The position numbers and the translations under genes were made by a program. From Nesterenkonia sp. PF2B19 (lineage in GTDB: Bacteria; Actinomycetota; Actinomycetes; Actinomycetales; Micrococcaceae): a stretch of DNA of 64,000 bases. Below are positions 1-64,000 of the stretch, in pieces. The notes under the pieces are model-generated. The model did not search any database and had not been told where the DNA came from. It worked only from the letters and a program-made list of their open reading frames with translations. The stretch lies in assembly GCF_001758425.2 (NCBI RefSeq), contig NZ_MDSS02000013.1, positions 1 through 64,000 of the forward strand, given 5' to 3'. The stretch's first letter is position 1. Each line of letters begins with the position of its first letter.

Positions 1-47
1 CCCTCCGGTGCGTCGCTGGCCTTCTTGCTCCAGTCTGATGTTGCCAT
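1..47 (-). CDS. N-terminus of a probable transposase (partial)
   Basis: An ATG at 47-45 on the minus strand opens a frame reading MATSDWSKKASDAPEG before running off the window. It lies about 50 bases inside the presumed IS end, the usual place for a transposase start. Only 15 residues are visible, so no domain can be named and the call rests on position alone. Confidence 0.3.
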   Translation of the reverse strand, partial: MATSDWSKKASDAPE

Positions 48-99
48 CGTCAAACACCTCTCCGTGATCAAGGTGTTGCGACGATCAGTTGAATCCGCC
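1..99 (-). mobile_element. End of an unidentified insertion sequence, cut by the window edge
   Basis: Reading the minus strand, the IS3 orfB sequence stops abruptly after the codons for SDRGSQ, at base 100. From base 99 leftwards the sequence is unrelated. This new sequence starts GGCGGATTCAACTGATCG and soon contains a small ORF start. The abrupt break inside a catalytic motif, followed by an ORF, is what an inserted IS looks like. The family cannot be fixed from 99 bases; an IS30-like end is a guess. Confidence 0.5.
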
Positions 100-718
100 C
101 TGGCTCCCGCGGTCCGAGTGCACAATGCATCCAGCAGCATCGCGACGACGAGACATCGCGTTATCCAGGGCGTTCACCGCGAGACGGGCCCTCATCCGGT
201 CACTGATCGAGTAGCCGATGATGCGGCCGGAGAACACGTCCTTGATGGCGCAGAGGTAGAGCTTGCCCTCGTCGGTCCAGTGCTCGGTGGGGGGCACCTC
301 CCGCTTGCGGGGGAACGTCGGTCAGCCACAGTTCGTTGATGTCATCGGTGGAGAAGTCCCGCTTCACGAGATCGTCGTGGACCGGTGGCCCGGGACGCTT
401 CCCGTTCTTGCCGCGCTTCTTCCCGAACACGGACCACCACTGGTTGTCCCGGCAGATCTTCCACGCGGTCCGCTCACACATCACCTCGCCGGCCTCGGCG
501 GCTTCGTCGACCAGGAGCCGGTAGCCGTACTCGGGGTCGTCGCGGTGGGCGTCCAGCAGGGCGTTGGCGCGGTAGGCCTCGATCAGCTCGGCCTGGGTGA
601 CCTGTTGATGCCGCCAGCGGTAGTAGGGCTGGCGAGAGAGCTTCAGGACCCGCAGGGACACCGCGACGGGGATCCCATCGGCGGCGAGCTCGCTCACGAG
701 CGGGTAGAACCCTTTCCC
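100..718 (-). pseudogene. IS3 family transposase OrfB, frameshifted and truncated
   Basis: The DDE integrase subunit of the first IS3. After the slippery heptamer the protein reads GFYPLVSELAADGIPVAV and continues to NELWLTDV, the first catalytic Asp region. It then changes frame near 300-315, where a C-run can be re-read to regain TEHWTDEGKLYLCAIKDVFSG. It resumes to the second catalytic Asp (CIVHSDRG) and ends at base 100 by IS insertion, so the DDE glutamate and about 90 C-terminal residues are missing. The protein is inactive. Confidence 0.8.
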
Positions 719-1002
719 GGCAGGTTCGCCTGGGACAGGTAGGCGGCGGCACGGCGGAGGACCTCGTTCTCCTGCTGGAGCAGCCGGATCTGCTTTCGCC
801 CCTCGCGCAGCTCCGTCGACTCCTCCCGAGTCTTGCCGGGGCGGCTGCCGGACTCGATGTCGGCTTGGCGGATCCATTTGTGCAGCGTCATCTCGTGGAC
901 GCCGAAGTCCTTCGCGATCTGCGCGATCGTGACGCCGTCCTCACGGGACCGGGCCACTCGCACGACGTCTTCGCGGAACTCCTGGGGGTAGGGAGCGGGC
1001 AT
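694..1002 (-). CDS. IS3 family transposase OrfA (HTH subunit)
   Basis: About 102 residues. The N-terminal helix-turn-helix (YPQEFREDVVRVAR, then a helix with HEMTLHKWIRQ) is typical of IS3 OrfA, and the leucine-rich C-terminus LLQQENEVLRRAAAYL is the OrfA/OrfB dimerisation zipper. I chose the ATG at 1002; the frame stays open further upstream only because it runs into an ISL3 transposase fragment, giving an artefactual chimeric ORF up to 1179. The 3' end carries a G-GGA-AAG heptamer (712-718), a canonical -1 slippery site from which OrfAB would be made. Confidence 0.8.
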   Translation of the reverse strand: MPAPYPQEFREDVVRVARSREDGVTIAQIAKDFGVHEMTLHKWIRQADIESGSRPGKTREESTELREGRKQIRLLQQENEVLRRAAAYLSQANLPGKGSTRS

Positions 1003-1055
1003 GGTGCACATCCTTCCAGGCCGCCCTGCGGGCAAGCCAGATCGAATGTCACCTA

Positions 1056-1288
1056 TCCGTGCGGCAGCCCCATCCGGTTCAAGTCGTTGCCCGGTCACGC
1101 TCAGACCGAGGCCGTCGAGTCGAGCGAAGGCGGTCAGGTCAGGGCGGCCGAAGTCGGCCGGCGGGGTAGCGTCGGACACGTCGAGGTCTTTCGGATGGAT
1201 GGCGTAGGAACCTCCGTCGTCGGGAGACCTCGACGTCTATCTGCGGACCGACGCGCCCGGCCGATCTACACCCTCATCTGAGAAGACC
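1056..1288 (-). mobile_element. ISL3-family element, left-end remnant (copy 1)
   Basis: On the minus strand it starts with a terminal repeat like GGTCTTCTCAGATGAGGG, then a transposase N-terminus reading DATPPADFGRPDLTAFARLDGLGLSVTGQRLEPDG, which matches the start of actinobacterial ISL3 transposases. It ends where the IS3 remnant begins. About 165 bases (1124-1288) are repeated at 3402-3567 in the same orientation with only a few differences. Confidence 0.65.
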
Positions 1289-1528
1289 CCTGAAACGTAT
1301 TCGACGATGACGGGACCGGCGAGGAGGAGGGCGCGGTGAGCTACAGGAATGGAGCTTGCTCGGCTTCGACGCCGCCGCAAGCTCCGGTGAAACGGTCGGT
1401 ACTGGTCGGTCGTCGTCGGTCACCACCGGATGGCGGCGTCCCCCACGCTCGGCGTTTGCGCAGGTCAGCGGCTCGTTCGCCCAGTGGGCGCAATCAAGCG
1501 ATAGACGCAAAGCCGACGTGATTAGGTC

Positions 1529-1555
1529 GTCGGTTCGATTCCGACAGGCGGCTCC
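1529..1555 (+). other. tRNA 3'-end-like fragment (T-arm and acceptor strand)
   Basis: GTCGG-TTCGATT-CCGAC forms a perfect five-base-pair T-stem with a canonical TTCGAXX loop. It is followed by AGGCGGC, a possible 3' acceptor strand, then TCC. A matching 5' acceptor (GCCGCCT) and a normal anticodon arm are not visible upstream, so this is a partial tRNA. Such fragments are left when an element integrates into a tRNA gene, which would fit the IS-rich surroundings. The att-site reading is inference. Confidence 0.45.
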
Positions 1556-1564
1556 GGCGAACAG

Positions 1565-1594
1565 CCCCTGACCTGCGGAAACGCAGGGCAGGGG
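1565..1594 (+). terminator. Strong hairpin with GAAA tetraloop
   Basis: CCCCTG-A-CCTGCG, loop GAAA, CGCAGG-G-CAGGGG: 12 base pairs with one A/G mismatch, ten bases after the tRNA-like fragment. The position and stability suit a tRNA transcription terminator, although no U-run follows, as is common in high-GC actinobacteria. Confidence 0.55.
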
Positions 1595-1812
1595 CGGTTC
1601 GGTCCTGGTGGTCGCGCGATGCGCTGGCCTCACGGCTCTGCCCGACACCGACGTCGCTCTCCTCTGCGACGGACCCCTCGCCGGCTGAGCGCTCGCGGCC
1701 GGCATCCTGTCCGTGTGCCGATAGGCCTCGCACCGCTCGGCAACGCAGCATGGCGTTGCGTCGCGACCTGGCGACGGCTCGGCGGGGCGCGACCGTCTCG
1801 TGCGTTGGCGGA

Positions 1813-2124
1813 CTACGGGAGCTTGGACGCGAGGACGTCGGCCGCCAGGATCTCGGGTGCTGCGCCGAGGAGGTGCTGGTTGGCCATCAGGGCTGCGACG
1901 ATGGCGCCGTTGGCGTGGGCGTCGCGAGCGGCCTCGTCGGGGAATGCATCGAAGATCCAGAAGGTGTCGGCGTGGGTCCTGACCGCGAACCAGACAATCG
2001 TTCCTACTTCTTCGTTGGCGAGCGCGACAGCGCCGGCGAGCAGATCGGCGAGCGCGTCGTGCTGTCCATCGGCCGCGACGATCTTGGCGACGAAGGCATA
2101 CGGAAGTGATGCGGGTGTGGACAT
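1813..2124 (-). CDS. ABM-domain protein (putative quinol monooxygenase type)
   Basis: 103 residues, about the size of a single dimeric alpha/beta-barrel ABM domain. Visible features are the opening strand YAFVAKIVAADGQHDALADLL, the middle strand TIVWFAVRTHADTFWIFDAFPDEAARDAHANG, and the end HLLGAAPEILAADVL. The spacing matches YgiN-like monooxygenases and related small stress proteins that oxidise or bind quinone-like compounds. I chose the ATG at 2124 because it follows AAGGAGAG; a longer frame to 2205 lacks a ribosome site. It is divergent from the AraC/GlxA regulator at 2232, which probably controls it. The substrate is unknown. Confidence 0.75.
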   Translation of the reverse strand: MSTPASLPYAFVAKIVAADGQHDALADLLAGAVALANEEVGTIVWFAVRTHADTFWIFDAFPDEAARDAHANGAIVAALMANQHLLGAAPEILAADVLASKLP

Positions 2125-2231
2125 GAGGGACTCTCCTTGAAATCGGGGTTCTTCGTGGGACGAGTTCAGCGTATGACGAGCGAGGGCCGGTGGGAAGTGG
2201 CGCATACGGCAGTATTGCTATTGTTTACGTC

Positions 2232-3173
2232 ATGCGTATCGGACTGATCGCGATCGACGGCTGCTTCGGTTCGGCTATCGCGTCGATCATCGACATCGTG
2301 CGGGTGGCCGACGGAGCCCGCCGCGATGTCGACCCGCGGATCGACCCGATCAAACTCGCCATCCTCGGACCGAAACGGCGAGTGACCACGACGGCATCGA
2401 TGACCCTGTCGGTGGACCACCCACTGTCGGAGTCCGCAGAGTTCGACGTGGTCGTCGTCCCTGCGCTTGGAACCCTTACGGCCGCCGCTACCAACGACGC
2501 CCTCCAGAGCCGAGATGCTCGTTCGGTCATCGCCTCGCTCGGGCGCCTCGACGAGGCGACCACCCGGATCGCCGCAGCGTGCACCGGCGTGTTCGCCGTC
2601 GCCGAGACCGGACGGATGCATCATCGGCGGGCGACGACCAGCTGGTTCCTGGGGCCGGAGTTCCTGAAGCGCTATCCGACCGTCGCCCTCGATCTCGACA
2701 CCATGGTCGTGGTCGACGGGAACCTCGTCACCGCCGGCGCCGCGTTCGCCCACATCGACCTCGCGCTCTCACTCGTGCGATCGATCAGCCCCGACCTGGC
2801 CCAACATGTCGCCAAGCTCCTCATCATCGACGAGCGTCCGTCGCAGGCGGCCTTCGTCGCCTACGAACATCTCCGGCACGAGGACCCGATCGTCGTCGAG
2901 TTCGAACGCTTCGTGCGCGCCCGCCTGGACGAACCGTTCAACGTCGCCTTCGTCGCGCAGTCGCTCGGCACCAGCCGGCGCACCCTCGAACGACGAGTCC
3001 GTGCGGCGCTCAACCTCACTCCGCTCGGCTTCGTCCAACGGCTTCGCATCGAACGAGCTCGGCACCTCTCAGCAACCACGGACCTCACCTCCGCCGAGAT
3101 CGCGCTACGGGTCGGCTACGCGAACGCCGAGACTCTGCGCTCCCTCCTGCGTAGGGAGCGACGCCGTTCCTGA
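2232..3173 (+). CDS. GlxA-like AraC family transcriptional regulator
   Basis: 313 residues in two domains. Residues 1-190 are a DJ-1/PfpI-like (class I amidotransferase-like) domain, with IAAACTGVFAVAETG around the nucleophile elbow and RRATTSWFLGPEFLKRYP. Residues about 215-313 are an AraC HTH pair (FNVAFVAQSLGTSRRTLERRVRAALNLTPLGFVQRLRIERARHLS, then a second HTH ending VGYANAETLRSLLRRE). The ATG at 2232 begins the conserved MRIGLIAIDG strand. It is a cytoplasmic DNA-binding regulator, divergent from the ABM gene with 107 bases between starts, so the ABM gene is the likely target. The ligand is unknown. Confidence 0.85.
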   Translation: MRIGLIAIDGCFGSAIASIIDIVRVADGARRDVDPRIDPIKLAILGPKRRVTTTASMTLSVDHPLSESAEFDVVVVPALGTLTAAATNDALQSRDARSVIASLGRLDEATTRIAAACTGVFAVAETGRMHHRRATTSWFLGPEFLKRYPTVALDLDTMVVVDGNLVTAGAAFAHIDLALSLVRSISPDLAQHVAKLLIIDERPSQAAFVAYEHLRHEDPIVVEFERFVRARLDEPFNVAFVAQSLGTSRRTLERRVRAALNLTPLGFVQRLRIERARHLSATTDLTSAEIALRVGYANAETLRSLLRRERRRS

Positions 3174-3401
3174 CCTATCGCCATGCCTGTAGCCGGTGTC
3201 CTAGTGCTCGACTGGAACCACCTCTCAGCACGTCGCGTCGACGCTCCTGCGTCGCCCCTGGACGACCCACTCGACACGCCCGCAGCACAGGCCATGTGAC
3301 GTGTCCCGGCTTCCCGGACGGTCGGGGTTGGGTGGCTGTGATGTCGCTGCGTTCTCGTCGAGAGGATCAGCAGACCCGATCAGAGCCGATTGGGATAAGA
3401 C

Positions 3402-3567
3402 GCGAAGGCGGTCAGGTCAGGGCGGCCGAAGCCGGCCGGCGGGGTAGCGTCGGTCACGTCGAGGTCTTTCGGATGGATGGCGTAGGAACCTCCATCGTCG
3501 GGAGACCTCGACGTCTACCTGCGGACCGACGCGCCCGGCCGACCTACACCCTCATCTGGGAAGAGCC
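3402..3567 (-). mobile_element. ISL3-family element, left-end remnant (copy 2)
   Basis: A near-identical direct repeat of 1124-1288: terminal GGCTCTTCCCAGATGAGGG on the minus strand (the GGCTCTTCC start is typical of ISL3 ends), then the transposase N-terminus DRDATPPAGFGRPDLTAF. Similarity stops at 3402, so only the end survives. It lies 23 bases from the intact IS3. The 230 bases between the AraC gene and this remnant contain nothing I can recognise. Confidence 0.65.
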
Positions 3568-3622
3568 GTTATAGGTCAGAAACGTGTTGCGGGTCTGCTG
3601 AAGGTCTGGTTGACCGTGGGGT

Positions 3623-4507
3623 TTATGCCGCCAGGGCGACGGCTTCTTTGTGAACGGTCTCGTATTCGACCGGGGTCAGCTTACCCAGCCTCCGCTGTCT
3701 GCGGCGGCGATGGTAGGTCGCTTCGATCCAATGGATGATCCGGGCCCGCAGCTCAGCGCGAGTGGCCCAGCAGGCCCTGTTGAGCACGTTCTTCTGCAGC
3801 GTGGAGAAGAAGCTCTCCATCGCAGCATTGTCCCCAGCAGCTCCCACCCGGCCCATGGACCCGGCCAGCTCGTACCCCTTCAGGGCCCGCTGGAATCTCC
3901 GTGAACGAAATTGCCACCCACGGTCCGAGTGAACAATGCACCCGGCTACTTCTGAGGGGCCTCCGCGACGAGCCACAGCATCGTGCAGAGCCGTCACTGC
4001 CAGGCGGGATTTCATCCTGGAATCGATGGCATAGCCCACGATCCGGTTACTGAAGACATCCTTGATCGCGCACAGGTAGAGCTTGCCCTCACCAGTGCGG
4101 TGCTCGGTGATGTCCACTAACCACTTCTGGTTAGCTCCGGTAGCGGTGAAGTCCCGGTCGATGAGGTCATCACAGACCGGCGGGCTCGGCTTTTTATACT
4201 TCTTCCTGCCCTTGCGCTGAGTGACTGAGAAGAGCTGCTGGTGTGAACACAGCCGCCACACCCGCCGTTCAGAGGCCTGGTACCCGGCGGCGGTGAGCTC
4301 ATCGGCGATGAACCGGTGTCCGAACTCAGGATCATCAGCATGAACATCTATCGCGGCGTTGAGCAGGTGGGCCTCATCCCAATCCCGCTGAGAGATCGGC
4401 GCTGCTGCCCATTTATAGAAGGCCTGCTTAGAAAAGCCCAGAACCCGGCAGGTCACCGCCACCGGCACCCCGGCAGCGGCAAGGTCACGGACCAGCGGGA
4501 ACATCAT
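3623..4507 (-). CDS. IS3 family transposase OrfB (DDE integrase)
   Basis: 294 residues, full length. An N-terminal HTH_21-type region (FSKQAFYKW) precedes the rve integrase core. The catalytic DDE residues are visible at WLVDITEH (Asp), CIVHSDRGWQF (Asp) and GDNAAMESFFSTLQ (Glu). The C-terminus has the usual YHRRRRQRRLGKLTPVEYE. The ATG at 4507 overlaps the orfA stop, but the product is probably an OrfAB fusion made by -1 frameshifting at 4507-4513. Confidence 0.92.
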   Translation of the reverse strand: MMFPLVRDLAAAGVPVAVTCRVLGFSKQAFYKWAAAPISQRDWDEAHLLNAAIDVHADDPEFGHRFIADELTAAGYQASERRVWRLCSHQQLFSVTQRKGRKKYKKPSPPVCDDLIDRDFTATGANQKWLVDITEHRTGEGKLYLCAIKDVFSNRIVGYAIDSRMKSRLAVTALHDAVARRGGPSEVAGCIVHSDRGWQFRSRRFQRALKGYELAGSMGRVGAAGDNAAMESFFSTLQKNVLNRACWATRAELRARIIHWIEATYHRRRRQRRLGKLTPVEYETVHKEAVALAA

Positions 4508-4809
4508 TTTGGGGAGGTGCCACCCAGCTTCAGATTCGCCTGGGAGAGATACGCCGCAGCCTCGCGCAAGACCTTATTCGCCTGCTCAAGCTCACGGATC
4601 CGGCGCAGCATCTTCGCCTGCTCCCGGGACTCCTCAGCGTCCTTGGCCGGCTCGATCCCTTGCTCTTCGAGCTTCGCAGCCCGGATCCAGGACTGCAGCG
4701 CGGACTTCGAGCAGCCCATATCCGCGCAGACCTGCTTCTGACTCATCCCTCCAGCAACCAGCTCCACAGCGGTGCGGCGGAACTCCTCGGTGTAGACGAC
4801 TTTCGGCAT
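4504..4809 (-). CDS. IS3 family transposase OrfA (HTH subunit)
   Basis: 101 residues: HTH (YTEEFRRTAVELVAGGMSQKQVCADMGCSKSALQSWIRAA) followed by a leucine zipper (KMLRRIRELEQANKVLREAAAYLSQANL). The ATG at 4809 starts MPKVVYTEEF; the frame is open upstream to 4884 but that part includes the terminal repeat. It ends in TGA overlapping the orfB start codon. Confidence 0.9.
   Translation of the reverse strand: MPKVVYTEEFRRTAVELVAGGMSQKQVCADMGCSKSALQSWIRAAKLEEQGIEPAKDAEESREQAKMLRRIRELEQANKVLREAAAYLSQANLKLGGTSPK
4507..4513 (-). promoter_or_regulatory. Programmed -1 frameshift site of the intact IS3
   Basis: The last sense codons of orfA read C-CCA-AAA followed by TGA. This fits the X-XXY-YYZ slippery rule, and a -1 slip enters the orfB frame directly. 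The older IS3 remnant carries the equivalent G-GGA-AAG at 712-718, so the mechanism is conserved between the two elements. Confidence 0.7.
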
Positions 4810-4889
4810 GACTTCCATCCTTCCTGCTTTCTCAGCAGTCTTGAAGTCAACCGAACCTTCAGCAGACCCCACAGACCCCCGCACGATCT

Positions 4890-5092
4890 CCCCGCCCAGC
4901 TTTCAGAGTACGACTGTCACGGACTATCTCCATGACGGGTACTGGCTGGAAGCCCCCGATGTCACAGGTGACGGCACGCCCGACCTGGTCGGCCACGGTC
5001 TGAAGATGGGAGAGCTCTACTGGTATGAGAATCCCACGTGGGAGAAACACATGATCGTCGACAAGATCAAGGAGCCCGTGGGAGGGGCGCAC
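4890..5092 (+). pseudogene. FG-GAP/VCBS repeat protein fragment
   Basis: The frame reads TDYLHDGYWLEAPDVTGDGTPDLVGHGLKMGELYWYENPTWEKHMIVDKIKEP. The D-x-T-G-D-G-x-P-D-L motif is the calcium-binding FG-GAP/VCBS repeat signature. It has no start, because the IS3 end lies at 4869. After GGAH (5092) the sequence turns into unrelated arginine-rich translation and stops at 5158. It is thus an internal piece of an extracellular beta-propeller-type protein whose two ends were lost in rearrangements. Positions 5093-5263 show no gene. Confidence 0.6.
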
Positions 5093-5263
5093 AAGACCCG
5101 ACGCGACGTCCGTCGGCGGGAGATGAACCGCTGGAGTCCCGGTCGGCACTATCGCTGAGCCCTGATGGGCCGGGACTTGCGGAGAAGACTGGCCCGCCGG
5201 TGACTCCGCTTCGAAGCCGCCGCCCACAACGGGAGGCGAGATTAAACTCCAGGCAACGGTGTG

Positions 5264-6436
5264 TCAGGCCTGCGCGCTTCGACGGTGCGTTGACGGCTTC
5301 GACGTCGTGTACGCGGTGTGGGCGGCAAGAGCAGCCGTCACGGCGAGTACGGCGACGCTCAGCACGATCACCGGCAGGTGGTCCATGAGCAGCATCGCGG
5401 CGATCGCGATCACCACCAGCACAGCGGCTGCGATGAACCGGGACCGTGCGAGGCGTCCGAAGCGGGACCGGAGGAACAGCAGGTTCCCCACCAGGTAGAC
5501 GAGCGGACCTGCTGCTGTCACGAGAACTATGGCGGGCGTGAGGTGGTTGTGGGAGAGCCGCAGTTCGATCGACACGGCGACAAGGATCGCACCCAGGACC
5601 ATGAAGGCATGCGCGTATGCGTAAGCCGATCTGAGAGCCCCGGTGGACGAGTTCCCACCGTGGGTGTCAGGGCCGGCAAGGGCGAAGTAGTTCCACCAGA
5701 GCACGAACAGGGAGGCAAAGCCGACGATCAGACTCAGAGCGAGCGACAGAGTGAGCTGGCCGTGGGAGACGATGGTGCCACCCATGAGCAGGATGGACTC
5801 GCCGAGGGCGATGATGAAGACGAGACGGTTGCGCTCGGCCAGGTGCTCGGCGTCCGTATCCCACTGGTGCATGGGGGCTGCGCCGATGCCGGGTATCCGG
5901 TATTGAGTCAACGGGGCCGCGTAGTCGACGAGCACCGCGATCAGCCAGAGACCCAACCGCCACTCGAGGGGCAGTGCTGCGCCGAGGACCCAGAAGATGC
6001 CGGCCAACAGGGTCCACAGCAGCAGCATGCGGTAGTTGGCTGCGAGCTGGTGGCCGCGGTAGGTGATCATCATGAAGGCCGGACGAAGGATGCCCATGAA
6101 AAGGTAGCACCCGACGAACAGCCAGGCTCCGCCGTCGAAGGCACTGGGGATCGCAATCGACATGCCCAGTGCGGCAAGCATGAGCACCCCAGAGAGAAGC
6201 TGCACCGGGGTACGGCTCGGATCCAGCCAGTTCATCGCCCAGGCGGTGTAGTTCCAGCCCCACCACACCGCCGCGAACACCACGATGGTCTGTGCGGCAC
6301 CCTCCCAGGAGAGATGCTCGATGAGCAAGTGCGAGAGCTGGATGATGGCGAAGACGTAGACCAGGTCGAAGAACAGCTCTATTGGGCCCACCTCGGACCG
6401 ACGGTGGCCGGTGCGGGCGAACGGGACGGCAGTCAT
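5264..6436 (-). CDS. Low temperature requirement protein A (LtrA) family membrane protein
   Basis: 390 residues, nearly all hydrophobic, with about 10-12 predicted membrane segments. The N-terminal signature RRSEVGPIELFFDLVYVFAIIQLSHLLIEH is diagnostic of the LtrA family, as is AERNRLVFIIALGESILLMGG in the middle. The family is linked to cold growth in Listeria but has no known biochemical activity. I chose the ATG at 6436 (GAGG about ten bases upstream); the frame is open to 6505. It is co-directional with 6543-6872 and 6902-7657, so it may share the TetR-controlled promoter. Confidence 0.85.
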   Translation of the reverse strand: MTAVPFARTGHRRSEVGPIELFFDLVYVFAIIQLSHLLIEHLSWEGAAQTIVVFAAVWWGWNYTAWAMNWLDPSRTPVQLLSGVLMLAALGMSIAIPSAFDGGAWLFVGCYLFMGILRPAFMMITYRGHQLAANYRMLLLWTLLAGIFWVLGAALPLEWRLGLWLIAVLVDYAAPLTQYRIPGIGAAPMHQWDTDAEHLAERNRLVFIIALGESILLMGGTIVSHGQLTLSLALSLIVGFASLFVLWWNYFALAGPDTHGGNSSTGALRSAYAYAHAFMVLGAILVAVSIELRLSHNHLTPAIVLVTAAGPLVYLVGNLLFLRSRFGRLARSRFIAAAVLVVIAIAAMLLMDHLPVIVLSVAVLAVTAALAAHTAYTTSKPSTHRRSAQA

Positions 6437-6542
6437 TGGTGGCGAACCTCGCATGCTCGTGTCGTGCGTGAGTATCGAATGCGGCAGCACTGAGCGGGCG
6501 CCCATCTGGCTGGACGCCCGCTCGAGTGACCAGTGCCGACCT

Positions 6543-6872
6543 TCACCCTTCGCGGATCGTCATCTTCACGATCTTGTCGCCGTCGATGGCGAAGACGAAC
6601 TTCGACCGGCCATTGGCATGGTTGGAGCGCCAATCGCCGATGACGGTGATGGTGTCGTCCGCGACGTCGACCTCCTCGACCTCAAGTGTCCCGCGCGAAC
6701 CGATGAACTCCGTGTCGCTCCACGATTTGATCTGGTCACGCCCGGTGAAGTCACGGCCCCAGTCGTCGACGGACCCCTGCGCGGTGAAGGCATCGAGGAA
6801 AGCTTGCTCGTCGTGGTCGTTGACCGCTGTGATGAACGAGGCGACTGGTTCGGGGATGGTGGGTTCTGCCAT
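6543..6872 (-). CDS. Nuclear transport factor 2/SnoaL-like domain protein
   Basis: 109 residues, the size of a single NTF2-like cone fold: helix PEPVASFITAVNDHDEQAFLDAFTAQGSVDDWGRDFTGRDQIKSWSDTEFIGSRG, then curved sheet strands ending KFVFAIDGDKIVKMTIREG. These domains bind or isomerise small hydrophobic molecules or simply dimerise. The ATG at 6872 follows GAGGAAC; the longer frame to 6956 runs into the SDR gene. It lies 29 bases after the SDR stop, and the pair is probably co-transcribed. The substrate cannot be inferred. Confidence 0.75.
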   Translation of the reverse strand: MAEPTIPEPVASFITAVNDHDEQAFLDAFTAQGSVDDWGRDFTGRDQIKSWSDTEFIGSRGTLEVEEVDVADDTITVIGDWRSNHANGRSKFVFAIDGDKIVKMTIREG

Positions 6873-6901
6873 GGGGTGTTCCTCATTTCGTAGGGTCGAG
6901 C

Positions 6902-7657
6902 TCAGCGGGTGGTGTAACCGCCGTTGGCGAAGATCGTCTGACCGGTGATCCACCACCCCTCGGAGGCGAGGAAGCGGACGATCGGCGCGATGTCGTCGAT
7001 CTCAGTCAACTGGTTGCCCATGCCCTGGGACTTGTGGAATTCGACCCGTTCCGGGGTCTCCTGGCCATAGAAGAACGGCGTGTCCATGGGGCCGGGGGCG
7101 ATAGCAGTGACGGAGATGCCCCGATCGGCGAATTCCTTGGCCGCGGCTCGGGTGAAGTGCTCGACCGGAGCCTTGCCTCCGGCGTAGGTGGAGTAGCCGT
7201 CGGTGAATGCCGCCAGCAGAGCGGTGACGATGGTGATGATCTTGCCACCGTCGGCGAGGTTCTTGCCGGCCTCCTGGATGAAGAAGTAGGCAGCCTTGGA
7301 GTTGATGTCGAACATCGAGTCGTACTCGTCCTCGGTCGTCTCCACGATCGGCTTGCGCAGCACCTTGCCAGCTGTGTTGACCGCGATGTCCATCTTCCCC
7401 AGGGCCGCCTCCGCGTCAGCGAACAGGCGGGTCACATTCGCGGGGACAGTGAGATCTCCCTGAAAGGTCGCCCCCTTGCCTCCAGCAGCTTCGACCGCGG
7501 CGAGTGTCCGCTCGGCGTCGGCACGGCTGGAGTCGGAGTTGTAATGGATCGCGACGTTCGCTCCCGCCTCGGCCGCCTGGCGAGCGATCAACCCACCGAG
7601 GTTCTTCGCGCCGCCCGCGATGAGAACGTTCTTGTCCTTGAGTGTGTGCTCGGTCAT
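6902..7657 (-). CDS. SDR family NAD(P)-dependent oxidoreductase
   Basis: 251 residues, a classical SDR. The cofactor loop is VLIAGGAKNLGGLIARQAAEAG, a GGxxNxGG variant of TGxxxGxG. The NAG-like motif is VNTAGKV and the catalytic Tyr/Lys lie in YSTYAGGK. The ATG at 7657 has GGGGATC upstream; the frame continues to 7723 through the regulatory region. It is divergent from the TetR gene at 7722 across a 64-base region with two inverted repeats, so it is the likely TetR target. The nearest well-known activity is beta-ketoacyl or sugar alcohol oxidoreduction, but the substrate is not determined. Confidence 0.85.
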   Translation of the reverse strand: MTEHTLKDKNVLIAGGAKNLGGLIARQAAEAGANVAIHYNSDSSRADAERTLAAVEAAGGKGATFQGDLTVPANVTRLFADAEAALGKMDIAVNTAGKVLRKPIVETTEDEYDSMFDINSKAAYFFIQEAGKNLADGGKIITIVTALLAAFTDGYSTYAGGKAPVEHFTRAAAKEFADRGISVTAIAPGPMDTPFFYGQETPERVEFHKSQGMGNQLTEIDDIAPIVRFLASEGWWITGQTIFANGGYTTR

Positions 7658-7668
7658 GAGATCCCCTG

Positions 7669-7704
7669 TATATCGACTGTATGCGCTAATGTTATTTCGA
7701 TATA
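7669..7704. promoter_or_regulatory. Candidate TetR operator between SDR and tetR
   Basis: TATATCGA at 7669-7676 and TCGATATA at 7697-7704 are perfect inverted repeats. A second pair, ATGTTA (7690-7695) and TAACAT (7710-7715), overlaps it. The A/T-rich repeats stand out from the surrounding GC-rich DNA and lie between divergent starts, as expected for an autoregulated TetR switch. Confidence 0.55.
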
Positions 7705-7721
7705 TGCGGTAACATAGCATC

Positions 7722-8435
7722 ATGACAGCGACACCGACAAGCGATACACGTCAGCGGATGATTGCGGCCGCAGCCGACCTCATCGCCGCCTCCCCTGGGG
7801 AGGAGTTCTCGCTGCGCGCGGTGTGCGATGCGGTCGGAGTCAAGATGCCGACCCTGTATCACTTCTTCGGCTCCAAGCAGGGACTGATGGACGCGGTCAT
7901 CGAACGCGGATTCGACCTCTACCTGGACGAGAAGTCATCGATGGAGTCATCCGGCGACCCCATCCAGGACATCCGCGCCGGATGGGATGCACACGTCGCC
8001 TTCGGCCTGGCCAACCCCGGGTTCTATACGCTCATGTACGGGAAGGTCCGCCCTGGGCACTCCCCCGAAGCCCAGTCACGTCCCAGCGAGATCCTGCGCG
8101 CACTCACGGCGCGGGCCGCCGAACAGGGCAGGCTCGCAGTACCCTCCGAGCAGGCCGCCGCGCATATCCTCGTCACCAACATCGGCGTCACGCTTCGCCA
8201 GATCATCCTGGCTGCACCGGACCCCGCACTCTCTCGAGCCGTCCGCGAAGGCGCCATCTCAGCGATCACCGGCAAAGGCTCGCGAGCCGACGACCCGCTC
8301 ACCTGCGCCATCGAGCATGCCGCCGCCCACCCGGACGTCCTTGGCAGGACAGAGACTCAGCTCCTCATCGAGTGGCTACGCAGACTGAACGACGCACGGC
8401 AGGTTGAGGCTGCGACCCCTCATCGGCTGGATTGA
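7722..8435 (+). CDS. TetR family transcriptional regulator
   Basis: 237 residues. The N-terminal TetR HTH is clear: RQRMIAAAADLIAASPGEEFSLRAVCDAVGVKMPTLYHFFGSKQGLMDAVIERG. The C-terminal ligand domain includes VAFGLANPGFYTLMYGKV, typical of the TetR_C_33/WHG-like group. No ribosome site precedes the ATG, and the -10-like TAACAT is only about ten bases upstream, so the mRNA may be leaderless. It is divergent from the SDR-NTF2-LtrA genes and probably represses them. Confidence 0.88.
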   Translation: MTATPTSDTRQRMIAAAADLIAASPGEEFSLRAVCDAVGVKMPTLYHFFGSKQGLMDAVIERGFDLYLDEKSSMESSGDPIQDIRAGWDAHVAFGLANPGFYTLMYGKVRPGHSPEAQSRPSEILRALTARAAEQGRLAVPSEQAAAHILVTNIGVTLRQIILAAPDPALSRAVREGAISAITGKGSRADDPLTCAIEHAAAHPDVLGRTETQLLIEWLRRLNDARQVEAATPHRLD

Positions 8436-8575
8436 ACACGCTCACAGTTCAGCCGGCCTCTGCCATGTCGCTGGCATTTTCGCTGACAGACAGGGCAACA
8501 GCACGTAGGTCGCGCCCTCAGTCCTTCATCAGGCCGACCCCGGCCCGCCGCGTGGCACACTCGTGACGGAACGAG

Positions 8576-8593
8576 GTAGACAGATCTGCCTAC
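8576..8593. promoter_or_regulatory. Candidate TetR operator upstream of HAD-tetR
   Basis: GTAGACAGATCTGCCTAC is an 18-base palindrome with a single mismatched pair. It ends 19 bases before the HAD start, over the presumed promoter. Its length and symmetry suit a TetR dimer, and the TetR gene is the second gene of the unit, so feedback control is likely. Confidence 0.55.
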
Positions 8594-8612
8594 TACAGGC
8601 TGAGGAGACGCG

Positions 8613-9346
8613 ATGAAGGACCTGACCGACTACTCCGTCCTCACGTTCGACTGCTACGGCACGCTGATCGACTGGGAGGCGGGCCTCTCCGCCGTGCTGA
8701 CCGACTGGGCGCGCGAACACACCCTCGAGAGGAGCCCCGAAGACCTCCTGCAGGCCTACTCGGCCCAGGAGGCGGCCGTGATGCGCGAGCATCCCACCTG
8801 GCTCTACCCGGAGATCCTCGCCGAGGCGTTCCGCCGCACCGGCGAGGACCTCGGCGTCACCGTCAGCGACCAGTGGGCGCGACGACTCGGCACGTCCGTG
8901 CCCCAGTGGCCAGCCTTCCCTGACTCCGCCGAGGCGCTCGCCGCCCTGGACCGCCGGTACGACCTGGTCATCCTGTCCAACGTCCACCGGGCCGGCTTCA
9001 CCGGGAGCAACACGCACCTGCGCGCCGACTTCGCCACCGTCATCACTGCTGAGGACGTGGGCGCCTACAAACCTGCCGCCCCACATTTCGAGGCCCTGGA
9101 CTCCTGGTTGGCGGAACGAGGCACTCCCCGCTCAGACGTGCTCCACGTGGCCCAGAGCCTGTTCCACGACCACGTGCCGGCCCGTCGGCACGCGCTGGAC
9201 TCGGTGTGGATCAACCGCCGTCACGCGCAGCCCGGCTGGGGCGCGACCCCGGAGCCTGCCGAACCATGGACCTATGACGCCGAGTTCCGCTCCATGCAGG
9301 AGTTCGCCGATGCCGTCGAGGCCGAGTCGACGGCGGCGCGTCATGA
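8613..9346 (+). CDS. HAD superfamily hydrolase, haloacid dehalogenase type II-like
   Basis: About 244 residues. HAD motif I LTFDCYGTLIDWEAG (nucleophile Asp at residue 11), motif II VILSNVHR, motif III/IV region EDVGAYKPAAPHFE and HVAQSLFHDHVPARRHAL. The family removes halide from 2-haloacids or phosphate from small metabolites; the exact substrate is unknown. The frame as given lacks a stop and stays open to 9938, entirely over the next gene. Homology ends near MQEFADAVEAE (about 9325). Adding one base before 9344 would give a TGA overlapping the tetR ATG, so I place the end there. Confidence 0.75.
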
Positions 9347-9945
9347 CCGGCGCCGAGCCGTCCGCAGCGCGACGGGGCTCCGCCCGGGCCCGCCTCCTGG
9401 AGGCCGCCGCCGGGCTGTTCTACGCCGAGGGCATCGCGGCGACCGGCATCGACACAGTCATCGCGGAAGCAGGCGTGGCCAAGATGAGCCTGTACAACAA
9501 CTTCTCCTCCCAGGAGGAGCTCGTGCTGGCGTACCTCGAGAGTCGGCACCAGGAGTGGATGGAGCTGTACCGGCACCGCGCCCAGGGCGCCGTAAGTCCG
9601 GAGGACGGCGTGCTCGCCGTCTTCGACGCCTACCTGGACCATGCGGAGGCGGCCTACGTCCACGCGTTCCGTGGATGCGGACTCCTCAACGCCGCAGCGG
9701 AGCTGCCTGCCGGGGCACGCGGGCGGGAGGCCGTACGCCGCCACAAGGAGGAGGTGGAGGAGGTCCTCGCCGCACATCTCGAGCGCCTCGCCCCTCGCCC
9801 CCTCGCGCAGGAGACCGCCGAGCAGCTCTCCTTCCTCCTGGAAGGGGCCATGAGCCGAGCGGGCCTCGACGGCGGCCCGGACCGCCTGCGGCGCGCACGC
9901 GGGATGGCCGAGCGGATCCTGGCGGGCCTCGGGCGTGAGCCCTGA
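9343..9945 (+). CDS. TetR family transcriptional regulator
   Basis: 200 residues. HTH: RARLLEAAAGLFYAEGIAATGIDTVIAEAGVAKMSLYNNFSSQEELVLAYLESR. The C-terminal half has the acidic helix DAYLDHAEAAYVHAFRGCGLLNAAAEL, typical of TetR_C-type ligand pockets. The start ATG at 9343 would overlap a restored HAD stop, and the two genes form one unit. The palindrome at 8576-8593 is the likely autoregulatory site. The effector is unknown. Confidence 0.85.
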   Translation: MTGAEPSAARRGSARARLLEAAAGLFYAEGIAATGIDTVIAEAGVAKMSLYNNFSSQEELVLAYLESRHQEWMELYRHRAQGAVSPEDGVLAVFDAYLDHAEAAYVHAFRGCGLLNAAAELPAGARGREAVRRHKEEVEEVLAAHLERLAPRPLAQETAEQLSFLLEGAMSRAGLDGGPDRLRRARGMAERILAGLGREP

Positions 9946-9959
9946 GGTCAGCCCTGAGG

Positions 9960-11375
9960 TCAGCCCTGATCCTCGAGGCACTCCCGCAGCGCCTCCCCCA
10001 TGAGCCGGCCGGCGTCGTCGAACTCCTCCGTGCGGGGCCCGCAGTAGCTGATCCGCACATGGCTGGCAGGGGCCTCGGCGGGGAACCATTCGTCTCCGCC
10101 GGCGACGACGACGCCCTTCTCCTCACAGCGGCGCACGAAGGCTCCCGCCTCCGGCAGCCCGGGCAGGTGCAGCCACAGGTGCAGCCCGCCGCGAGGGATG
10201 TGCTCCAGCTGTGCGTCCGGCAGGTGCTGGTGGACCGCGCGCACCAGCAGGTCCCGACGGCGGCCCAGCTCCTCCCGCAGCCCGCGCCGGTGGGTGCTCC
10301 ATCCCGGCTGGGTGACCACATCCAGCGCCACCGACTGGAGCACCGCACTGACGTACAGGGACTCCGCCTGGCAGGCGCGCAGAATCCGCTCGCGCGCCGG
10401 GCCGTGGGCGACGACGGCGGCCACGCGCACCGAGGGTGAGACGCTCTTGGTCAGCGAGCGCAGATGGACCACATGGCCGTCCGGATCCTGGGCGGCCAGC
10501 GGCGCGACGGCGCCGTCGATCCCGAAGTCGTGGGCGTAGTCGTCCTCGATGAGGAAGGCTCCCTGACCCCGGACCACGTCGAGGATCTCGCGCCCCCTGG
10601 CGGGGCTCCACTGAGCTCCGGTGGGGTTGGCGAAGGTCGGCTGGGCGTAGAAGGTCCGGGCCCCGGAGCGGATGAGCGCCTGGCGCACCTGCTCGGGATC
10701 GGGGCCGTGCGGCCCGGTGGGCACGGGAATGATGCGCGCACCGATGTGCCGAGCGGCGAGGATGGCACCCCAGTAGGTGGGCGACTCCATCACCACCGGC
10801 TGATCCCGACCGATGAGGGCCCGGAACACGGCGACCAGTCCGCTCTGGCTCCCTGGAACGATGAGCACATCACGCGCCGAGACTCCGGATCCCCCGGCCT
10901 CTGCCGCCATCAGCTCCTGGGCGAACCAGGCCTGGAGCTCCGGGAGCCCGGCGGCCGGCGGCCGCTGCAGCGACGAGTCGGTGCGGCCCGCCCGGGACCA
11001 GGCCGACTGCAGCAGCCGACGCGGCAGCAGCCCCGGCTCGGGATACCCGACGTGCAGGGGGATCGCCTCGGGCGAGGCTGACCGCAGCGTGGCCGGTGCG
11101 GCGGCGGCCACGGGGTCGCTCAGACTCAGGGCTACGGTCTGCCACCGATGGTCGCGGCTCGCCGCTGGCCGTCGGGGACGGACGAAGGTGCCCACCCCGG
11201 GACGGCTCTCCACGAGCCCGAGGCCGACCAGCCGCCGTACCGCCGTCTGCACGGTGACGGGACTGACCTGCAGCTCGGAGACCAGCCGACGGCTGCTGGG
11301 CAGGCGCGCTCCCACCGGGGCCTGCTCGATCCATCGGCGCAGATGCTGCTCCACTCGACTGCTACTATCAGTCAT
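9960..11375 (-). CDS. MocR/PdxR-type regulator (GntR HTH fused to aminotransferase-like domain)
   Basis: 471 residues. The N-terminus (1-70) is a GntR winged helix: VEQHLRRWIEQAPVGARLPSSRRLVSELQVSPVTVQTAVRRLVGLGLVESRPGVGTFVRP. The rest is a class I aminotransferase fold that binds PLP: SQSGLVAVFRALIG, YAQPTFANPTGAQWS, and the Lys in LRSLTKSVSPSVRVAAVV. MocR proteins sense PLP adducts and regulate neighbouring genes. Its ATG (11375-11373) overlaps the ATG of the divergent DMT permease by two bases, an unusually tight arrangement, so the permease is the likely target. PdxR would need a pdxST partner, which is absent here. Confidence 0.88.
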   Translation of the reverse strand: MTDSSSRVEQHLRRWIEQAPVGARLPSSRRLVSELQVSPVTVQTAVRRLVGLGLVESRPGVGTFVRPRRPAASRDHRWQTVALSLSDPVAAAAPATLRSASPEAIPLHVGYPEPGLLPRRLLQSAWSRAGRTDSSLQRPPAAGLPELQAWFAQELMAAEAGGSGVSARDVLIVPGSQSGLVAVFRALIGRDQPVVMESPTYWGAILAARHIGARIIPVPTGPHGPDPEQVRQALIRSGARTFYAQPTFANPTGAQWSPARGREILDVVRGQGAFLIEDDYAHDFGIDGAVAPLAAQDPDGHVVHLRSLTKSVSPSVRVAAVVAHGPARERILRACQAESLYVSAVLQSVALDVVTQPGWSTHRRGLREELGRRRDLLVRAVHQHLPDAQLEHIPRGGLHLWLHLPGLPEAGAFVRRCEEKGVVVAGGDEWFPAEAPASHVRISYCGPRTEEFDDAGRLMGEALRECLEDQG

Positions 11376-12323
11376 GAGACCTCATGATACCGCTATTGCC
11401 AATGGCCCGACTGCGCTACTGGTCCGGCGAGCGGGGTTGTGGTGGGGACTGCTCGGCGTCGCCGCCTTCTCACTGACCGTCCCGTTCACCCGAATCGCCG
11501 TCACGGAGACCGGCGCAGAGACAGGCGCCGGGGCGGGCGCGCTGGACCCGCTGTTCGTCGGCGCCGGACGCGCCGTCGTCGCCGGCCTCCTGGCGGCGGT
11601 GGCCCTGCTGCTGGCCCGCCGCGGGCTCCGATCGGCCGACAGTGGTGGCGACTGGCGTGGTGGGCCTTGGCGTCGTGCTGGGCTTCCCCGTGCTGACCTC
11701 GATGGCCCTGACGGCGACGACGGCGAACCACGGCGCGATCGTCATCGCCGTGCTGCCGGCGGCCACCGCCGTGGTCGTCGTCCCTGCGCACCGGCGAGCG
11801 ACCGGGCCCGCTGTTCTGGCTCGCGACGACGGCGGGGGCGGCTGCCGCCGTCGTCTTCGCCCTGGCACACGGCGGGCTGGGACCGCTGCACTGGTCGGAC
11901 GTGCTGCTCTTCGCCGCCGTGGTCGCCGCGGCCTGCGGGTACGCGGAGGGCGGGCTGCTGGCCCGCGAGCTGGGTTCCTGGCAGACGATCTGCTGGGCGC
12001 TCGTGCTCGCCCTGCCGGCGACGGCGCTGCTCACCGCCGTCAGCCTCGACGGCCAGGCCCCTCAGGCTTCCCCGGTCCAGTGGGCAAGCTTCGGCTACCT
12101 CGCCGTGGTGAGCATGTTCCTGGGCTTCTTCGCCTGGTACCGCGGACTGGCTCTCGGCCCGATGGCACAGGTCAGCCAGATCCAGCTCACTCAACCGGTG
12201 ATGACGCTGGTCTGGGCGGCGCTGCTGCTCGGCGAGACGATCACGCCGGCCACCGTCATCGGCGGCGCCGCCGTGGTGGCCTGCGCGGCGACGGCCGTGC
12301 GGGTGCGGCTCCGGACGCGGTGA
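11374..12323 (+). pseudogene. DMT superfamily (EamA) permease, several frameshifts
   Basis: Three or four frames must be joined to read the protein. It starts LLVRRAGLWWGLLGVAAFSLTVPFTRIAV (from 11374), switches near 11610-11650 to GVVGLGVVLGFPVLTSMALTATTANHGAIVIAVLPAATAVVVV, and switches again near 11780 to LRTGERPGPLFWLATTAGAAAAVV through to GETITPATVIGGAAVVACAATAV at 12323. Ten membrane helices in two EamA halves can be reconstructed. Either the gene is decayed or the sequence has several base errors. It was probably an exporter of a small metabolite controlled by the divergent MocR. Confidence 0.75.
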
Positions 12324-12434
12324 GTCCCCCCGCGCGGTGGATGCCATGCGCCCCGGCGCCGTCGTTCGGGAGGGGGACGCCCCTAGCAGGACATATGCCG
12401 CCGTCGTGTCACTGCCTGCGGGCATACTGGGTCC

Positions 12435-14423
12435 ATGTCACTCACCTCGCACCCCCGACGCCTCCTCGGCCTGAGCGTGGTGGCCGCCGGAACCCTGGCG
12501 CTGCTCACCGGCTGCGGAGACGAGACGACCGGCCCCGAATCCCAGGCTGAGGCCCTGGCCGCCGCCCTGCAGAGCGGGGACTTCACCGAGGTGGCCGTGC
12601 GCACCGAGGCCGGAGCCCAGGAGCTCGCCGACGCCGTGGCCACCCTCCATGAGCCCTTCGGCGAGCTGAGCCCGGACGTCAGCGTCTCAGAGATCACCGT
12701 CGACGAGCCTGACGAGGACTCGCCCCGGCCGGCCACCGCGGTCGTCGAACTGACCCATACCTGGGACCTGGACGAGATCGGCGTCGAGGACCAGACCTGG
12801 AGCTATGACACCCAGGCAGAGCTGACCTACAGCGCTGAAGCGGACCAGTGGCGTCTGGAGCCCGACACCGAGGTGGTGCTGCCCGACTTCACCGGCCAGG
12901 AGGGCATCGGGATCTCCACCGTGCCCGCCGAACGGGGCCGCATCATGGACGACGACGGCCGAGCCATGGTCTACAACCGGGACGTGGTGCGCATCGGCAT
13001 CGACAAGTCCCAGCTCGCCGAGGGAGACGACGCCGCCGATGAGGACACTCAGCGGGAGGCCGCCGAGGAGCTGGCCGAGGTGCTCGGCATCGACGCCGAG
13101 AGCTACGCTGACCGGGTGGTGGCCCACGGAGACCAGGCCTTCGTGGAGGCGATCGTCCACCGCCGGGACTCCGACGAGGTCACCGCCGCGGACCTTGAGG
13201 GCATCCCCGGCGTGACCATCGTGGACGATCAGCTGCCGCTGGCGGAGTCCCGCGACTTCGCACCCCTGCTGCTGGGCCGGGTGGGGCCGGTCACGGCTGA
13301 GCACCTGGAGGAGGACCCCAGCCTCAGCGCCGGCGACCAGATCGGCACCTCGGGCCTGCAGGCCGCCTTCGAGGACACGCTGCGCGGATCGCCGGGCATG
13401 CGGATCCACAGGGACGGTGAGACGCTGTTCTCCACGGACCCGGTCGACGGTGAGGACCTGGACACCACGCTCGTCCCGCGCCTGCAGAACCTCGCCCAGG
13501 ACATCGTCGACGGCGTGGACGAGGACGTGACCGCCTCGATGGTCGCCCTGCGCCCCTCCGACGGCGGCATCCTCGCCGCGGCCAGCCACGACCCGGAGGA
13601 CTCCTGGGTCTCCACCGCCACGCAGTCCACCTATGCACCCGGCTCCAGCTTCAAGGTGGTCTCCTCGCTGGCGATGCTACGTGACGGCCTCTCCCCCGAC
13701 TCCACCGTGCAGTGCCCCGCCTCCGCCCGAGTGCACGGCCAGGTGTTCCGCAACTACGTCGGGTTCCCCACCGAATACACCGGCTCGGTGGAGTTCACCG
13801 AGGCCGTGGCCACCTCCTGCAACACGCTGTTCGTCAACGCCTGGGACGAGGTCACCTCCGCCGAGCTGCAGCAGGCCGCCTATGACCTCGGCCTGGACGA
13901 TGAGTCGCAGCACATCGGCCTGGCCAGCAGCTTCGGCACCGTGCCGGACGACTCGGAGCTGAACCTGCATGCGGCCAACCTCTTCGGCCAGGGGGTCGTG
14001 GAGGCCTCTTCCCTGGGGATGGCCACCGTGGCCGCCTCAGTGGCCGCCGGCGAGACGGTGCACCCGCACCTGGTGAAGCCGGCGGACTCCGAGGAGGCCG
14101 GCGAAGAGAACGACGAGGGCGCTTCGGACGCCGAATCCGGGCTGACCGAGGAGGAGGCCGAGGACCTGCGGGAGCTGATGCACGGCACGGTCGAGTTCGG
14201 CACGCTGGACGGACTGATCGACGTGCCCGGGGAGCACGTCTACGCCAAGACCGGCACCGCTCAGGCCGGGGCCGGAGACGACATGTACGCCCACACCTGG
14301 GTCATCGCCTTCCAGGGTGACCTGGCGGTGGCGATCTTCGTGGACGAGGGCGAGTACGGCTCCTCCACCAACGGGCCGCTGCTGCAGGAGTTCCTCACCG
14401 GCGCTGCCGAGATCCTGGACTGA
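12435..14423 (+). CDS. Class B penicillin-binding protein, lipoprotein (MecA-N/PBP2-like)
   Basis: 662 residues. Signal peptide with lipobox (ALLTGC, Cys about 31), an NTF2-like MecA_N domain (about 35-150), a dimerisation domain starting at VPAERGRIMDDDGR, and a transpeptidase domain. The catalytic motifs are S404-S-F-K407, S461-C-N and K605-T-G-T, all intact. It cross-links peptidoglycan outside the membrane; PBPs of this type can be low-affinity for beta-lactams. The protein is unusually rich in Asp and Glu, including an acidic loop EAGEENDEGASDAESG, fitting a salt-adapted host. The ATG at 12435 directly starts the signal peptide. No partner gene is adjacent. Confidence 0.9.
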   Translation: MSLTSHPRRLLGLSVVAAGTLALLTGCGDETTGPESQAEALAAALQSGDFTEVAVRTEAGAQELADAVATLHEPFGELSPDVSVSEITVDEPDEDSPRPATAVVELTHTWDLDEIGVEDQTWSYDTQAELTYSAEADQWRLEPDTEVVLPDFTGQEGIGISTVPAERGRIMDDDGRAMVYNRDVVRIGIDKSQLAEGDDAADEDTQREAAEELAEVLGIDAESYADRVVAHGDQAFVEAIVHRRDSDEVTAADLEGIPGVTIVDDQLPLAESRDFAPLLLGRVGPVTAEHLEEDPSLSAGDQIGTSGLQAAFEDTLRGSPGMRIHRDGETLFSTDPVDGEDLDTTLVPRLQNLAQDIVDGVDEDVTASMVALRPSDGGILAAASHDPEDSWVSTATQSTYAPGSSFKVVSSLAMLRDGLSPDSTVQCPASARVHGQVFRNYVGFPTEYTGSVEFTEAVATSCNTLFVNAWDEVTSAELQQAAYDLGLDDESQHIGLASSFGTVPDDSELNLHAANLFGQGVVEASSLGMATVAASVAAGETVHPHLVKPADSEEAGEENDEGASDAESGLTEEEAEDLRELMHGTVEFGTLDGLIDVPGEHVYAKTGTAQAGAGDDMYAHTWVIAFQGDLAVAIFVDEGEYGSSTNGPLLQEFLTGAAEILD

Positions 14424-14460
14424 GGGCGAGGATCGCCCTCAGCCGGTCGCATGCGCCGCC

Positions 14461-14907
14461 TCAGCCCACCCGGCGGCCGCACCACCCCGGAGGCTCCTCG
14501 GCGTGGACCCGGATGGCGGCGGACACGTCCTCGGGGAAGCCCACGGTGCCACCGGCGGCCTGGTCCACGTGGAGTCCGAGGATCTCTTCGGTGGCCACCA
14601 GCTCTGCGCCGGAGTGCATCTCATGGGCCAGGTGGAGCTTCTTGGGGCCCTCCCCGACCACCCGGGTGCGCACCGTCAGGGGCGCCCCCAAGCCGACCTC
14701 GCGCAGGTACCGCACATGGGCCTCCACGGTGTAGAGCGAGCAGCCGCTCGCCTCCCGGTAGGCGGGCCCCATGCCGAGGTGCTCCATCGCCTGGTCGGTG
14801 GCGTACCCGAAGACCAGCACGTAGAAGGCCTCGGACATATGCCCGTTGTAGTCGATCCACTCGGCGGCCACTTGGGTCTCATAGACCGGCAGCGCGGCGC
14901 TCGTCAT
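14461..14907 (-). CDS. cdhB: Betainyl-CoA thioesterase (hotdog fold), carnitine catabolism
   Basis: 148 residues of 4-hydroxybenzoyl-CoA-thioesterase-like hotdog fold: ETQVAAEWIDYNGHMSEAFYVLVFGYATDQAMEHLG, with the Asp in the D-Y-N-G-H-M motif, and TVEAHVRYLREVGLGAPLTVRTRVVGEG. Its start overlaps the stop of the carnitine dehydrogenase gene by four bases. The gene order cdhC-cdhA-cdhB is the same as in Pseudomonas aeruginosa, where CdhB releases glycine betaine from betainyl-CoA. The role is assigned from this context plus fold; alone it would only be an acyl-CoA thioesterase. Confidence 0.8.
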   Translation of the reverse strand: MTSAALPVYETQVAAEWIDYNGHMSEAFYVLVFGYATDQAMEHLGMGPAYREASGCSLYTVEAHVRYLREVGLGAPLTVRTRVVGEGPKKLHLAHEMHSGAELVATEEILGLHVDQAAGGTVGFPEDVSAAIRVHAEEPPGWCGRRVG

Positions 14908-15902
14908 GATGCCCCCTGCCCTGCGTCACCCGGCGACCGAGCGTCACCCAGCGGCTGGGCGCCACCGAGCAGACGACGGATGGCGATGATGCCGGCGTCG
15001 CGCTCGGCCACCAGCTCCGCGACGCTGCGGCCTGCACTGGCCTCGTCACATCCCGCCACCACGCCGGCGCGCAGCTCCTCGGTCAGCTCGGGCGCCTCCA
15101 GCCGGGTCCACGGGGACTTCAAGGACGGGCCGAAGTGGTCGAGCATGTGCGCCATGCCGCCCTCCCCTCCGGCGAGGTGGAAGGTCAGCATGGGCCCGTG
15201 CATCGGCCAGCGCAGGCCCGGACCGTCCTTGATGGACCGGTCGATCTGCTCCACGGTGGCCTCGCCGTTGTCCACCATGTGCAGCGCCTCGCGCCACAAG
15301 GCCTCCTGCAGCCGGTTGGCGATGAACCCGGGCACCTCGCGGTCCATCCGGATCACCGACTTGCCCGACGCGGTGTAGAACTCCGCGGCCCAGTCCACCA
15401 CCTCGGAGGCGGTGCCCTCCCCGCCGACCACCTCCACCAGCGGGATCAGGTAGGGCGGATTGAACGGGTGGCCCACCACGAAACGCTCCGGGCGGACCAC
15501 CTCGGCGGCCATGTCCGTCATGCCGAATCCGGAGGTTGAGGAGCCGATCACGACATCGGGCGCGGTCACCGCATCCAGGTCCGCCAGCAGCCGACGTTTC
15601 AGGGCCAGGTCTTCTGGGGCGGACTCCTGGACGAAGCCGACGCCGTCGACGGCCTCTGCCAGGTCGGTGTGCACGCTCCAGGCGTGCCGGTCCGCGCCGT
15701 CGAGCATGTCCAGCTGCTCCAGGGCCGGCCAGGCGGCGCGGATGAGCCGGCCCAGGCGTTCCTCGGCGTCCGGGGCGGGGTCCCAGACCTTCACCCGATG
15801 GCCGCGGGCCAGAAAGTAGGCGGCCCACCCGCCCCCGATGGTGCCGGCGCCCACACAGGCGATGGTGCCGACGTCGTCGATGCTGCGCAGCGCCGGGGCC
15901 AT
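14904..15902 (-). CDS. cdhA: L-carnitine dehydrogenase
   Basis: 332 residues of the 3-hydroxyacyl-CoA dehydrogenase family. N-terminal Rossmann motif CVGAGTIGGGWAAYFLARGH; substrate-site region SSTSGF and VVGHPFNPPYLIPLVEVVGG (the conserved His of this family); helical C-terminal domain EVPGFIANRLQEALWREALHMVDNGEATVEQID. It oxidises carnitine to 3-dehydrocarnitine with NAD+. I take the ATG at 15902, two bases after the cdhC stop; a longer open frame to 16298 is the antiparallel shadow of cdhC. It is translationally coupled to cdhB. Confidence 0.88.
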   Translation of the reverse strand: MAPALRSIDDVGTIACVGAGTIGGGWAAYFLARGHRVKVWDPAPDAEERLGRLIRAAWPALEQLDMLDGADRHAWSVHTDLAEAVDGVGFVQESAPEDLALKRRLLADLDAVTAPDVVIGSSTSGFGMTDMAAEVVRPERFVVGHPFNPPYLIPLVEVVGGEGTASEVVDWAAEFYTASGKSVIRMDREVPGFIANRLQEALWREALHMVDNGEATVEQIDRSIKDGPGLRWPMHGPMLTFHLAGGEGGMAHMLDHFGPSLKSPWTRLEAPELTEELRAGVVAGCDEASAGRSVAELVAERDAGIIAIRRLLGGAQPLGDARSPGDAGQGAS

Positions 15903-15904
15903 GC

Positions 15905-16812
15905 TCAGGCCCCCTTCCCTGCGGAGGGGATCTGAACCGTCAGGTCCAGGATCTCGCGTGCCTCGTCCGGGGTGGCGACCCGTTCGCCCAGGGACTCGAC
16001 GATCCCCACGGCACGTTCGGTCAGCTGAGCGTTGGTGGCCTTGACCCCCTTGGACAGGTACAGGTTGTCCTCCAGGCCGACGCGGACGTGGCCGCCGGCG
16101 AGCACGGAGCGGGCGGCCCACGGCAGCTGGTTCCGGCCCAGGGCGAAGGAGGTGAACTCGGCACCCTCGGGAAGCATGTCCACCATGGTCCGCAGCAGGC
16201 GCGGGTCGGCCGGGGCCCCATAGGGGATCCCCATGCACAGCTGGTACAGGGGCGGCGGATCGATCAGCCCCTCCTCCACCATGACGTTGGCGAACCACAG
16301 GTTCCCGGTGTCGAAGATCTCCATCTCCGGCGTCACGCCGAGCTCCTGGATCCTCGCCGCCCCCTCGCGGAGCATGTCCGGGGTGGAGACGTAGAGGTTG
16401 CTGCCCTCGCCGAAGTTCAGCGAGCCGCAGTCGATCGTGCAGATCTCCGGGCGCAGCTCCTCCACATGCGGGAGGCGGTCGACCGCGTTGACCAGGTCGG
16501 TGCCGTCGAGCTGGTCGGTGGGCCGCTGCGGGTCGATGACCAGGTCTCCGCCCATCCCGGCGGTGAGATTGAGGACGGGGTCGACGTCGGACTCCCGGAC
16601 GATCCGCACCACCTCGCGGTAGTGGGCCACGTCGCGGGAGCCTGGGTGGTCTCCGGGTCGCGGACGTGGATGTGGACGATGGACGCGCCGGCCCGTGCGG
16701 CGGCGATCGCGTCGGCGGCGATCTGCTCCGGGGTGACCGGGACGTGCTCGCTGCGGCCGGCGGTGTCGCCGGCGCCGGTGAGCGCGCAGGTGAGGATGAC
16801 GGGACGTGACAT
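15905..16812 (-). CDS. cdhC: 3-dehydrocarnitine cleavage enzyme (BKACE family), one frameshift
   Basis: About 302 residues once one base is restored. The N-terminal frame reads [16 protein letters not shown] to [15 protein letters not shown] (the His-x-His zinc ligands). The frame then shifts near 16650, and [29 protein letters not shown] resumes to the end. Adding one G in a GG run repairs it. BKACE enzymes bind zinc and split a beta-keto acid with acetyl-CoA; here 3-dehydrocarnitine would give betainyl-CoA and acetoacetate. First gene of the cdhCAB unit, 41 bases after its regulator. As given, the protein is broken; I suspect a sequence error. Confidence 0.8.
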
Positions 16813-16853
16813 GGGAGGGGTTCCTCTCGTGATGGGGTCTGTGGGGCGCGGGC

Positions 16854-17807
16854 TCAGACGCCGGCCGGCGGCGATCCCTGCGAGGACGGCACCGGGCGCT
16901 CCACCGGAAGATCCGTGGACGGCAGCTCCACCTCCGGAAGCTCCACGTCCGGCAGCAGGATGCGTCGCCGCAGGTGGTCGCGGACGCGGCGCTGCATGGT
17001 CTCCTCGGTGATCACTCCGGTGAGCACCTGGACCCCCAGCCCGTCCACCAGCGCGGTGAGCTCTCCGGTGAGCTCCTCACTGGCGCCCGAGTGGAACACT
17101 CCGACCTGCTGACCGGCGGCGACGGCGGCGCGGACAGTCTCGAACCAGCGCCGGTAGATCTCCACGTACTCCACGTCCTGGCCGCCCTTGAGAGCCACCC
17201 GGTTCCAGGACTGCAGCCAGATGGACCAGTCGAGCCGACCGGCCTCACCGTGCGGGGACTGCATGTCCAGCAGCCTCCACAGCCGCTCCACCGGATCGTC
17301 GACGCCGGTCAGCCGGGCGATCTGCCGGTCATAGGCCAGCTTCACGGAATGGTTCAGCGCCATGGCGAACAGGTCGGGCTTGGTCGGGAAGTAGTAGTGC
17401 ACGGTGGCGCTGGAGACGCCCGCGGCGGCGGCGATGTCACTGACGCGGACCGCCTCGAATCCCGTCTGCGCGAAGAGCCCCCAGGCCGCCTCGACGATCT
17501 CCCGGCGACGGCGCGCCTGCTCGGGTGTGGCAGGTGAGGCACCGGCGGGGTCGGCGTCAGGCGGGGTCACGGAGACGGGGTCCGCGCCGGGGGCTGAGCC
17601 CACCAGAGCGCTGACCGCCACTCCGGTCACGCGGGCCAGGGCGACGAGCTCGTCGTCGGTGAACCGTCGTTGGCCCGAGAGCGACTTGGAGAGCTTGGTC
17701 TCGTCGATGCCCATCTCGGCGGCCACCTGACGCTGTGAGCGTCCGCTGGCGCGGATGGCACGTCGCATGCGGTCGGCGGACGGGCGGCCCGTCGTCGTGG
17801 AGGACAT
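16854..17807 (-). CDS. Fusion regulator: Cro/C1-type HTH plus TetR domain
   Basis: 317 residues. Residues about 10-68 are an XRE-type HTH ([58 protein letters not shown]). A proline-rich linker follows. Residues about 95-290 are a full TetR regulator ([52 protein letters not shown], then a TetR_C domain with [13 protein letters not shown]). The last 25 residues contain an ELP repeat ([19 protein letters not shown]). Two DNA-binding modules in one chain is uncommon. It leads the cdhCAB operon, and nested inverted repeats lie upstream of its start, so it probably regulates carnitine use and itself. The ligand may be carnitine or an intermediate (inference). Confidence 0.88.
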
Positions 17808-17837
17808 GCGGCTCAGCGTACTGAGCCCCCTCCCAAA

Positions 17838-17874
17838 ATCGCAAGCACCCTGACTTTCAGTCAGATTTTGCGAT
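17838..17874. promoter_or_regulatory. Nested inverted repeats upstream of the XRE-TetR gene
   Basis: Outer arms ATCGCAA (17838-17844) and TTGCGAT (17868-17874) enclose inner arms CTGAC (17850-17854) and GTCAG (17860-17864). Two nested, differently spaced dyads 31 bases upstream of a gene encoding two HTH modules suggest that each module may read one dyad. The site may also influence trmB on the other side. Confidence 0.6.
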
Positions 17875-18058
17875 ATGCTCAGCGTCGGCGCCTCGTGGCG
17901 ACCACTGCCTCGACCACGGACCGCGGCCCGCTGACCCCTGAGTCGGCGGGGACCGGTCCGTTACGATGGCGTGTCGTCGTCATGCCGCGGAACGCCAGGA
18001 GTGCCAGCACTCCGGCTGCCCGCGGCAGCACCTGCACCCGAACAGAGAGCCTGAGACC

Positions 18059-18928
18059 GTGTCCCCTGAGAGCCAGCAGCCTGAGCAGACCGTCGCTCGG
18101 AGCCACATGCGCCACCCGCTGTCCTTCGTGCGCCGCAGCAACCGGCTGACCCCGCGTCGCCAGCGCGCCTGGGACGCCGCCCTCGGCCAGGAGCTCCTGG
18201 ACATCCCGCATGGCGAGCGCGACACCGCCGTCGCCGACGACTTCCGCATCGAGTGGAAGGCCGAGTTCGGCCGTGACGCGGAGCTGATCGTGGAGATCGG
18301 CACCGGGTCCGGGGAGGCGATCGCCCACGCCGCCGCCCAGCACCCGGAGAAGGACTTCCTCGCCGTGGAGGTGTACCGCCCCGGCGTCGCGCAGCTGGTC
18401 AGTCGGCTGCGCCGGGAGGGCCTGCGCAATGTGCGGGTCGCCAATGTGGACGCCACCGAGGTCCTGGACAAGCTCCTCCCCGAGGATTCGGTGTCCGAGG
18501 TGTGGGTGTTCTTCCCCGACCCCTGGCACAAGAAGAAGCACACCAAGCGCCGCCTCGTCCAGGACTCCTTCGTGGAGAAGGTCGCCCGCGTGCTGCCCGA
18601 CGGCGGCCTCTGGCGGCTGGCCACCGACTGGTCCGGCTACGCAGTCCAGATGCGGGACACGATCTCCGCCTCCCCCGCATTCACCAATGTCCACGCCGGC
18701 CAGCGCGCCGGCGAGGAGTCCCCACTGACCGCCGTCCGCCTGGAGGACCTCGACACCCGCAGCATGGGCAAGACTCCCGAACCGCTCCCCCTGGACCAGG
18801 CCATCGACGACGTCGGCGGCTGGGCGCCGCGATTCGAAGGCCGCATCCAGACCGACTTCGAGACCAAGGCGCTGACGGCCGGGCGGAGGGTCTTCGACCT
18901 GACCTTCGTCCGCACCCCGGTGAGCTGA
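18059..18928 (+). CDS. trmB: tRNA (guanine-N7)-methyltransferase
   Basis: 289 residues from the GTG at 18059; the frame is open upstream to 17966 but that part is low-complexity and unlike the family. SAM-binding VEIGTGSGEAIAHAA, the TrmB signature VWVFFPDPWHKKKHTKRRLVQ (PDPW-P-K-K-x-H-x-K-R-R), and the C-terminal TDFETKALTAGRRVFDLTFVR. It makes m7G46 in the variable loop of tRNAs. The N-terminal 40 residues are an actinobacterial extension. It lies next to the BCCT transporter gene by 81 bases, but a functional link is not implied. Confidence 0.92.
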   Translation: MSPESQQPEQTVARSHMRHPLSFVRRSNRLTPRRQRAWDAALGQELLDIPHGERDTAVADDFRIEWKAEFGRDAELIVEIGTGSGEAIAHAAAQHPEKDFLAVEVYRPGVAQLVSRLRREGLRNVRVANVDATEVLDKLLPEDSVSEVWVFFPDPWHKKKHTKRRLVQDSFVEKVARVLPDGGLWRLATDWSGYAVQMRDTISASPAFTNVHAGQRAGEESPLTAVRLEDLDTRSMGKTPEPLPLDQAIDDVGGWAPRFEGRIQTDFETKALTAGRRVFDLTFVRTPVS

Positions 18929-19009
18929 GCACCTCACGCCCACGCCCCCCAGACGCAGCGCTCTGCCTGACGAGACAACCGACCCCGACCCACACAAGGT
19001 GTGATCAGC

Positions 19010-21180
19010 ATGGCTGACTCTCAGCCACCCCACTCCCGCCGAGACGGCGGATCCCAGCCCGAAGACGACACCCGCCGCTCGCCGGCCCCCAAGGCGACCG
19101 CCGAGAAGACCGCAGCGGCTGCCGGAGCGGCGACGCGAAGGGCCGGGGCCGCGCTGCACCGGCTCAACGTCTACTCCCAGGGCGAGTACCCGCACAACAT
19201 CCACCCGGCACTGGTGCCTGGCATCGGCATCGACGAGCAGCGGCGGCGCTACTCGCTGGACCGGATCGTCTTCGCCCTGGCCGGACTGCTGACCGTGGCC
19301 TTCGTGATCTGGGGCGTCACCAGCCCGGAGAGCGTGGCCGAGGTCGCCGGAACCTCGTTCACCTGGACGATGGAGAACCTCGGGTGGCTGTTCAACGTGG
19401 TCGCCATCGTGGTGCTGATCTTCCTGCTGTGCCTGGCCTTCTCCAAGTACGGTCGGATCCCGCTCGGCAAGGACGGGGAGAAGCCGGAGTTCTCGACCTT
19501 CTCCTGGACGGCGATGCTCTTCGCCGCAGGCATCGGCATCGGTGTGCTGTTCTTCGGCCCCTCCGAGCCGCTCACCTACTTCCACTCCCCGGCCCCGCTG
19601 ACCAACCAGGCCGAGACCATCGAGGCGCTGCACGGCGCCATGGCGCAGACGTACTACCACTGGGGCGTCCACGCCTGGGCCATGTACGCCCTGGTCGGCG
19701 GCGCAGTGGCCTACGCCGCGTACCGCCGCGGGCGGGTCCCGCTGATGTCCTCGATCTTCCGCAACCTCTTCGGCCAGAGCCAGACCGACGGCTTCGCCGG
19801 CAAGCTGATCGACATCTTCGCGATCATCGCCACCCTGTTCGGCACGGCGGCCTCGCTCGGCATCGCGGCCATGCAGATCGGCCAGGGCTGGACCATCGTC
19901 TCCGGCAACGAGGTCACCAACACGCTGTTGATCCTGATCATCGGGATCCTGACCGTCGGCTTCGTGCTGTCGGCGGTCTCCGGCGTGGCCCGAGGCATCC
20001 GCTACCTCTCGAACATCAACATCGTGCTGACCATCGGCATCATCTCGCTGGTGTTCCTCCTCGGCCCCACCCTCTTCCTGCTGAACCTGGTGCCCTCCTC
20101 CTTCGTGGAGTACTTCGGCTCCCTGTTCGAGCTCATGGGCCGCTCCGCGTCCTGGGGCACCGAGACCATGGACTTCCAGTCCGCCTGGACGGTGTTCTAC
20201 TGGGCCTGGTGGATCTCCTGGTCGCCCTTCGTCGGGGTCTTCATCGCCCGCATCTCCCGGGGCCGCACCATCCGACAGTTCATCCTCGGCGTCATCCTCA
20301 TCCCCAGCTCCCTGCTGTTCGTGGCCTACGGCATCATGGGCGGGACCTCGATCTGGATGTACCGCGAGGGCTTGGAAGGCTTCAGCGACGAGATGCCCGC
20401 CGCCGAGGTGCTGTTCACGATCATCGACCACCTGCCGTATGTGGAGTGGCTGCCGGCGGTCATCATGGTGGTGCTGGCCATCTTCTTCATCACCTCCGCC
20501 GACTCGGCCTCCGTGGTGATGGGCATCTTCTCCACCCGCGGCGACCTGAACCCGCGGAAGTCCGTGGTGGTCTTCTGGGGGCTGGTGATGACCGGCGTCG
20601 CCGTCGTCATGCTGCTCACCGGCGGCGACACCGCCCTGCAGGGGCTGCAGTCACTGGTGACGGTGACGGCGGTGCCGTTCGCCGTGATCATGCTGCTGAT
20701 CATGGTCGCCTGGCTGCGGGACGTGCGCACCGACCCGCGGGCCCTGCGTACCAAGTACGCGGAGAAGGCGCTGCGGGATGCGGTGATCGACGGCGTCGAC
20801 CGCTACGGCGACGACTTCACCCTGCAAGTGGCACCCACCGAGCCGGGGCTGGGCGCCGGCGCCGGGGTGGACTCGGAGGACGACATGTACACCGAGTGGT
20901 ACCAGCGCACCGACGAGAACGGCGATCCGATCGGCTACGACTTCACCACTGGCCAGTGGGAGGACGGCTGGACTCCGGAGGAGGATGAGGACTGGCACGG
21001 GGACATGGAGAACTACTCCCCGGCGACGTCGTTGGCGACCTCCTCGATCCCGGTGGTCCCGGCGGATGCCGAGGCCGAGGGCGAGCACGGAGGTCGGCGC
21101 CCGGGCGAGGGCGACGGCGGCACCGCCGGGGGCGCTCCGAGGCGGTCGAGCCCGAGGAGGACCCCGCTCCCCGACGCTGA
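19010..21180 (+). CDS. BCCT family betaine/carnitine transporter (stop codon obscured)
   Basis: About 720 residues. After an 80-residue hydrophilic N-terminus come 12 membrane helices with the BCCT signature FYWAWWISWSPFVGVFIARISRGRTIRQF. A long hydrophilic C-terminus follows, as in osmosensing BetP-type carriers. It imports glycine betaine, carnitine or choline with Na+ or H+. The ATG at 19010 follows AAGGTG; a GTG at 19001 is less likely. As given, the frame continues to 23035 through the AbgT gene. Adding one G in the GGGGG near 21128 restores an acidic tail ending EPEEDPAPRR with TGA at 21178-21180, just before a strong hairpin. I therefore treat the 1344-residue fusion as an artefact. 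Proximity to cdhCAB suggests it feeds carnitine to that pathway. Confidence 0.82.
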
Positions 21181-21199
21181 TCCCGGCGCCGCCCGGCAT

Positions 21200-21266
21200 C
21201 CGGTGGGGAGTTCCTCGAGGTGCATCGCGCTGATCCACGCGGCGACCTCGAGGAATTCCCCACCGG
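21200..21266. terminator. Long palindrome between the BCCT and AbgT genes
   Basis: Arms of 22 bases, starting CCGGTGGGGAGTTCCTCGAG and its complement, pair with one mismatch around a 23-base loop. Its position 20 bases after the restored BCCT stop fits a terminator. It belongs in size and style to the intergenic palindromes at 29001, 36792, 53459, 54339 and 59762. Confidence 0.6.
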
Positions 21267-21391
21267 AGGGCCCACCACAGGCAGAGATGGTTCGTTTACC
21301 GAATCACCACCTTCTGACTAGACTGGCGCGATCTGCAAGGTCGTCACGCCGAAAGGCCCCTGGACCCCGGGGCCGGCGGAAGGGAATCGCC

Positions 21392-23035
21392 ATGTCAGAG
21401 CCCAGCACCGTCACCCCGACCCGCCGCTCCCGCAGATCGCGCAGCGCCGGCGATCGCCCCGGGTTCCTGGTCCGGGCGCTGCGGGTCGTCGAACGCATCG
21501 GCAACCTGCTGCCACACCCGTTCTGGCTGTTCATCATCCTCGCGGTGGTCGTGGTAGTGCTCTCCGCCATCCTGGAGGCCCTGGGAGTGGGTGCGGAGAA
21601 CCCGGCCGACGGCGAGCAGATCGCCGTGCAGAGCCTGCTCACACCGGAGGGCTTCCAGCGCATGGTCACCGATGCGGTGGAGAACTTCGTGACGTTCCCG
21701 CCGCTGGGTCTGATCATCACCGTGATGCTGGGCGTCGCAGTGGCTGAGGGATCGGGTCTGATCAGCGCGGCCATCCGGGTGGTGGTCTCCCGGGTCTCGC
21801 GCCGCTGGCTGACCTTCACGGTCGCCCTGGCCGGGGTCACCGGGTCCGTCGCCTCGGACGCCATCTACGTCATCCTGATCCCGTTGGCGGCCGCGGCGTT
21901 CAAGGCCAGCGGCCGCTCCGCGGTGCTGGGCGCCGTCGTCGCCTTCGGCTCCGCCTCGGCAGGCTACAACGCGTCCCTGCTGATCACCGCCAGCGATCCC
22001 CTGCTGGCCGGGATCTCGACCTCGGCGGCCCAACTGATCGACCCGGACCATGTGGTCTCCCCGGTGGCCAACTACTTCTTCTCCGCGGCCTCCGCCGTGG
22101 TGCTCGCCCTGGTGGTCACGCTGGTCACCGAGCTGCTGCTGGTCCGGATGACCGAGCGGATGAAGCACGAGGAGGACGCCACCGGCGGAGCGGCCACCGC
22201 CGTGCTGGCGGCCGGCCGAGACCTTGACGACGGCGGCCGCGGCGAGGCGATCACCGATGAGGTCTCCCTGCTGACCTACACCCGCCGAGAGGTTGCGGCG
22301 CTGCGCGCGTCCCTGCTGGCGCTGGCAGGCTTCCTGGCGGTGTACTTCTCCCTGCTCCTGCTGCCCGGCTCGCCGTTCCAGGCCGAGAGCGGAGACGTGC
22401 TCGACTCCCCGCTGCTGACCGACATCGCCGTGCCGATCGCGCTGGCCTTCCTGGCGGTGGGCATCACCTACGGGGTCGCAGCTGGCACCATCACCCGCCC
22501 GCGGGACATCCCGGAGCTGATGGGACGCTCCATCAAGGAGCTCTCCGGCGTGGTGGTGCTGTTCTTCGCGGCCGCCCAGTTCATCGCCTACTTCAGCTGG
22601 TCGAACATCGGGATGGTGCTGGCCATCGAGGGCGCCCACCTGCTGGAGCGGTTGGACCTGCCCGTGGTGGTGATGTTCGCCGGCGTCGTGCTGCTGGTCG
22701 CGCTGTTCAACCTGACCATCACCTCGGGGTCCGCGCAGTACACCCTCATGGCCCCGGTCCTGGTGCCCATGCTGATGCTGGTGGGCACCTCCCCGGAGGT
22801 CACTCAGATGCTGTTCCGCATCGGGGACTCCCCCACCAACATCATCTCCCCGATGAGCCCCTACTTCGCCCTGGTGCTGGGGTATCTGCAGCGGTACTAC
22901 CCGAAGGCCGGCATCGGCACCCTGGTGTCCCTGACGCTGCCGGTCTCCGTGGCGCTGCTGTGCGCCTGGTTCCTGTTCTTCGTGCTGTGGTGGGCCCTCG
23001 GGATCCCGCTCGGGCCCGGAGTGCCGGTGCGCTGA
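21392..23035 (+). CDS. abgT: AbgT family transporter (p-aminobenzoyl-glutamate type)
   Basis: 547 residues with about 11 membrane segments. Family features: RIGNLLPHPFWLFIILAVVVVVLSAI, MLGVAVAEGSGLISAAIR, ASDAIYVILIPLAAAAFKASGRSAVLGAVVAFGSASAGYNASLLI, and the C-terminal LFRIGDSPTNIISPMSPYFALVLGYLQRYYPKAGIGTLVSLTLP. It has its own ATG with GGAAGGG upstream and a separating palindrome, so it is an independent gene despite the continuous frame from the BCCT gene. AbgT carriers import p-aminobenzoyl-glutamate, and some export sulfonamides. It is followed after ten bases by a carboxypeptidase that could cleave the imported compound. Confidence 0.87.
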   Translation: MSEPSTVTPTRRSRRSRSAGDRPGFLVRALRVVERIGNLLPHPFWLFIILAVVVVVLSAILEALGVGAENPADGEQIAVQSLLTPEGFQRMVTDAVENFVTFPPLGLIITVMLGVAVAEGSGLISAAIRVVVSRVSRRWLTFTVALAGVTGSVASDAIYVILIPLAAAAFKASGRSAVLGAVVAFGSASAGYNASLLITASDPLLAGISTSAAQLIDPDHVVSPVANYFFSAASAVVLALVVTLVTELLLVRMTERMKHEEDATGGAATAVLAAGRDLDDGGRGEAITDEVSLLTYTRREVAALRASLLALAGFLAVYFSLLLLPGSPFQAESGDVLDSPLLTDIAVPIALAFLAVGITYGVAAGTITRPRDIPELMGRSIKELSGVVVLFFAAAQFIAYFSWSNIGMVLAIEGAHLLERLDLPVVVMFAGVVLLVALFNLTITSGSAQYTLMAPVLVPMLMLVGTSPEVTQMLFRIGDSPTNIISPMSPYFALVLGYLQRYYPKAGIGTLVSLTLPVSVALLCAWFLFFVLWWALGIPLGPGVPVR

Positions 23036-23045
23036 GGAGACGACC

Positions 23046-24326
23046 ATGCCCAGGAGAGACAGGACCCCGATGGAGAGGAACCCGATGGAGAGCACCCCGA
23101 CGACGTCTGCCCGCCCCGACTCCGTGGCCGGCATCCCGATGCCGGCGCTGCGGAACCACGCCGCCGCCCACCAGGAGCAGCTCCTGGAGGACCTGCGGCG
23201 CATCGTGCACGCGGAGACGCCCAGCCATGACAAGGCGCTGCTCGACGCCGGGCTGGAGGAGGTCCGCACCCTGGCCGTGGAGCGGCTGGGCGAACCGCTG
23301 GCCGAGGCCCGCACCGACGGCGGCGTCCACGGCGACGTGCTGGATCTGCGCTGGCCCGGACGCGACATCGACGGCGGCGAGGTCACCGACCTCGGAGCCT
23401 CGGTGCTGTCGGTGTGCCACTACGACACCGTGTGGCCGGCCGGCACGATCACCGACTGGCCGCTGGCCGCCGACGGCGACCGACTCACCGGCCCCGGCGT
23501 GCTGGACATGAAGTTCGGGATCGTCCAGACCCTCTGGGCGGTGCGTGCGCTGCGCGAGCTCGGTGTGCCGCACGCTCCGCTGCGGCTGCTGCTCACCGGT
23601 GACGAGGAGATCGGGTCGACGGCGGGGCGCCCGGCGATCGAGGCCGCCGCGGCGCAGTCCGCGCTGACACTGGTGCCGGAGCCCAGTGCGGCCGGTCAGC
23701 CCAAGGACCGCCGCAAAGGCATGGTCTTCGCGGATCTGACGGTGCACGGCGTGCAGGCCCATGCGGGGCTGGAACCGGAGAAGGGAGCGAGTGCGGTGCA
23801 CGCGCTGGCCGCCGTCGTGCCCGACGTCGTCGCCCTGGCCTCCCCGGATCACGGGACCACCGTCACCGTGGGCACCTTCCACGGGGGCACCAGCCGCAAT
23901 GTGGTGGCCGGTCAGGCCACCTGCCAGGTGGATGTGCGCGTGACCGAAGCGGCCGAGCAGGACCGGGTGGCCGAGGGTCTGCGCGCCCTGCGGCTGCCGG
24001 AGCCCCATGCCGCCGACCCTCGGCTGCGACTGGAGATCGCGGTGGATGCCAATCGGCCCCCGATGAATCCGACCCGGGCCTCCCGGGCGGCCATGGCCCG
24101 GGTGGAGCGCCTGGCCGCAGGTCTGGGGCGGAGGATCACCCCGGCCGCGGTGGGCGGAGCCTCCGACGCGAACTTCGTCTCCGCCCTGGGGCTGCCGGTC
24201 CTCGACGGCCTCGGTGCCGTCGGCGAAGGGCCGCATGCGGTCCATGAGCACATCCTGGTCTCGGAGATCGCGCCGCAGACGGCGCTGCTGGCGGGACTGC
24301 TCGCCGACGTCGCCGCCCGCCCCTGA
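23046..24326 (+). CDS. M20 family metallopeptidase, carboxypeptidase G2-like
   Basis: 426 residues. Di-zinc ligands and catalytic residues are visible: VCHYDTVWPAG (His and Asp), GPGVLDMKFG (bridging Asp), LTGDEEIGS (catalytic Glu and ligand Glu), VPEPS, and the terminal His in VHEHILVSE. The dimerisation domain starts about 195 with GVQAHAG. The H-Y-D-T-V-W-P-x-G form is typical of glutamate carboxypeptidases that remove glutamate from folates or p-aminobenzoyl-glutamate. Translation follows AbgT by ten bases, so uptake and cleavage are probably coupled. No signal peptide, so the enzyme acts in the cytoplasm. Confidence 0.88.
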   Translation: MPRRDRTPMERNPMESTPTTSARPDSVAGIPMPALRNHAAAHQEQLLEDLRRIVHAETPSHDKALLDAGLEEVRTLAVERLGEPLAEARTDGGVHGDVLDLRWPGRDIDGGEVTDLGASVLSVCHYDTVWPAGTITDWPLAADGDRLTGPGVLDMKFGIVQTLWAVRALRELGVPHAPLRLLLTGDEEIGSTAGRPAIEAAAAQSALTLVPEPSAAGQPKDRRKGMVFADLTVHGVQAHAGLEPEKGASAVHALAAVVPDVVALASPDHGTTVTVGTFHGGTSRNVVAGQATCQVDVRVTEAAEQDRVAEGLRALRLPEPHAADPRLRLEIAVDANRPPMNPTRASRAAMARVERLAAGLGRRITPAAVGGASDANFVSALGLPVLDGLGAVGEGPHAVHEHILVSEIAPQTALLAGLLADVAARP

Positions 24327-24407
24327 CCCCTCCTGACGCACAGATCACCGCTCGACGGGGTGTGCGGGACAGAGTGTGCGGGGCGGGTACTCGGGCAACA
24401 CACCCGG

Positions 24408-24880
24408 TCAGCGGCGGCGCGGGTCCCAGAGCACCAGCGCCTGGGTGCTGGTGCGGGCCCGGCGGCCTCGGGCCACCGTGACCACGTCGCCGTGCGGGCC
24501 GACGGCGAAGACCCGTGGCTTGGTGGAGTGCCGTTCAGCCTCGCGGAGTTCGTAGCGCAGCTCCTCCACGGTCTCCTCGAGCTCCTCCACCCGGTTCTGC
24601 AGCTCGATGATCCGCCGGATGCCCTCCAGGGAGACGCCTCCTGGGAGAGCTGCTGGATCTGCCGGAGCTGTTCGATGTCATAGGGCGAGTACCGACGGTG
24701 CCGGCCGCCCTGGCGCCGCGGGGTGACCAGGCCGATGCGGTCGTACTGGCGCAGCGTCTGCGGGTGCATGTCCGCCAGCTCGGCGGCCACGGAGATGACG
24801 AACAGCGGAGCATGCCGGTGCTCCGCCTCGATCAGCCGCGGGTCCTCCCCGCCGATCTCGGAGCGACGTCTCCTGGCCAC
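24408..24880 (-). CDS. hspR: HspR heat-shock repressor (MerR family), one frameshift
   Basis: About 157 residues after adding one base. GTG start at 24880 after GGAGGAGGTGAGC. MerR HTH: LFVISVAAELADMHPQTLRQYDRIGLVTPRRQGGRHRRYSPYDIEQLRQIQQLSQE. The frame breaks near 24640, where a GG should be GGG to give GVSLEGIRRIIELQNRVEELEETVEELRYEL. The C-terminus is the ...QALVLWDPRRR type. It represses the dnaK operon by binding HAIR sites, both of which are visible at 28818 and 28871. It is the last gene of dnaK-grpE-dnaJ-hspR, the standard actinobacterial order. Confidence 0.85.
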
Positions 24881-24964
24881 TGCTGCTCACCTCCTCCGTT
24901 CCCGCCCGGCCGCGGCGGGGCGGGTCGGTCTCGTCTCTCCATCATCCCGCAGCGGCGGGCCCGG

Positions 24965-25930
24965 TCACAGGGCGGCCCGGGCCTCCAGGTCGCCGCGGGG
25001 GTCGACGTCGCGAGTCGCCTCCGCGTAGGCCTTCACGGCCTCCACCGCCTCCTCGGAGAGGTCCTGGGGCACCTGCACGTCCACGACGACGAGCATGTCC
25101 CCTTGGTGGGACTTCCGGCGGACCCCGTGGCCCTTCAGCCGCAGGGTGCGGCCCGAGGTGGTGCCGGCGGGGACCTTGATCCGCACCTTCTCCCCGTGCA
25201 CGGTGGGCACTTGGACGGTGGTGCCCAGCACGGCCTCGTCGAAGGAGACGGGTAGGTGGATGCGGATGTCGTCACCGTCGCGCTCGTAGAACCGGTGCGG
25301 GGTGATCGCCACCTCCACCAGCAGGTCGCCGGCGCCGCCGGGTCCCTGCTGGCCCTTGCCCTTGACGCGGACCTTCTGGCCCTCCTTCACCCCGGCGGGG
25401 ATCCGGACGTCGATGACGTTGCCGTCCGGTTCCCGCAGCCCCACCGTGGTGCCGCGGACGGCCCCGGCGAAGGAGATGGTGGTCTTCGCGGTGCGGTCGG
25501 CGCCCTTGGCCGGCGCGCCCCCGCTGAAGCCGCCGCCGAACCGGCCGCCCATGCCACCGAAGATGTCGGAGAAGTCGGGGCCGCCTCGACCCCCGCGGCC
25601 GAAGCCGCCGGCGTCGCCGAAGAGCCCGCCGAAGATGTCCTCGAATCCGGAGGCGCCGCCGGCGCCGCCCGGGGCTCCGGAGAAGCGGGCGCCCGAACCC
25701 ATGGCGCGGATCGCGTCGTACTGCTCCCGCTGCTGCTTGTCGGAGAGCACGGTGTGGGCCTCGGAGACGTCCTTGAACTTCTGCTCAGCGGCCTCGTCCC
25801 CCGGGTTCTTGTCGGGGTGGTACGTCCGGGCGAGCTTCCGGTAGGCCTTCTTGATCTCTTCCTCGGACGCGTCCTTGGAGACGCCCAGGATGGCGTAGAA
25901 GTCCTTGTTGATCCAATCCTGCGAGGCCAC
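24965..25930 (-). CDS. dnaJ: DnaJ-family co-chaperone without zinc finger
   Basis: 321 residues from GTG at 25930 (GGGAGGCGCC upstream). J-domain with [47 protein letters not shown] Gly/Phe-rich linker (75-145) leads directly to the C-terminal substrate-binding barrels ([14 protein letters not shown]..., [38 protein letters not shown]). The four CxxCxGxG zinc motifs are absent, making this a CbpA/type II protein in the operon position of dnaJ. It stimulates DnaK ATPase activity. Frames extending to 26080 are not preceded by a ribosome site. Confidence 0.92.
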
Positions 25931-26048
25931 GGCGCCTCCCTCCCTGCTTCTCTTCTGCGACCCCGCCGGGCGGGGCCTGTGCGTGGTGCGCTGTCTGTGT
26001 GCCGACGTCGTGGGCTGCGACGCTCCGCGACGACGGCGTCGGCCGATC

Positions 26049-26081
26049 CGTGCCGACGGCCCGGTGCGGGCCGTCGGCACG
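26049..26081 (-). terminator. Perfect hairpin between grpE and dnaJ
   Basis: Two 15-base arms (CGTGCCGACGGCCCG) around a three-base loop, 17 bases after the grpE stop and within the 167-base gap before dnaJ. It has no U-run. It may attenuate or process the operon mRNA so that dnaK-grpE is expressed above dnaJ-hspR; a full terminator would imply a separate dnaJ promoter. Confidence 0.6.
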
Positions 26082-26097
26082 GAGAGTCAGGCTCGGC

Positions 26098-26892
26098 TCA
26101 CTCGGCCGGGCCGGTGGAGACCATCACCTGGGCCGCGCGCAGCACACGGTCGCCGTGGCGGTAGCCCGCCCGCAGCACCGCGGCCACGTGGTCGGCGGGG
26201 ATCTCCGGGTGCGGCTGCTGCATGAGCGCCTCGTGGACCGACGGGTCGAAGGGCACGCCTTCTTCGTCGATGCGCTCGAGGCCCTGCTGCTGCAGCAGCG
26301 ACTCCAGCTTCGCGGCGATGGCCGCGAAGGGCCCGTCGTCCAGGTCACCGGCCTGCCGGGCGGCGTGGATGTCGTCCAGCACCGGCATCAGGCCGGTGAT
26401 GACGTGACCGACGGTGCGGTCCCGCTCCACGGCCCGGTCCCGCTCCACGCGGCGCCGGTAGTTGACGTACTCCGCCTGGAGACGCTGCAGGTCGGCCTGC
26501 AGCTCGGCCTCGCGGTCACCGGCGCTCGACTGGTCCGCGGGGACCTCCTCAAGCTCCGGCTCCTCAGCCACCAGGGGATCCGCACCGGGGTCGGGGGTTC
26601 CGGCGGCGTCGGCGACGCTCACCGGATCCCCGGCCTCGGAGTCCTCGGCATCCTCGGCCGGCAGGTCGCGCAGGATCTGCTCGGCCTGGGCCAGCGGGTC
26701 CTGCACCGGGTCTGCCGGTGCTGTGCCGGAGCCCGCAGCGGCTTCCTTCTCCTCGGCGCCGGTCTCTCCCTCCACGTGGCGCGGCCGGCCCGTCTCCGGG
26801 TCGATCCGGCGCTTGTCGGTGAAGCGGATCGGTTCCTCGGACTCAGGACGGTCCACGCCGTCCCGCTCCGGGTTCTGGTCCTGCTCTGCCAT
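26098..26892 (-). CDS. grpE: Nucleotide exchange factor GrpE
   Basis: 264 residues from the ATG at 26892, longer than the usual 180-220. The first 130 residues form an acidic, low-complexity extension (LRDLPAEDAEDSEAG, AEEPELEEVPAD). The conserved part starts with a coiled coil (ELQADLQRLQAEYVNYRRRVERDRAVERDRTVGHVITGLMPVLDDI) and ends with the beta-domain (FDPSVHEALMQQPHPEIPADHVAAVLRAGYRHGDRVLRAAQVMVS). It resets DnaK by releasing ADP. It starts 13 bases after the dnaK stop. Confidence 0.93.
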   Translation of the reverse strand: MAEQDQNPERDGVDRPESEEPIRFTDKRRIDPETGRPRHVEGETGAEEKEAAAGSGTAPADPVQDPLAQAEQILRDLPAEDAEDSEAGDPVSVADAAGTPDPGADPLVAEEPELEEVPADQSSAGDREAELQADLQRLQAEYVNYRRRVERDRAVERDRTVGHVITGLMPVLDDIHAARQAGDLDDGPFAAIAAKLESLLQQQGLERIDEEGVPFDPSVHEALMQQPHPEIPADHVAAVLRAGYRHGDRVLRAAQVMVSTGPAE

Positions 26893-26905
26893 CAGGGACG
26901 ACCTC

Positions 26906-28765
<1,860 letters not shown>

Positions 28766-28817
28766 GAGGGGACTCCCTTCGATGGACGGTGTCGCTCCGG
28801 GGTGGAGCGCAGGTCTG

Positions 28818-28838
28818 CTTGAGTGAACCAGGCTCAAG
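28818..28838 (-). promoter_or_regulatory. HAIR element 1 (HspR operator)
   Basis: CTTGAG-TGAACCAGG-CTCAAG matches the HspR-associated inverted repeat CTTGAGT-N7-ACTCAAG except for the last spacer base. It lies 53 bases upstream of the dnaK start. Confidence 0.85.
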
Positions 28839-28870
28839 TCTCCACCTCGGGAATCGTGGTGTCAAACTGA

Positions 28871-28891
28871 CTTGAGTCGACTCGACTCAAC
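28871..28891 (-). promoter_or_regulatory. HAIR element 2 (HspR operator)
   Basis: CTTGAGT-CGACTCG-ACTCAAC, matching the consensus at all but the last base. Two HAIR sites whose starts are 53 bases apart frame the likely heat-shock promoter of dnaK. Confidence 0.85.
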
Positions 28892-29000
28892 TTTTCATGT
28901 CCTGTCCAACAGAGGTGCTGCGGCATCCATTCCCGACGACGGCGAGCCCCTCTCGACGCGGCTCCACACCCTCGGCCCCGATCCACGCCCCCGTCACACG

Positions 29001-29069
29001 TCGAGTGGCGGATCCACTGCTGCTGGATCGCCGATCGCGCCCGACAGCCGCAGTGAATCCGCCACTCGA
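29001..29069. terminator. Long intergenic palindrome downstream of gabD
   Basis: Arms TCGAGTGGCGGATCCACTG and the complement of TCGAGTGGCGGATTCACTG pair with one mismatch around a 31-base loop, 19 bases after the gabD stop. The other side is the dnaK promoter region, so it would insulate the two. It resembles the palindromes at 53459, 54339 and 59762 (same GAGTGG start). Confidence 0.6.
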
Positions 29070-29087
29070 GGCGGTGATGGGATCCGA

Positions 29088-30578
29088 TCAGTCCATCGCG
29101 ATGCCGATGAGCTTGGTCTCCAGGAACTCGTCGATGCCGGTGGGCCCGCCCTCGCGGCCCAGCCCGGACTCCTTGACCCCGCCGAAGGGTGCCGCCGGGT
29201 TGGACACCACGCCCTGGTTGAGCCCGACCATGCCGGACTCCACCGACTCCGCCACGCGCAGCCCGCGCCGCAGGGACTCGGTGTAGACGTAGTTGACCAG
29301 GCCGTACTCAGTGGAGTTGACCGCGGCGACGACCTCCTCCTCGCTGTCGAAGGGAGTCAGCGCCGCCACGGGCCCGAAGATCTCCTCGTCCCGCATCCGC
29401 GCGGACTCCGGGACGTCGGTGAGCACAGTGGGCCGGTAGAAGAACCCGCCGCCGTCGAGCGCCTCGGCCCCGGTGAGCACACGTGCGCCGCCGGAGATCG
29501 CGTCCTGGACCAGCTCGTCGACCTTGTCCCGCTGGTTCGCATCGATCATCGGACCGACCTTCACGCCGTCGTCGACACCGCGGCCGACCGTCAGCTCGGA
29601 CATCCGCTCGGTGAGCAGGCGGCCGAACTCCTCGATCACGCTGCGGTGGACGAAGATCCGGTTGGCCGCCGTGCAGGCTTCGCCCGAGTTGCGCATCTTG
29701 GCCAGCATGGCGCCGTCGACGGCCTTATCCAGGTCCGCGTCCTCGAAGACCACGAACGCGGCGTTTCCGCCGAGCTCCATGGAGGTCCGCAGGACCCGGC
29801 CCGCGCACTGCTCCAGCAGCTTCCGCCCCACCGAGGTGGAGCCCGTGAAGGAGAGCTTGCGGGCGATCCCGGAGCGGATCAGCGGCTCCATGACCTTCCC
29901 GGAGGTGGAGGTCGCCAGGATGTTCACCGACCCTGCCGGCGCGCCGGCCTCGGAGAGGATCTCCCCCAGCGCCAGCATGGACAGCGGCGTCTGGGCGGCG
30001 GGCTTGGTCACTGACGTGCAGCCGGCCGCGATCGCGGGCCCGATCTTCCGTGCACCCATCGCCAGAGGGAAGTTCCACGGGGTGATGAGGATCGAGGGCC
30101 CCACCGGCTGGCGGGTCACCAGGAAGCGAGAGCCTCCGGCGGGGGCGGTCTGGTAGCCGCCGTCGATGCGGGTGGCCTCCTCGGCGAAGTGCCGGAAGAA
30201 CTCGGCGGCGTAGGCGACCTCCCCCTTGGCCTCGGCCAGCGGCTTACCCATCTCCAGGGTCATCAGCAGGGCGAGGTCGTCGATGCGCTCATGCATCAGC
30301 TCGAAGGCGCGCATGAGGATGTCGGCCCTCTTGCGCGGGGGCAGCGCGGCCAGCTCGGCCTGTGCGCGCTCGGCGGCCTTCAGCGCGTCCCAGCCGTCCT
30401 CCTCACTGGCGTCGGCGACGGCGCACAGCACCTCTCCGGTGGAGGGGTCGACGACGTCGAGCGTGCGCCCTCCCCGGGCGTCGACCCACTGGCCGTCGAT
30501 GAACAGCTGCTTCGGCGCCTGGGCGACCACGTCGGCCTCCCGGTGCGGCGTCACGGTCTCAGCGGTGGTGCCTGTCAT
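29088..30578 (-). CDS. gabD: NAD(P)-dependent succinate-semialdehyde dehydrogenase
   Basis: 496 residues, the usual length for the aldehyde dehydrogenase family. Catalytic residues: Glu in TSMELGGNAAFVVFEDAD and Cys in MRNSGEACTAANR; cofactor region SILITPWNFPLAMGARKIGPAIAAGCTSVTKPA. The sequence type (LEMGKPLAEAKGEVAYAAEFFRHFAEEA) is that of GabD. It oxidises succinate semialdehyde to succinate. ATG at 30578 with AAGGAG upstream. Divergent from the gabT-like aminotransferase, and together they would convert GABA to succinate. Confidence 0.88.
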   Translation of the reverse strand: MTGTTAETVTPHREADVVAQAPKQLFIDGQWVDARGGRTLDVVDPSTGEVLCAVADASEEDGWDALKAAERAQAELAALPPRKRADILMRAFELMHERIDDLALLMTLEMGKPLAEAKGEVAYAAEFFRHFAEEATRIDGGYQTAPAGGSRFLVTRQPVGPSILITPWNFPLAMGARKIGPAIAAGCTSVTKPAAQTPLSMLALGEILSEAGAPAGSVNILATSTSGKVMEPLIRSGIARKLSFTGSTSVGRKLLEQCAGRVLRTSMELGGNAAFVVFEDADLDKAVDGAMLAKMRNSGEACTAANRIFVHRSVIEEFGRLLTERMSELTVGRGVDDGVKVGPMIDANQRDKVDELVQDAISGGARVLTGAEALDGGGFFYRPTVLTDVPESARMRDEEIFGPVAALTPFDSEEEVVAAVNSTEYGLVNYVYTESLRRGLRVAESVESGMVGLNQGVVSNPAAPFGGVKESGLGREGGPTGIDEFLETKLIGIAMD

Positions 30579-30764
30579 CTGGACTCCTTCTCACGCTAGA
30601 TCTGCAGCCAGGCCTCTCGCCTGGCCTCACACGCGGTCTCTCGACGTGGTGCTCACGATACGCCCGCCCCGCGGGGCCGGTCACGGGTGCGACGACGCCG
30701 ACCATGGCCATCCCGGCCACGGGCTGACATCCGCACCCCCACCGAGTAGCCTAGGCCACGGACG

Positions 30765-30778
30765 GATTGTCAACAATC
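30765..30778. promoter_or_regulatory. Candidate operator of gabT
   Basis: GATTGT-CA-ACAATC is a perfect 14-base palindrome ending 16 bases before the presumed gabT start codon. Its core TTGTCAACAA resembles GntR-type operators. No regulator gene is adjacent. Confidence 0.45.
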
Positions 30779-30794
30779 AGAATGAGGTGCACCG

Positions 30795-32055
30795 GTGACG
30801 GCTCTCTCCCCCTCCTGAAGCAGGCGACCCCCGTGGTGGCGACCCACGGCGAAGGCGTGAACCTCTACGACGCCGAGGGCAGGCGCCATCTGGACTTCAC
30901 CGCCGGCATCGGGGTGACCAGCACGGGCCACTGCCACCCGAAGGTGGTGGAGGCCGCGCAGGCCCAGGTCGGGAAGCTCATCCACGGCCAGTACACAACG
31001 ATCATGCACGAGCCGCTGCAGCGTCTCACCGAACGCCTCGGCGAGGTGCTGCCGGCGGGGCTGAACTCCCTGTTCTTCGCCAACTCCGGCTCCGAGGCCG
31101 CGGAGGCAGCACTGCGCCTGGCCCGCCAGGCCACGGGACGGCCGAACATGGTGGTGTTCCAGGGCGGCTTCCACGGGCGAACCGTCGCCGCGGCCTCACT
31201 GACCACCTCCGGCACCAAGTTCAAGGCCGGCTTCTCGCCGCTGATGCCCGGCGTGGTGGTCTCCCCCTTCCCCAACCCGACGCACTACCGCGCCTACGGC
31301 TTCGACGAGGAGCAGGCCACGGACTTCGCGCTGCGGGAGCTGGACCTGGTGCTGCAGACCCAGTCGGCACCCGCGGACACCGCGGCGTTCCTGGTGGAGC
31401 CGGTGCTCGGCGAGGGCGGCTACGTCCCGGGGAACCGCCGGTTCTTCGAGGGCCTGCGCCAGCGGGCCGACGAACACGGCATCCTGCTGATCCTCGACGA
31501 GGTGCAGACCGGCTTCGGCCGCACCGGCGAATTCTGGGGCCAGGACCACTTCGGCGTCTCCCCAGACATCATGATGTTCGCCAAGGGCATCGCCTCCGGC
31601 TTCCCGATCTCCGGCATCGCCGCCTCCGAAGAGCTCATGGCCAAGGCCCGCCCGGGCTCCCAGGGCGGAACCTACGGGGCGAACGCGGTCGCCTGCGCCG
31701 CAGCCGCCGCCACCCTGGAGGTCATCCAGAAGGAGGGGCTGGTGGACAACGCCGCCGCCCGCGGCGCCCAGCTGCGCGCCGGACTGGAGCGGATCGGTGA
31801 GCAGCACTCCCAGGTGGCCGGGGTGACGGGACTCGGCCTGATGCTGGCCGTGGAGTTCGTCGACGCCGACGGCGAGCCGGACGGGGCGACGTCGGCCGCG
31901 GTCCAGCAGGAGGCCGCCCGGCGCGGCCTGCTGCTGCTGAACAACGGCATGTACGGGCAGAACGTGCGCCTCATCCCCGCGCTGGTGGTCACCGAGGCGA
32001 GGTGGACGAGGCCCTGGGCCTCTGGGAGGAGACCCTGGCCGCCGTGCTCGGCTGA
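30795..32055 (+). CDS. gabT: 4-aminobutyrate aminotransferase-like class III transaminase, two frameshifts
   Basis: About 420 residues. PLP-enzyme features: NSGSEAAEAALRLARQATGR, GGFHGRTVAAASLTTSG, the cofactor Asp in LLILDEVQTGFGRTGEFW, and the PLP Lys in IMMFAKGIASGFPISGI. The best start is GTG at 30795 after GAGGTGCACC, reading MTALSP and then LLKQATPVV once one C is added in the CCCCC at about 30810. The end needs one G at about 32000 to give VVTEAEVDEALGLWEETLAAVLG and TGA at 32053. As given, an ATG at 30782 and a false tail to 32176 are read. It transfers the amino group of GABA or a related omega-amino acid to 2-oxoglutarate. Confidence 0.82.
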
Positions 32056-32085
32056 GCACATCCCCCCTGCCTCTCCCCCACGCAG

Positions 32086-32126
32086 CAGCTGTGGCCGGCC
32101 TCGGGTGACGAGGCCGGCCACAGCTG
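32086..32126 (+). terminator. Perfect 18-base-pair hairpin after gabT
   Basis: CAGCTGTGGCCGGCCTCG pairs exactly with its complement around the loop GGTGA, 31 bases after the restored gabT stop. This also supports the end of gabT at 32055 and not at 32176. Confidence 0.75.
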
Positions 32127-32259
32127 TCTCGCACGTCACGCCGTCGCGCCGTCCACCCCCTCCTGATCGCCTCTGACCTGCGATCGTGCCGACATCACCC
32201 CTGGCGAGCGAGCATCCAGGAAACGTCCGGATTAGCGCTTTAGCTCAGCATGCGATTCC

Positions 32260-33741
32260 ATGGGAAAAATGACCACCATTCATCAGAACCCGTCGCCGGT
32301 CCCTGCGGCGGATGAGGGGAAGTCGTTCTTCGGGCATCCGCGGATGCTGTTCAACCTGTTCTCGGTCGAGCTGTGGGAGCGCTTCTCCTTCTACGGGATG
32401 CAGGGCATCCTCGCCTATTACATGTACTTCTCGGTCGCCGACGGCGGCCTGGGGATCGACCAGGGCCTGGCCCTGAGTCTCGTGGGCGCCTACGGCGGCT
32501 CCGTCTACCTCTCCACCATCCTCACCGCGTGGATCGCGGATCGACTGATCGGTGCCGAGCGCACACTGTTCCATTCGGCGGTGCTGGTGATGATCGGCCA
32601 CATCGCCCTGGCCGTGCTGCCCGGCGCGGCCGGGCTCGCCGTCGGACTCGTCTGCGTCGCCGTGGGCTCGGGCGGGGTGAAGGCCGCCGCCGGCTCCCTG
32701 GTGGGCACCCTCTACACCCGCGAGGACCCGCGCCGCGACGCCGGGTTCTCCATCTTCTACATGGGGGTGAACATCGGCGGGCTCATCGGCCCGCTGCTCT
32801 CCGGGCTGCTGCAGGACCGCATCGGCTTCCACTGGGGCTTCGGCGCCGCCGCGGTCGGTATGGTCATCGGTCTGGTGGTCTACACGCGGGGCCGCCGCCG
32901 GCTCCCGGACTCCGCCCATGCGGTGGTCAATCCGCTGCCCGCCGCGCTGCGCCGCCGGTACGGCTTCGGCGCGCTGGCCGCCGTCGTGCTGATCTCCGGG
33001 CTCTTTGCCACCGGCGTGCTCACCGCGGCCAACCTGGCCACGGTGATCGCCGGGGTGGTGATCGTGGCCGCGGTGGTCTACTTCGTGGTGCTGCTGACCT
33101 CTCCGAAGGTCGACCGCGACGAGCGCAGCCGCGTGGTCGCCTTCATCCCGCTGTTCATCGCCTCCACCGCATTCTTCGCCCTGTTCCAGCAGCAGTTCAC
33201 CTTCATCGCCGTGTACTCGGAGCAGCGCCTGGACCGCAGCATCTTCGGCTGGGAGATGCCCGCCAGCTGGGTGCAGTCCATCAACCCGCTGTTCATCATC
33301 CTCTTCGCCGCAGTCTTCGCGGCCCTGTGGACGACGATGGGAGACCGGCAGCCCTCCACTCCGCTGAAGTTCGGCGGCGCGCTGGTGGTGATCGGCATCG
33401 CCTATCTGCTGTTCATCCCTCTGGAGTCCCTGGAGCGGACCCCGCTGCTGGCGCTGGGCGGCATCCTGCTGCTGGTCACCTGGGCGGAGCTGCTGATCAG
33501 TCCCATCGGCCTGTCCGTGGCCACCAAGCTGGCCCCGGTGGCGTTCACCACCCAGATGCTGGCGCTGTTCTACCTGTCCATCGCCCTGGGCACCACGCTG
33601 GCGGGCATCCTGGCCGGCTTCTACACCGCAGGCCAGGAGGTCGCCTACTTCATCACCCTGGGCGGGGTGTGCGTGGTGTTGGGCGCCGCTCTGGCCGTGG
33701 CCTCGCCGAAGCTGGTACGGCTCATGCGCGGGGTGCGCTGA
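32260..33741 (+). CDS. POT family di-/tripeptide proton symporter
   Basis: 493 residues with 12-14 membrane helices. The PTR2 signature is clear: SVELWERFSFYGMQGILAYYMYFS (the ExxERFxYYG proton/peptide motif in helix 1). The second signature is FSIFYMGVNIGGLIGPLLSG. It imports small peptides using the proton gradient. It stands alone between two terminators, so it is probably a single transcription unit. The start lies 39 bases after an unusually A/T-rich patch (GGATTAGCGCTTTAGC) that may be the promoter. Confidence 0.9.
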   Translation: MGKMTTIHQNPSPVPAADEGKSFFGHPRMLFNLFSVELWERFSFYGMQGILAYYMYFSVADGGLGIDQGLALSLVGAYGGSVYLSTILTAWIADRLIGAERTLFHSAVLVMIGHIALAVLPGAAGLAVGLVCVAVGSGGVKAAAGSLVGTLYTREDPRRDAGFSIFYMGVNIGGLIGPLLSGLLQDRIGFHWGFGAAAVGMVIGLVVYTRGRRRLPDSAHAVVNPLPAALRRRYGFGALAAVVLISGLFATGVLTAANLATVIAGVVIVAAVVYFVVLLTSPKVDRDERSRVVAFIPLFIASTAFFALFQQQFTFIAVYSEQRLDRSIFGWEMPASWVQSINPLFIILFAAVFAALWTTMGDRQPSTPLKFGGALVVIGIAYLLFIPLESLERTPLLALGGILLLVTWAELLISPIGLSVATKLAPVAFTTQMLALFYLSIALGTTLAGILAGFYTAGQEVAYFITLGGVCVVLGAALAVASPKLVRLMRGVR

Positions 33742-33759
33742 GGCGCCCCTCGCGCAACC

Positions 33760-35325
33760 TCAGTGCCCGTGCTCCTCAGCGGAGCCGAGGTCCGGCTGAT
33801 CCAGTCGCGGCGCGACGTCGACGTCGTCCTCATCTCCGGGGTCCACCACCACGAACTGGCCCATCATGCCCTGGTCCTCATGCCAGAGGAGATGGCAGTG
33901 GTACATGTACGGGACCTCGGTGCTGGTGTGCTCGCCGAAACGCATGATCAGCCGCACCGGCTCATGCGGAGGCAGGTACACGGTGTCCTTCCAGCCGGCC
34001 AGCTCGGGCGGCGGGGCCTGCCCGCCCACGGTGAGCACCTGGAACTGGACGTCGTGGACATGGAAGTTGTGCGGCTGGCCGTGGCTGTTCCACACCTCCC
34101 AGATCTCGATGGTCCCGGCCGTGACGACCTCGTCGATCCGGTCCATGTCCATCAGCCGCCCGTTGATCCGGTTGGTGCGCAGCTCGAAGCCGCGCACGGT
34201 GCCCGCCTCGCGCTCCTCCAACGACTCCAGCGGGACCAGACGCTCCGGCATCGGCGGTGCCGGGCGCAGCGTCGCCGCGGCACGCAGCAGCAGCAGATCC
34301 AGCTCGTCCCGGGATCCCGTGGTGTCGGCCATGCCCCGGGTGATGCCCAGCTCCTGCGGGAAGGAGCGCAGCACCGCCTCCTCCCCGGGCTCCATGTCCA
34401 CCAGGATCTCCGCGCGCTCCCCCGGAGTGAGGATGATCTTCTCCAGCTCCACCGGAGCCGGAAGCAGGCCGCCGTCGGAGGCGATCATCGTCACGGGCCT
34501 TCCGTCGGCGAACCCGACGGCGTAGCTGCGCGCCCCCGAGCCGTTGAGGACCCGCAGCCGGGTGCGCGCAGCCGTGACGTCCAGGACGGGCTCCGCCGTC
34601 CCGTTGACCAGCACGGTGTCTCCGAGCATGCCGTTGTTCCGGCGCCCGCTCTCCACCAGTCGGCCCCGGGAGTCGAAGCTGCGGTCCTGGAGGATCAGCG
34701 GCACGTCATCGACCCCGTACTCCCGCGGCAGGTCCAGCGCCTGCTCCTCGTCGTCGTCGAGGATGAACATCCCCGCGATCCCCCGGTGCACGTGAGCCTC
34801 CGTCTGCCCATGCGGATGCGGGTGGTACCAGAGGGTGGCCGCCGGCTGGTCGATGCGCCAGGACGGCTCCCAGGTCTGACCGGGCTCCACCATCTGGTGT
34901 GGGCCGCCGTCGGCCTCTGCCGGCAGGCGCATACCGTGCCAGTGCAGACTGGTGGCCTCCGGCAGCGCGTTGGCGAACCGGATCTCCACGGTGTCGCCAC
35001 GGCTCGCCCGCAGGGTCGGACCCAGGTGGTCGCCGTCGATCCCCCATGTCTCGGTGGGCCCGGCATCCACGATCTGCGAGCTTCCGGTCTGCGCAGTGAG
35101 CTCGAAGATCCGGTGAGCGCCGTCGTCGCTCTGCTCATCGATCACAGGCTCCGCCAACGGTGGGATGTGCAGCGGGTTCCGGAAGTCCACCTGGCCGGCG
35201 GTGCTGCGCGGGGTGCGGATCTCCGCGAACCCGCAGCCGAAGAGGCTCGCGACGACGGCCAGCGCCACGGTGCCCCCGCCGGCGGCTCCCCACCGCAGCA
35301 GGTGGCGACGGTCCATCTCAACCAT
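33760..35325 (-). CDS. Multicopper oxidase (bilirubin oxidase/CueO/SpoA-like)
   Basis: 521 residues. The N-terminus DRRHLLRWGAAGGGTVALAVVASLFGCG resembles a Tat or lipoprotein signal (RR plus hydrophobic core, Cys about 31). The four copper-binding motifs are complete: HWHG, HPHPHG, HNFHVHDVQF and HCHLLWHEDQGMMGQF (type 1 Cys-His-Met). It oxidises phenols or metal ions and reduces oxygen to water outside the membrane. ATG at 35325 with GGAGG five bases upstream. It overlaps the upstream membrane protein gene by eight bases, so the two are one unit. Confidence 0.9.
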   Translation of the reverse strand: MVEMDRRHLLRWGAAGGGTVALAVVASLFGCGFAEIRTPRSTAGQVDFRNPLHIPPLAEPVIDEQSDDGAHRIFELTAQTGSSQIVDAGPTETWGIDGDHLGPTLRASRGDTVEIRFANALPEATSLHWHGMRLPAEADGGPHQMVEPGQTWEPSWRIDQPAATLWYHPHPHGQTEAHVHRGIAGMFILDDDEEQALDLPREYGVDDVPLILQDRSFDSRGRLVESGRRNNGMLGDTVLVNGTAEPVLDVTAARTRLRVLNGSGARSYAVGFADGRPVTMIASDGGLLPAPVELEKIILTPGERAEILVDMEPGEEAVLRSFPQELGITRGMADTTGSRDELDLLLLRAAATLRPAPPMPERLVPLESLEEREAGTVRGFELRTNRINGRLMDMDRIDEVVTAGTIEIWEVWNSHGQPHNFHVHDVQFQVLTVGGQAPPPELAGWKDTVYLPPHEPVRLIMRFGEHTSTEVPYMYHCHLLWHEDQGMMGQFVVVDPGDEDDVDVAPRLDQPDLGSAEEHGH

Positions 35326-35821
35326 GGGGACCTCCCGTCGGGACCGGGCGGGCCAGGGGGTGGCTCACCGGGTCGACGTCGTGCCGGGCGGGAAGGGTGG
35401 TCCGGGTGCGCCGGGAGCGGGGACGCGGCCTTCGCAGCGCCACCAGGCACAGCCCAGCGGCCAGCAACGTGATGACCACGCCCAACGGCACGTGGATGCT
35501 CAGCAGGTGCAGGTGTCCGAGCGCGACCTGTGCGATCTCCAGGATCACCAGCCCCAGGGCCATCACGGGCGCCCAGGCGCTGCCTCCGCCCGGCATCCAG
35601 GCCAGGACGCCCAGCACCACCAGCACCATGGAGACCAGGATCAGGGTGCCGCCGACGGCGGCGTGGGCCAGCAGCGGCACGGCGTGGCCGTCCAGGGATC
35701 CGCCGGCCAGGAACGGCTGGGCCAGCACCATCAGCGCGTGCAGGATCACGACGGCGGAGAACAGCCACCGCAGGGTCAGGGCGAGGCCGCCGCGCGGCCC
35801 GCCCGAGTCATGTCTTTCCAT
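35318..35821 (-). CDS. Four-helix membrane protein, partner of the multicopper oxidase
   Basis: 167 residues with four hydrophobic segments (FSAVVILHALMVLAQPFLAG; LLAHAAVGGTLILVSMVLVVLGVLAWMP; WAPVMALGLVILEIAQVALGHLHLL; HVPLGVVITLLAAGLCLVAL) and a basic cytoplasmic tail. One His lies in each of helices 1-3 and a fourth (HIHVP) near helix 4. The pattern resembles small haem- or quinone-interacting membrane proteins, but I do not recognise the family with certainty. Overlap with the oxidase gene indicates translational coupling. Confidence 0.65.
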   Translation of the reverse strand: MERHDSGGPRGGLALTLRWLFSAVVILHALMVLAQPFLAGGSLDGHAVPLLAHAAVGGTLILVSMVLVVLGVLAWMPGGGSAWAPVMALGLVILEIAQVALGHLHLLSIHVPLGVVITLLAAGLCLVALRRPRPRSRRTRTTLPARHDVDPVSHPLARPVPTGGPHG

Positions 35822-35935
35822 ACCTCCGACGCTAGGCGCCGGCGCAGGCGGGAGGACATCGCCTCCGGGCGACAGGGAACCCGGAGACGACCCTGAGGAG
35901 ACCCGGACACGATGCCCGGACTCCTCGGCAGGGGG

Positions 35936-36727
35936 TCACCACACGCGGGACGTCAGCTCCGGGTACTTCGGGGACATGTCATCGCCGGAGGAGCGGCCGG
36001 TCACCCGACGCTTCACCCACGGGAGCAGGTGCTCCCGGCCCCAGCTGACGTGGTCCACCGTCCGCTCCACCAGCGTCTGGGGCGGCAGCTCGTCGATCTC
36101 GGGGTCCTCGATCTCATCGGTCTCGCCGAGGACCTCCAGGACCTGCTTGGCCATCTCGGTGTGCCCGGCGATGCCCAGGTGCATGCGGTCCACGTCCCAG
36201 TAGCGCCAGTCCTGGAACTGCTTCATGTGCCAGAAGTCCACCAGGTCTGTGTCGAAGTCGTCGGCGATCTTGCGGACGTGCTCGTTGTAGATGGCCGTGC
36301 GCCCGCGCGTCATGTTGAACAGGGGCGCCTTGGCGGAGTCGAATCCGGTGAACAGCACCACCCGGGCCCCGGTGTCGACCAGCTTCTGCGCCGCGAGGCG
36401 GTACCTGGCCATGAGCCCGTCGATGTTGACCGCGGGCCGCAGGATGTCGTTCCCCCCGGCGTAGAGGGTCACCAGGGTCGGCTCCATGGCCAGGGCTGCC
36501 TCGAGCTGCTCCTCGATGACCTGCGTGAGCTTCTTGCCGCGGATCGCCAGGTTGGCGTACCCCCAGGAGGAGTCGTTGGCGATCAGCTGGGCGGCGACCC
36601 GGTCAGCCCATCCCCGGCAGTCATTGGGGCTGGAGGGGTCGATGTCCCCGACACCCTCGGTGAACGAATCGCCCAGGGCCACGAACCGCTTCTCGAACGG
36701 GCCGTCGAGTTCATCTGACGCTGACAT
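35936..36727 (-). CDS. SGNH/GDSL-family hydrolase
   Basis: 263 residues. Block I FVALGDSFTEGVGDID (catalytic Ser), block III GGNDILRP (oxyanion Gly and Asn), block V DRMHLGIAGHTEMAKQVL (catalytic Asp and His). No signal peptide, so it is probably a cytoplasmic esterase or acyl hydrolase. The substrate is unknown. ATG at 36727 after GAGGAGCTC. It stands alone, followed by the MCO unit on the same strand after a 114-base gap. Confidence 0.87.
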   Translation of the reverse strand: MSASDELDGPFEKRFVALGDSFTEGVGDIDPSSPNDCRGWADRVAAQLIANDSSWGYANLAIRGKKLTQVIEEQLEAALAMEPTLVTLYAGGNDILRPAVNIDGLMARYRLAAQKLVDTGARVVLFTGFDSAKAPLFNMTRGRTAIYNEHVRKIADDFDTDLVDFWHMKQFQDWRYWDVDRMHLGIAGHTEMAKQVLEVLGETDEIEDPEIDELPPQTLVERTVDHVSWGREHLLPWVKRRVTGRSSGDDMSPKYPELTSRVW

Positions 36728-36791
36728 GCACGAGCTCCTCGGAAGACGATGGGACACCACCCATCACACTATCGCGCGCCGCGATCTGCAG

Positions 36792-36864
36792 CATCCATCG
36801 GGGGATTTCTCGTGGTCCCAGGGCTGGTCCGGGCCTGGGACCACGAGGAATCCCCCGATCGATG
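36792..36864. terminator. Long intergenic palindrome between SGNH gene and otnC
   Basis: About 30-base arms (CATCCATCGGGGGATTTCTC and onward to GGTCCCAGG) with two mismatches and a short loop near 36830. It lies 14 bases after the otnC stop, in the place of a terminator for the tetronate operon. Confidence 0.65.
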
Positions 36865-36878
36865 AGCCGCAGCCGAGC

Positions 36879-37496
36879 TCAGTCCAGCAGCTCTCGGATC
36901 TGCTCCTCGGTCAGCGGCCGGACCTGCCGGTCCTTGACCAGGAAGGCCAGCTGGGCGGAGACCTCCAGCTCCTCGGCCGCGTTCGACGCCGACTCCAGCG
37001 TCTCCCCCGCCACGATGGACCCGTGGTTGGCCAGGATCACGGCGGGCCCCTGGGATGCCGCGGCGCGCAGCTCCGCGTCCACCTCGGCCGATCCGGGACG
37101 GTAGTACGGCACCTTGGGCACCTCGCGCCCGACCCGCATCACGAAGTACGGCGTCAGTGCCGGGATCGCCGGGCCGTCCTCGGCCAGGCAGCTGACCGCC
37201 GTCACATAGGTGGAGTGCAGATGCACCACGGCCTGCGCCTCGGGGCGGGTCTCATAGATCGCCCGGTGCATGACCACCTCCTTGGAGGGCCGCGGCCCTC
37301 CCATATGCCGCCACTGGTGGTCCAGCTCCGCCAGCTCATCCACGCTCAGCCGCCCCAGGGAGGAGTTGGTGGGCGTCATGAGGAACCCATCGGCCGTGCG
37401 CACGCTCAGATTCCCCGCGCTGCCCACGGAGAACCCCCTGTCGAACAGGCTGGCTCCGATCTCCACCAGCTGTCGACGCAGCTCAGAGTCACTCAC
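36879..37496 (-). CDS. otnC: 3-oxo-tetronate 4-phosphate decarboxylase (class II aldolase)
   Basis: 205 residues of the class II aldolase/adducin family: FSVGSAGNLSVRTADGFLMTPTNSSLGRLS, the zinc histidines in AVVHLHSTYVTAVSCL and VILANHGSIVAG, and acidic E in SKEVVMHRAIYE. In this operon its reaction is the decarboxylation of 3-oxo-tetronate 4-phosphate to dihydroxyacetone phosphate, the last step. Alone it would only be an aldolase-family protein. It is the last gene of the minus-strand series from otnK, 34 bases after the GntP stop. Confidence 0.85.
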   Translation of the reverse strand: MSDSELRRQLVEIGASLFDRGFSVGSAGNLSVRTADGFLMTPTNSSLGRLSVDELAELDHQWRHMGGPRPSKEVVMHRAIYETRPEAQAVVHLHSTYVTAVSCLAEDGPAIPALTPYFVMRVGREVPKVPYYRPGSAEVDAELRAAASQGPAVILANHGSIVAGETLESASNAAEELEVSAQLAFLVKDRQVRPLTEEQIRELLD

Positions 37497-37530
37497 GCAC
37501 TGGTCCTTCCTTCTCGATGCGGTTCAGTCA

Positions 37531-38931
37531 TCATGCGAAGACGCTCACCGTCAGCAGGGTGACCAGGCTGACGCCCCAGGCGATCGTCGTCGGGACCGAC
37601 CAGGTGAGCATCTGGTGCTTGGCGTTCGTGACGCCGAGCATACGGTTGACCACCCAGAACATGCTGTCATTGAAGTAGCTGAAGAACATGGACCCCAGGC
37701 AGGCGGCCTGCGCGGCCAGCACCATATTCACATCCATGGGGGCCATGATCGGCGCCGAGATGGAGGCGGCGGTGATGATCGCGACCGTCCCGGATCCCTG
37801 GATGGCGCGCACCAGCGTGGCGATGACGAAGGGGATCAGCACCGCCGGCAGCGCCAGCCCGGCCGCCCACTGGCCGATCGCGTCGCCCGTGCCGGACTCG
37901 CGCAGCACCGCCCCGAGGGCACCACCGGCACCGGTGACCAGCAGGATGATGCCGGCCGACTCCACGCCCTTCTCCAGGTCCGCGATGGTGCCCTGTCGGT
38001 CCTGGCCGCGGGTCAGACCATAGATGGCGATGAGCACACCGATCAGCAGCGCGATCACCGGGTTGCCGAAGAAGGCCGCCGTCTGCACGAACCAGTCCGG
38101 CAGCGAGATGACCTCGGCCTCGGTGAGGTTGGTGGAGAACGTGTTGAGGAAGATCAGGATGATCGGCGCGAAGATCGGCATCACCGAGATGGCCAGCGAG
38201 GGCAGCTCCTTCTCCCGCTCGGCGGCACGCTCCTCGAACTCCGCGAACGCCTCCTTCGGGGAGAGCCTGTCCCCCGTGTCGGCCTCGATCATCGCCTCGA
38301 TGCGCGGACCCATGACCTTCGCGTAGATCACCACGCACAGCAGCGAGGGGATGGTCAGGATCGCACCCCAGAGGATCATCTCCCCGACGCCGACGCCGAA
38401 GATCCCGGCCGCGCCCAGGGGCCCCGGCGTGGGCGGCACCGCGTGGTGGGTGACGGTCAGGCCGCCGGCGAGCGCGATGCCCAGGGTCAGCAGAGACCGC
38501 CCGGACGTGCGGCTCAACGACTTCACCAGCGGGGTGAGGATCACGAAGGCGCTGTCCACGAAGATCGGGATCGAGATGATGAACCCGGCCCCGGCGAGCG
38601 CCCATTCCTCTCGCTTGCGCCCCAGCCAGCGGATCAGCGTCACGGCGAGCTTCTCGGCCGCGCCGGAGGCCTCCAGCACCCGGCCCATCATCACGCCCAG
38701 TCCGATCACCAGACCGATGGTCGACAGGGTCGCACCGAATCCGGTGGTGATCGCCTCGACGACGGCGGCCGGGGCCATCCCCGCGGCCAGTCCGGCGATC
38801 GAGGCCGCGATGACCAGGGCCAGCACCGCGTGCACCTTGGTCCGCAGCACCAGGAAGATCAGCAGCGCGACGGCGGCGGCGAGGCCGACGACGGCGGTGA
38901 TCTCCGTGAGACCTGCAGCTTCTTCTGTCAT
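37531..38931 (-). CDS. GntP family gluconate-type proton symporter, probable tetronate carrier
   Basis: 466 residues, 12 or more membrane helices. Typical GntP stretches: GFGATLSTIGLVIGLGVMMGRVLEASGAAEKLA, ISIPIFVDSAFVILTPLVKSLS, GLTVTHHAVPPTPGPLGAAGIFGV and QGSGTVAIITAASISAPIM. The family carries gluconate, glycerate and related sugar acids. Its place between denD and otnC indicates erythronate or threonate as the substrate. ATG at 38931. No competing reading. Confidence 0.88.
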   Translation of the reverse strand: MTEEAAGLTEITAVVGLAAAVALLIFLVLRTKVHAVLALVIAASIAGLAAGMAPAAVVEAITTGFGATLSTIGLVIGLGVMMGRVLEASGAAEKLAVTLIRWLGRKREEWALAGAGFIISIPIFVDSAFVILTPLVKSLSRTSGRSLLTLGIALAGGLTVTHHAVPPTPGPLGAAGIFGVGVGEMILWGAILTIPSLLCVVIYAKVMGPRIEAMIEADTGDRLSPKEAFAEFEERAAEREKELPSLAISVMPIFAPIILIFLNTFSTNLTEAEVISLPDWFVQTAAFFGNPVIALLIGVLIAIYGLTRGQDRQGTIADLEKGVESAGIILLVTGAGGALGAVLRESGTGDAIGQWAAGLALPAVLIPFVIATLVRAIQGSGTVAIITAASISAPIMAPMDVNMVLAAQAACLGSMFFSYFNDSMFWVVNRMLGVTNAKHQMLTWSVPTTIAWGVSLVTLLTVSVFA

Positions 38932-39009
38932 GGTGTCCTCCTTGACACACGACCGTCCCGGGACCGGGACGGAGTCCTGTTCTCAGCCGATGGACTCGGC
39001 TGCCTCGAT

Positions 39010-39969
39010 CTAGTCGACGAACTCGGCGTGATACTGCCGCACGGCGTCCTCGAAGCTGGCGTCGGGGCGGAAGCCCAGCGCCAGGACCCGGTCCACGTCG
39101 AAGGCTCCGGGCCAGGAGCGCACGATGCGGCTGATCCGCTCGTCGTGCTCATGGGAGACCCGGGCCAGGGCCTCAGCACCGCCGACCGCTTCGAGGGCGT
39201 CCAGCATCTCGGCGACCGTGACGGTCACCCCGGGCAGGTTCAGCACCCGCCAGGCAGGCAGGTGCTCGGGGTTCAGCCGGGCGGCGTGCACCAGGTTCGC
39301 CACCACCGTGTCCGGGGAGGACAGCCACAGCCGGGTGTCCCGCGGCACCGGGCACACCGCCTCCTCACCCTGGAGCGGCTCGCGGATGATGCCGCTGGCG
39401 AAGGAGGAGACGGCGGTGTTCGGCCGACCGGGTCGCACCGAGATGGTGGGCAGACGGCAGATGCGGGCATCCACGAAGCCGCGGCGGGAGTACTCGTTGA
39501 CCAGCAGCTCCCCGATCCCCTTGGTGGCCCCATAGGTGGACTCGGGCTGCACCCCCTGAGTCTCGGGGACGACGTCGGGCATCTCCCCGCCGAAGACGGC
39601 GATGGAGCTGGTGAACACGAACCGCGGGGCGGTGCCGACAGCGCGGGCGGCCTCCAGCAGGTTCCGGGTGGCGTCGACGTTGACCTCCAGGGCGAGGTCG
39701 ACGTCGTCCTCCGAGCCGCCGGAGAGCACTGCGGCCAGGTGGTAGATCACCGAGGTCTCGGCGTCGACCAGCTGGGCCAAGGTCTCGGGATCCCCGACGT
39801 CGCCCACCACGGAGCGCACGCGGGGATCGTCGACGGGGCATTCGGCGAGGTCCAGGGAGACGACCTCGTCCACCTCGACGGCGAGGTGGCCGGCGTCGTG
39901 AGCTTCCAGCAGGGCGGTGATGACACGGCTTCCGAGGAAGCCGGCCCCTCCGGTGACGAGGGCTTTCAT
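39010..39969 (-). CDS. denD: D-erythronate dehydrogenase (extended SDR)
   Basis: 319 residues of NAD-dependent epimerase/dehydratase type. Cofactor motif MKALVTGGAGFLGSRVI, then VIYHLAAVLSGGSEDDVDLALEVNVDATRNLLEAAR, FVFTSSIAVFG and the active-site STYGATKG (Tyr-x3-Lys). The sequence ICRLPTISVRPGRPNTAVSSFASGIIREPL is characteristic of the DenD group. It oxidises D-erythronate to 2-oxo-tetronate. ATG at 39969. It is followed by the carrier gene and preceded by the DeoR regulator after 44 bases. Confidence 0.87.
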   Translation of the reverse strand: MKALVTGGAGFLGSRVITALLEAHDAGHLAVEVDEVVSLDLAECPVDDPRVRSVVGDVGDPETLAQLVDAETSVIYHLAAVLSGGSEDDVDLALEVNVDATRNLLEAARAVGTAPRFVFTSSIAVFGGEMPDVVPETQGVQPESTYGATKGIGELLVNEYSRRGFVDARICRLPTISVRPGRPNTAVSSFASGIIREPLQGEEAVCPVPRDTRLWLSSPDTVVANLVHAARLNPEHLPAWRVLNLPGVTVTVAEMLDALEAVGGAEALARVSHEHDERISRIVRSWPGAFDVDRVLALGFRPDASFEDAVRQYHAEFVD

Positions 39970-40013
39970 GGGTGGTCCTTTCAAAGGCGGGTCGATCAGT
40001 GGGGGCGGGTCGG

Positions 40014-40802
40014 TCAGTGGGGCGGGTCGGTCAGCAGCAGGTCCACGCCGAGATCGCGGGCACGCTCCCGGGCGGCCTCGGGAAGCTCGGGGTCGGAGAC
40101 GAGGCCGTCGAAGGCGCCGAGGGGCACGGCTTTGAAGGCGGCGACCCGGCCGTACTTGCTGCTGTCGGTGACCAGGTAGCTGTGGGCGGCGTTCTCCACC
40201 AGCGCGCGCTTGACCACGGTCTTCGCATCCGAGGGGACCGAGAGTCCCCGCAGGTCGAAGGAGGAGGCGGAGACGAAGGCGATGTCGATGTTGTAGTCGT
40301 CGATCTCCGCGGCCGTCACAGGGCCCTGCGTGGAGAGGTTGGCGCTGTCGAGCTGGCCGCCCAGCACATGGACCCGGGCCTGCGGGTGCTCCCCCGCGGC
40401 GGCGGCCACGGCCAGGTCATTGGTGATGATGTCGCCCGGACCGGCGGCGCCGTCGGCGGCCATCCGGACCAGTCGGCGCGCCAGGGCGAGCATGGTGGTC
40501 CCGGCATCGAGGTAGACGACGTCGCCAGCGCCGACCAAGGCGGCGGCTCGCGCCGCGATGGCCTCCTTCTCCGCGGGCCGGAGTCCGAGCTTGGTCTGGT
40601 GGGTCGCGTCCAGGGCGATGCGCGAGGGCAGGGCGACCCCGCCGTCCACGGAGACGAGCCGCCCGGCCTCCTCCAGGCGCCGGATGTCCCGGCGGACCGT
40701 CATATGGGAGACCCCGAGCGTCTGGGTCAGCGCGGCGATGCTGGCCGAGCCCTCCTCCTCGACCAGGTGCAGGAGGCGACGGCGGCGTTCGTCGGGAATC
40801 AT
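40014..40802 (-). CDS. DeoR/GlpR family transcriptional regulator of the tetronate genes
   Basis: 262 residues. N-terminal DeoR HTH: MIPDERRRRLLHLVEEEGSASIAALTQTLGVSHMTVRRDIRRLEEAGRLVSVDGGVAL. C-terminal sugar-phosphate-isomerase-like sensor: VYLDAGTTMLALARRL, IITNDLAVAAAAG, FVSASSFDLRGLSVPSDAKTVVKRALVENA and the YLVTDSSKYGR motif. The effector is probably a phosphorylated intermediate of the pathway. ATG overlaps the otnI stop by four bases. The dyad at 43106-43131 is a likely target. Confidence 0.88.
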   Translation of the reverse strand: MIPDERRRRLLHLVEEEGSASIAALTQTLGVSHMTVRRDIRRLEEAGRLVSVDGGVALPSRIALDATHQTKLGLRPAEKEAIAARAAALVGAGDVVYLDAGTTMLALARRLVRMAADGAAGPGDIITNDLAVAAAAGEHPQARVHVLGGQLDSANLSTQGPVTAAEIDDYNIDIAFVSASSFDLRGLSVPSDAKTVVKRALVENAAHSYLVTDSSKYGRVAAFKAVPLGAFDGLVSDPELPEAARERARDLGVDLLLTDPPH

Positions 40803-41589
40803 CGGGCCTCCCCCTGGAATCGGTGGAGCCAGCCGAGCCCGGCTGTGGTCTCTCCGGCGGGCCGGTACTCGGCTCCGATCCACCCGGTGTAGCCGACCTC
40901 GTCCAGCACGCCCAGCAGGTGCTGCAGGTCCAGCTCCCCTCCGTCGGGCTCGTGGCGGTCCGGCACCGAGGCGATCTGCACGTGCGCGGTGATGTCCGCC
41001 GTGGCCCGGATGAGCTCGGACAGGTCACCCTGGATGATCTGCGCGTGGTAGAGATCCAGCTGGAGGGCCACCGCGGGGTGGTCGATCTCGGCGATCATCT
41101 CCCGGGCCAGCTCCACCGAATCCAGGTGATAGCCGGGCATGTCACGGGTGTTGATGGGCTCGACGAGCACGGTGACCCCGTGGGCGGCGGCCTGCTCCGC
41201 GGCGTACCGCAGACGGGCCACGTACCGCTCACGGATCTGCTGTGCAGACCCCGCATCCGTTCCGGGAACCCCGGCCATGACGTGCAGCCGGCCGCAGCCG
41301 AGGGCCTGTGCGTACTGCAGGGCTGTCTCCACGCCGGCGCGGAACTCCTCCTCCCGTCCCGGCAGGGTCGCCAGGCCGCGCTCTCCGACGGACCAGTCGC
41401 CCGGAGGCATGTTGAACAGCACCTGATCCACGCCCGCGGCGCGGCGGGCCGCGGCGACGACGGCGGCGTCGTGGTCGTAGGGGAACAAGTACTCCACGCC
41501 GGTGAAGCCGGCGTCGGCGGCCGCTGGAAACGGTCCAGGAAGGGCAGCTCGGTGAACAGCATGCTCAGATTGGCGGCGAAGCGGGTCAT
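40799..41589 (-). CDS. otnI: 2-oxo-tetronate isomerase (hydroxypyruvate isomerase family), one frameshift
   Basis: About 264 residues after repair. The start reads MTRFAANLSMLFTELPFLDRF from 41589. One C must be added near 41533 to continue PAAADAGFTGVEYLFPYDHDAAVVAAARRAAGVDQVLFNMPPGDW. TIM-barrel motifs: LVEPINTRDMPGYHL (metal Glu), VALQLDLYHAQIIQGDL and GWIGAEYRPAGETTAGLGWL. It converts 2-oxo-tetronate to 3-oxo-tetronate. It lies one base after otnK and overlaps the regulator. The frame as given lacks 30 N-terminal residues. Confidence 0.83.
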
Positions 41590-41590
41590 G

Positions 41591-43027
41591 TCAACTCCCG
41601 GAGGCAGTGTCAGGGGTGGGGTCAGCGGCGGTCGCGGGAACCATCCGCTGAGCTGCGGCGAAGAAGTCCTCGTCCCCGAAGTTTCCGGATTTCAGCGCGA
41701 GGTCGAGACGGTCCGGGCCGTCCGCGAGCGTCCGTGTCCAGGGCACGCCCGGGGCGATCTGCGGGCCGACCTCGAAGCCGTCCACGCCCAGCGCCTGGGT
41801 GACGGCCCCCGAGGTCTCCCCACCGGCGGCGATGAACCGGGTGGTGCCGGCCTCGCGCGCGGCGGCGGCGACACGGCCGAAGAACTCTTCGACGGCGGCG
41901 GAGACCCGGGCGGCTCCGTGGCGGTCCTGCCAGGCGCGCACCTCCTCCGGAGGGGCGGTGGCGTAGACCAGCGGGGCAGTCTCGGCGTCGTGCTGGGTCT
42001 GCTGCACCCAGGCGGCGGTCTCCGCGGCGTAGGCCGCGCCGCGGGCGATGACCTGGTCGACGTCGACGCCTCGACTCGGCGCCTGCGCGCAGTAGGCCTC
42101 GACCTGCCGGTTGGTCATCTCCGAGCAGGACCCGGAGAGCACCACGGCGGCGCCGCCGGTGAAGCCCCAGGCCTCCGTGCCACCGGAGCCGCCACCAGAC
42201 ACTCCGGACGCCGCGCCAGTGAGGCTGCGGGCCAGGCCCGAGCCGATCCCGGACCCGCCGGTCACGAATCGGAGATCCCGGACGGCCGCCCCGATGATGT
42301 CCAGCTGATCCATGTCGATCGTGTCGATCACCGCATACCGGGCCCCGTCGACCCGGGCCTCCTGCAGCGCCTCACGGACCGCCGCGGCTCCGCGGGCGAC
42401 GACGGCATGCGGCACCTTCACCGCACGCCCGGCGCTCTGCGCCTCCATCAGCCGCAGGAGATCAGAGTCCCGCATCGGCGTCACCGGATGGTCGCGCATG
42501 CCGGACTCGTGCAGCGGCTGGTGGTGGACGAAGAGATTCCCCTGGTAGACGGTGCGTCCGTTGACGGGCAGGGCCGGCACCAGCACGGTGAGGTCCTCCC
42601 CCAGGTGATCGAGCAGCGCGTCCGTGACCGGACCGATATTGCCCTCCGCGGTGGAGTCGAAGGTGGAACAGTACTTGAACTGGATCCGCTCGGCTCCCAG
42701 AGCCTCCAGCAGACGGCACGCGTCCAGGCTCTGCGCGACGGCCTCGGACGCCGGGATGGACCGCGACTTCAGACTGATGACCACCGCATCGACGTCGGCC
42801 GGCAGCCCGAGGGCGGCGGCGAGATCCGCCGCCGAGCCGTGCGCGTCCTGCGGGGTCTGGGCCCGGATCGACCCGTCGGGCTGGACAGGACTGTTGAGCT
42901 GCAGAGGTTCGTTGAGCTGCAGAGGCCCATTCAGTTGAACGGTGCGCAGCCCAGCGGCCACGAGGAAACCGGCGATGTCGGTCGCGCCGGTGAAGTCATC
43001 GGCGATGACGCCGAGTCGAAGCGGCAT
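41591..43027 (-). CDS. otnK: 3-oxo-tetronate kinase
   Basis: 478 residues, longer than the typical 420-430, of the DUF1537/OtnK four-carbon acid sugar kinase family. N-terminal substrate domain MPLRLGVIADDFTGATDIAGFLVAAGLRTVQ and FKYCSTFDSTAEGNIGPVTDAL; C-terminal nucleotide domain GFTGGAAVVLSGSCSEMTNRQV and FIAAGGETSGAVTQALGV. It makes 3-oxo-tetronate 4-phosphate. Odd points: residues about 31-50 hold a short repeat (QLNGPLQLNEPLQLNSPVQ) that looks like an inserted expansion, and about 315 residues in is a Gly/Ser-rich loop GVSGGGSGG. First gene of the operon. Confidence 0.87.
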   Translation of the reverse strand: MPLRLGVIADDFTGATDIAGFLVAAGLRTVQLNGPLQLNEPLQLNSPVQPDGSIRAQTPQDAHGSAADLAAALGLPADVDAVVISLKSRSIPASEAVAQSLDACRLLEALGAERIQFKYCSTFDSTAEGNIGPVTDALLDHLGEDLTVLVPALPVNGRTVYQGNLFVHHQPLHESGMRDHPVTPMRDSDLLRLMEAQSAGRAVKVPHAVVARGAAAVREALQEARVDGARYAVIDTIDMDQLDIIGAAVRDLRFVTGGSGIGSGLARSLTGAASGVSGGGSGGTEAWGFTGGAAVVLSGSCSEMTNRQVEAYCAQAPSRGVDVDQVIARGAAYAAETAAWVQQTQHDAETAPLVYATAPPEEVRAWQDRHGAARVSAAVEEFFGRVAAAAREAGTTRFIAAGGETSGAVTQALGVDGFEVGPQIAPGVPWTRTLADGPDRLDLALKSGNFGDEDFFAAAQRMVPATAADPTPDTASGS

Positions 43028-43036
43028 CCTGCGCCC

Positions 43037-43068
43037 CTCTCTGGTGAACTCTGCTCTCTGGTGAACTC
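43037..43068. repeat. Two direct repeats in the otnK promoter region
   Basis: CTCTCTGGTGAACTC occurs at 43037-43051 and again at 43054-43068, a 17-base period. Each contains GTGAAC, the half-site of the nearby dyad (TGTGAACC), so they may be extra regulator contacts downstream of the promoter. Confidence 0.5.
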
Positions 43069-43105
43069 CGCGGCGCCGCCTCGGCGGACACCGGATGTTG
43101 CGATC

Positions 43106-43131
43106 TGTGAACCTCGCACGCTGGGTTCACA
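43106..43131. promoter_or_regulatory. Candidate DeoR operator between otnK and ltnD
   Basis: TGTGAACC and GGTTCACA form perfect eight-base arms with a ten-base spacer, between the divergent otnK and ltnD starts. With the two GTGAAC direct repeats nearby, this is the best candidate for control by the DeoR protein encoded at 40014-40802. Confidence 0.65.
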
Positions 43132-43196
43132 TACGCTAACATCATGGGTGCCGTCCTGTGAAGCGGATCACGCCCACCATCTGTCAGGAGCGACCC

Positions 43197-44109
43197 ATGA
43201 GCGCCACGCCCACCACCTCTCCCCAGCCCGCCCTGCGCGTCACCTTCGTCGGTGTCGGCGCGATCGGCCTGCCCATGGCCGAACAGATCGCTCGCGCCGG
43301 CCATCAGGTGACCGGAGTGGACCCCTCCCCCGCCCGCCGCACACTGGCCGCTGAGCTCGGCCTGGCCACGGAGGAGGCTCCCGACTCCGCCCAGGACGCC
43401 GACGCCGTCGTCGTCATGGTGGCCACCCCGGAGCAGCTGGACGCGGCCGTTCTGGGCGACGACGAGGCGTCACCCGGCCTTCTGGCGCGCATGCGCCCGG
43501 GAGCCAGCCTGATCGTGATGAGCACGGTGGGCCCCGAGGCGGTGCGGCCCTCGCGGACCCGGCTGCGCGCGGCAGGTCCGGCTGCTGGACGTCCCGGTGA
43601 CCGGCGGTGTGGCCGGGGCACAGAAGGGCGCGCTGCGGCTCTTCGCCTCCGGCGCACCCGGCGACGTCGCCGCAAACCGTGATCTGCTGGGCACGATGGG
43701 CACCGTGGTCGATTGCGGCGAGCAGGTCGGACGCGGGCAGGCGTTCAAGGCCGTGAACCAGCTGCTGTGCTCGGTGCACATCGTCGCCGCCGCCGAGGCC
43801 CTGGCCCTCGCGGAGACGCTCGGCCTGGAGCCGGAGGCAGTCCTCGACGCGGTCTCCGCCGGGGCCGCGGCATCGTGGATGCTGGCTGACCGCGGCCCGC
43901 GCATGCTCGAAGGCCTCGCCGGCGTCGAGCCGGAGGTGCGCAGCGCGGTGGGGATCTTCGTCAAGGACTCCGGACTGGTGGCGGAGATCGCCGCCGCCCA
44001 CGACCTCGACACCCCGCTGCTGCGTGCCGCCCAGGCGAAGTACGCCGAGGCCGCCGCAGCCGGGCTCATCGGCCAGGACGACTCCCAGGTGATCCGCACC
44101 TACCGCTGA
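43197..44109 (+). CDS. ltnD: L-threonate dehydrogenase (HIBADH family), one frameshift
   Basis: About 304 residues after repair. Cofactor motif FVGVGAIGLPMAEQIARAGHQVTGVDPSP, active-site region LDVPVTGGVAGAQKGALRLFASG, and the Lys helix GRGQAFKAVNQLLCSVHIVAAAEALALAETLG. The frame breaks near 43575 where one base (GG to GGG) restores AAGVRLLDVPV. It oxidises L-threonate to 2-oxo-tetronate, joining the DenD branch. ATG at 43197 after CAGGAGCG. Divergent from otnK across the operator region, so one regulator can govern both. Confidence 0.85.
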
Positions 44110-44127
44110 GGCGCGCTCCTCAGCCGG

Positions 44128-45294
44128 TCAGCCGTGCAGCGGATTCGCCCCGGGCGGGACCTCCTCGGCGGCCAGCGGGCCGGGCGCCGTCGCGCCCTCG
44201 GGGAAGGGAGACCCTCCCAGCCGCTCCCGCCCGTGGGCGGAGAGCCAGCTCCCCAGCTCCGGTCCCTCCGGGACGATCTGCGTGGGGTTCACGTCCTCGT
44301 GGACCACGTAGTAGTGGCGCTTGATCTGGTCGAAGTCGACCGTGTCGCCGAAGCCGGGGGTCTGGAAGAGGTCCCGCGCGTAGGCCCACAGATTCGGCAT
44401 CTCGGTGAGCTTGGTGCGGTTGCATTTGAAGTGCCCGTGGTAGACGGGGTCGAAGCGCACCAGCGTGGTGAACAGCCGGACATCGGCCTCGGTGATGTGC
44501 TCGCCCATGAGGTACCGGCGGTCGGCCAGCCGATCCTCCAACCAGTCCAGGGCGGTGAACAGGCGGTCGTAGGCCTCCGAGTAGGCACGTTGGGAGCCGG
44601 CGAATCCGCACCGGTAGACCCCATTGTTGACCTCGGTGAAGATCCGCTTGATCACCGGCAGCATGTCCTCGATCAGGTCTGAGGGGATTAGATCGGGCGC
44701 ACCCTCGCGGTGGTGTGCTCGCCACTGGGTGGAGAGGTCGAACGTCAGCTGCGGGTAGTTGTTGGTGACCACGCCGCCGGACGGGATGTCCACCAGGGCG
44801 GGCACAGTGATGCCCCGCGGGTAGTCGGGGAACCGAGCGAAGTAGTTCTCCTGCAGGCGTTCGGTACCCAGGACGGGGTCGCGGCCGTCCTCGGTGAGGT
44901 CGAAGGTCCAGGAGCGGACGTCATGCACCGGCCCCGGCGTGGCCAGGGAGATGACGTCCTCCAGCCCCAGCAGCCGGCGCACGATGATGGACCGGTGCGC
45001 CCACGGGCAGGCCCGCGCCGCCACCAGCCGGTACCGACCGGCTTCCACCGGCCAGGCCTCGGCCCCCTCGGTGAGCCCGGCGATCCGCGGGTCCCCGATG
45101 GTCGAGCTCTCCTCCTTGGCAGCGGCCCGGACGGCGTCGACGTCGGCCACCACGCGGTCTTCGATGTAGTTCGTGTCCCGGGTGAACTCCTCACCGGTCA
45201 CATACGCCCCGGCGGTGGAATGCTCCGTGCCGGCGGTGGGCTGGGGGTCAGCGGTGTCAGCGCTCTCCGTGGTGCGCTCCTGTGCGGGTGCCAT
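44128..45294 (-). CDS. Glutathionyl/mycothionyl-hydroquinone reductase-like protein (YqjG/ECM4 family)
   Basis: 388 residues, about 60 longer than E. coli YqjG because of an N-terminal low-complexity extension. Thioredoxin-like domain with the catalytic RACPWAHRSIIVRRLLGLEDVISL motif; GST C-terminal domain with YSEAYDRLFTALDWLEDRLADRRYLMGEHITEADVRLFTTLVRFDPVYHGHFKCN. The family reduces thiol conjugates of quinones. Actinomycetes make mycothiol in place of glutathione, so the thiol partner is probably mycothiol (inference). Convergent with ltnD with an 18-base gap. Confidence 0.85.
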   Translation of the reverse strand: MAPAQERTTESADTADPQPTAGTEHSTAGAYVTGEEFTRDTNYIEDRVVADVDAVRAAAKEESSTIGDPRIAGLTEGAEAWPVEAGRYRLVAARACPWAHRSIIVRRLLGLEDVISLATPGPVHDVRSWTFDLTEDGRDPVLGTERLQENYFARFPDYPRGITVPALVDIPSGGVVTNNYPQLTFDLSTQWRAHHREGAPDLIPSDLIEDMLPVIKRIFTEVNNGVYRCGFAGSQRAYSEAYDRLFTALDWLEDRLADRRYLMGEHITEADVRLFTTLVRFDPVYHGHFKCNRTKLTEMPNLWAYARDLFQTPGFGDTVDFDQIKRHYYVVHEDVNPTQIVPEGPELGSWLSAHGRERLGGSPFPEGATAPGPLAAEEVPPGANPLHG

Positions 45295-45390
45295 GGGGCC
45301 AGCCTACGACGCGGCCCCAGCCGGTGGAACAGGCCACAGAGTCACCGTCACCTGGCGTACCGGACGCCCTTGCCGTCCTACAGTGGTGCC

Positions 45391-46284
45391 ATGACCTCGA
45401 CGACGACGTCCCGACCTGCCGCTGCGCCGCTGTCCGTGCAGCGGCTCCTCTGTGAGAACCCCTCCCCCATGACCCTGGAGGGGACCACCACCTACGTGCT
45501 CGCCGGCCGGGACGCGTCGCCGTCGTCGACGGGGCCGGCGGACCACCCGGAGCACGTCGAGGCGGTCCTGACCGCCGTCGCCGGGCGTCCCGTGGCGCAG
45601 ATCCTGGTCACCCACCGCCACCGGGACCACACCGGAGCCGCACCGGCCCTGGCGGAACGGACCGGCGCCCCGGTCCGCGGATTCGACCCCGAGCAAGGCC
45701 TCCCCGGCGCCGACGGCCTCTTCCCGCACCCGCTGAGCGACCGCGAGCGGATCGACCTGGGCGGGGCGGCGGTGGAGCTGGTGCACACCCCCGGCCACAC
45801 CTCAGACTCCGTGAGCCTGTTCCTGCCGCAGGCGCAGCTCGTCGCCGAGTCCGGGGACGAACGTCTCGGCCCGGGGCCCGCCGGACCGGCCGCGATGATG
45901 CTCACCGGCGACACCCTCCTGGGCCGCGGCACCACTATGCTCGACCACCCGGACGGCACGCTCACCGACTACCTGGCCAGCCTGGAGTGCCTCATCGGCT
46001 ACGGCGATGCGCTCCTGCTGCCCGCCCACGGCCCCGCCCAGCCGTCGCTGGCGAAGACCGCCCGCCGGTACCTGGCGCACCGCCACGAACGGCTGGATCA
46101 GGTCCGGGCGCTCATCGCGGAGGCCCGGCAGGGCACGACGACGGCCTCCTCACCCGCTGCGCCCGAGGACCCGGAGCAGCTGGGCCGGATGCTGTACGGC
46201 GAGGACAGCCCGGTCCCGCAGCGGGTCACCACACGGATCGCCGCCGCCCAGCTGGACCACCTGCGCAGGCTCGGCGAGATCTGA
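45391..46284 (+). CDS. MBL-fold metallo-hydrolase (LACTB2-like)
   Basis: About 297 residues. Zinc motif THRHRDHTGAAPALAERTGAPV (HxHxDH), HTPGHTSDSVSLF and TGDTLLGRGTTML, plus HGPAQPSLAKTARRYLAHRHERLDQV near the end. The LACTB2 group includes metal-dependent ribonucleases and thioesterases. The strand after YVLAGRDA reads SPSST, whereas the family has hydrophobic residues ending in Asp. Re-reading with one added base, then two, gives VAVVDPGPADHPEH, so a compensated double frameshift is likely. ATG at 45391. Confidence 0.82.
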   Translation: MTSTTTSRPAAAPLSVQRLLCENPSPMTLEGTTTYVLAGRDASPSSTGPADHPEHVEAVLTAVAGRPVAQILVTHRHRDHTGAAPALAERTGAPVRGFDPEQGLPGADGLFPHPLSDRERIDLGGAAVELVHTPGHTSDSVSLFLPQAQLVAESGDERLGPGPAGPAAMMLTGDTLLGRGTTMLDHPDGTLTDYLASLECLIGYGDALLLPAHGPAQPSLAKTARRYLAHRHERLDQVRALIAEARQGTTTASSPAAPEDPEQLGRMLYGEDSPVPQRVTTRIAAAQLDHLRRLGEI

Positions 46285-46338
46285 CCTCCGCGGCGCCGAC
46301 GCAGGCCCACGGACGCATCCGCGCGTAGGCTCTGCTGC

Positions 46339-47559
46339 ATGGGTGAACACATGCTCGTGGAGAATCTGCTCTCCACCTGGTGGATCGTCGTGGCCGCGTT
46401 CCTCGCCCCGCTGCTGGCGCTGGCCACGCGCCGCAAGATCCCCGACGTCGTCTGGCTGCTGCTGCTCGGGATGCTCATCGGCCCCTTCGGGCTGCAACTG
46501 GCGGAGCAGACCGAGGCGGTGGGCTTCCTCCGCGAACTGGGCATGGGGTTCCTGTTCCTGCTGGCGGGACTGGAGATCAACACCGGCCAGATGCGCGGAC
46601 GGCAGGGGCGCGCCGCCGCCCTGACCTGGGTGATCTGCCTGGCCTTGGGCATCGGGGCAGGCCTGCTGGTCACCCAGGGGCAGATCCATGTGGCGATCGT
46701 GTTCGCCATCGCCTCCACCTCCACCGCGCTGGGCACCCTGCTGCCGATCCTCAAGGACTCGGGCGCCGCCGGCTCACCCCTGGGCGGGGCGACCATGCTG
46801 CACGGGGCGCTGGGCGAGCTGGGACCCATCGTGGCCATGTCGTTGCTGCTCTCCACCCGGGGCACGCTCGGTGCGGCGATGGTGCTGGTCGGGTTCGCGG
46901 TGGCCGCCGTCGTCGTGGTGCTGGTGCCCCACCGGCTGTTCACCCGCATCCCGCTGTTGGGGCGGGCCATGGCGGTGGGGGCGAACACCACCATGCAGAC
47001 CACGCTGCGCTTCACCGTACTGGTCCTGCTGACGCTGATGCTGCTGACTGCGGTCCTCGAGCTCGACGTCGCGCTCGGTGCCTTCGCCGCCGGGATGCTG
47101 CTGAGCGCCGTGCTCTCCGGCATGGCCCCCGAGCACGGGCACACGCTGGTGCACAAGGTGGAGGTCATCGGGTTCAGCTTCCTGATCCCGGTGTTCTTCG
47201 TGACCAGCGGCATGGGGATCGACCTGGGGTCGGTGGTCACCCAGTGGCCCATGCTGCTGGGCTTCGTGGCCGCCATCCTCGCGGTGCGCGGACTGCCGGT
47301 GTTCCTGCGCGAACAGCTCACCGAGACGCACTCCGGACTGCGCACCGTCCGCGAGCGCCTCGCCCTGGCGCTCTATGCCTCCACGGGTCTGCCGATCATC
47401 GTGGCCGTCACGCAGATCGCCGTCTCCTCCGGGCTGATCGACGAGGCGGTCGCCTCCGTGATGGTCACCGGCGGGGCCATCACCGTGCTGGTCTGCCCGA
47501 TGCTGGCGCAGATGGTGGAGCAGGGCCGGCCGACGGCCCCCTCCTACGACGGCGCCTGA
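46339..47559 (+). CDS. CPA2-type cation:proton antiporter
   Basis: 406 residues, about 12 membrane helices of the KefB/Na+-H+ exchanger family: PDVVWLLLLGMLIGPFGLQL, GMGFLFLLAGLEINTGQM, FAIASTSTALGTLLPIL, LGAFAAGMLLSAVL and FGFSFLIPVFFVTSGMGIDL (with minor variation). It lacks a C-terminal RCK/TrkA domain. It probably exchanges K+ or Na+ for protons for pH and salt homeostasis. Start ATG at 46339; a frame-shadow ORF covers the same DNA at 46380-47573. Confidence 0.88.
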   Translation: MGEHMLVENLLSTWWIVVAAFLAPLLALATRRKIPDVVWLLLLGMLIGPFGLQLAEQTEAVGFLRELGMGFLFLLAGLEINTGQMRGRQGRAAALTWVICLALGIGAGLLVTQGQIHVAIVFAIASTSTALGTLLPILKDSGAAGSPLGGATMLHGALGELGPIVAMSLLLSTRGTLGAAMVLVGFAVAAVVVVLVPHRLFTRIPLLGRAMAVGANTTMQTTLRFTVLVLLTLMLLTAVLELDVALGAFAAGMLLSAVLSGMAPEHGHTLVHKVEVIGFSFLIPVFFVTSGMGIDLGSVVTQWPMLLGFVAAILAVRGLPVFLREQLTETHSGLRTVRERLALALYASTGLPIIVAVTQIAVSSGLIDEAVASVMVTGGAITVLVCPMLAQMVEQGRPTAPSYDGA

Positions 47560-47602
47560 GCGGCAGGGGCTGAGGGGTTCAGAGGCACAGGGGCACGGGC
47601 GC

Positions 47603-48010
47603 TCAGAATGCGCGCTTCCGATAGGGGTGTTCGGACCAGCGGATCTCGGAGACGACGATGCCGTCCGCCTGCAGGTGGTCCACCAACGAGCCGGCCGCGG
47701 AGCCGAGCCGGTCGAACGCGTGCGGCTGGGCCACCCCCACGGGGCCCGAGGCGTAGAAGGTCACCTGCAGCACCCGTCGCCCCCGGCGGTTCTCGGTGTA
47801 CTCCTGAGTGACGCTGAGCTGCCCGTCGGTGACCCCCACCATGGGATGGCCGTCCACGTCTTCCCGGAACGCGTCCATGAATCCGGTGAGCTCTTCGACG
47901 GCGTATTCCACGGCCTCGAGGTCGTCGGCGTCGATCTGCGCCTCGAGCACGGCCCATTCGTCGTCTCCGAGCGACCTCGGCCCCCACTCGGTCCTCTGTC
48001 GCCAACGCAC
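47603..48010 (-). CDS. Conserved protein of unknown function
   Basis: 135 residues from GTG at 48010, chosen because AAGGAGGGG lies directly upstream; the frame is open to 48049. It is acidic at the N-terminus (SLGDDEWAVLEAQIDADDLEAVEYAVEELTGFMDAF) and has strands that look like a small alpha/beta fold (LSVTQEYTENRRGRRVLQVTFYASG, DGIVVSEIRWSEHPYRKRAF). No motif I recognise. Convergent with the antiporter and divergent from the SDR gene at 48193. Confidence 0.65.
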   Translation of the reverse strand: MRWRQRTEWGPRSLGDDEWAVLEAQIDADDLEAVEYAVEELTGFMDAFREDVDGHPMVGVTDGQLSVTQEYTENRRGRRVLQVTFYASGPVGVAQPHAFDRLGSAAGSLVDHLQADGIVVSEIRWSEHPYRKRAF

Positions 48011-48192
48011 GGTGAACCCCTCCTTCGCAGCACGGTGCTGCGGTAACAATGTCCCGATCTCGTGTCATGTTGTCCGGGTCGTGAGCGGCCTGGCCGCCGC
48101 TGACGGCCATCACAGGCTCCCGGCCGGTGGAGCTGAACACCGGCTGAACGTGTGGGTCCGACCCGTGGAGCCTGTCGATCTAGGATACTGAC

Positions 48193-49286
48193 ATGAGTTC
48201 CCACACCGCTCTGATCACCGGCTCCACCGCCGGGCTGGGTGCGGCCTTCGCCCGCCAGCTCGCCGCCCAGGGCTATGACCTCGTGCTCGTGGCCCGCGAC
48301 GCCGACCGCCTGCGGGCCCAGGCCGAATCGATGGCCTCCCAGTATGGGGTGCGCGCCACCGTCCTGGTGGCCGACCTGGTCACCGACGACGGCGTCGGCG
48401 CCGTCCAGGAGCGCCTGGCGGACGCGCGGAACCCGGTGCACCTGCTGGTGAACAACGCCGGGCACGGCCTCCCCACAGATTTCCTCGAGTCCGACCTCGA
48501 CGAGGAGCGGGACCTGCTGCGCCTGCACGTGCAGACCACGATGGAGCTCACCCACACCGCCGCACGGGCCATGGTCCGGCGTCGCGGGGGCCGCATCATC
48601 AACGTGGCCTCGGTGGCAGGCTTCACCCCCACCGGCACCTACTCGGCGGCCAAGGCGTGGGTCATCAACTTCAGCAAGGCCGTGCACCAGCAGATGCGCG
48701 GCCGCGGGATCACCGTCACCGCCCTGTGCCCGGGCCTGGTGCGCACCGAGTTCCACGAACGCTCCGGCATCAAGGTCAAGGGCGCGAAGCGGTGGATGTG
48801 GCTCGACGCCGACGACGTCGTCCGGGAGGCGCTGGCAGCCAACGCCCAGGGCGCGTCCACGTGCGTGCCCTCGCGCAGCTACCAGATGCTCACCGCCTCG
48901 TTGAAGTTCGTCCCGGACTCGATGGTCCGCTGGGCCATGGAGCGGCGGGTGGGCGCGCCCACCGAAGGTGAGGCGATCGCCCAACTGGAGCGCGGCCCGC
49001 GGCGCGACCACGACGCACCGCCGAGCCGACCACCGAAGCCATCCGGACCGTGGACGCCTACAAGGCCGCCAAGGCCCAGGACAGCCGCGGTCGCGGCGAG
49101 GAGAGCGCCGAAGCGTCCGACGGTGCCGTGGAGGTGGCCGACTCGGAGACTCCGACCTCCGAGGTGCCGAGGACTCCGCTGCCCGACGCCGGCGGGCGGA
49201 GCTCCAGCGGGCAGGGCTCCGACGGGCGGACGTCGGCGCCGTCGGGAAGCATGCAGCTCAACGGACGGAATCCGCTGAAGAAGTGA
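48193..49286 (+). CDS. SDR family oxidoreductase with long polar tail, one frameshift
   Basis: Residues 1-265 are a classical SDR: ALITGSTAGLGAAFARQLAAQGYDLVLVARD, LVNNAGHG, the Ser/Tyr/Lys set in NVASVAGFTPTGTYSAAK and LCPGLVRTEF. The frame then breaks near 49020; adding one base gives APAEPTTEAIRTVDAYKAAKAQDSRGRGEES... ending SGSMQLNGRNPLKK at 49286, an acidic disordered tail of about 90 residues that is much more protein-like than the Arg/Pro-rich frame as given (stop 49278). The family includes DltE-like and keto-reductases; the substrate is unknown. Confidence 0.8.
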
Positions 49287-49287
49287 C

Positions 49288-49331
49288 CTGGGCCGGCGCT
49301 GGTCCGGCGCTGGTCCGACGCTGGTCCGGCG
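49288..49331. repeat. Four tandem 11-base repeats between convergent genes
   Basis: The unit CTGGTCCGGCG occurs four times in a row (first CTGGGCCGGCG, third CTGGTCCGACG). It begins directly after the SDR stop and ends 17 bases before the lipoprotein stop. The sequence can fold into several GC-rich hairpins with the following CCGGGCCGG, so it may serve as a bidirectional terminator that grew by slippage. Confidence 0.6.
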
Positions 49332-49348
49332 CCGGGCCGGCGTCGTTG

Positions 49349-50134
49349 TCAGTGCAGGATGTCGATGACCAGGCGTGAGCCGTCTTCGATGGCGAACACG
49401 TCGTAGTCGCGCACCTGGTCCAGGGAGATGTAGTAGCTGGCGGCGCCTTCGAAGACGATCGTCGTTGCGGTGCCCTCCACGAGCGTGTCCAGGTGCGCCC
49501 AGTCGGTCTCCATCACCAGGTGGCCCTGGTCTTCTCCCGCGTTGCCGGGCCACACCCCGGTGACGTGGACCGCCAGGTAGGCGTCCCCGTCCATCTCGAT
49601 GAGGTGCCCGCTGCCCGGCTGGGTGGGCTCGTCCACATACTCGGTCCGCCACCCCGGGAAGCCGGTGCCGGCGTGGTCGAAGACCACACGGTCGTAGCCG
49701 TCATGCGCGCCCAGTCGGACCTCACCGAGCAGCAGGTCCTCATCCTCCGGCGGCGGGACCAGGGCGTCAGGGAATCCGGCGCTCTCCCGCGGCTCGGTGT
49801 CGAAGCGGTCGTCGCTGAGCCCCTCCCGGTGCTCGCGGTACTCCGCCTCAGGGGCCTCTGCATCAGGGCTCTCGACTGCGTCAGGCGCCTCGACCTCCTC
49901 CGGCTCGGGCACGTCGTCAGCGGTGTCATCAGGATCGGGAGCGTCATCTGTCGGGGCTTCGTCCGGGTCCGTCTCCTCCTCCACCACGGAGTCGGGGTCC
50001 TCATCCGGAGTCTCGTCGCCGGGGCCGCAGGCTGCGAGGCTCAGTGCCACCAGGCCCGCTCCCAGCAGAGCGGCGGGGCGGTCGTGCCATGGCGTGCGGC
50101 GCGCGTCCGGTCCTCGGGGAACCATCGTGATCAC
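49349..50134 (-). CDS. Lipoprotein with AMIN-like domain
   Basis: 261 residues. Signal peptide with lipobox LSLAAC (Cys about 36), an 80-residue extremely acidic linker (DETPDEDPDSVVEEETDPDEAPTDD...), then a C-terminal domain GEVRLGAHDGYDRVVFDHAGTGFPGWRTEYVDEPTQPGSG ... YYISLDQVRDYDVFAIEDGSRLVIDIL typical of the AMIN-like domain of actinobacterial cell-surface proteins. It may bind cell wall or act as an exposed adaptor; no enzyme motif is present. The first codon is GTG at 50134 (GGAG five bases before); an ATG at 50125 is possible. Confidence 0.82.
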   Translation of the reverse strand: MITMVPRGPDARRTPWHDRPAALLGAGLVALSLAACGPGDETPDEDPDSVVEEETDPDEAPTDDAPDPDDTADDVPEPEEVEAPDAVESPDAEAPEAEYREHREGLSDDRFDTEPRESAGFPDALVPPPEDEDLLLGEVRLGAHDGYDRVVFDHAGTGFPGWRTEYVDEPTQPGSGHLIEMDGDAYLAVHVTGVWPGNAGEDQGHLVMETDWAHLDTLVEGTATTIVFEGAASYYISLDQVRDYDVFAIEDGSRLVIDILH

Positions 50135-50300
50135 TCAGCTCCAGGTCGGGGGCACAGGTCCGGCCACCGTACCGGGATGTCGCGACGCGCGGGAACCGCC
50201 CAGCGCCCGCCGTCATCGGCTTGATGCCATGTCGACACCACCACGTGACCTGGGGCGACACCCGAGGCCTCGCCGCAGCCGGACGGCCGTCCGCGGCGGC

Positions 50301-51929
50301 TCAGTCGCCGTCGTCGGGCCGGGCTCTGTGCTTCTCGCGCGGCTCCGTGCCGTCCTCCTCCAGGGCGCCGTCCTCCTGACGCTCCCGGCGCTCCCGGTAC
50401 GCCTCCTCACCGGGGCCGGAGAATTCGCGGTTGCGTTCGACGGCGGTGATGGAGCCGGTGAACACGGAGGCACCCTCGCCGGCCTGCGTCAGCGGGGTCT
50501 CCTCCGTATGCTCCGACTCCGCGGCGTGCGAGGCATCCGCCCTTCCGGACGTCGCCCCGGTCGCCTCCCGGGTCGTCTCCTGTGCCGTCTCCTCAGCCTG
50601 GTGGCCGGCGGAGCCGTACCGGCGCAGGAGCTCCTGCTCCTCCGGGCTGAGCCGCCAGGCGCCGGCGTGATCCTCGGGGCGCCGCTCGGGGGCGCCGGGC
50701 ACCACGGGCTGTTCGTGGGTGTCGCCGCGGCGGGCGCCGTCGTCGTCCCCCACCTGGTTGAACTGGCCCGTGCGCACATGGTGGGGCGCACCGTCGAGGG
50801 CCTCCTCGTGGGAGAGCAGCATGCGCTGGGTGGGCACCGAGTAGGGGTGCTCGGCGCGCAGGTAGTTGACCAGGTCCTCCCGCACCAGGCAGCGCAGATC
50901 CCACAGCTCGCCGGAGTTGCGTGCCGAGACCACCACGCGGGCCTTGACCATGCCGCCGGTGGCCTCGGTGACCTGCACCGAGTAGTCCTTGCCGTCCCAC
51001 AGGTCGGTGGACTCCAGCAGGCGCTTCAGCCGGGCACGCAGCTGGTCCATCGGCACGCGCCAGTCGACGTCGAGCTCCACGGTGCCGAACAGCTCGGTGC
51101 CCACTCGGGTCCAGTTCTCGAACGGGGTGGCCACGAAGTAGCTGGAGGGGTAGATGACCCGGCGCTCGTCCCAGACCTTCAGCACCACCACCGACAGCGT
51201 GATGTCCTCAACGGTGGCGAAGGTGTCCTCCATGACGATGACGTCACCGACGCGGATCGAGTCGGTGAAGGCCAGCTGGATTCCGGCGAAGACGTTGCTC
51301 AGCGTGGACTGCATCGCCAGGCCGGCCACCACGGAGACCACACCTGCCGAGGCCAGCAGCCCGGCTCCGAGCGCCCGGACCTCCGGGATCATCAGCAGCA
51401 CGGCGGTCACCGCGAGGGTGATGATCACCGCGGTGAGGATGCGGCGGATCAGTGAGACCTGCGTGCGCAGGCGGCGCCCCCGGCGGTCCTCCATCTCGCC
51501 GTCGCCGGCGTAACGGGCCAGGACCAGTGCCTCGACGATGCGCACCACACGCATGGCCCACCAGGCGATGCCTGCCACGATGAGGATGAACAGCACGAAC
51601 GACACCGCCGGCTGCCAGGACTCCTCCGTGGCCGCTATCCGCACCGCCACCCGGGCGCCGAAGACCGTCAGCGTGAGGAACAGCGGCAGCCGGGTGCGGT
51701 TGATCGCCCGGGTGGCCTCCGGCGTACGACGGAAGATCTGCTTCATCACCACCGAGGAGGCCACGGTGATCGCCAGGGCCACCACCAGGGTGACCGCGAC
51801 ACCGATGAAGATCCCCAGGATGGGTCCGGCATCGGCCATCAGCGACTGGACCCCGTCCGGGACGTTGTCCTCGACGATGGTGTTCAGATCCTCGTCCGGT
51901 GCTGGCTCGAGCGTCTCTTCCGCAGTCAC
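50301..51929 (-). CDS. MscS-family mechanosensitive channel with acidic C-terminal tail
   Basis: 542 residues from GTG at 51929 (GAGGAG upstream). Four to five membrane helices (PILGIFIGVAVTLVVALAITV; SFVLFILIVAGIAWWAMRVV; ILTAVIITLAVTAVLLMIP) lead to the MscS pore helix and beta-domain: LASAGVVSVVAGLAMQSTLSNVFAGIQLAFTDSIRVGDVIVMEDTFATVEDITL. The last 150 residues are a charged disordered tail (ETTREATGATSGRADASHAAESEHTEE...). It releases solutes on hypo-osmotic shock, complementing the betaine uptake at 19010. Confidence 0.9.
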   Translation of the reverse strand: MTAEETLEPAPDEDLNTIVEDNVPDGVQSLMADAGPILGIFIGVAVTLVVALAITVASSVVMKQIFRRTPEATRAINRTRLPLFLTLTVFGARVAVRIAATEESWQPAVSFVLFILIVAGIAWWAMRVVRIVEALVLARYAGDGEMEDRRGRRLRTQVSLIRRILTAVIITLAVTAVLLMIPEVRALGAGLLASAGVVSVVAGLAMQSTLSNVFAGIQLAFTDSIRVGDVIVMEDTFATVEDITLSVVVLKVWDERRVIYPSSYFVATPFENWTRVGTELFGTVELDVDWRVPMDQLRARLKRLLESTDLWDGKDYSVQVTEATGGMVKARVVVSARNSGELWDLRCLVREDLVNYLRAEHPYSVPTQRMLLSHEEALDGAPHHVRTGQFNQVGDDDGARRGDTHEQPVVPGAPERRPEDHAGAWRLSPEEQELLRRYGSAGHQAEETAQETTREATGATSGRADASHAAESEHTEETPLTQAGEGASVFTGSITAVERNREFSGPGEEAYRERRERQEDGALEEDGTEPREKHRARPDDGD

Positions 51930-52142
51930 GGCACTCCTCGGGGCGTCGGATGGTGGGCGGTCGGCGACTGCCGGACCGCGATCATCCAGCATGGTGTCAC
52001 CGACACCTGGAGTGCAACCGGACGTGAGCCGGTGTGACAGCCTGCACGCCGTCGTCGTCCGCCGTCATCGTCATGAGATTCTGCGTCCTGCGCCTCCCCG
52101 GGGGAGAATGGGCGGAGAATCCGACCGGTCCCAAGGAGGAAC

Positions 52143-53450
52143 ATGCTCACCCTCAAGGATCTCCGTGGCAGCGCCGCGGATGTCAGCACCGTGCTGCCCC
52201 GCGCCGAGCAGGACATCTCGGCCACGGTCGAGACCGTGGCGCCGATCCTTGAGAAGGTCCGGCACGGGGGCGTCGAGGCGCTGACCGAGCTCTCCGAACG
52301 CTTCGACGGCGTCCGCCCGCCGGCGCTGCGGGTGCCGCAGTGGAAGCTCGAGGAGTCGCTCGACCACCTGGACGGCACCGTCCGCGCCGCCTTGGAGACG
52401 CTGATCTCCCGAGCCCGCGAGGTGCACTCCGCCCAGCTGCCGGCCGCTTCCATGGTGTCCCCCGGACCGGATGCTCGCGTCACCAACCGGTGGGTGCCGA
52501 TCGAGCGGGTGGGCCTCTATGTGCCGGGCGGCCAGGCGGTGTACCCGTCGTCGGTGGTGATGAACGTGGTGCCCGCCCAGGTGGCCGGCGTCCGCTCCCT
52601 GGCGATCGCCTCCCCGCCGCAGAAGGACTTCGGCGGCTACCCGCACCCGACCATCCTGGCCGCCGCCCACCTGCTGGGCGTCGAGGAGGTCTATGCCGTC
52701 GGCGGGGCCCAGGCGGTGGCAATGTTCGCCTACGGCGCGCGCGACGCCGCCGGGCACCTGGTGTGCCCGCCGGTGAAGCTGATCACCGGTCCGGGGAACA
52801 TCTTCGTCGCCACCGCCAAGCGGGCGGTGCAGGGCGTGGTCGGCATCGACGCCGAGGCCGGTCCCACCGAGATCATGGTGCTCGCCGATGAGTCCGCCGA
52901 CCCCTCTCTGGTGGCCGCGGACCTGATCTCCCAGGCGGAGCATGACGAGCTCGCCGCCGCGGTGCTGGTCACCGACTCGATGACGTTCGCCGAGCGGGTG
53001 ATGACCGCCGTCGAGGAGCAGGCCGCCCGCACGCCGCACGCTGACCGGGTGAAGCAGTCGCTGGCCGGTTCCCAGTCGGCGGTGCTGGTGGTCGACTCCC
53101 TGGACGTGGCGGTGGACGTCGCCAACGCCTACGGAGCCGAGCACTTGGAGATCATGACCGGCGACGACGCCGCCCTGGCCGACCGGATCCACAACGCCGG
53201 TGCCGTGTTCCTGGGCGCCTACACTCCGGTGTCGCTGGGCGACTACTGCGCCGGATCCAACCACGTGCTGCCCACCGGCGGCGCCTCGGCCTACAGCTCG
53301 GGGCTCAATGTGACCAGCTTCCTGCGCTCCCAGCAGGTCATCCACTACGGCAGGGACGGACTGGACCAGGTGGCAGGCCACGTCACCGCGCTGGCCGCGG
53401 CTGAGGGTCTGCCCGCCCACGGCGAGGCCGTGGAGGTCCGCTTCCGCTGA
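52143..53450 (+). CDS. hisD: Histidinol dehydrogenase
   Basis: 435 residues, full length. Family motifs: [85 protein letters not shown] (zinc/catalytic His), GAEHLEIM and [30 protein letters not shown]. It performs the last two steps of histidine synthesis with NAD+ and zinc. The ribosome site AAGGAGGAAC is near ideal. In many actinobacteria hisC and hisB follow; here a palindrome and a phosphotransferase follow instead, so the his genes are split or the operon was interrupted. Confidence 0.96.
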
Positions 53451-53458
53451 CACCTCCG

Positions 53459-53542
53459 CATCGAGTGGCCACGAATCCCGGCATCTCGGGCTCCTGACCG
53501 GCGTGTCATCGGGCAGATCCCGTGATTCGTGGCCACTAGATG
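53459..53542. repeat. Intergenic palindrome, copy A of an 84-base direct repeat
   Basis: The left arm CATCGAGTGGCCACGAATCC pairs with the right arm GATTCGTGGCCACTAGATG across a 40-base loop. The whole unit is repeated almost exactly at 54339-54423. The two copies bracket the phosphotransferase gene. It also lies nine bases after hisD and may act as its terminator. Confidence 0.75.
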
Positions 53543-53569
53543 GTCGGGGCGACGCACTAGCCTGGTGCT

Positions 53570-54322
53570 GTGGATCTTGAGCAGCCGCTGACCGGCGGCA
53601 ATGTCAGCGACGGCGTCGTCCGGATCGGTGACACGGTCCGCAAACCGTGGCGCTCTGCGACGGCGAGCGTCCACGCCTTCTTGACCCATCTGGGGAACCA
53701 TGGCGTCGACGTGCCCCGGGTGCTGGGCCGGGACAGCAGAGGCCGCCAGATCCTGGAGTTCATCCCTGGTCCCACGGTCGAGGCTCGTCGACTCACCTGT
53801 GACGAGCTGCACAGAGTGGGCGCGTTGGTGCGGCGCATCCACGACGTCGCCGCACAGCACCGTCCTGCCGAGGGTGCGCCCTGGGAGAACGTCATCCCAG
53901 CCCGGGAGCACGAGCTGATCTGTCACAACGACCTCGCCCCCTGGAACCTGGTCATCGGCGAGCGCTTCGTGTTCATCGACTGGGACGGCGCAGGACCGAG
54001 CAGTCGGCTCTGGGACCTGGCCTACTCCGCACAGGCCTTCACCGCGAACGACCCTGCGGAGGATCCGGAGGCGGCGGCTGCCCGACTCGCCGCGTTCGTC
54101 GACGGATACGGCGCGGACTGCACGCTGCGATCCGCCCTCCCCGAAGCCATGGGCGACCGCACGGCGGCCATGCACCGGCTGCTGTGCGAGTCCTACGCAA
54201 GTGGCCGCGAGCCGTGGGGAAGCATGTACCTCACGGGCCACGGCGCGCATTGGTCCGCGGTGACCTCCTACGTGCGTGCGCACGAGCGGATCTGGCGTGA
54301 GGCGCTGCGGCCTCGCCGGTGA
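53570..54322 (+). CDS. Aminoglycoside phosphotransferase (APH)-family kinase
   Basis: 250 residues from GTG at 53570. Brenner motif LICHNDLAPWNLVIGERFVFIDWDGAG supplies the catalytic Asp and the metal-binding Asn and Asp. The N-lobe is short (GNVSDGVVRIGDTVRKPWRSATASVHAFLTHLGNHGVDVPRVLG), with VRKP as the ATP lysine strand. Similar short APH proteins act on small alcohols or are resistance enzymes; nothing here fixes the substrate. The gene is framed by two copies of the same palindromic repeat, which hints at insertion or duplication of a cassette. Confidence 0.8.
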   Translation: MDLEQPLTGGNVSDGVVRIGDTVRKPWRSATASVHAFLTHLGNHGVDVPRVLGRDSRGRQILEFIPGPTVEARRLTCDELHRVGALVRRIHDVAAQHRPAEGAPWENVIPAREHELICHNDLAPWNLVIGERFVFIDWDGAGPSSRLWDLAYSAQAFTANDPAEDPEAAAARLAAFVDGYGADCTLRSALPEAMGDRTAAMHRLLCESYASGREPWGSMYLTGHGAHWSAVTSYVRAHERIWREALRPRR

Positions 54323-54338
54323 CGACATGCCCTCACTG

Positions 54339-54423
54339 CATCGAGTGGTCACGAATCCCGGCATCTCGGACCCCTGACCGGCGTGTCATCGGGCAGATCC
54401 CGTGATTCGTGGCCACTGGATGC
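54339..54423. repeat. Intergenic palindrome, copy B of the direct repeat
   Basis: It differs from copy A (53459-53542) at only a few positions, for example GTGGTCACG in place of GTGGCCACG, and keeps the shared loop CTGACCGGCGTGTCATCGGG. It lies between the convergent ends of the phosphotransferase and tctA genes, 15 bases before the tctA stop. Confidence 0.75.
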
Positions 54424-54437
54424 AGGTCAATGAGATG

Positions 54438-55964
54438 TCAGGCCTTGGACTTCTGCTCGTCGGTCCCCTGCACTTCGGCGAGGATCTTCTCACGCCGGGT
54501 GCCTCGGGCCTTGCCCCAGATTCCCAGACTCACGAGGCCGACGATGATCAGGACCAGGACGAGAGAGAAGGGCCTGGTCACGAAGATCGTGAGGTCCCCG
54601 CCCGAGACCAGCAGGGCACGGCGGAAGTTCTCTTCGATGATCCCGCTGAGCACGAACGCCAGAACGAAGGCAGGGAGGGAGAAACCGAGGTTCCTCATGA
54701 AGTAGGCGATCACACCGACGGTGAGTGCGACCCACAGCTCGAAGCTCGAGGTGTTCGCCGCATAGACGCCGACGATCGAGATGAGCAGCACAGCGGGGAT
54801 CAGCATCTCGCTGGGGAACTTCAGCACCCGCGAGAAGATGGGCGTCACCAGCTTCCCGGAGAAGAACATCGCCACCGAGGTGAGCAGGAAGCCGAAGAGG
54901 ATTCCGTAGGTGAGGGTGGGTTCCTCAGCGAAGATGTTGGGGCCGGGCACGATGCCGTGCATGAGGAACGCCCCCATCACGATCGCGATGGCCGGAGACC
55001 CGGGGACCCCGAGAGTCAGGAGCGGCAGAAGTGAGCCGCCGACGGAGGAGTTGTTGGCTGACTCGGCACCGGCGATGCCCTCAGGACTCCCCTTGCCGAA
55101 CCGGTCCGGGTTCCTGGAGAGCTTCTTCGCCAGGCTGTAGCCGAACCAGGATGCGGTCCCGGAGCCGGTGCCGGGGAAGATGCCGATCAGCGAGCCGATG
55201 ACGCTTCCGCCCGTGGTCGCCTTGGCTGTGGTCCTCAGCTCCGCGAACGGGACCTTCGTCTTCACCGTCAGCGTATCGGGCGCCGGCTGGCTCCCCTTGT
55301 CCCTGATCATGGTGATGACCTCGGAGAAGGCGAACATCCCGAGGATGATCGCCACGAGCGTGAATCCGCTGTAGAGCTCCATCTGGCCCCCGGTGAACCG
55401 CGGATCCCCGGTGATGAGGTCCATTCCCACGGTGCCGACCATGAGCCCCAGGATGGCCGAGATGATGCTGCGTATCAGATCGTGGGAGCTGATCACTGCC
55501 ACGGCGAGGATGCCCAACATGCCGAGCAGGAAGTACTCCGGATAGCTGAGCGTCATCGCGAAGGCCGCGATCGGCACTGCGAGGAACAGCAGCGCCAGAC
55601 CACCGACGAGTCCGCCGATCGTGCTCGCCCACAGCGAGTATCCCAAGGCTTTGCCCGGCATTCCGCTCTGTGCCATCGGATGCCCGTCGAGGATCGTCGC
55701 CACATTCGACGGCGAACCGGGGATCCCCAGGATGATGCTGGAGATCGACCCGCCGTACTCGCTCGACTGATACACGGCCAGCAACAGGAGCACCGCAGGC
55801 AGCGGCGGCAGGAGGAACGAGATGGGCAGGAAGAGGACCAGCACCACCATCGCTCCGACACCCGGGATGGCACCGAAGAACATGCCGGCCAGAGAACCGA
55901 CCAGGATGGCGACGATGTTGAGCGGATCAAAGAGGACCGAGACGTCGAATTCCGTCAAGCCCAT
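54438..55964 (-). CDS. tctA: Tripartite tricarboxylate transporter large membrane subunit TctA
   Basis: 508 residues, about 12 membrane helices. TctA signatures: VGSLAGMFFGAIPGVGAMVVLVLFLPISFLLPPLPAVLLLLAVYQSSEYGGSISSIILGIPGSPSNVATILDGHPMAQ and its inverted repeat GSLIGIFPGTGSGTASWFGY with ESANNSSVGGSLLPLLTLGVPGSPAIAIVMGAFL. With TctB and the TctC receptor it imports a carboxylic acid using an ion gradient. It is 34 bases after tctB and last in the operon. ATG at 55964 after AAAGGACG. Confidence 0.94.
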   Translation of the reverse strand: MGLTEFDVSVLFDPLNIVAILVGSLAGMFFGAIPGVGAMVVLVLFLPISFLLPPLPAVLLLLAVYQSSEYGGSISSIILGIPGSPSNVATILDGHPMAQSGMPGKALGYSLWASTIGGLVGGLALLFLAVPIAAFAMTLSYPEYFLLGMLGILAVAVISSHDLIRSIISAILGLMVGTVGMDLITGDPRFTGGQMELYSGFTLVAIILGMFAFSEVITMIRDKGSQPAPDTLTVKTKVPFAELRTTAKATTGGSVIGSLIGIFPGTGSGTASWFGYSLAKKLSRNPDRFGKGSPEGIAGAESANNSSVGGSLLPLLTLGVPGSPAIAIVMGAFLMHGIVPGPNIFAEEPTLTYGILFGFLLTSVAMFFSGKLVTPIFSRVLKFPSEMLIPAVLLISIVGVYAANTSSFELWVALTVGVIAYFMRNLGFSLPAFVLAFVLSGIIEENFRRALLVSGGDLTIFVTRPFSLVLVLIIVGLVSLGIWGKARGTRREKILAEVQGTDEQKSKA

Positions 55965-55998
55965 GTGAACACGTCCTTTCGAGGCGGCGAGGCGGCCG

Positions 55999-56466
55999 TC
56001 ATGTCAGGGAGATCCCGAACGTGGCATCGAAGATGAGGTAGACCAGTCCGGTGAGCAGGACGGCGACCAGCCCGAGCCTGGCGATCGCCGGCAGCAGCGG
56101 GGTTCCTCTCTTCAGGGTCAGCACCAGGGAGACCGCCAGGAAGAACAGGACGGTGAACAGGTAGAACAGCGGCTCGATCATGCTCCAGAGCAGGAGGTAG
56201 GCGGCCGTCAGCCCGATGACCAGGATCACCCGGCGGGTGTTCCTTGCCGGGAACGCCTCCCTGTTGGACGTCCTGAACAGCGTCTGGACCAGACTCACCG
56301 TGATGAACAGCAGCAGTGCGCACCCCAGGATCGTGGGGAAGAAGCCGGGGTTCAGGTAGTAGTCCGGCTCCCCGGCCTCCAGGAAGCTCGTTGCGCTGAC
56401 GAGGTACCAGACTCCCGCGGCTGCGAGACCGAGCAGCACGATCAGCTCAACCGATCTGACCTTCAT
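55999..56466 (-). CDS. tctB: Tripartite tricarboxylate transporter small membrane subunit TctB
   Basis: 155 residues with four membrane segments (ELIVLLGLAAAGVWYLVSAT; FFPTILGCALLLFITVSLV; VILVIGLTAAYLLLWSMIEPLFYLFTVLFFLAVSLVL; LGLVAVLLTGLVYLIFDATFGI), as in the TctB family, including the early NPGFFPTI. It supports TctA in the membrane. It is placed 48 bases after tctC and 34 before tctA. Confidence 0.9.
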   Translation of the reverse strand: MKVRSVELIVLLGLAAAGVWYLVSATSFLEAGEPDYYLNPGFFPTILGCALLLFITVSLVQTLFRTSNREAFPARNTRRVILVIGLTAAYLLLWSMIEPLFYLFTVLFFLAVSLVLTLKRGTPLLPAIARLGLVAVLLTGLVYLIFDATFGISLT

Positions 56467-56514
56467 GGATCACCGTCCTTGGTCGAGGAGACGCAGGATG
56501 GGGGTCAGTCCTCA

Positions 56515-57481
56515 TATGCCGAGTAGGTCTCGTAGGTGGCGTCGATCAGCTCCTGGAACTCCTCCGGTCCGGCATAGTCGATGGAGAGGTTCAGGTTCTG
56601 TGCGGCCTCCTCGTAGCCCGGCGTCTCCAGCGCCTCCTGGAAGACATTGTGCAGAGCTCGATGATCTCCGGATCGGTGCCCTCGGGCGCCGCCACTCCCC
56701 GCCAGGAGCTGTGCATGGTGTCCAGCCCCTCCTCGCTCGCCGTGGGGACGTCCGGGAGGCCTTCCAGCCGCTCGTCGTCGAACACCAGGATCGGCTTGAG
56801 ACTGCCCTCGTCGATGGCGGACTGGGCCTCCGTGAGGCCTCCTGCGACGGCACCGTCGATGTGCCCGCCCTGGGCCTGCAGCAGGGCGTCGGCCATGCCG
56901 TCGTGCGGCACGGTGGTGGTCTCGATCCCTGCGGCGGTCGCAAGGTCGCGACTGGTGAAGGCTGTCGTGGTCTCGGCCCCGGAGACGCCGATGCTGACCC
57001 GTCCGGGGTTCTCTTCGGCGTGCTCGACGAAGGAGGCGAAGTCGTCGAAGGGAGCGTCAGCGTTGACGAGCAGCACGTGGGGCTCACTGTTGATCAGGAT
57101 GACCGGCTCGAAGGACTCGTGGGTGTAGGGCACGTTGTTGAACATCGGATTGGTGATGATCGACGGCGTGACCAGCAGCAGGGTGTGCCCATCCGGGTCC
57201 GCCTGGGCCCCCTCAGCCTGACCCACGGAGCCCGAGCTGCCGTCGATGTTCTCGATGACGAAGTCGTAGTCCTCGGCCACAGTCTCTGTGTGTTCGGCCA
57301 GCATGCGGGCCAGCGAGTCGTTCGCCCCTCCGGCGGCGAAGGCTGTGATGAAGGTGATGGTCTCGTCGGGGAAGCTCTCGGCGTCCCCTCCGTCAGCCTG
57401 TCCGCCGCAGGCGGTCAGGGCCAGGGCCGGCAGGGCCAGCAGTCCGGTGATGAGTGTGGTGCGGCTGTGGGTCTTCTTCAT
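56515..57481 (-). CDS. tctC: Tripartite tricarboxylate transporter substrate-binding protein TctC, one frameshift
   Basis: About 322 residues. Signal peptide with lipobox (LALPALALTACGG), then the Bug-receptor fold: ITFITAFAAGGANDSLARMLAEH, VENIDGSSGSVGQAEGAQADPDGHTLLLVTPSIITNPMF and GGHIDGAVAGGLTEAQSAID. The frame breaks near 56655. One added base restores IIELCTNVFQEALETPGYEEAAQNLNLSIDYAGPEEFQELIDATYETYSAYED, with the stop at 56515. It captures the substrate outside the cell. The usual Bug carboxylate-binding loop is present but does not reveal which acid is bound. Confidence 0.86.
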
Positions 57482-57517
57482 GGTTCCTCCCAAGTGGTGG
57501 AATGACGTCGTCGTGGT

Positions 57518-58861
57518 CTAGGTGGTGCTTCGGATGGATTCGCGCCGCGCGGATTCCTCGGCCAGGACTGCTTCGGCGGCCTCTGCTGCGGCGGTGGCCT
57601 CCTCTGGGGGCAGGAAGAGGATGCCCTCGGCATCGGCGACCACGATGTCACCGGGGTTGCATACAGCATGACCCACAGCGACAGGACGCCCGAGCCGGGC
57701 GGGTCCTGATTTGTAGGGACCGGCAGCAGAGACGCCGGCCGCCCAAACAGGCAGGCCCACCTCGGCGATGCCGGCGGCATCACGGACTGGGGCGTCGAGG
57801 ATCATTCCGGCCACCCCGGCCTTCTTCGCCCGCTCAGCGATCAGATCTCCGATCAGGGCACGTTCGCGGCCCCGCTCCCCGGAGACCACGAGGATCTGCC
57901 CGGGCTTCACCCGGGCCAGGGCCTGATGGATGGCGAAGTTGTCGCCGGCCTGGGTCTGGACCGTCAGCGCCGGGCCCGCGATCTGCGGGCAGTCCCACAC
58001 CGGACGCAGGTCAGCGCCGACGAACCCCAGACGGTCGCTGCCGTCCCCGAGGGCCGCGGTGGGCGTACGCCGCAGGACCTCGAGAGCCGGTGAGACGTCC
58101 TCGGCCCGTCGGGCCAGCAGCAGGTGCCGTTCCCGTGCGCCCCAGGTCATCGGCCAGGTGCCCTCCAGGTCCTGGATGAGCTCAAGGCTGTCGGCCAGCT
58201 CCTGGCTGCGCCGACGAGCATGGATCCGAATGCCGCTGTCCAGACGGTCCACTGTGGACTCGCCGCCGACCAGCGCCTCGGCCATCTGCTGGCGCACCCA
58301 CTGCTCGTCACCTGCGCCGGCCGCGGCCTCCAGGGACTCCTGGACCAGCGCGCTGAGCCCTTTCATGAAGATGCTGCGCAGCAGCTTCCGCCGGGAGGCA
58401 TCTCCCACCTGGGCGCCGAGGATCTCGGTGCGCGTGCCGACCCTGCTGAGCTGCTGTTCGACCTCACCGCTGGAAGCTCCCGAGAGGAGGACCTGCACGG
58501 TGGCGCCGAAGGCACGCACCGAGCCGATGACTGCCCCGTCGACGACCTGCGCGGCACCTTCAAGGACCGTCTCGACGGACTTCTTCACCTCCGGCGAGGA
58601 GGCGTTGAGATCCAGGTACAGCACACCAGGAGACAGAGCGGCCCGACACTGCTCCGCCGCCGCGACGGCGAAGCGCGCGGTGGTCAGCGACAGCACCATC
58701 TCCGCCTCCGCCACGGCCTCGGCCGCTGTGTCAGCACGGACGACGCCGTCGGGAGTCCTGGCCGGACCAGGATCGAATCCCACGACGTGGTCTCCCGCCT
58801 GAGCGAAGGCCCGGGCGAAGACCTGACCCGCCTCACCGAGCCCGAGAACTGCTACAGTCAT
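57518..58861 (-). CDS. Fusion enzyme: NAD-dependent dehydrogenase (6PGDH-like/DUF1932) plus RraA-like aldolase
   Basis: 447 residues in two complete enzymes. Residues 1-255: Rossmann motif AVLGLGEAGQVFARAFAQAG, then a DUF1932-type C-terminal domain (GDASRRKLLRSIFMKGLSALVQESLEAAAGAG) as in 3-hydroxyacid dehydrogenases. Residues about 258-445: RraA/HMG-CHA aldolase fold (LRRTPTAALGDGSDRLG; GERGRERALIGDLIAERAKKAGVAGMILDAPVRD, near residues 330-357). It keeps the G-D-L loop and the Arg-Asp pair that bind metal and the pyruvyl group in that family. No start codon or ribosome site lies at the junction, so this is a real fusion. It probably oxidises a hydroxy-acid and cleaves or decarboxylates the oxo-acid product (inference). 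It leads the tctCBA operon. Confidence 0.88.
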   Translation of the reverse strand: MTVAVLGLGEAGQVFARAFAQAGDHVVGFDPGPARTPDGVVRADTAAEAVAEAEMVLSLTTARFAVAAAEQCRAALSPGVLYLDLNASSPEVKKSVETVLEGAAQVVDGAVIGSVRAFGATVQVLLSGASSGEVEQQLSRVGTRTEILGAQVGDASRRKLLRSIFMKGLSALVQESLEAAAGAGDEQWVRQQMAEALVGGESTVDRLDSGIRIHARRRSQELADSLELIQDLEGTWPMTWGARERHLLLARRAEDVSPALEVLRRTPTAALGDGSDRLGFVGADLRPVWDCPQIAGPALTVQTQAGDNFAIHQALARVKPGQILVVSGERGRERALIGDLIAERAKKAGVAGMILDAPVRDAAGIAEVGLPVWAAGVSAAGPYKSGPARLGRPVAVGHAVCNPGDIVVADAEGILFLPPEEATAAAEAAEAVLAEESARRESIRSTT

Positions 58862-58889
58862 CAATGCCTCTCACTGAGTGATAGTTGCT

Positions 58890-58902
58890 CTCATCTTATG
58901 AG
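58890..58902. promoter_or_regulatory. Candidate IclR operator in the divergent promoter region
   Basis: CTCAT-CTT-ATGAG is a perfect dyad midway between the divergent fusion-enzyme and IclR genes. A second short dyad, GTTG-T-CAAC, lies at 58932-58940. The region is notably A/T-rich for this genome. Confidence 0.5.
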
Positions 58903-59008
58903 TGTGCTTACCATCACATGGCATCGAGTGTGTTGTCAACCACCCCTCCATCAGGAGGCACACTCGTGGAGAATGAAGGGGCGCATCGGTCAAGACGACA
59001 GGAGAGAC

Positions 59009-59758
59009 ATGAACGCGTCGGGCAACAAGGGACGCACGCTCGAGCGTGCGTTCGACGTGCTGCGAGCTCTGGAGAATGCGCGGTCACCGATCCGGCTCAG
59101 CGAGGTCTCCCGCGAGACGGGCCTGCACATCGCGACCGCTCAGCGGATCATGGCCACATTGGTGGGGAGCGGCTACGCCCAGACCTCGGAGAACGGCTAC
59201 ACGCTCGGCCCCGTGGCGCTGGCTCAGGCTCACGCCTTCGTGCTGCAGGACCCCCTGGTCAAGGCCGCACGCCCCGTCCTGACCGAGCTCTCGGACTCGA
59301 CCGGCCTGACGGCATCGATCTTCGTGCGCTCCGGCTTCGACCGGATCCTGACGGCACGCGTGGAGGCGCCGGAGCCGATGCGCTACCAGTTCCCGATCGG
59401 CCGGCGCCTCCCCCTGGACGTCGGGGCCGGCAAGCCGCTGCTCGCGCACCTCACAGATGAGGAACTCCAGGAGTACCTCGAGGACTACCCCGGAGTGCGG
59501 CTCGCCTCAGGGGAGCACCAGACGTCCGAGAGCCTGCGCGCGGAGCTGAGCGAGATCCGGGAGTCCGGGTACCACCTGGGCGTTTCCGAACGCGTGCTCG
59601 GCACGGTGAGCGTCGCCGCTGTGGTGCGCAGTGCTCGCGGCGAGGCAGCAGGCGTCCTGAACATCGTCGCCCACGACGACACTGTCAGCGTGGACACGCT
59701 GCGCCGCAGGATCCCCGAGGTGCTGCGAGCGGCCGAGCTCATCGGACAGCAGATCTGA
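59009..59758 (+). CDS. IclR family transcriptional regulator
   Basis: 249 residues from ATG at 59009 (AGGAGAG upstream). Winged HTH: LERAFDVLRALENARSPIRLSEVSRETGLHIATAQRIMATLVGSGYAQTSENGYTLG. Effector domain: FPIGRRLPLDVGAGKPLLAHLTDEELQEYL and LGVSERVLGTVSVAAVVRSARGEAAGVLNIV. IclR proteins usually sense an acid substrate of the adjacent genes. Divergent from the fusion-enzyme/tctCBA operon by 147 bases, so it is its likely regulator. Confidence 0.9.
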   Translation: MNASGNKGRTLERAFDVLRALENARSPIRLSEVSRETGLHIATAQRIMATLVGSGYAQTSENGYTLGPVALAQAHAFVLQDPLVKAARPVLTELSDSTGLTASIFVRSGFDRILTARVEAPEPMRYQFPIGRRLPLDVGAGKPLLAHLTDEELQEYLEDYPGVRLASGEHQTSESLRAELSEIRESGYHLGVSERVLGTVSVAAVVRSARGEAAGVLNIVAHDDTVSVDTLRRRIPEVLRAAELIGQQI

Positions 59759-59761
59759 CGT

Positions 59762-59836
59762 CAGTGGCCACGAATCCCGGCTTCTCCCTCATGACACGCG
59801 GTCGATGAGGGCGAGAAGCGGGATTCGTGGCCACTG
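59762..59836. terminator. Long palindrome between the iclR and debranching-enzyme genes
   Basis: The left arm begins CAGTGGCCACGAATCCCGGC and the right arm returns through GGGATTCGTGGCCACTG, about 29 base pairs with a few mismatches, in a convergent gap. It shares the arm GTGGCCACGAATCCCGG with copies A and B at 53459 and 54339, but its loop differs. Confidence 0.7.
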
Positions 59837-59849
59837 GATGAAGGGAGGG

Positions 59850-61796
59850 TCAGGCCTCCTCGGCGCCTGCAAGCGCCTGAGCACAGACGACGGCGGCGGC
59901 CGCGGACCAGGCCTGCGGCCGGCACGCCGCGGGGTAGGGCACCGGCGCGCCGACGTCGGCCACCGGGTCGCCGCTCTGGAGCTCCGGCACCCGGTAGGCG
60001 AAGCCCTCAGCGGCGTCGAGCATCTGCTCGGCGATCCGCGCGGCAGGCCCGGTCAACCCGGCCCGGAGCATACCGTGGACGATGATCGCCGTGTCATGCA
60101 TCCACACGCTGCCTCCGTGATAGGAGAGCGGCCAGTAGCCGGCCGCCTCGGTGGACATGGTGCGCACGCCGTACCCACTGGACATCGACTCCCCGAGCAG
60201 CAGCTCGGCGATCTGCGCTTCCTGCTCAGGATCCAGGATCCCGGTGCCGATGAGATGCCCGATGTTCGAGGTCAGGGTGTCCACAGGGCGCTTATGCCGG
60301 TCCAGGGCGATCGCCGGATACCGACCCTCCTCGGTCTCCACCCAGAAGTGCCGGTGGAAGCGCTCACGGAGCTCGGCCGCCCATCGGCGCAGGGACTCCA
60401 GCGAGAGGTCGACGTCGTCATCTCCTTCCCTGACATCGCTGCCGTTCGGGGCCTCCTCGCCGAGGACCTCCAGGATCTCCGCCCCGACCAACACCGCCTC
60501 GTAGGCGTACCCCTGGACCTCGCAGAGCGCGATCGGCCCCTCGGCGAGTCTGCCGTCGCGCCACTGGATGGAGTCCCCGGAGTCCTTCCATCCCTGATTG
60601 GCCAGACCATGTCCCGTCCGGTCGATGTAGTCGAGGAAGCCGTCGCCGTCGCCGTGCACCAGGATCCAGCGCAGGGCCGCACGCAGGGCCGGACGCAGTC
60701 CGCGGAGCTCCTCGAGGGTCAGGTGCTCCCGGGCTTCGGCCAGAAGACAGATCCACAGCGGGGTGGAGTCCACGCTGCCGTAGTACAGCGGGGGCAGCTC
60801 AATAGCCTCCCCGGGGATGCTCAACGTGCCGGAGCGTAGCTCATGGAGGATCTTCCCGGGCTCCCGAGCAGCCTCGGCGTCGTCGTCCGTGGACTGAAGA
60901 CGCGCCAGCGTGCGCAGCGTGGGCGCCGCCGATCCCGGAACCACCGGAAGCGCGAGCCGAGAGGCCCATAGTGAGTCCCGCCCGAAGAGGGTGAAGAACC
61001 ACGGGGCTCCTGCGGCGTAGAAGCCGTCCTGCGGGCTCTCCGGCAGCGCCAGGCGCAGCGCGTCCAGGTCAGCCACCGCACGATGCAGCCACCGGCCGGC
61101 GCGCGGGTCGGCAGGCAGCGGCTGCTCGGCCACGGCGGTGGGCAGGTCATCGGATGGAGCCCTGACCACCAGACCGGGGTCCTCCATGCTGATCCGCAGC
61201 GTGGACTCCCAGCGCCCCCGCGGCGCCAGCGTGACCGTCCAGGAGCAGTGGACGGACCCGTCGACGACGAACAGAGCAGCACCGTCGGCCTCCAGACGCA
61301 GACGGCGTGCACCGCTGGTGACGACGATCCCCCCGTCCTGCTGCTCGATGCTCAACGCCTCGTCGGCGGCGACACCGGCTTTGACGTCATGCATGCTGGC
61401 GAACTCGGGCACCAGCATGGCGCCCAAGCGCACCGTGACTTCCTCGGACACTGCAGAGCTCAGCCGCCAGGTCTCCGTCATCACCCCAGGGCTGACCTGC
61501 CGGTCACGACGGAGCCTCACCTTGGGGTCTGGAGTGGGATCATCCACCTCCCGCAGCAGCGCCTGGAAGGTCAGCTCATCCGGGCCTTCCACGGACCGTG
61601 AGATGGTCTCCACCTGGCTGTCCGGGCAGAGCAGACTCATCCGGCGCACATGCCGAACGTCCCCATGGAAGATGCCCTCGACGGCAGAGCCGCCGATGTC
61701 GCCGTCGGCCCCGGACCACACCTGGGTCGGAGCGCGGAAGGCGACGAGCGCATCGCTGAGCAACGGCTGCAGCGGGGCATTGGGTGTTTCAGTCAT
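59850..61796 (-). CDS. Glycogen-debranching-type amylo-alpha-1,6-glucosidase family protein
   Basis: 648 residues from ATG at 61796. N-terminal beta-domain of the GDE_N_bis type (about 12-200: LVAFRAPTQVWSGADGDIGGSAVEGIFHGDVRHVRRMSLL). C-terminal alpha/alpha toroid (about 235-640) with WFFTLFGRDSLWASRLALP, GLANQGWKDSGDSIQW and YWPLSYHGGSVWMHDTAIIVHG; the acidic residues in the GRDS and WKDSGDS motifs are typical of GH15/GH133-like sites. The family acts on alpha-glucans or oligosaccharides inside the cell. Its start overlaps the permease stop by four bases, so it should process sugar brought in by the ABC system. Confidence 0.87.
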   Translation of the reverse strand: MTETPNAPLQPLLSDALVAFRAPTQVWSGADGDIGGSAVEGIFHGDVRHVRRMSLLCPDSQVETISRSVEGPDELTFQALLREVDDPTPDPKVRLRRDRQVSPGVMTETWRLSSAVSEEVTVRLGAMLVPEFASMHDVKAGVAADEALSIEQQDGGIVVTSGARRLRLEADGAALFVVDGSVHCSWTVTLAPRGRWESTLRISMEDPGLVVRAPSDDLPTAVAEQPLPADPRAGRWLHRAVADLDALRLALPESPQDGFYAAGAPWFFTLFGRDSLWASRLALPVVPGSAAPTLRTLARLQSTDDDAEAAREPGKILHELRSGTLSIPGEAIELPPLYYGSVDSTPLWICLLAEAREHLTLEELRGLRPALRAALRWILVHGDGDGFLDYIDRTGHGLANQGWKDSGDSIQWRDGRLAEGPIALCEVQGYAYEAVLVGAEILEVLGEEAPNGSDVREGDDDVDLSLESLRRWAAELRERFHRHFWVETEEGRYPAIALDRHKRPVDTLTSNIGHLIGTGILDPEQEAQIAELLLGESMSSGYGVRTMSTEAAGYWPLSYHGGSVWMHDTAIIVHGMLRAGLTGPAARIAEQMLDAAEGFAYRVPELQSGDPVADVGAPVPYPAACRPQAWSAAAAVVCAQALAGAEEA

Positions 61797-62647
61797 TCTT
61801 TGACGGCTCCTTCGGTGGAGTTCATGATGCGGCGCTGGAAGATGAAGAACATGACGGCCACCGGAATGGTCATGATCACCGCGGCGGCCAACTTGATGGG
61901 GTACTCGCTGCCTTGGCTCAGCTGTCCGCTGGCCAGGGACGCCACTCCCTTGGTGAGCGTGGTCAGCTCCGGAGACTGCGTGGCCACGATGAAATGGCTC
62001 AGTTCGTTCCAGGAGCCCTGGAACGACAGGATCACGATGGTGATCAGCGCCGGCCGCGCCATGGGCAGCACCACCGACCAGAAGGTACGGAAGATGCCGG
62101 CACCGTCGATCCGCGCCTGCTCTTCCACAGACCGGGGGATGGACTCGAAGAAGTTCTTCATGATGAAGACCCCGGCGGCGTCCACCAGCAGAGGCAGCAC
62201 CATGCCCGCGTATGAGTCGTAGATGCCCAGTGAGTTGATCACCAGGAACTTCGGGATCAGCAGCACCACGGCAGGCACGGACATCACCGCCACCAGGGCC
62301 GCGAAGATGACGGCCCGGCCTCGGAATCGCAGCCTGGCCAGGGCATACCCGGCCAGGGAGCAGAAGAAGACCCGGCCCAGGGTGACCAGCAGGGTCACCA
62401 CGGCGGAGTTCATGAACCACACCGGGAAGTCCGAGTGCAGGAACAGCCGCTCATAGGCCTGCCAGGTGAACGCCTGCGGCACCAGGGAGACCGGCTGTGC
62501 GGCGGCGTCCGGGTCGGTCTTGAACGAGGTCGCCAGCTGCACCAGAAAGGGATAGATGTAGACCAGAGCCAGGACACACAGGACCCCGTAGAGTCCGATC
62601 TGTCCCCAGGCAGGCCTCCCTCGGTGACGGAGCGCGACGGCGGTCAT
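61793..62647 (-). CDS. Carbohydrate ABC transporter permease (MalG-like)
   Basis: 284 residues with six membrane helices. The EAA loop is EEQARIDGAGIFRTFWSVVLPMARPALITI (EEQARIDGAGxxxxFxxxxLP), which contacts the ATPase. The N-terminus LYGVLCVLALVYIYPFLVQLATSFKTD and C-terminal FIFQRRIMNSTEGAVKE are typical of MalG-type permeases. Overlaps both neighbours by four bases. ATG at 62647. Confidence 0.92.
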   Translation of the reverse strand: MTAVALRHRGRPAWGQIGLYGVLCVLALVYIYPFLVQLATSFKTDPDAAAQPVSLVPQAFTWQAYERLFLHSDFPVWFMNSAVVTLLVTLGRVFFCSLAGYALARLRFRGRAVIFAALVAVMSVPAVVLLIPKFLVINSLGIYDSYAGMVLPLLVDAAGVFIMKNFFESIPRSVEEQARIDGAGIFRTFWSVVLPMARPALITIVILSFQGSWNELSHFIVATQSPELTTLTKGVASLASGQLSQGSEYPIKLAAAVIMTIPVAVMFFIFQRRIMNSTEGAVKE

Positions 62648-63741
62648 CCGCGTCCTCCCTTCGGCTGCGCGGACAGCGAGTCCTGGTCTGCGGGCAGCAT
62701 CCGGCGTCGGCCGGAGATGGGCCGGTCCCGGAGGATCCAGCGCTGCAGCAGGGTCATCGCCACGATGATGAGGAAGAGGATGAACGCAATGGCCGCACCC
62801 TGCCCCCATTCCTGCGAGATGAAGGCCGATTGGTAGCTCAGGTAGGCCGGGGTGAGGGTGGTCTTGCCGGGGCCTCCCTGGGTTCCTGTGTAGATCTGGT
62901 CGAACACCTGCCAGCATCCGATGAGACCAAGGGTCAGCACCGTGAACAGCACGGGCTTCAGCTGAGGCAGCGTGACATGCCAGAACCGCTGCCAGATTCC
63001 GGCACCGTCCATGACGGCGGCTTCGTCCACGTCCTGGCCGAGGTTCTGCAGTCCGGCCAGGAACAGCAGCATGAAGGTGCCGCTGGTGGTGAAGATCGCC
63101 ATCAGGATGAAGGCGCTCATCGCGAAGGACGGTCCGGCCAGCCACTCCCACCAGGAGACGCTGAGGAAGCTGTTCTCTGTGAGCACCTCGGGCCCGCGGT
63201 CGACCCCGATCCCACGCAGCGCCGCGTGCACTACGCCGGTCGGGTCATTGAACCAGTTGGGGCCCGCGACGCCGATCCAGGACAGGATGCGGTTCACTGC
63301 GCCCGAGGAGGAGAACAGAAACAGCCACAGCACGGTGATCGCCACCGAGCTGGTCACCGAAGGGAAGTAGAACGCGGTGCGGAAGAAGCCGCGGCCGCGG
63401 AGCACCGCGCGGTTGACCAGCACCGCCAGGAACAGCGAGAGCGCGGTCTGCAATGGGATGACCAGCACGGCATACCAGGCGTTGTTGCGCATGGCGAGCC
63501 CGAAGTCCCGCTCCGCCAGACCGCCTCCGGTGGTGACGGCCTCGTAGTTCTCGGCCCCGACCAGTCCCACGTCGGCCGAGAAGGGCGAGCCTCGGCCGGT
63601 CCAGTCGGAGAACGAGACCCAGAGCGCCATGACCACCGGAACCAGCAGGAACAGCCCCAGGATGATGATCACCGGCAGGGTGAACAGCCACCCCGCGGCC
63701 GCCTCTCCACGGCCGACTCCGGCCCGCGTGACAGTGCTCAT
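62644..63741 (-). CDS. Carbohydrate ABC transporter permease (MalF-like)
   Basis: 365 residues, a little longer than usual. Six or seven membrane helices and the EAA loop DVDEAAVMDGAGIWQRFWHVTLPQLKPVLFTV. The stretch between helices 3 and 4 (GPNWFNDPTGVVHAALRGIGVDRGPEVLTENSFLSVSWWEWLAGPS) is an enlarged periplasmic-side loop. ATG at 63741. It starts eight bases after the binding-protein stop and overlaps the MalG-like gene by four bases. The ATPase gene is not in view and is often a shared MsmK/MsiK encoded elsewhere. Confidence 0.92.
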   Translation of the reverse strand: MSTVTRAGVGRGEAAAGWLFTLPVIIILGLFLLVPVVMALWVSFSDWTGRGSPFSADVGLVGAENYEAVTTGGGLAERDFGLAMRNNAWYAVLVIPLQTALSLFLAVLVNRAVLRGRGFFRTAFYFPSVTSSVAITVLWLFLFSSSGAVNRILSWIGVAGPNWFNDPTGVVHAALRGIGVDRGPEVLTENSFLSVSWWEWLAGPSFAMSAFILMAIFTTSGTFMLLFLAGLQNLGQDVDEAAVMDGAGIWQRFWHVTLPQLKPVLFTVLTLGLIGCWQVFDQIYTGTQGGPGKTTLTPAYLSYQSAFISQEWGQGAAIAFILFLIIVAMTLLQRWILRDRPISGRRRMLPADQDSLSAQPKGGRG

Positions 63742-63748
63742 CTGGTCC

Positions 63749-64000
63749 TCACTCGGTGATCGGCTCAAGGTTCGCCTGCACCGAGTCCAGCAGTGACTCG
63801 GCATCGGCGGAGTCGAGGTCTTCCAGCTGGGAGTTGAGGTCGGCGATCACGTCGGCCGCGCCGGCCTGGTGCGGTGGGAACTGGGCGTACTCGGCACCGT
63901 CGAGGAACGCGGTCAGCTCGGGATTCTCCTCCGACCACTGAGCCGCGGCCGACTCCACCGAGGGCATCGGGCCGAAGCGCTCGGAGAACTCGAGCTGCTG
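63749..64000 (-). CDS. Sugar ABC transporter solute-binding protein, C-terminal part
   Basis: The last 83 residues of a protein that starts beyond the window: FSERFGPMPSVESAAAQWSEENPELTAFLDGAEYAQFPPHQAGAADVIADLNSQLEDLDSADAESLLDSVQANLEPITE. This matches the end of family 1 extracellular binding proteins, where a final helix pair contains LNSQLEDL and LLDSVQANL. The position upstream of two MalFG-type permeases makes the role clear. The sugar is unknown. Confidence 0.8.
   Translation of the reverse strand, partial: QQLEFSERFGPMPSVESAAAQWSEENPELTAFLDGAEYAQFPPHQAGAADVIADLNSQLEDLDSADAESLLDSVQANLEPITE

Follow-up and report, generated by a model that had tools for sequence, protein, structure and literature searches.

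The window analysed here is a stretch of 64,000 nucleotides from Nesterenkonia sp. PF2B19, in which a single open reading frame joins a dehydrogenase to an RraA-like aldolase beside genes for an organic acid importer and an IclR-family regulator. The locus raises the question of whether the two enzymes are really encoded as one protein and, if so, which reactions such a protein would carry out and on what kind of substrate. The features on which the following analysis draws are listed in Table 1.

Table 1. Coordinates of the features of the fused dehydrogenase/aldolase locus in the window.
Feature	Position	Strand	Remarks
TctA	54438..55964	-	Pfam
TctB	55999..56466	-	Pfam
TctC-type binding protein, two frames	56508..57493	-	ORF 56591-57493 and C-terminal part 56508-56660
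Fused dehydrogenase / RraA-like aldolase	57518..58861	-	447 aa and stop, start ATG at 58861
RraA-like aldolase half, residues 256-447	57521..58096	-	N308, D339, R360-D361 and K384 align with N71, D102, R123-D124 and K147 of 3NOJ
Dehydrogenase half, residues 1-250	58112..58861	-	GLGEAG nucleotide loop, D30 after strand 2, K159-x-x-R162, K167-G168
Palindromic operator-like site TATCACTCAGTGAGAG	58868..58883	-	Shortly before the start codon; conserved among the fused loci
Second inverted repeat CTCATAAGATGAG	58890..58902	-	Upstream of the TATCACTCAGTGAGAG site; also in the relative L057
TTGACA, candidate -35 box of the operon	58934..58939	-	Sequence
Divergent IclR-family regulator	59009..59758	+	Pfam HTH_IclR 55.4 bits and IclR_C 91 bits, both over cutoff

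Regarding domain content, the predicted protein scores over the Pfam cutoffs for NAD_binding_2 (PF03446; 27.5 bits, cutoff 21) and RraA-like (PF03737; 127.8 bits, cutoff 24.5), in agreement with a sequence-only reading of the locus that had described one chain holding both a dehydrogenase and an RraA-like aldolase. The score for DUF1932 (PF09130) lies under its cutoff (20.7 bits, cutoff 25); despite this, the dehydrogenase half is nearest to the DUF1932 group on the basis of its fold and of sequence matches to PDB entries, with residues 3-230 matching 1I36 and further matches to 4EZB and 3QSG, while residues 258-438 match the HMG/CHA aldolase 3NOJ. The AlphaFold2 model of the fused protein has a mean pLDDT of 91.4 and a pTM of 0.67, at which the orientation of the two halves is less sure, and Foldseek ranked 4EZB first, 3QSG second, 1I36 third and 3NOJ fourth for this model. 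The DUF1932-type NAD-binding dehydrogenases 1I36 (MTH1747), 3QSG and 4EZB have the fold and the K-x-x-R / KG motif in common with the N-terminal half but were solved as stand-alone proteins, and their entry titles name no tested substrate.

The same reading had argued that the frame is not two genes merged by an error, on the ground that the junction lacks a start codon. This ground does not hold, as an in-frame ATG is found at the fusion junction (residue 238) with GGAGG 12-16 bases upstream of it, but the conclusion is borne out independently by the presence of 57 fused ORFs in many independent assemblies, which rules out both an assembly error and a merged gene pair. These ORFs, 50 of them distinct, were found among 131 loci from related genomes, GTDB genome contigs and plasmids that were examined together. 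The suggested search for the same two-domain architecture and the mapping of its neighbours thus yielded 50 distinct fused proteins in a conserved locus, and the homologues are not always two separate genes.

All fused proteins seen belong to Actinomycetota, with hosts in the genera Nocardiopsis, Streptomonospora, Brevibacterium, Pseudoclavibacter, Rhodococcus, Mycolicibacterium, Prauserella, Saccharopolyspora, Amycolatopsis, Streptomyces and Aeromicrobium, the material from beyond this phylum being limited to the plasmid records listed and a few loci of other phyla from the GTDB contig scan. The best 20 of the 845 plasmid records with a match all show two pieces and no fusion. The distribution of the fusion is patchy. 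Within the window's genus it was detected in 2 of 30 genomes. At family level (245 genomes), 6 of 28 new loci are fused, the window being the seventh (five further places have no locus, with open frames of 270-333 aa); at class level (394 genomes), 10 of 30 loci are fused, window included (two further places have no locus); and at phylum level (396 genomes), none of 8 new loci is fused, three further places being loci already in the set, two of them fused. Scanning the GTDB contigs with a single protein gave no confirmed locus, and the scan with alignment A2 gave 79 loci of which 41 are fused, a proportion that is not a frequency since the patterns from this alignment favour the fused group.

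In a tree of the dehydrogenase halves (rows scoring 90 bits or more and spanning 200 or more residues) a single branch (SH-aLRT 99) divides the 50 fused rows from 58 separate ones, and in a tree of the aldolase halves (80 bits or more, 140 or more residues) a single branch (SH-aLRT 84) likewise divides them from 55 separate ones; identical rows were used once, and both trees are unrooted quick searches without bootstrap in each of which some long branches meet. A single fusion event is the simplest reading of both trees. A phage origin was rejected, as the dehydrogenase half has no match in phages and viral contigs gave two RraA-only matches (38% identity, residues 285-416). Among the matches listed from the open-licence literature, judged by title or the start of the abstract, no description of the fusion was recognised.

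Several variants were observed in the course of this survey. In the fusion of Nocardiopsis eucommiae (L146) the aldolase half loses the family sequence at its C-terminal end, as a frameshift would cause, and two regions (L168 and L061) carry the fusion plus separate dehydrogenase and RraA genes. Many long ORFs of about 500-600 aa in congeneric genomes (L014-L020 and others) match the RraA half and possibly belong to the PRK12764 fumarylacetoacetate hydrolase family. Further RraA-like matches are present in the window's genome on contigs C79, C99, C112 and C41 (L072, L073), the one on C99 lying near genes labelled as a TRAP large permease and an aldehyde dehydrogenase.

In many loci the dehydrogenase and RraA genes are unfused but adjacent or close together, both being found within 1.5 kb flanks in 7/30, 6/8 and 15/28 sampled loci. 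Separate RraA-DUF1932 pairs, such as those of Rhizobium daejeonense, Thermus oshimai, Acidovorax carolinensis and Arthrobacter StoSoilB13, resemble the fusion in having the same two families side by side but consist of two genes; among 11 plasmid records, the aldolase leads in 8 and the dehydrogenase in 3, whereas the fusion has the dehydrogenase first. One unfused pair adjoins an alpha-hydroxy acid oxidase. The unfused group that is closer to the fusion by its aldolase signature is found with TctA/TctC, DctM, cyclase and IclR genes, or with ABC transporter, HD-domain, cyclase and DUF6282 genes. A more distant unfused group occurs with O-demethylases, extradiol dioxygenases, 4-oxalomesaconate (OMA) tautomerase, PIG-L and DUF6282 proteins. 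This setting resembles that of gallate/protocatechuate meta-cleavage, and many of the two-gene versions are found in clusters of this type. Both settings are joined in Rhizobium daejeonense, where PIG-L, CHA aldolase, DUF1932, TctA, TctC, TctB and OMA tautomerase genes stand in a row. The pairing is widespread and the fusion, as far as unrooted trees allow, looks like a later variant of the separate pair; the architecture itself is real and conserved, and is a variant of a known enzyme pair.

In a number of actinobacterial clusters (L120-L123, L180-L204) a DUF1932-type dehydrogenase is encoded with O-demethylase, dioxygenase, PIG-L, DUF6282 or tautomerase genes. Because no LigC-type (Gfo/Idh) gene is labelled in them, the dehydrogenase may fill the LigC step there, although several of these clusters also encode an aldehyde dehydrogenase.

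Regarding transport, the claim that an acid importer and an IclR regulator lie beside the fused gene agrees with the present results, as TctC, TctB and TctA are all over the Pfam cutoffs, follow the fused gene on the same strand and are complemented by the divergent regulator. The fused gene had further been described as leading a TctCBA operon, which is correct for the order and strand of the genes but needs qualification in two respects: TctC is frame-shifted, and TctCBA is not the typical partner of the fusion. The frame switch lies at about 56657-56660, the relative L057 has an unbroken TctC, and the split in the window is either a sequencing error in the draft assembly or a recent loss. 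The gene order is conserved, in that a script-based count of neighbours found a DctM-type permease next door, on the same strand and after the fused gene, in 46/50 distinct fused loci, a count that misses the DctM of L066 (labelled in the gene list, with an overlap with the fused ORF) and in which L177 could not show a neighbour, its contig stopping 40 bases past the gene. TctC and TctA stand there instead in just 2/50 loci, those of the window and its congener L057, and TctCBA was rejected as a family-wide partner. A representative of the DctM-like proteins reached 163.6 bits on Pfam DctM but only 63 against a cutoff of 268 on NCBIfam dctM, and is therefore a divergent member. A cyclase-family gene follows in 15/50 distinct fused loci by the same script.

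The best NCBIfam match of the window's IclR protein is PcaR/PcaU/PobR, under the cutoff (147 bits, cutoff 284.75). An IclR gene is divergent and adjacent in 36/50 distinct fused loci and lies within 5 kb in 47/50, as counted by the script, which did not include the window's own IclR gene (present, with an overlap with the fused ORF). Upstream of the fused genes, TTGAC is found within 110 bases of the start in 48/50 and TTGACA in 29/50. The palindrome TATCA-N4-RTGATA, of which TATCACTCAGTGAGAG is the form in the window, is conserved: it occurs with at most one mismatch in 36/50 upstream regions against 0/1000 shuffles and with at most two mismatches in 47/50 against 25/1000, counts which show conservation rather than independence since the 50 regions are related. 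In the window's genome (G000) the pattern has one exact match, at the window operon, and the site of the same operon in the genome G003 has one mismatch. A wider regulon was rejected, as every match elsewhere in these two genomes has two mismatches and the counts are like those of a reversed-pattern control (12 versus 9 in G000, 15 versus 22 in G003). One such two-mismatch site, TTTCACAGAGTGAGAA, is identical at G000:C11:84087 and G003:C1:1491773 and is perhaps a site of another regulator.

Regarding the dehydrogenase half, the motif RK-x-x-R-x(4)-KG is present in 50/50 distinct fused proteins, the glycine loop is kept and D30 is invariant in the 24 aligned proteins (24/24), which suggests NAD(H) as the cofactor. 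The classical beta-hydroxyacid dehydrogenase signature has a catalytic Lys and an Asn three residues on. In the fused proteins the Lys is kept in 50/50 and Arg stands in place of the Asn in 50/50, so that the aligned residues depart from the classical signature. A search of the open-licence literature for DUF1932 as a word returned only titles on venom allergens and autoantigen epitopes.

In the aldolase half, the equivalents of the 3NOJ residues R40, N71, R123 and D124 are kept in 50/50 distinct fused proteins, those of G144 and K147 in 49/50 and that of H75 in 46/50. The equivalent of D102 is Asp in the window and L057 and Glu in the other 48/50; D102 and D124 presumably bind the metal. The active-site elements G-D-L and R-D named by the sequence-only reading are present in the window, but the G-D reads G-E in 48/50 distinct fused proteins. 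Single members deviate, and family-wide loss of catalytic residues was found in neither half. Among the other positions, the equivalents of E36 and T145 are Asp and Pro, respectively, in 50/50, V146 is also changed, and that of R195 is Val in 48/50, the R195 column lying in the variable C-terminal helix and being the weakest of these. The QGTVK loop of 3NOJ reads GP[YT][KR]xGP in 48/50 fused, 12/15 close unfused and 6/43 other proteins. The fused protein has the fold and the R40, N71, R123, D124, G144 and K147 equivalents in common with the HMG/CHA aldolases (LigK, PmdF, GalC; 3NOJ), and differs from them in these substitutions as well as in the added dehydrogenase.

Comparison with family models gave scores of 126.1 bits for TIGR02798 (cutoff 304.5) and 137.6 bits for PRK09262 (cutoff 179), both under cutoff. 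Among the NCBIfam models the aldolase half scores highest, at 192 bits, on PRK06201 (NF004850), an RraA-like family named hypothetical protein, but the window protein is under its cutoff of 231 and the model, with 222 positions, has no dehydrogenase part. The hexulose-6-phosphate synthase-RraA protein (PRK07028) and the PRK12764 fumarylacetoacetate hydrolase family are likewise longer enzymes in which the stretch matching RraA lies C-terminally, but with another partner domain, and the window protein scores 84 (cutoff 593) and 74 (cutoff 444) against them.

For the HMG/CHA aldolase of Pseudomonas putida, PMC5065237 gives a 181-fold reduction of kcat by R123K and a 1114-fold reduction by N71A and K147A, proposes N71 and K147 as binders of the CHA C5-carboxylate, and proposes a phosphate site 1 formed by R40, R123, G144, T145 and R195. 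Because T145 and R195 of this site, the latter in its variable helix, are replaced nearly family-wide (with R40, R123 and G144 kept), the fused aldolase half is probably not a CHA aldolase, and the same two changes lead us to predict, with caution, little phosphate activation and a substrate other than CHA. The sequence-only reading had put forward a branched or hydroxylated di- or tricarboxylic acid as the putative substrate. The departures at T145, V146 and R195 speak against 4-hydroxy-4-methyl-2-oxoglutarate-type acids as the exact substrate, and the kept N71 and K147 equivalents speak for some polycarboxylate. With Glu, Pro and Val in place of D102, T145 and R195, the aldolase half may have a changed activity or one limited to decarboxylation. 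Another RraA-family protein, FlDet, is a dehydratase/decarboxylase according to PMC8563752.

The reading that we consider probable is a bifunctional catabolic enzyme, in which an imported acid would undergo NAD+-dependent oxidation before its product is cleaved or decarboxylated, encoded in an operon that IclR would control. The organic acid would enter via the neighbouring permease (TctCBA in the window, DctM-type in nearly all relatives), and the N-terminal half, as a DUF1932-type relative of the beta-hydroxyacid dehydrogenases, would use NAD+ to oxidise a hydroxyl group. The second half, as a class II pyruvate aldolase that has the RraA fold and depends on a metal, would then cleave or decarboxylate the 2-oxo acid via a pyruvate-enolate intermediate, with pyruvate as the product. 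IclR would control the operon from the palindrome just before the start codon. The predicted substrate class is that of the 2-hydroxy di- or tricarboxylates, and the cyclase-family hydrolase encoded nearby in some species would perhaps liberate such an acid there.

A possible alternative, though on the unlikely side, is a malic-enzyme-like fusion, whose first half would oxidise a malate-type 2-hydroxy acid and whose second half would only decarboxylate the oxaloacetate-like product without aldol cleavage. According to PMC5065237, oxaloacetate too is decarboxylated by the HMG/CHA aldolase, by way of the same enolate, and the changes at T145, V146 and R195 would fit such a loss of cleavage, but N71 and K147, which matter for the cleavage of HMG, are kept.

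Unlikely, in our estimate, is a LigC-like role, in which the dehydrogenase half would oxidise an aldehyde or lactol as in protocatechuate 4,5-cleavage and the fusion would scavenge acids of ring cleavage, for instance PDC, OMA or CHA, that other bacteria release. This would be consistent with the meta-cleavage-type genes around unfused relatives (O-demethylases, extradiol dioxygenases, 4-oxalomesaconate tautomerase and PIG-L), with the sub-cutoff PcaR/PobR match of the IclR protein and with the retention of the residues proposed, in PMC5065237, to bind the CHA C5-carboxylate. Against it stand the replacement of the QGTVK loop in 48/50 fused proteins and a comparison of ten meta-cleavage cluster reference genes with the 50 fused loci, which gave two weak and far-off matches, both in L114 (56-57 bits). 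OMA tautomerase was over the cutoff in 1/16 fused-type genomes and below it in 4 more (19 genomes searched), although this marker is imperfect, having no match in two genomes with meta-cleavage-type clusters and matching 2/14 control genomes. The LigB domain is over the cutoff in 8/16 fused-type genomes but also in 4/14 control genomes and so lacks specificity; neither OMA tautomerase nor the LigB domain has a match in the genome of the window itself.

We also regard as improbable a reverse order, with the aldolase step preceding the dehydrogenase step, so that the carbonyl product set free by cleavage would be converted by a dehydrogenase working, for instance, as a reductase of the glyoxylate or semialdehyde type. 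Tartronate semialdehyde and glyoxylate reductases do appear among the Foldseek matches of the dehydrogenase half, but D30 suggests NAD(H), which is usual for oxidation, and the halves stand with the dehydrogenase first, itself weak evidence. A role of the RraA half as a non-enzymatic RNase regulator, which would draw on the fold common to E. coli RraA, is highly improbable and was rejected on the model scores (23 bits against a cutoff of 241 for RraA_entero, TIGR02998, compared with 126-192 bits for the PRK06201 and LigK-type models, themselves below cutoffs) and the conserved catalytic residues, the transport-operon setting also speaking against it.

Returning to the oxidation of an imported acid followed by its cleavage, a wider interpretation can be offered tentatively, namely that a bifunctional actinobacterial enzyme of single origin could represent an undescribed pathway in which an imported hydroxy-polycarboxylate is first oxidised and then cleaved, the intermediate passing from the active site of the dehydrogenase to that of the aldolase. 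Two enzymes fused in one chain are strong evidence of sequential action and therefore offer a handle on DUF1932. As the substrate should yield a 2-oxo acid on oxidation and this should then be cut, the operon narrows the chemicals to be tested to a short list and also offers a ready inducer assay. If true, the oxidise-then-cleave pathway would give the DUF1932 family an assigned substrate.
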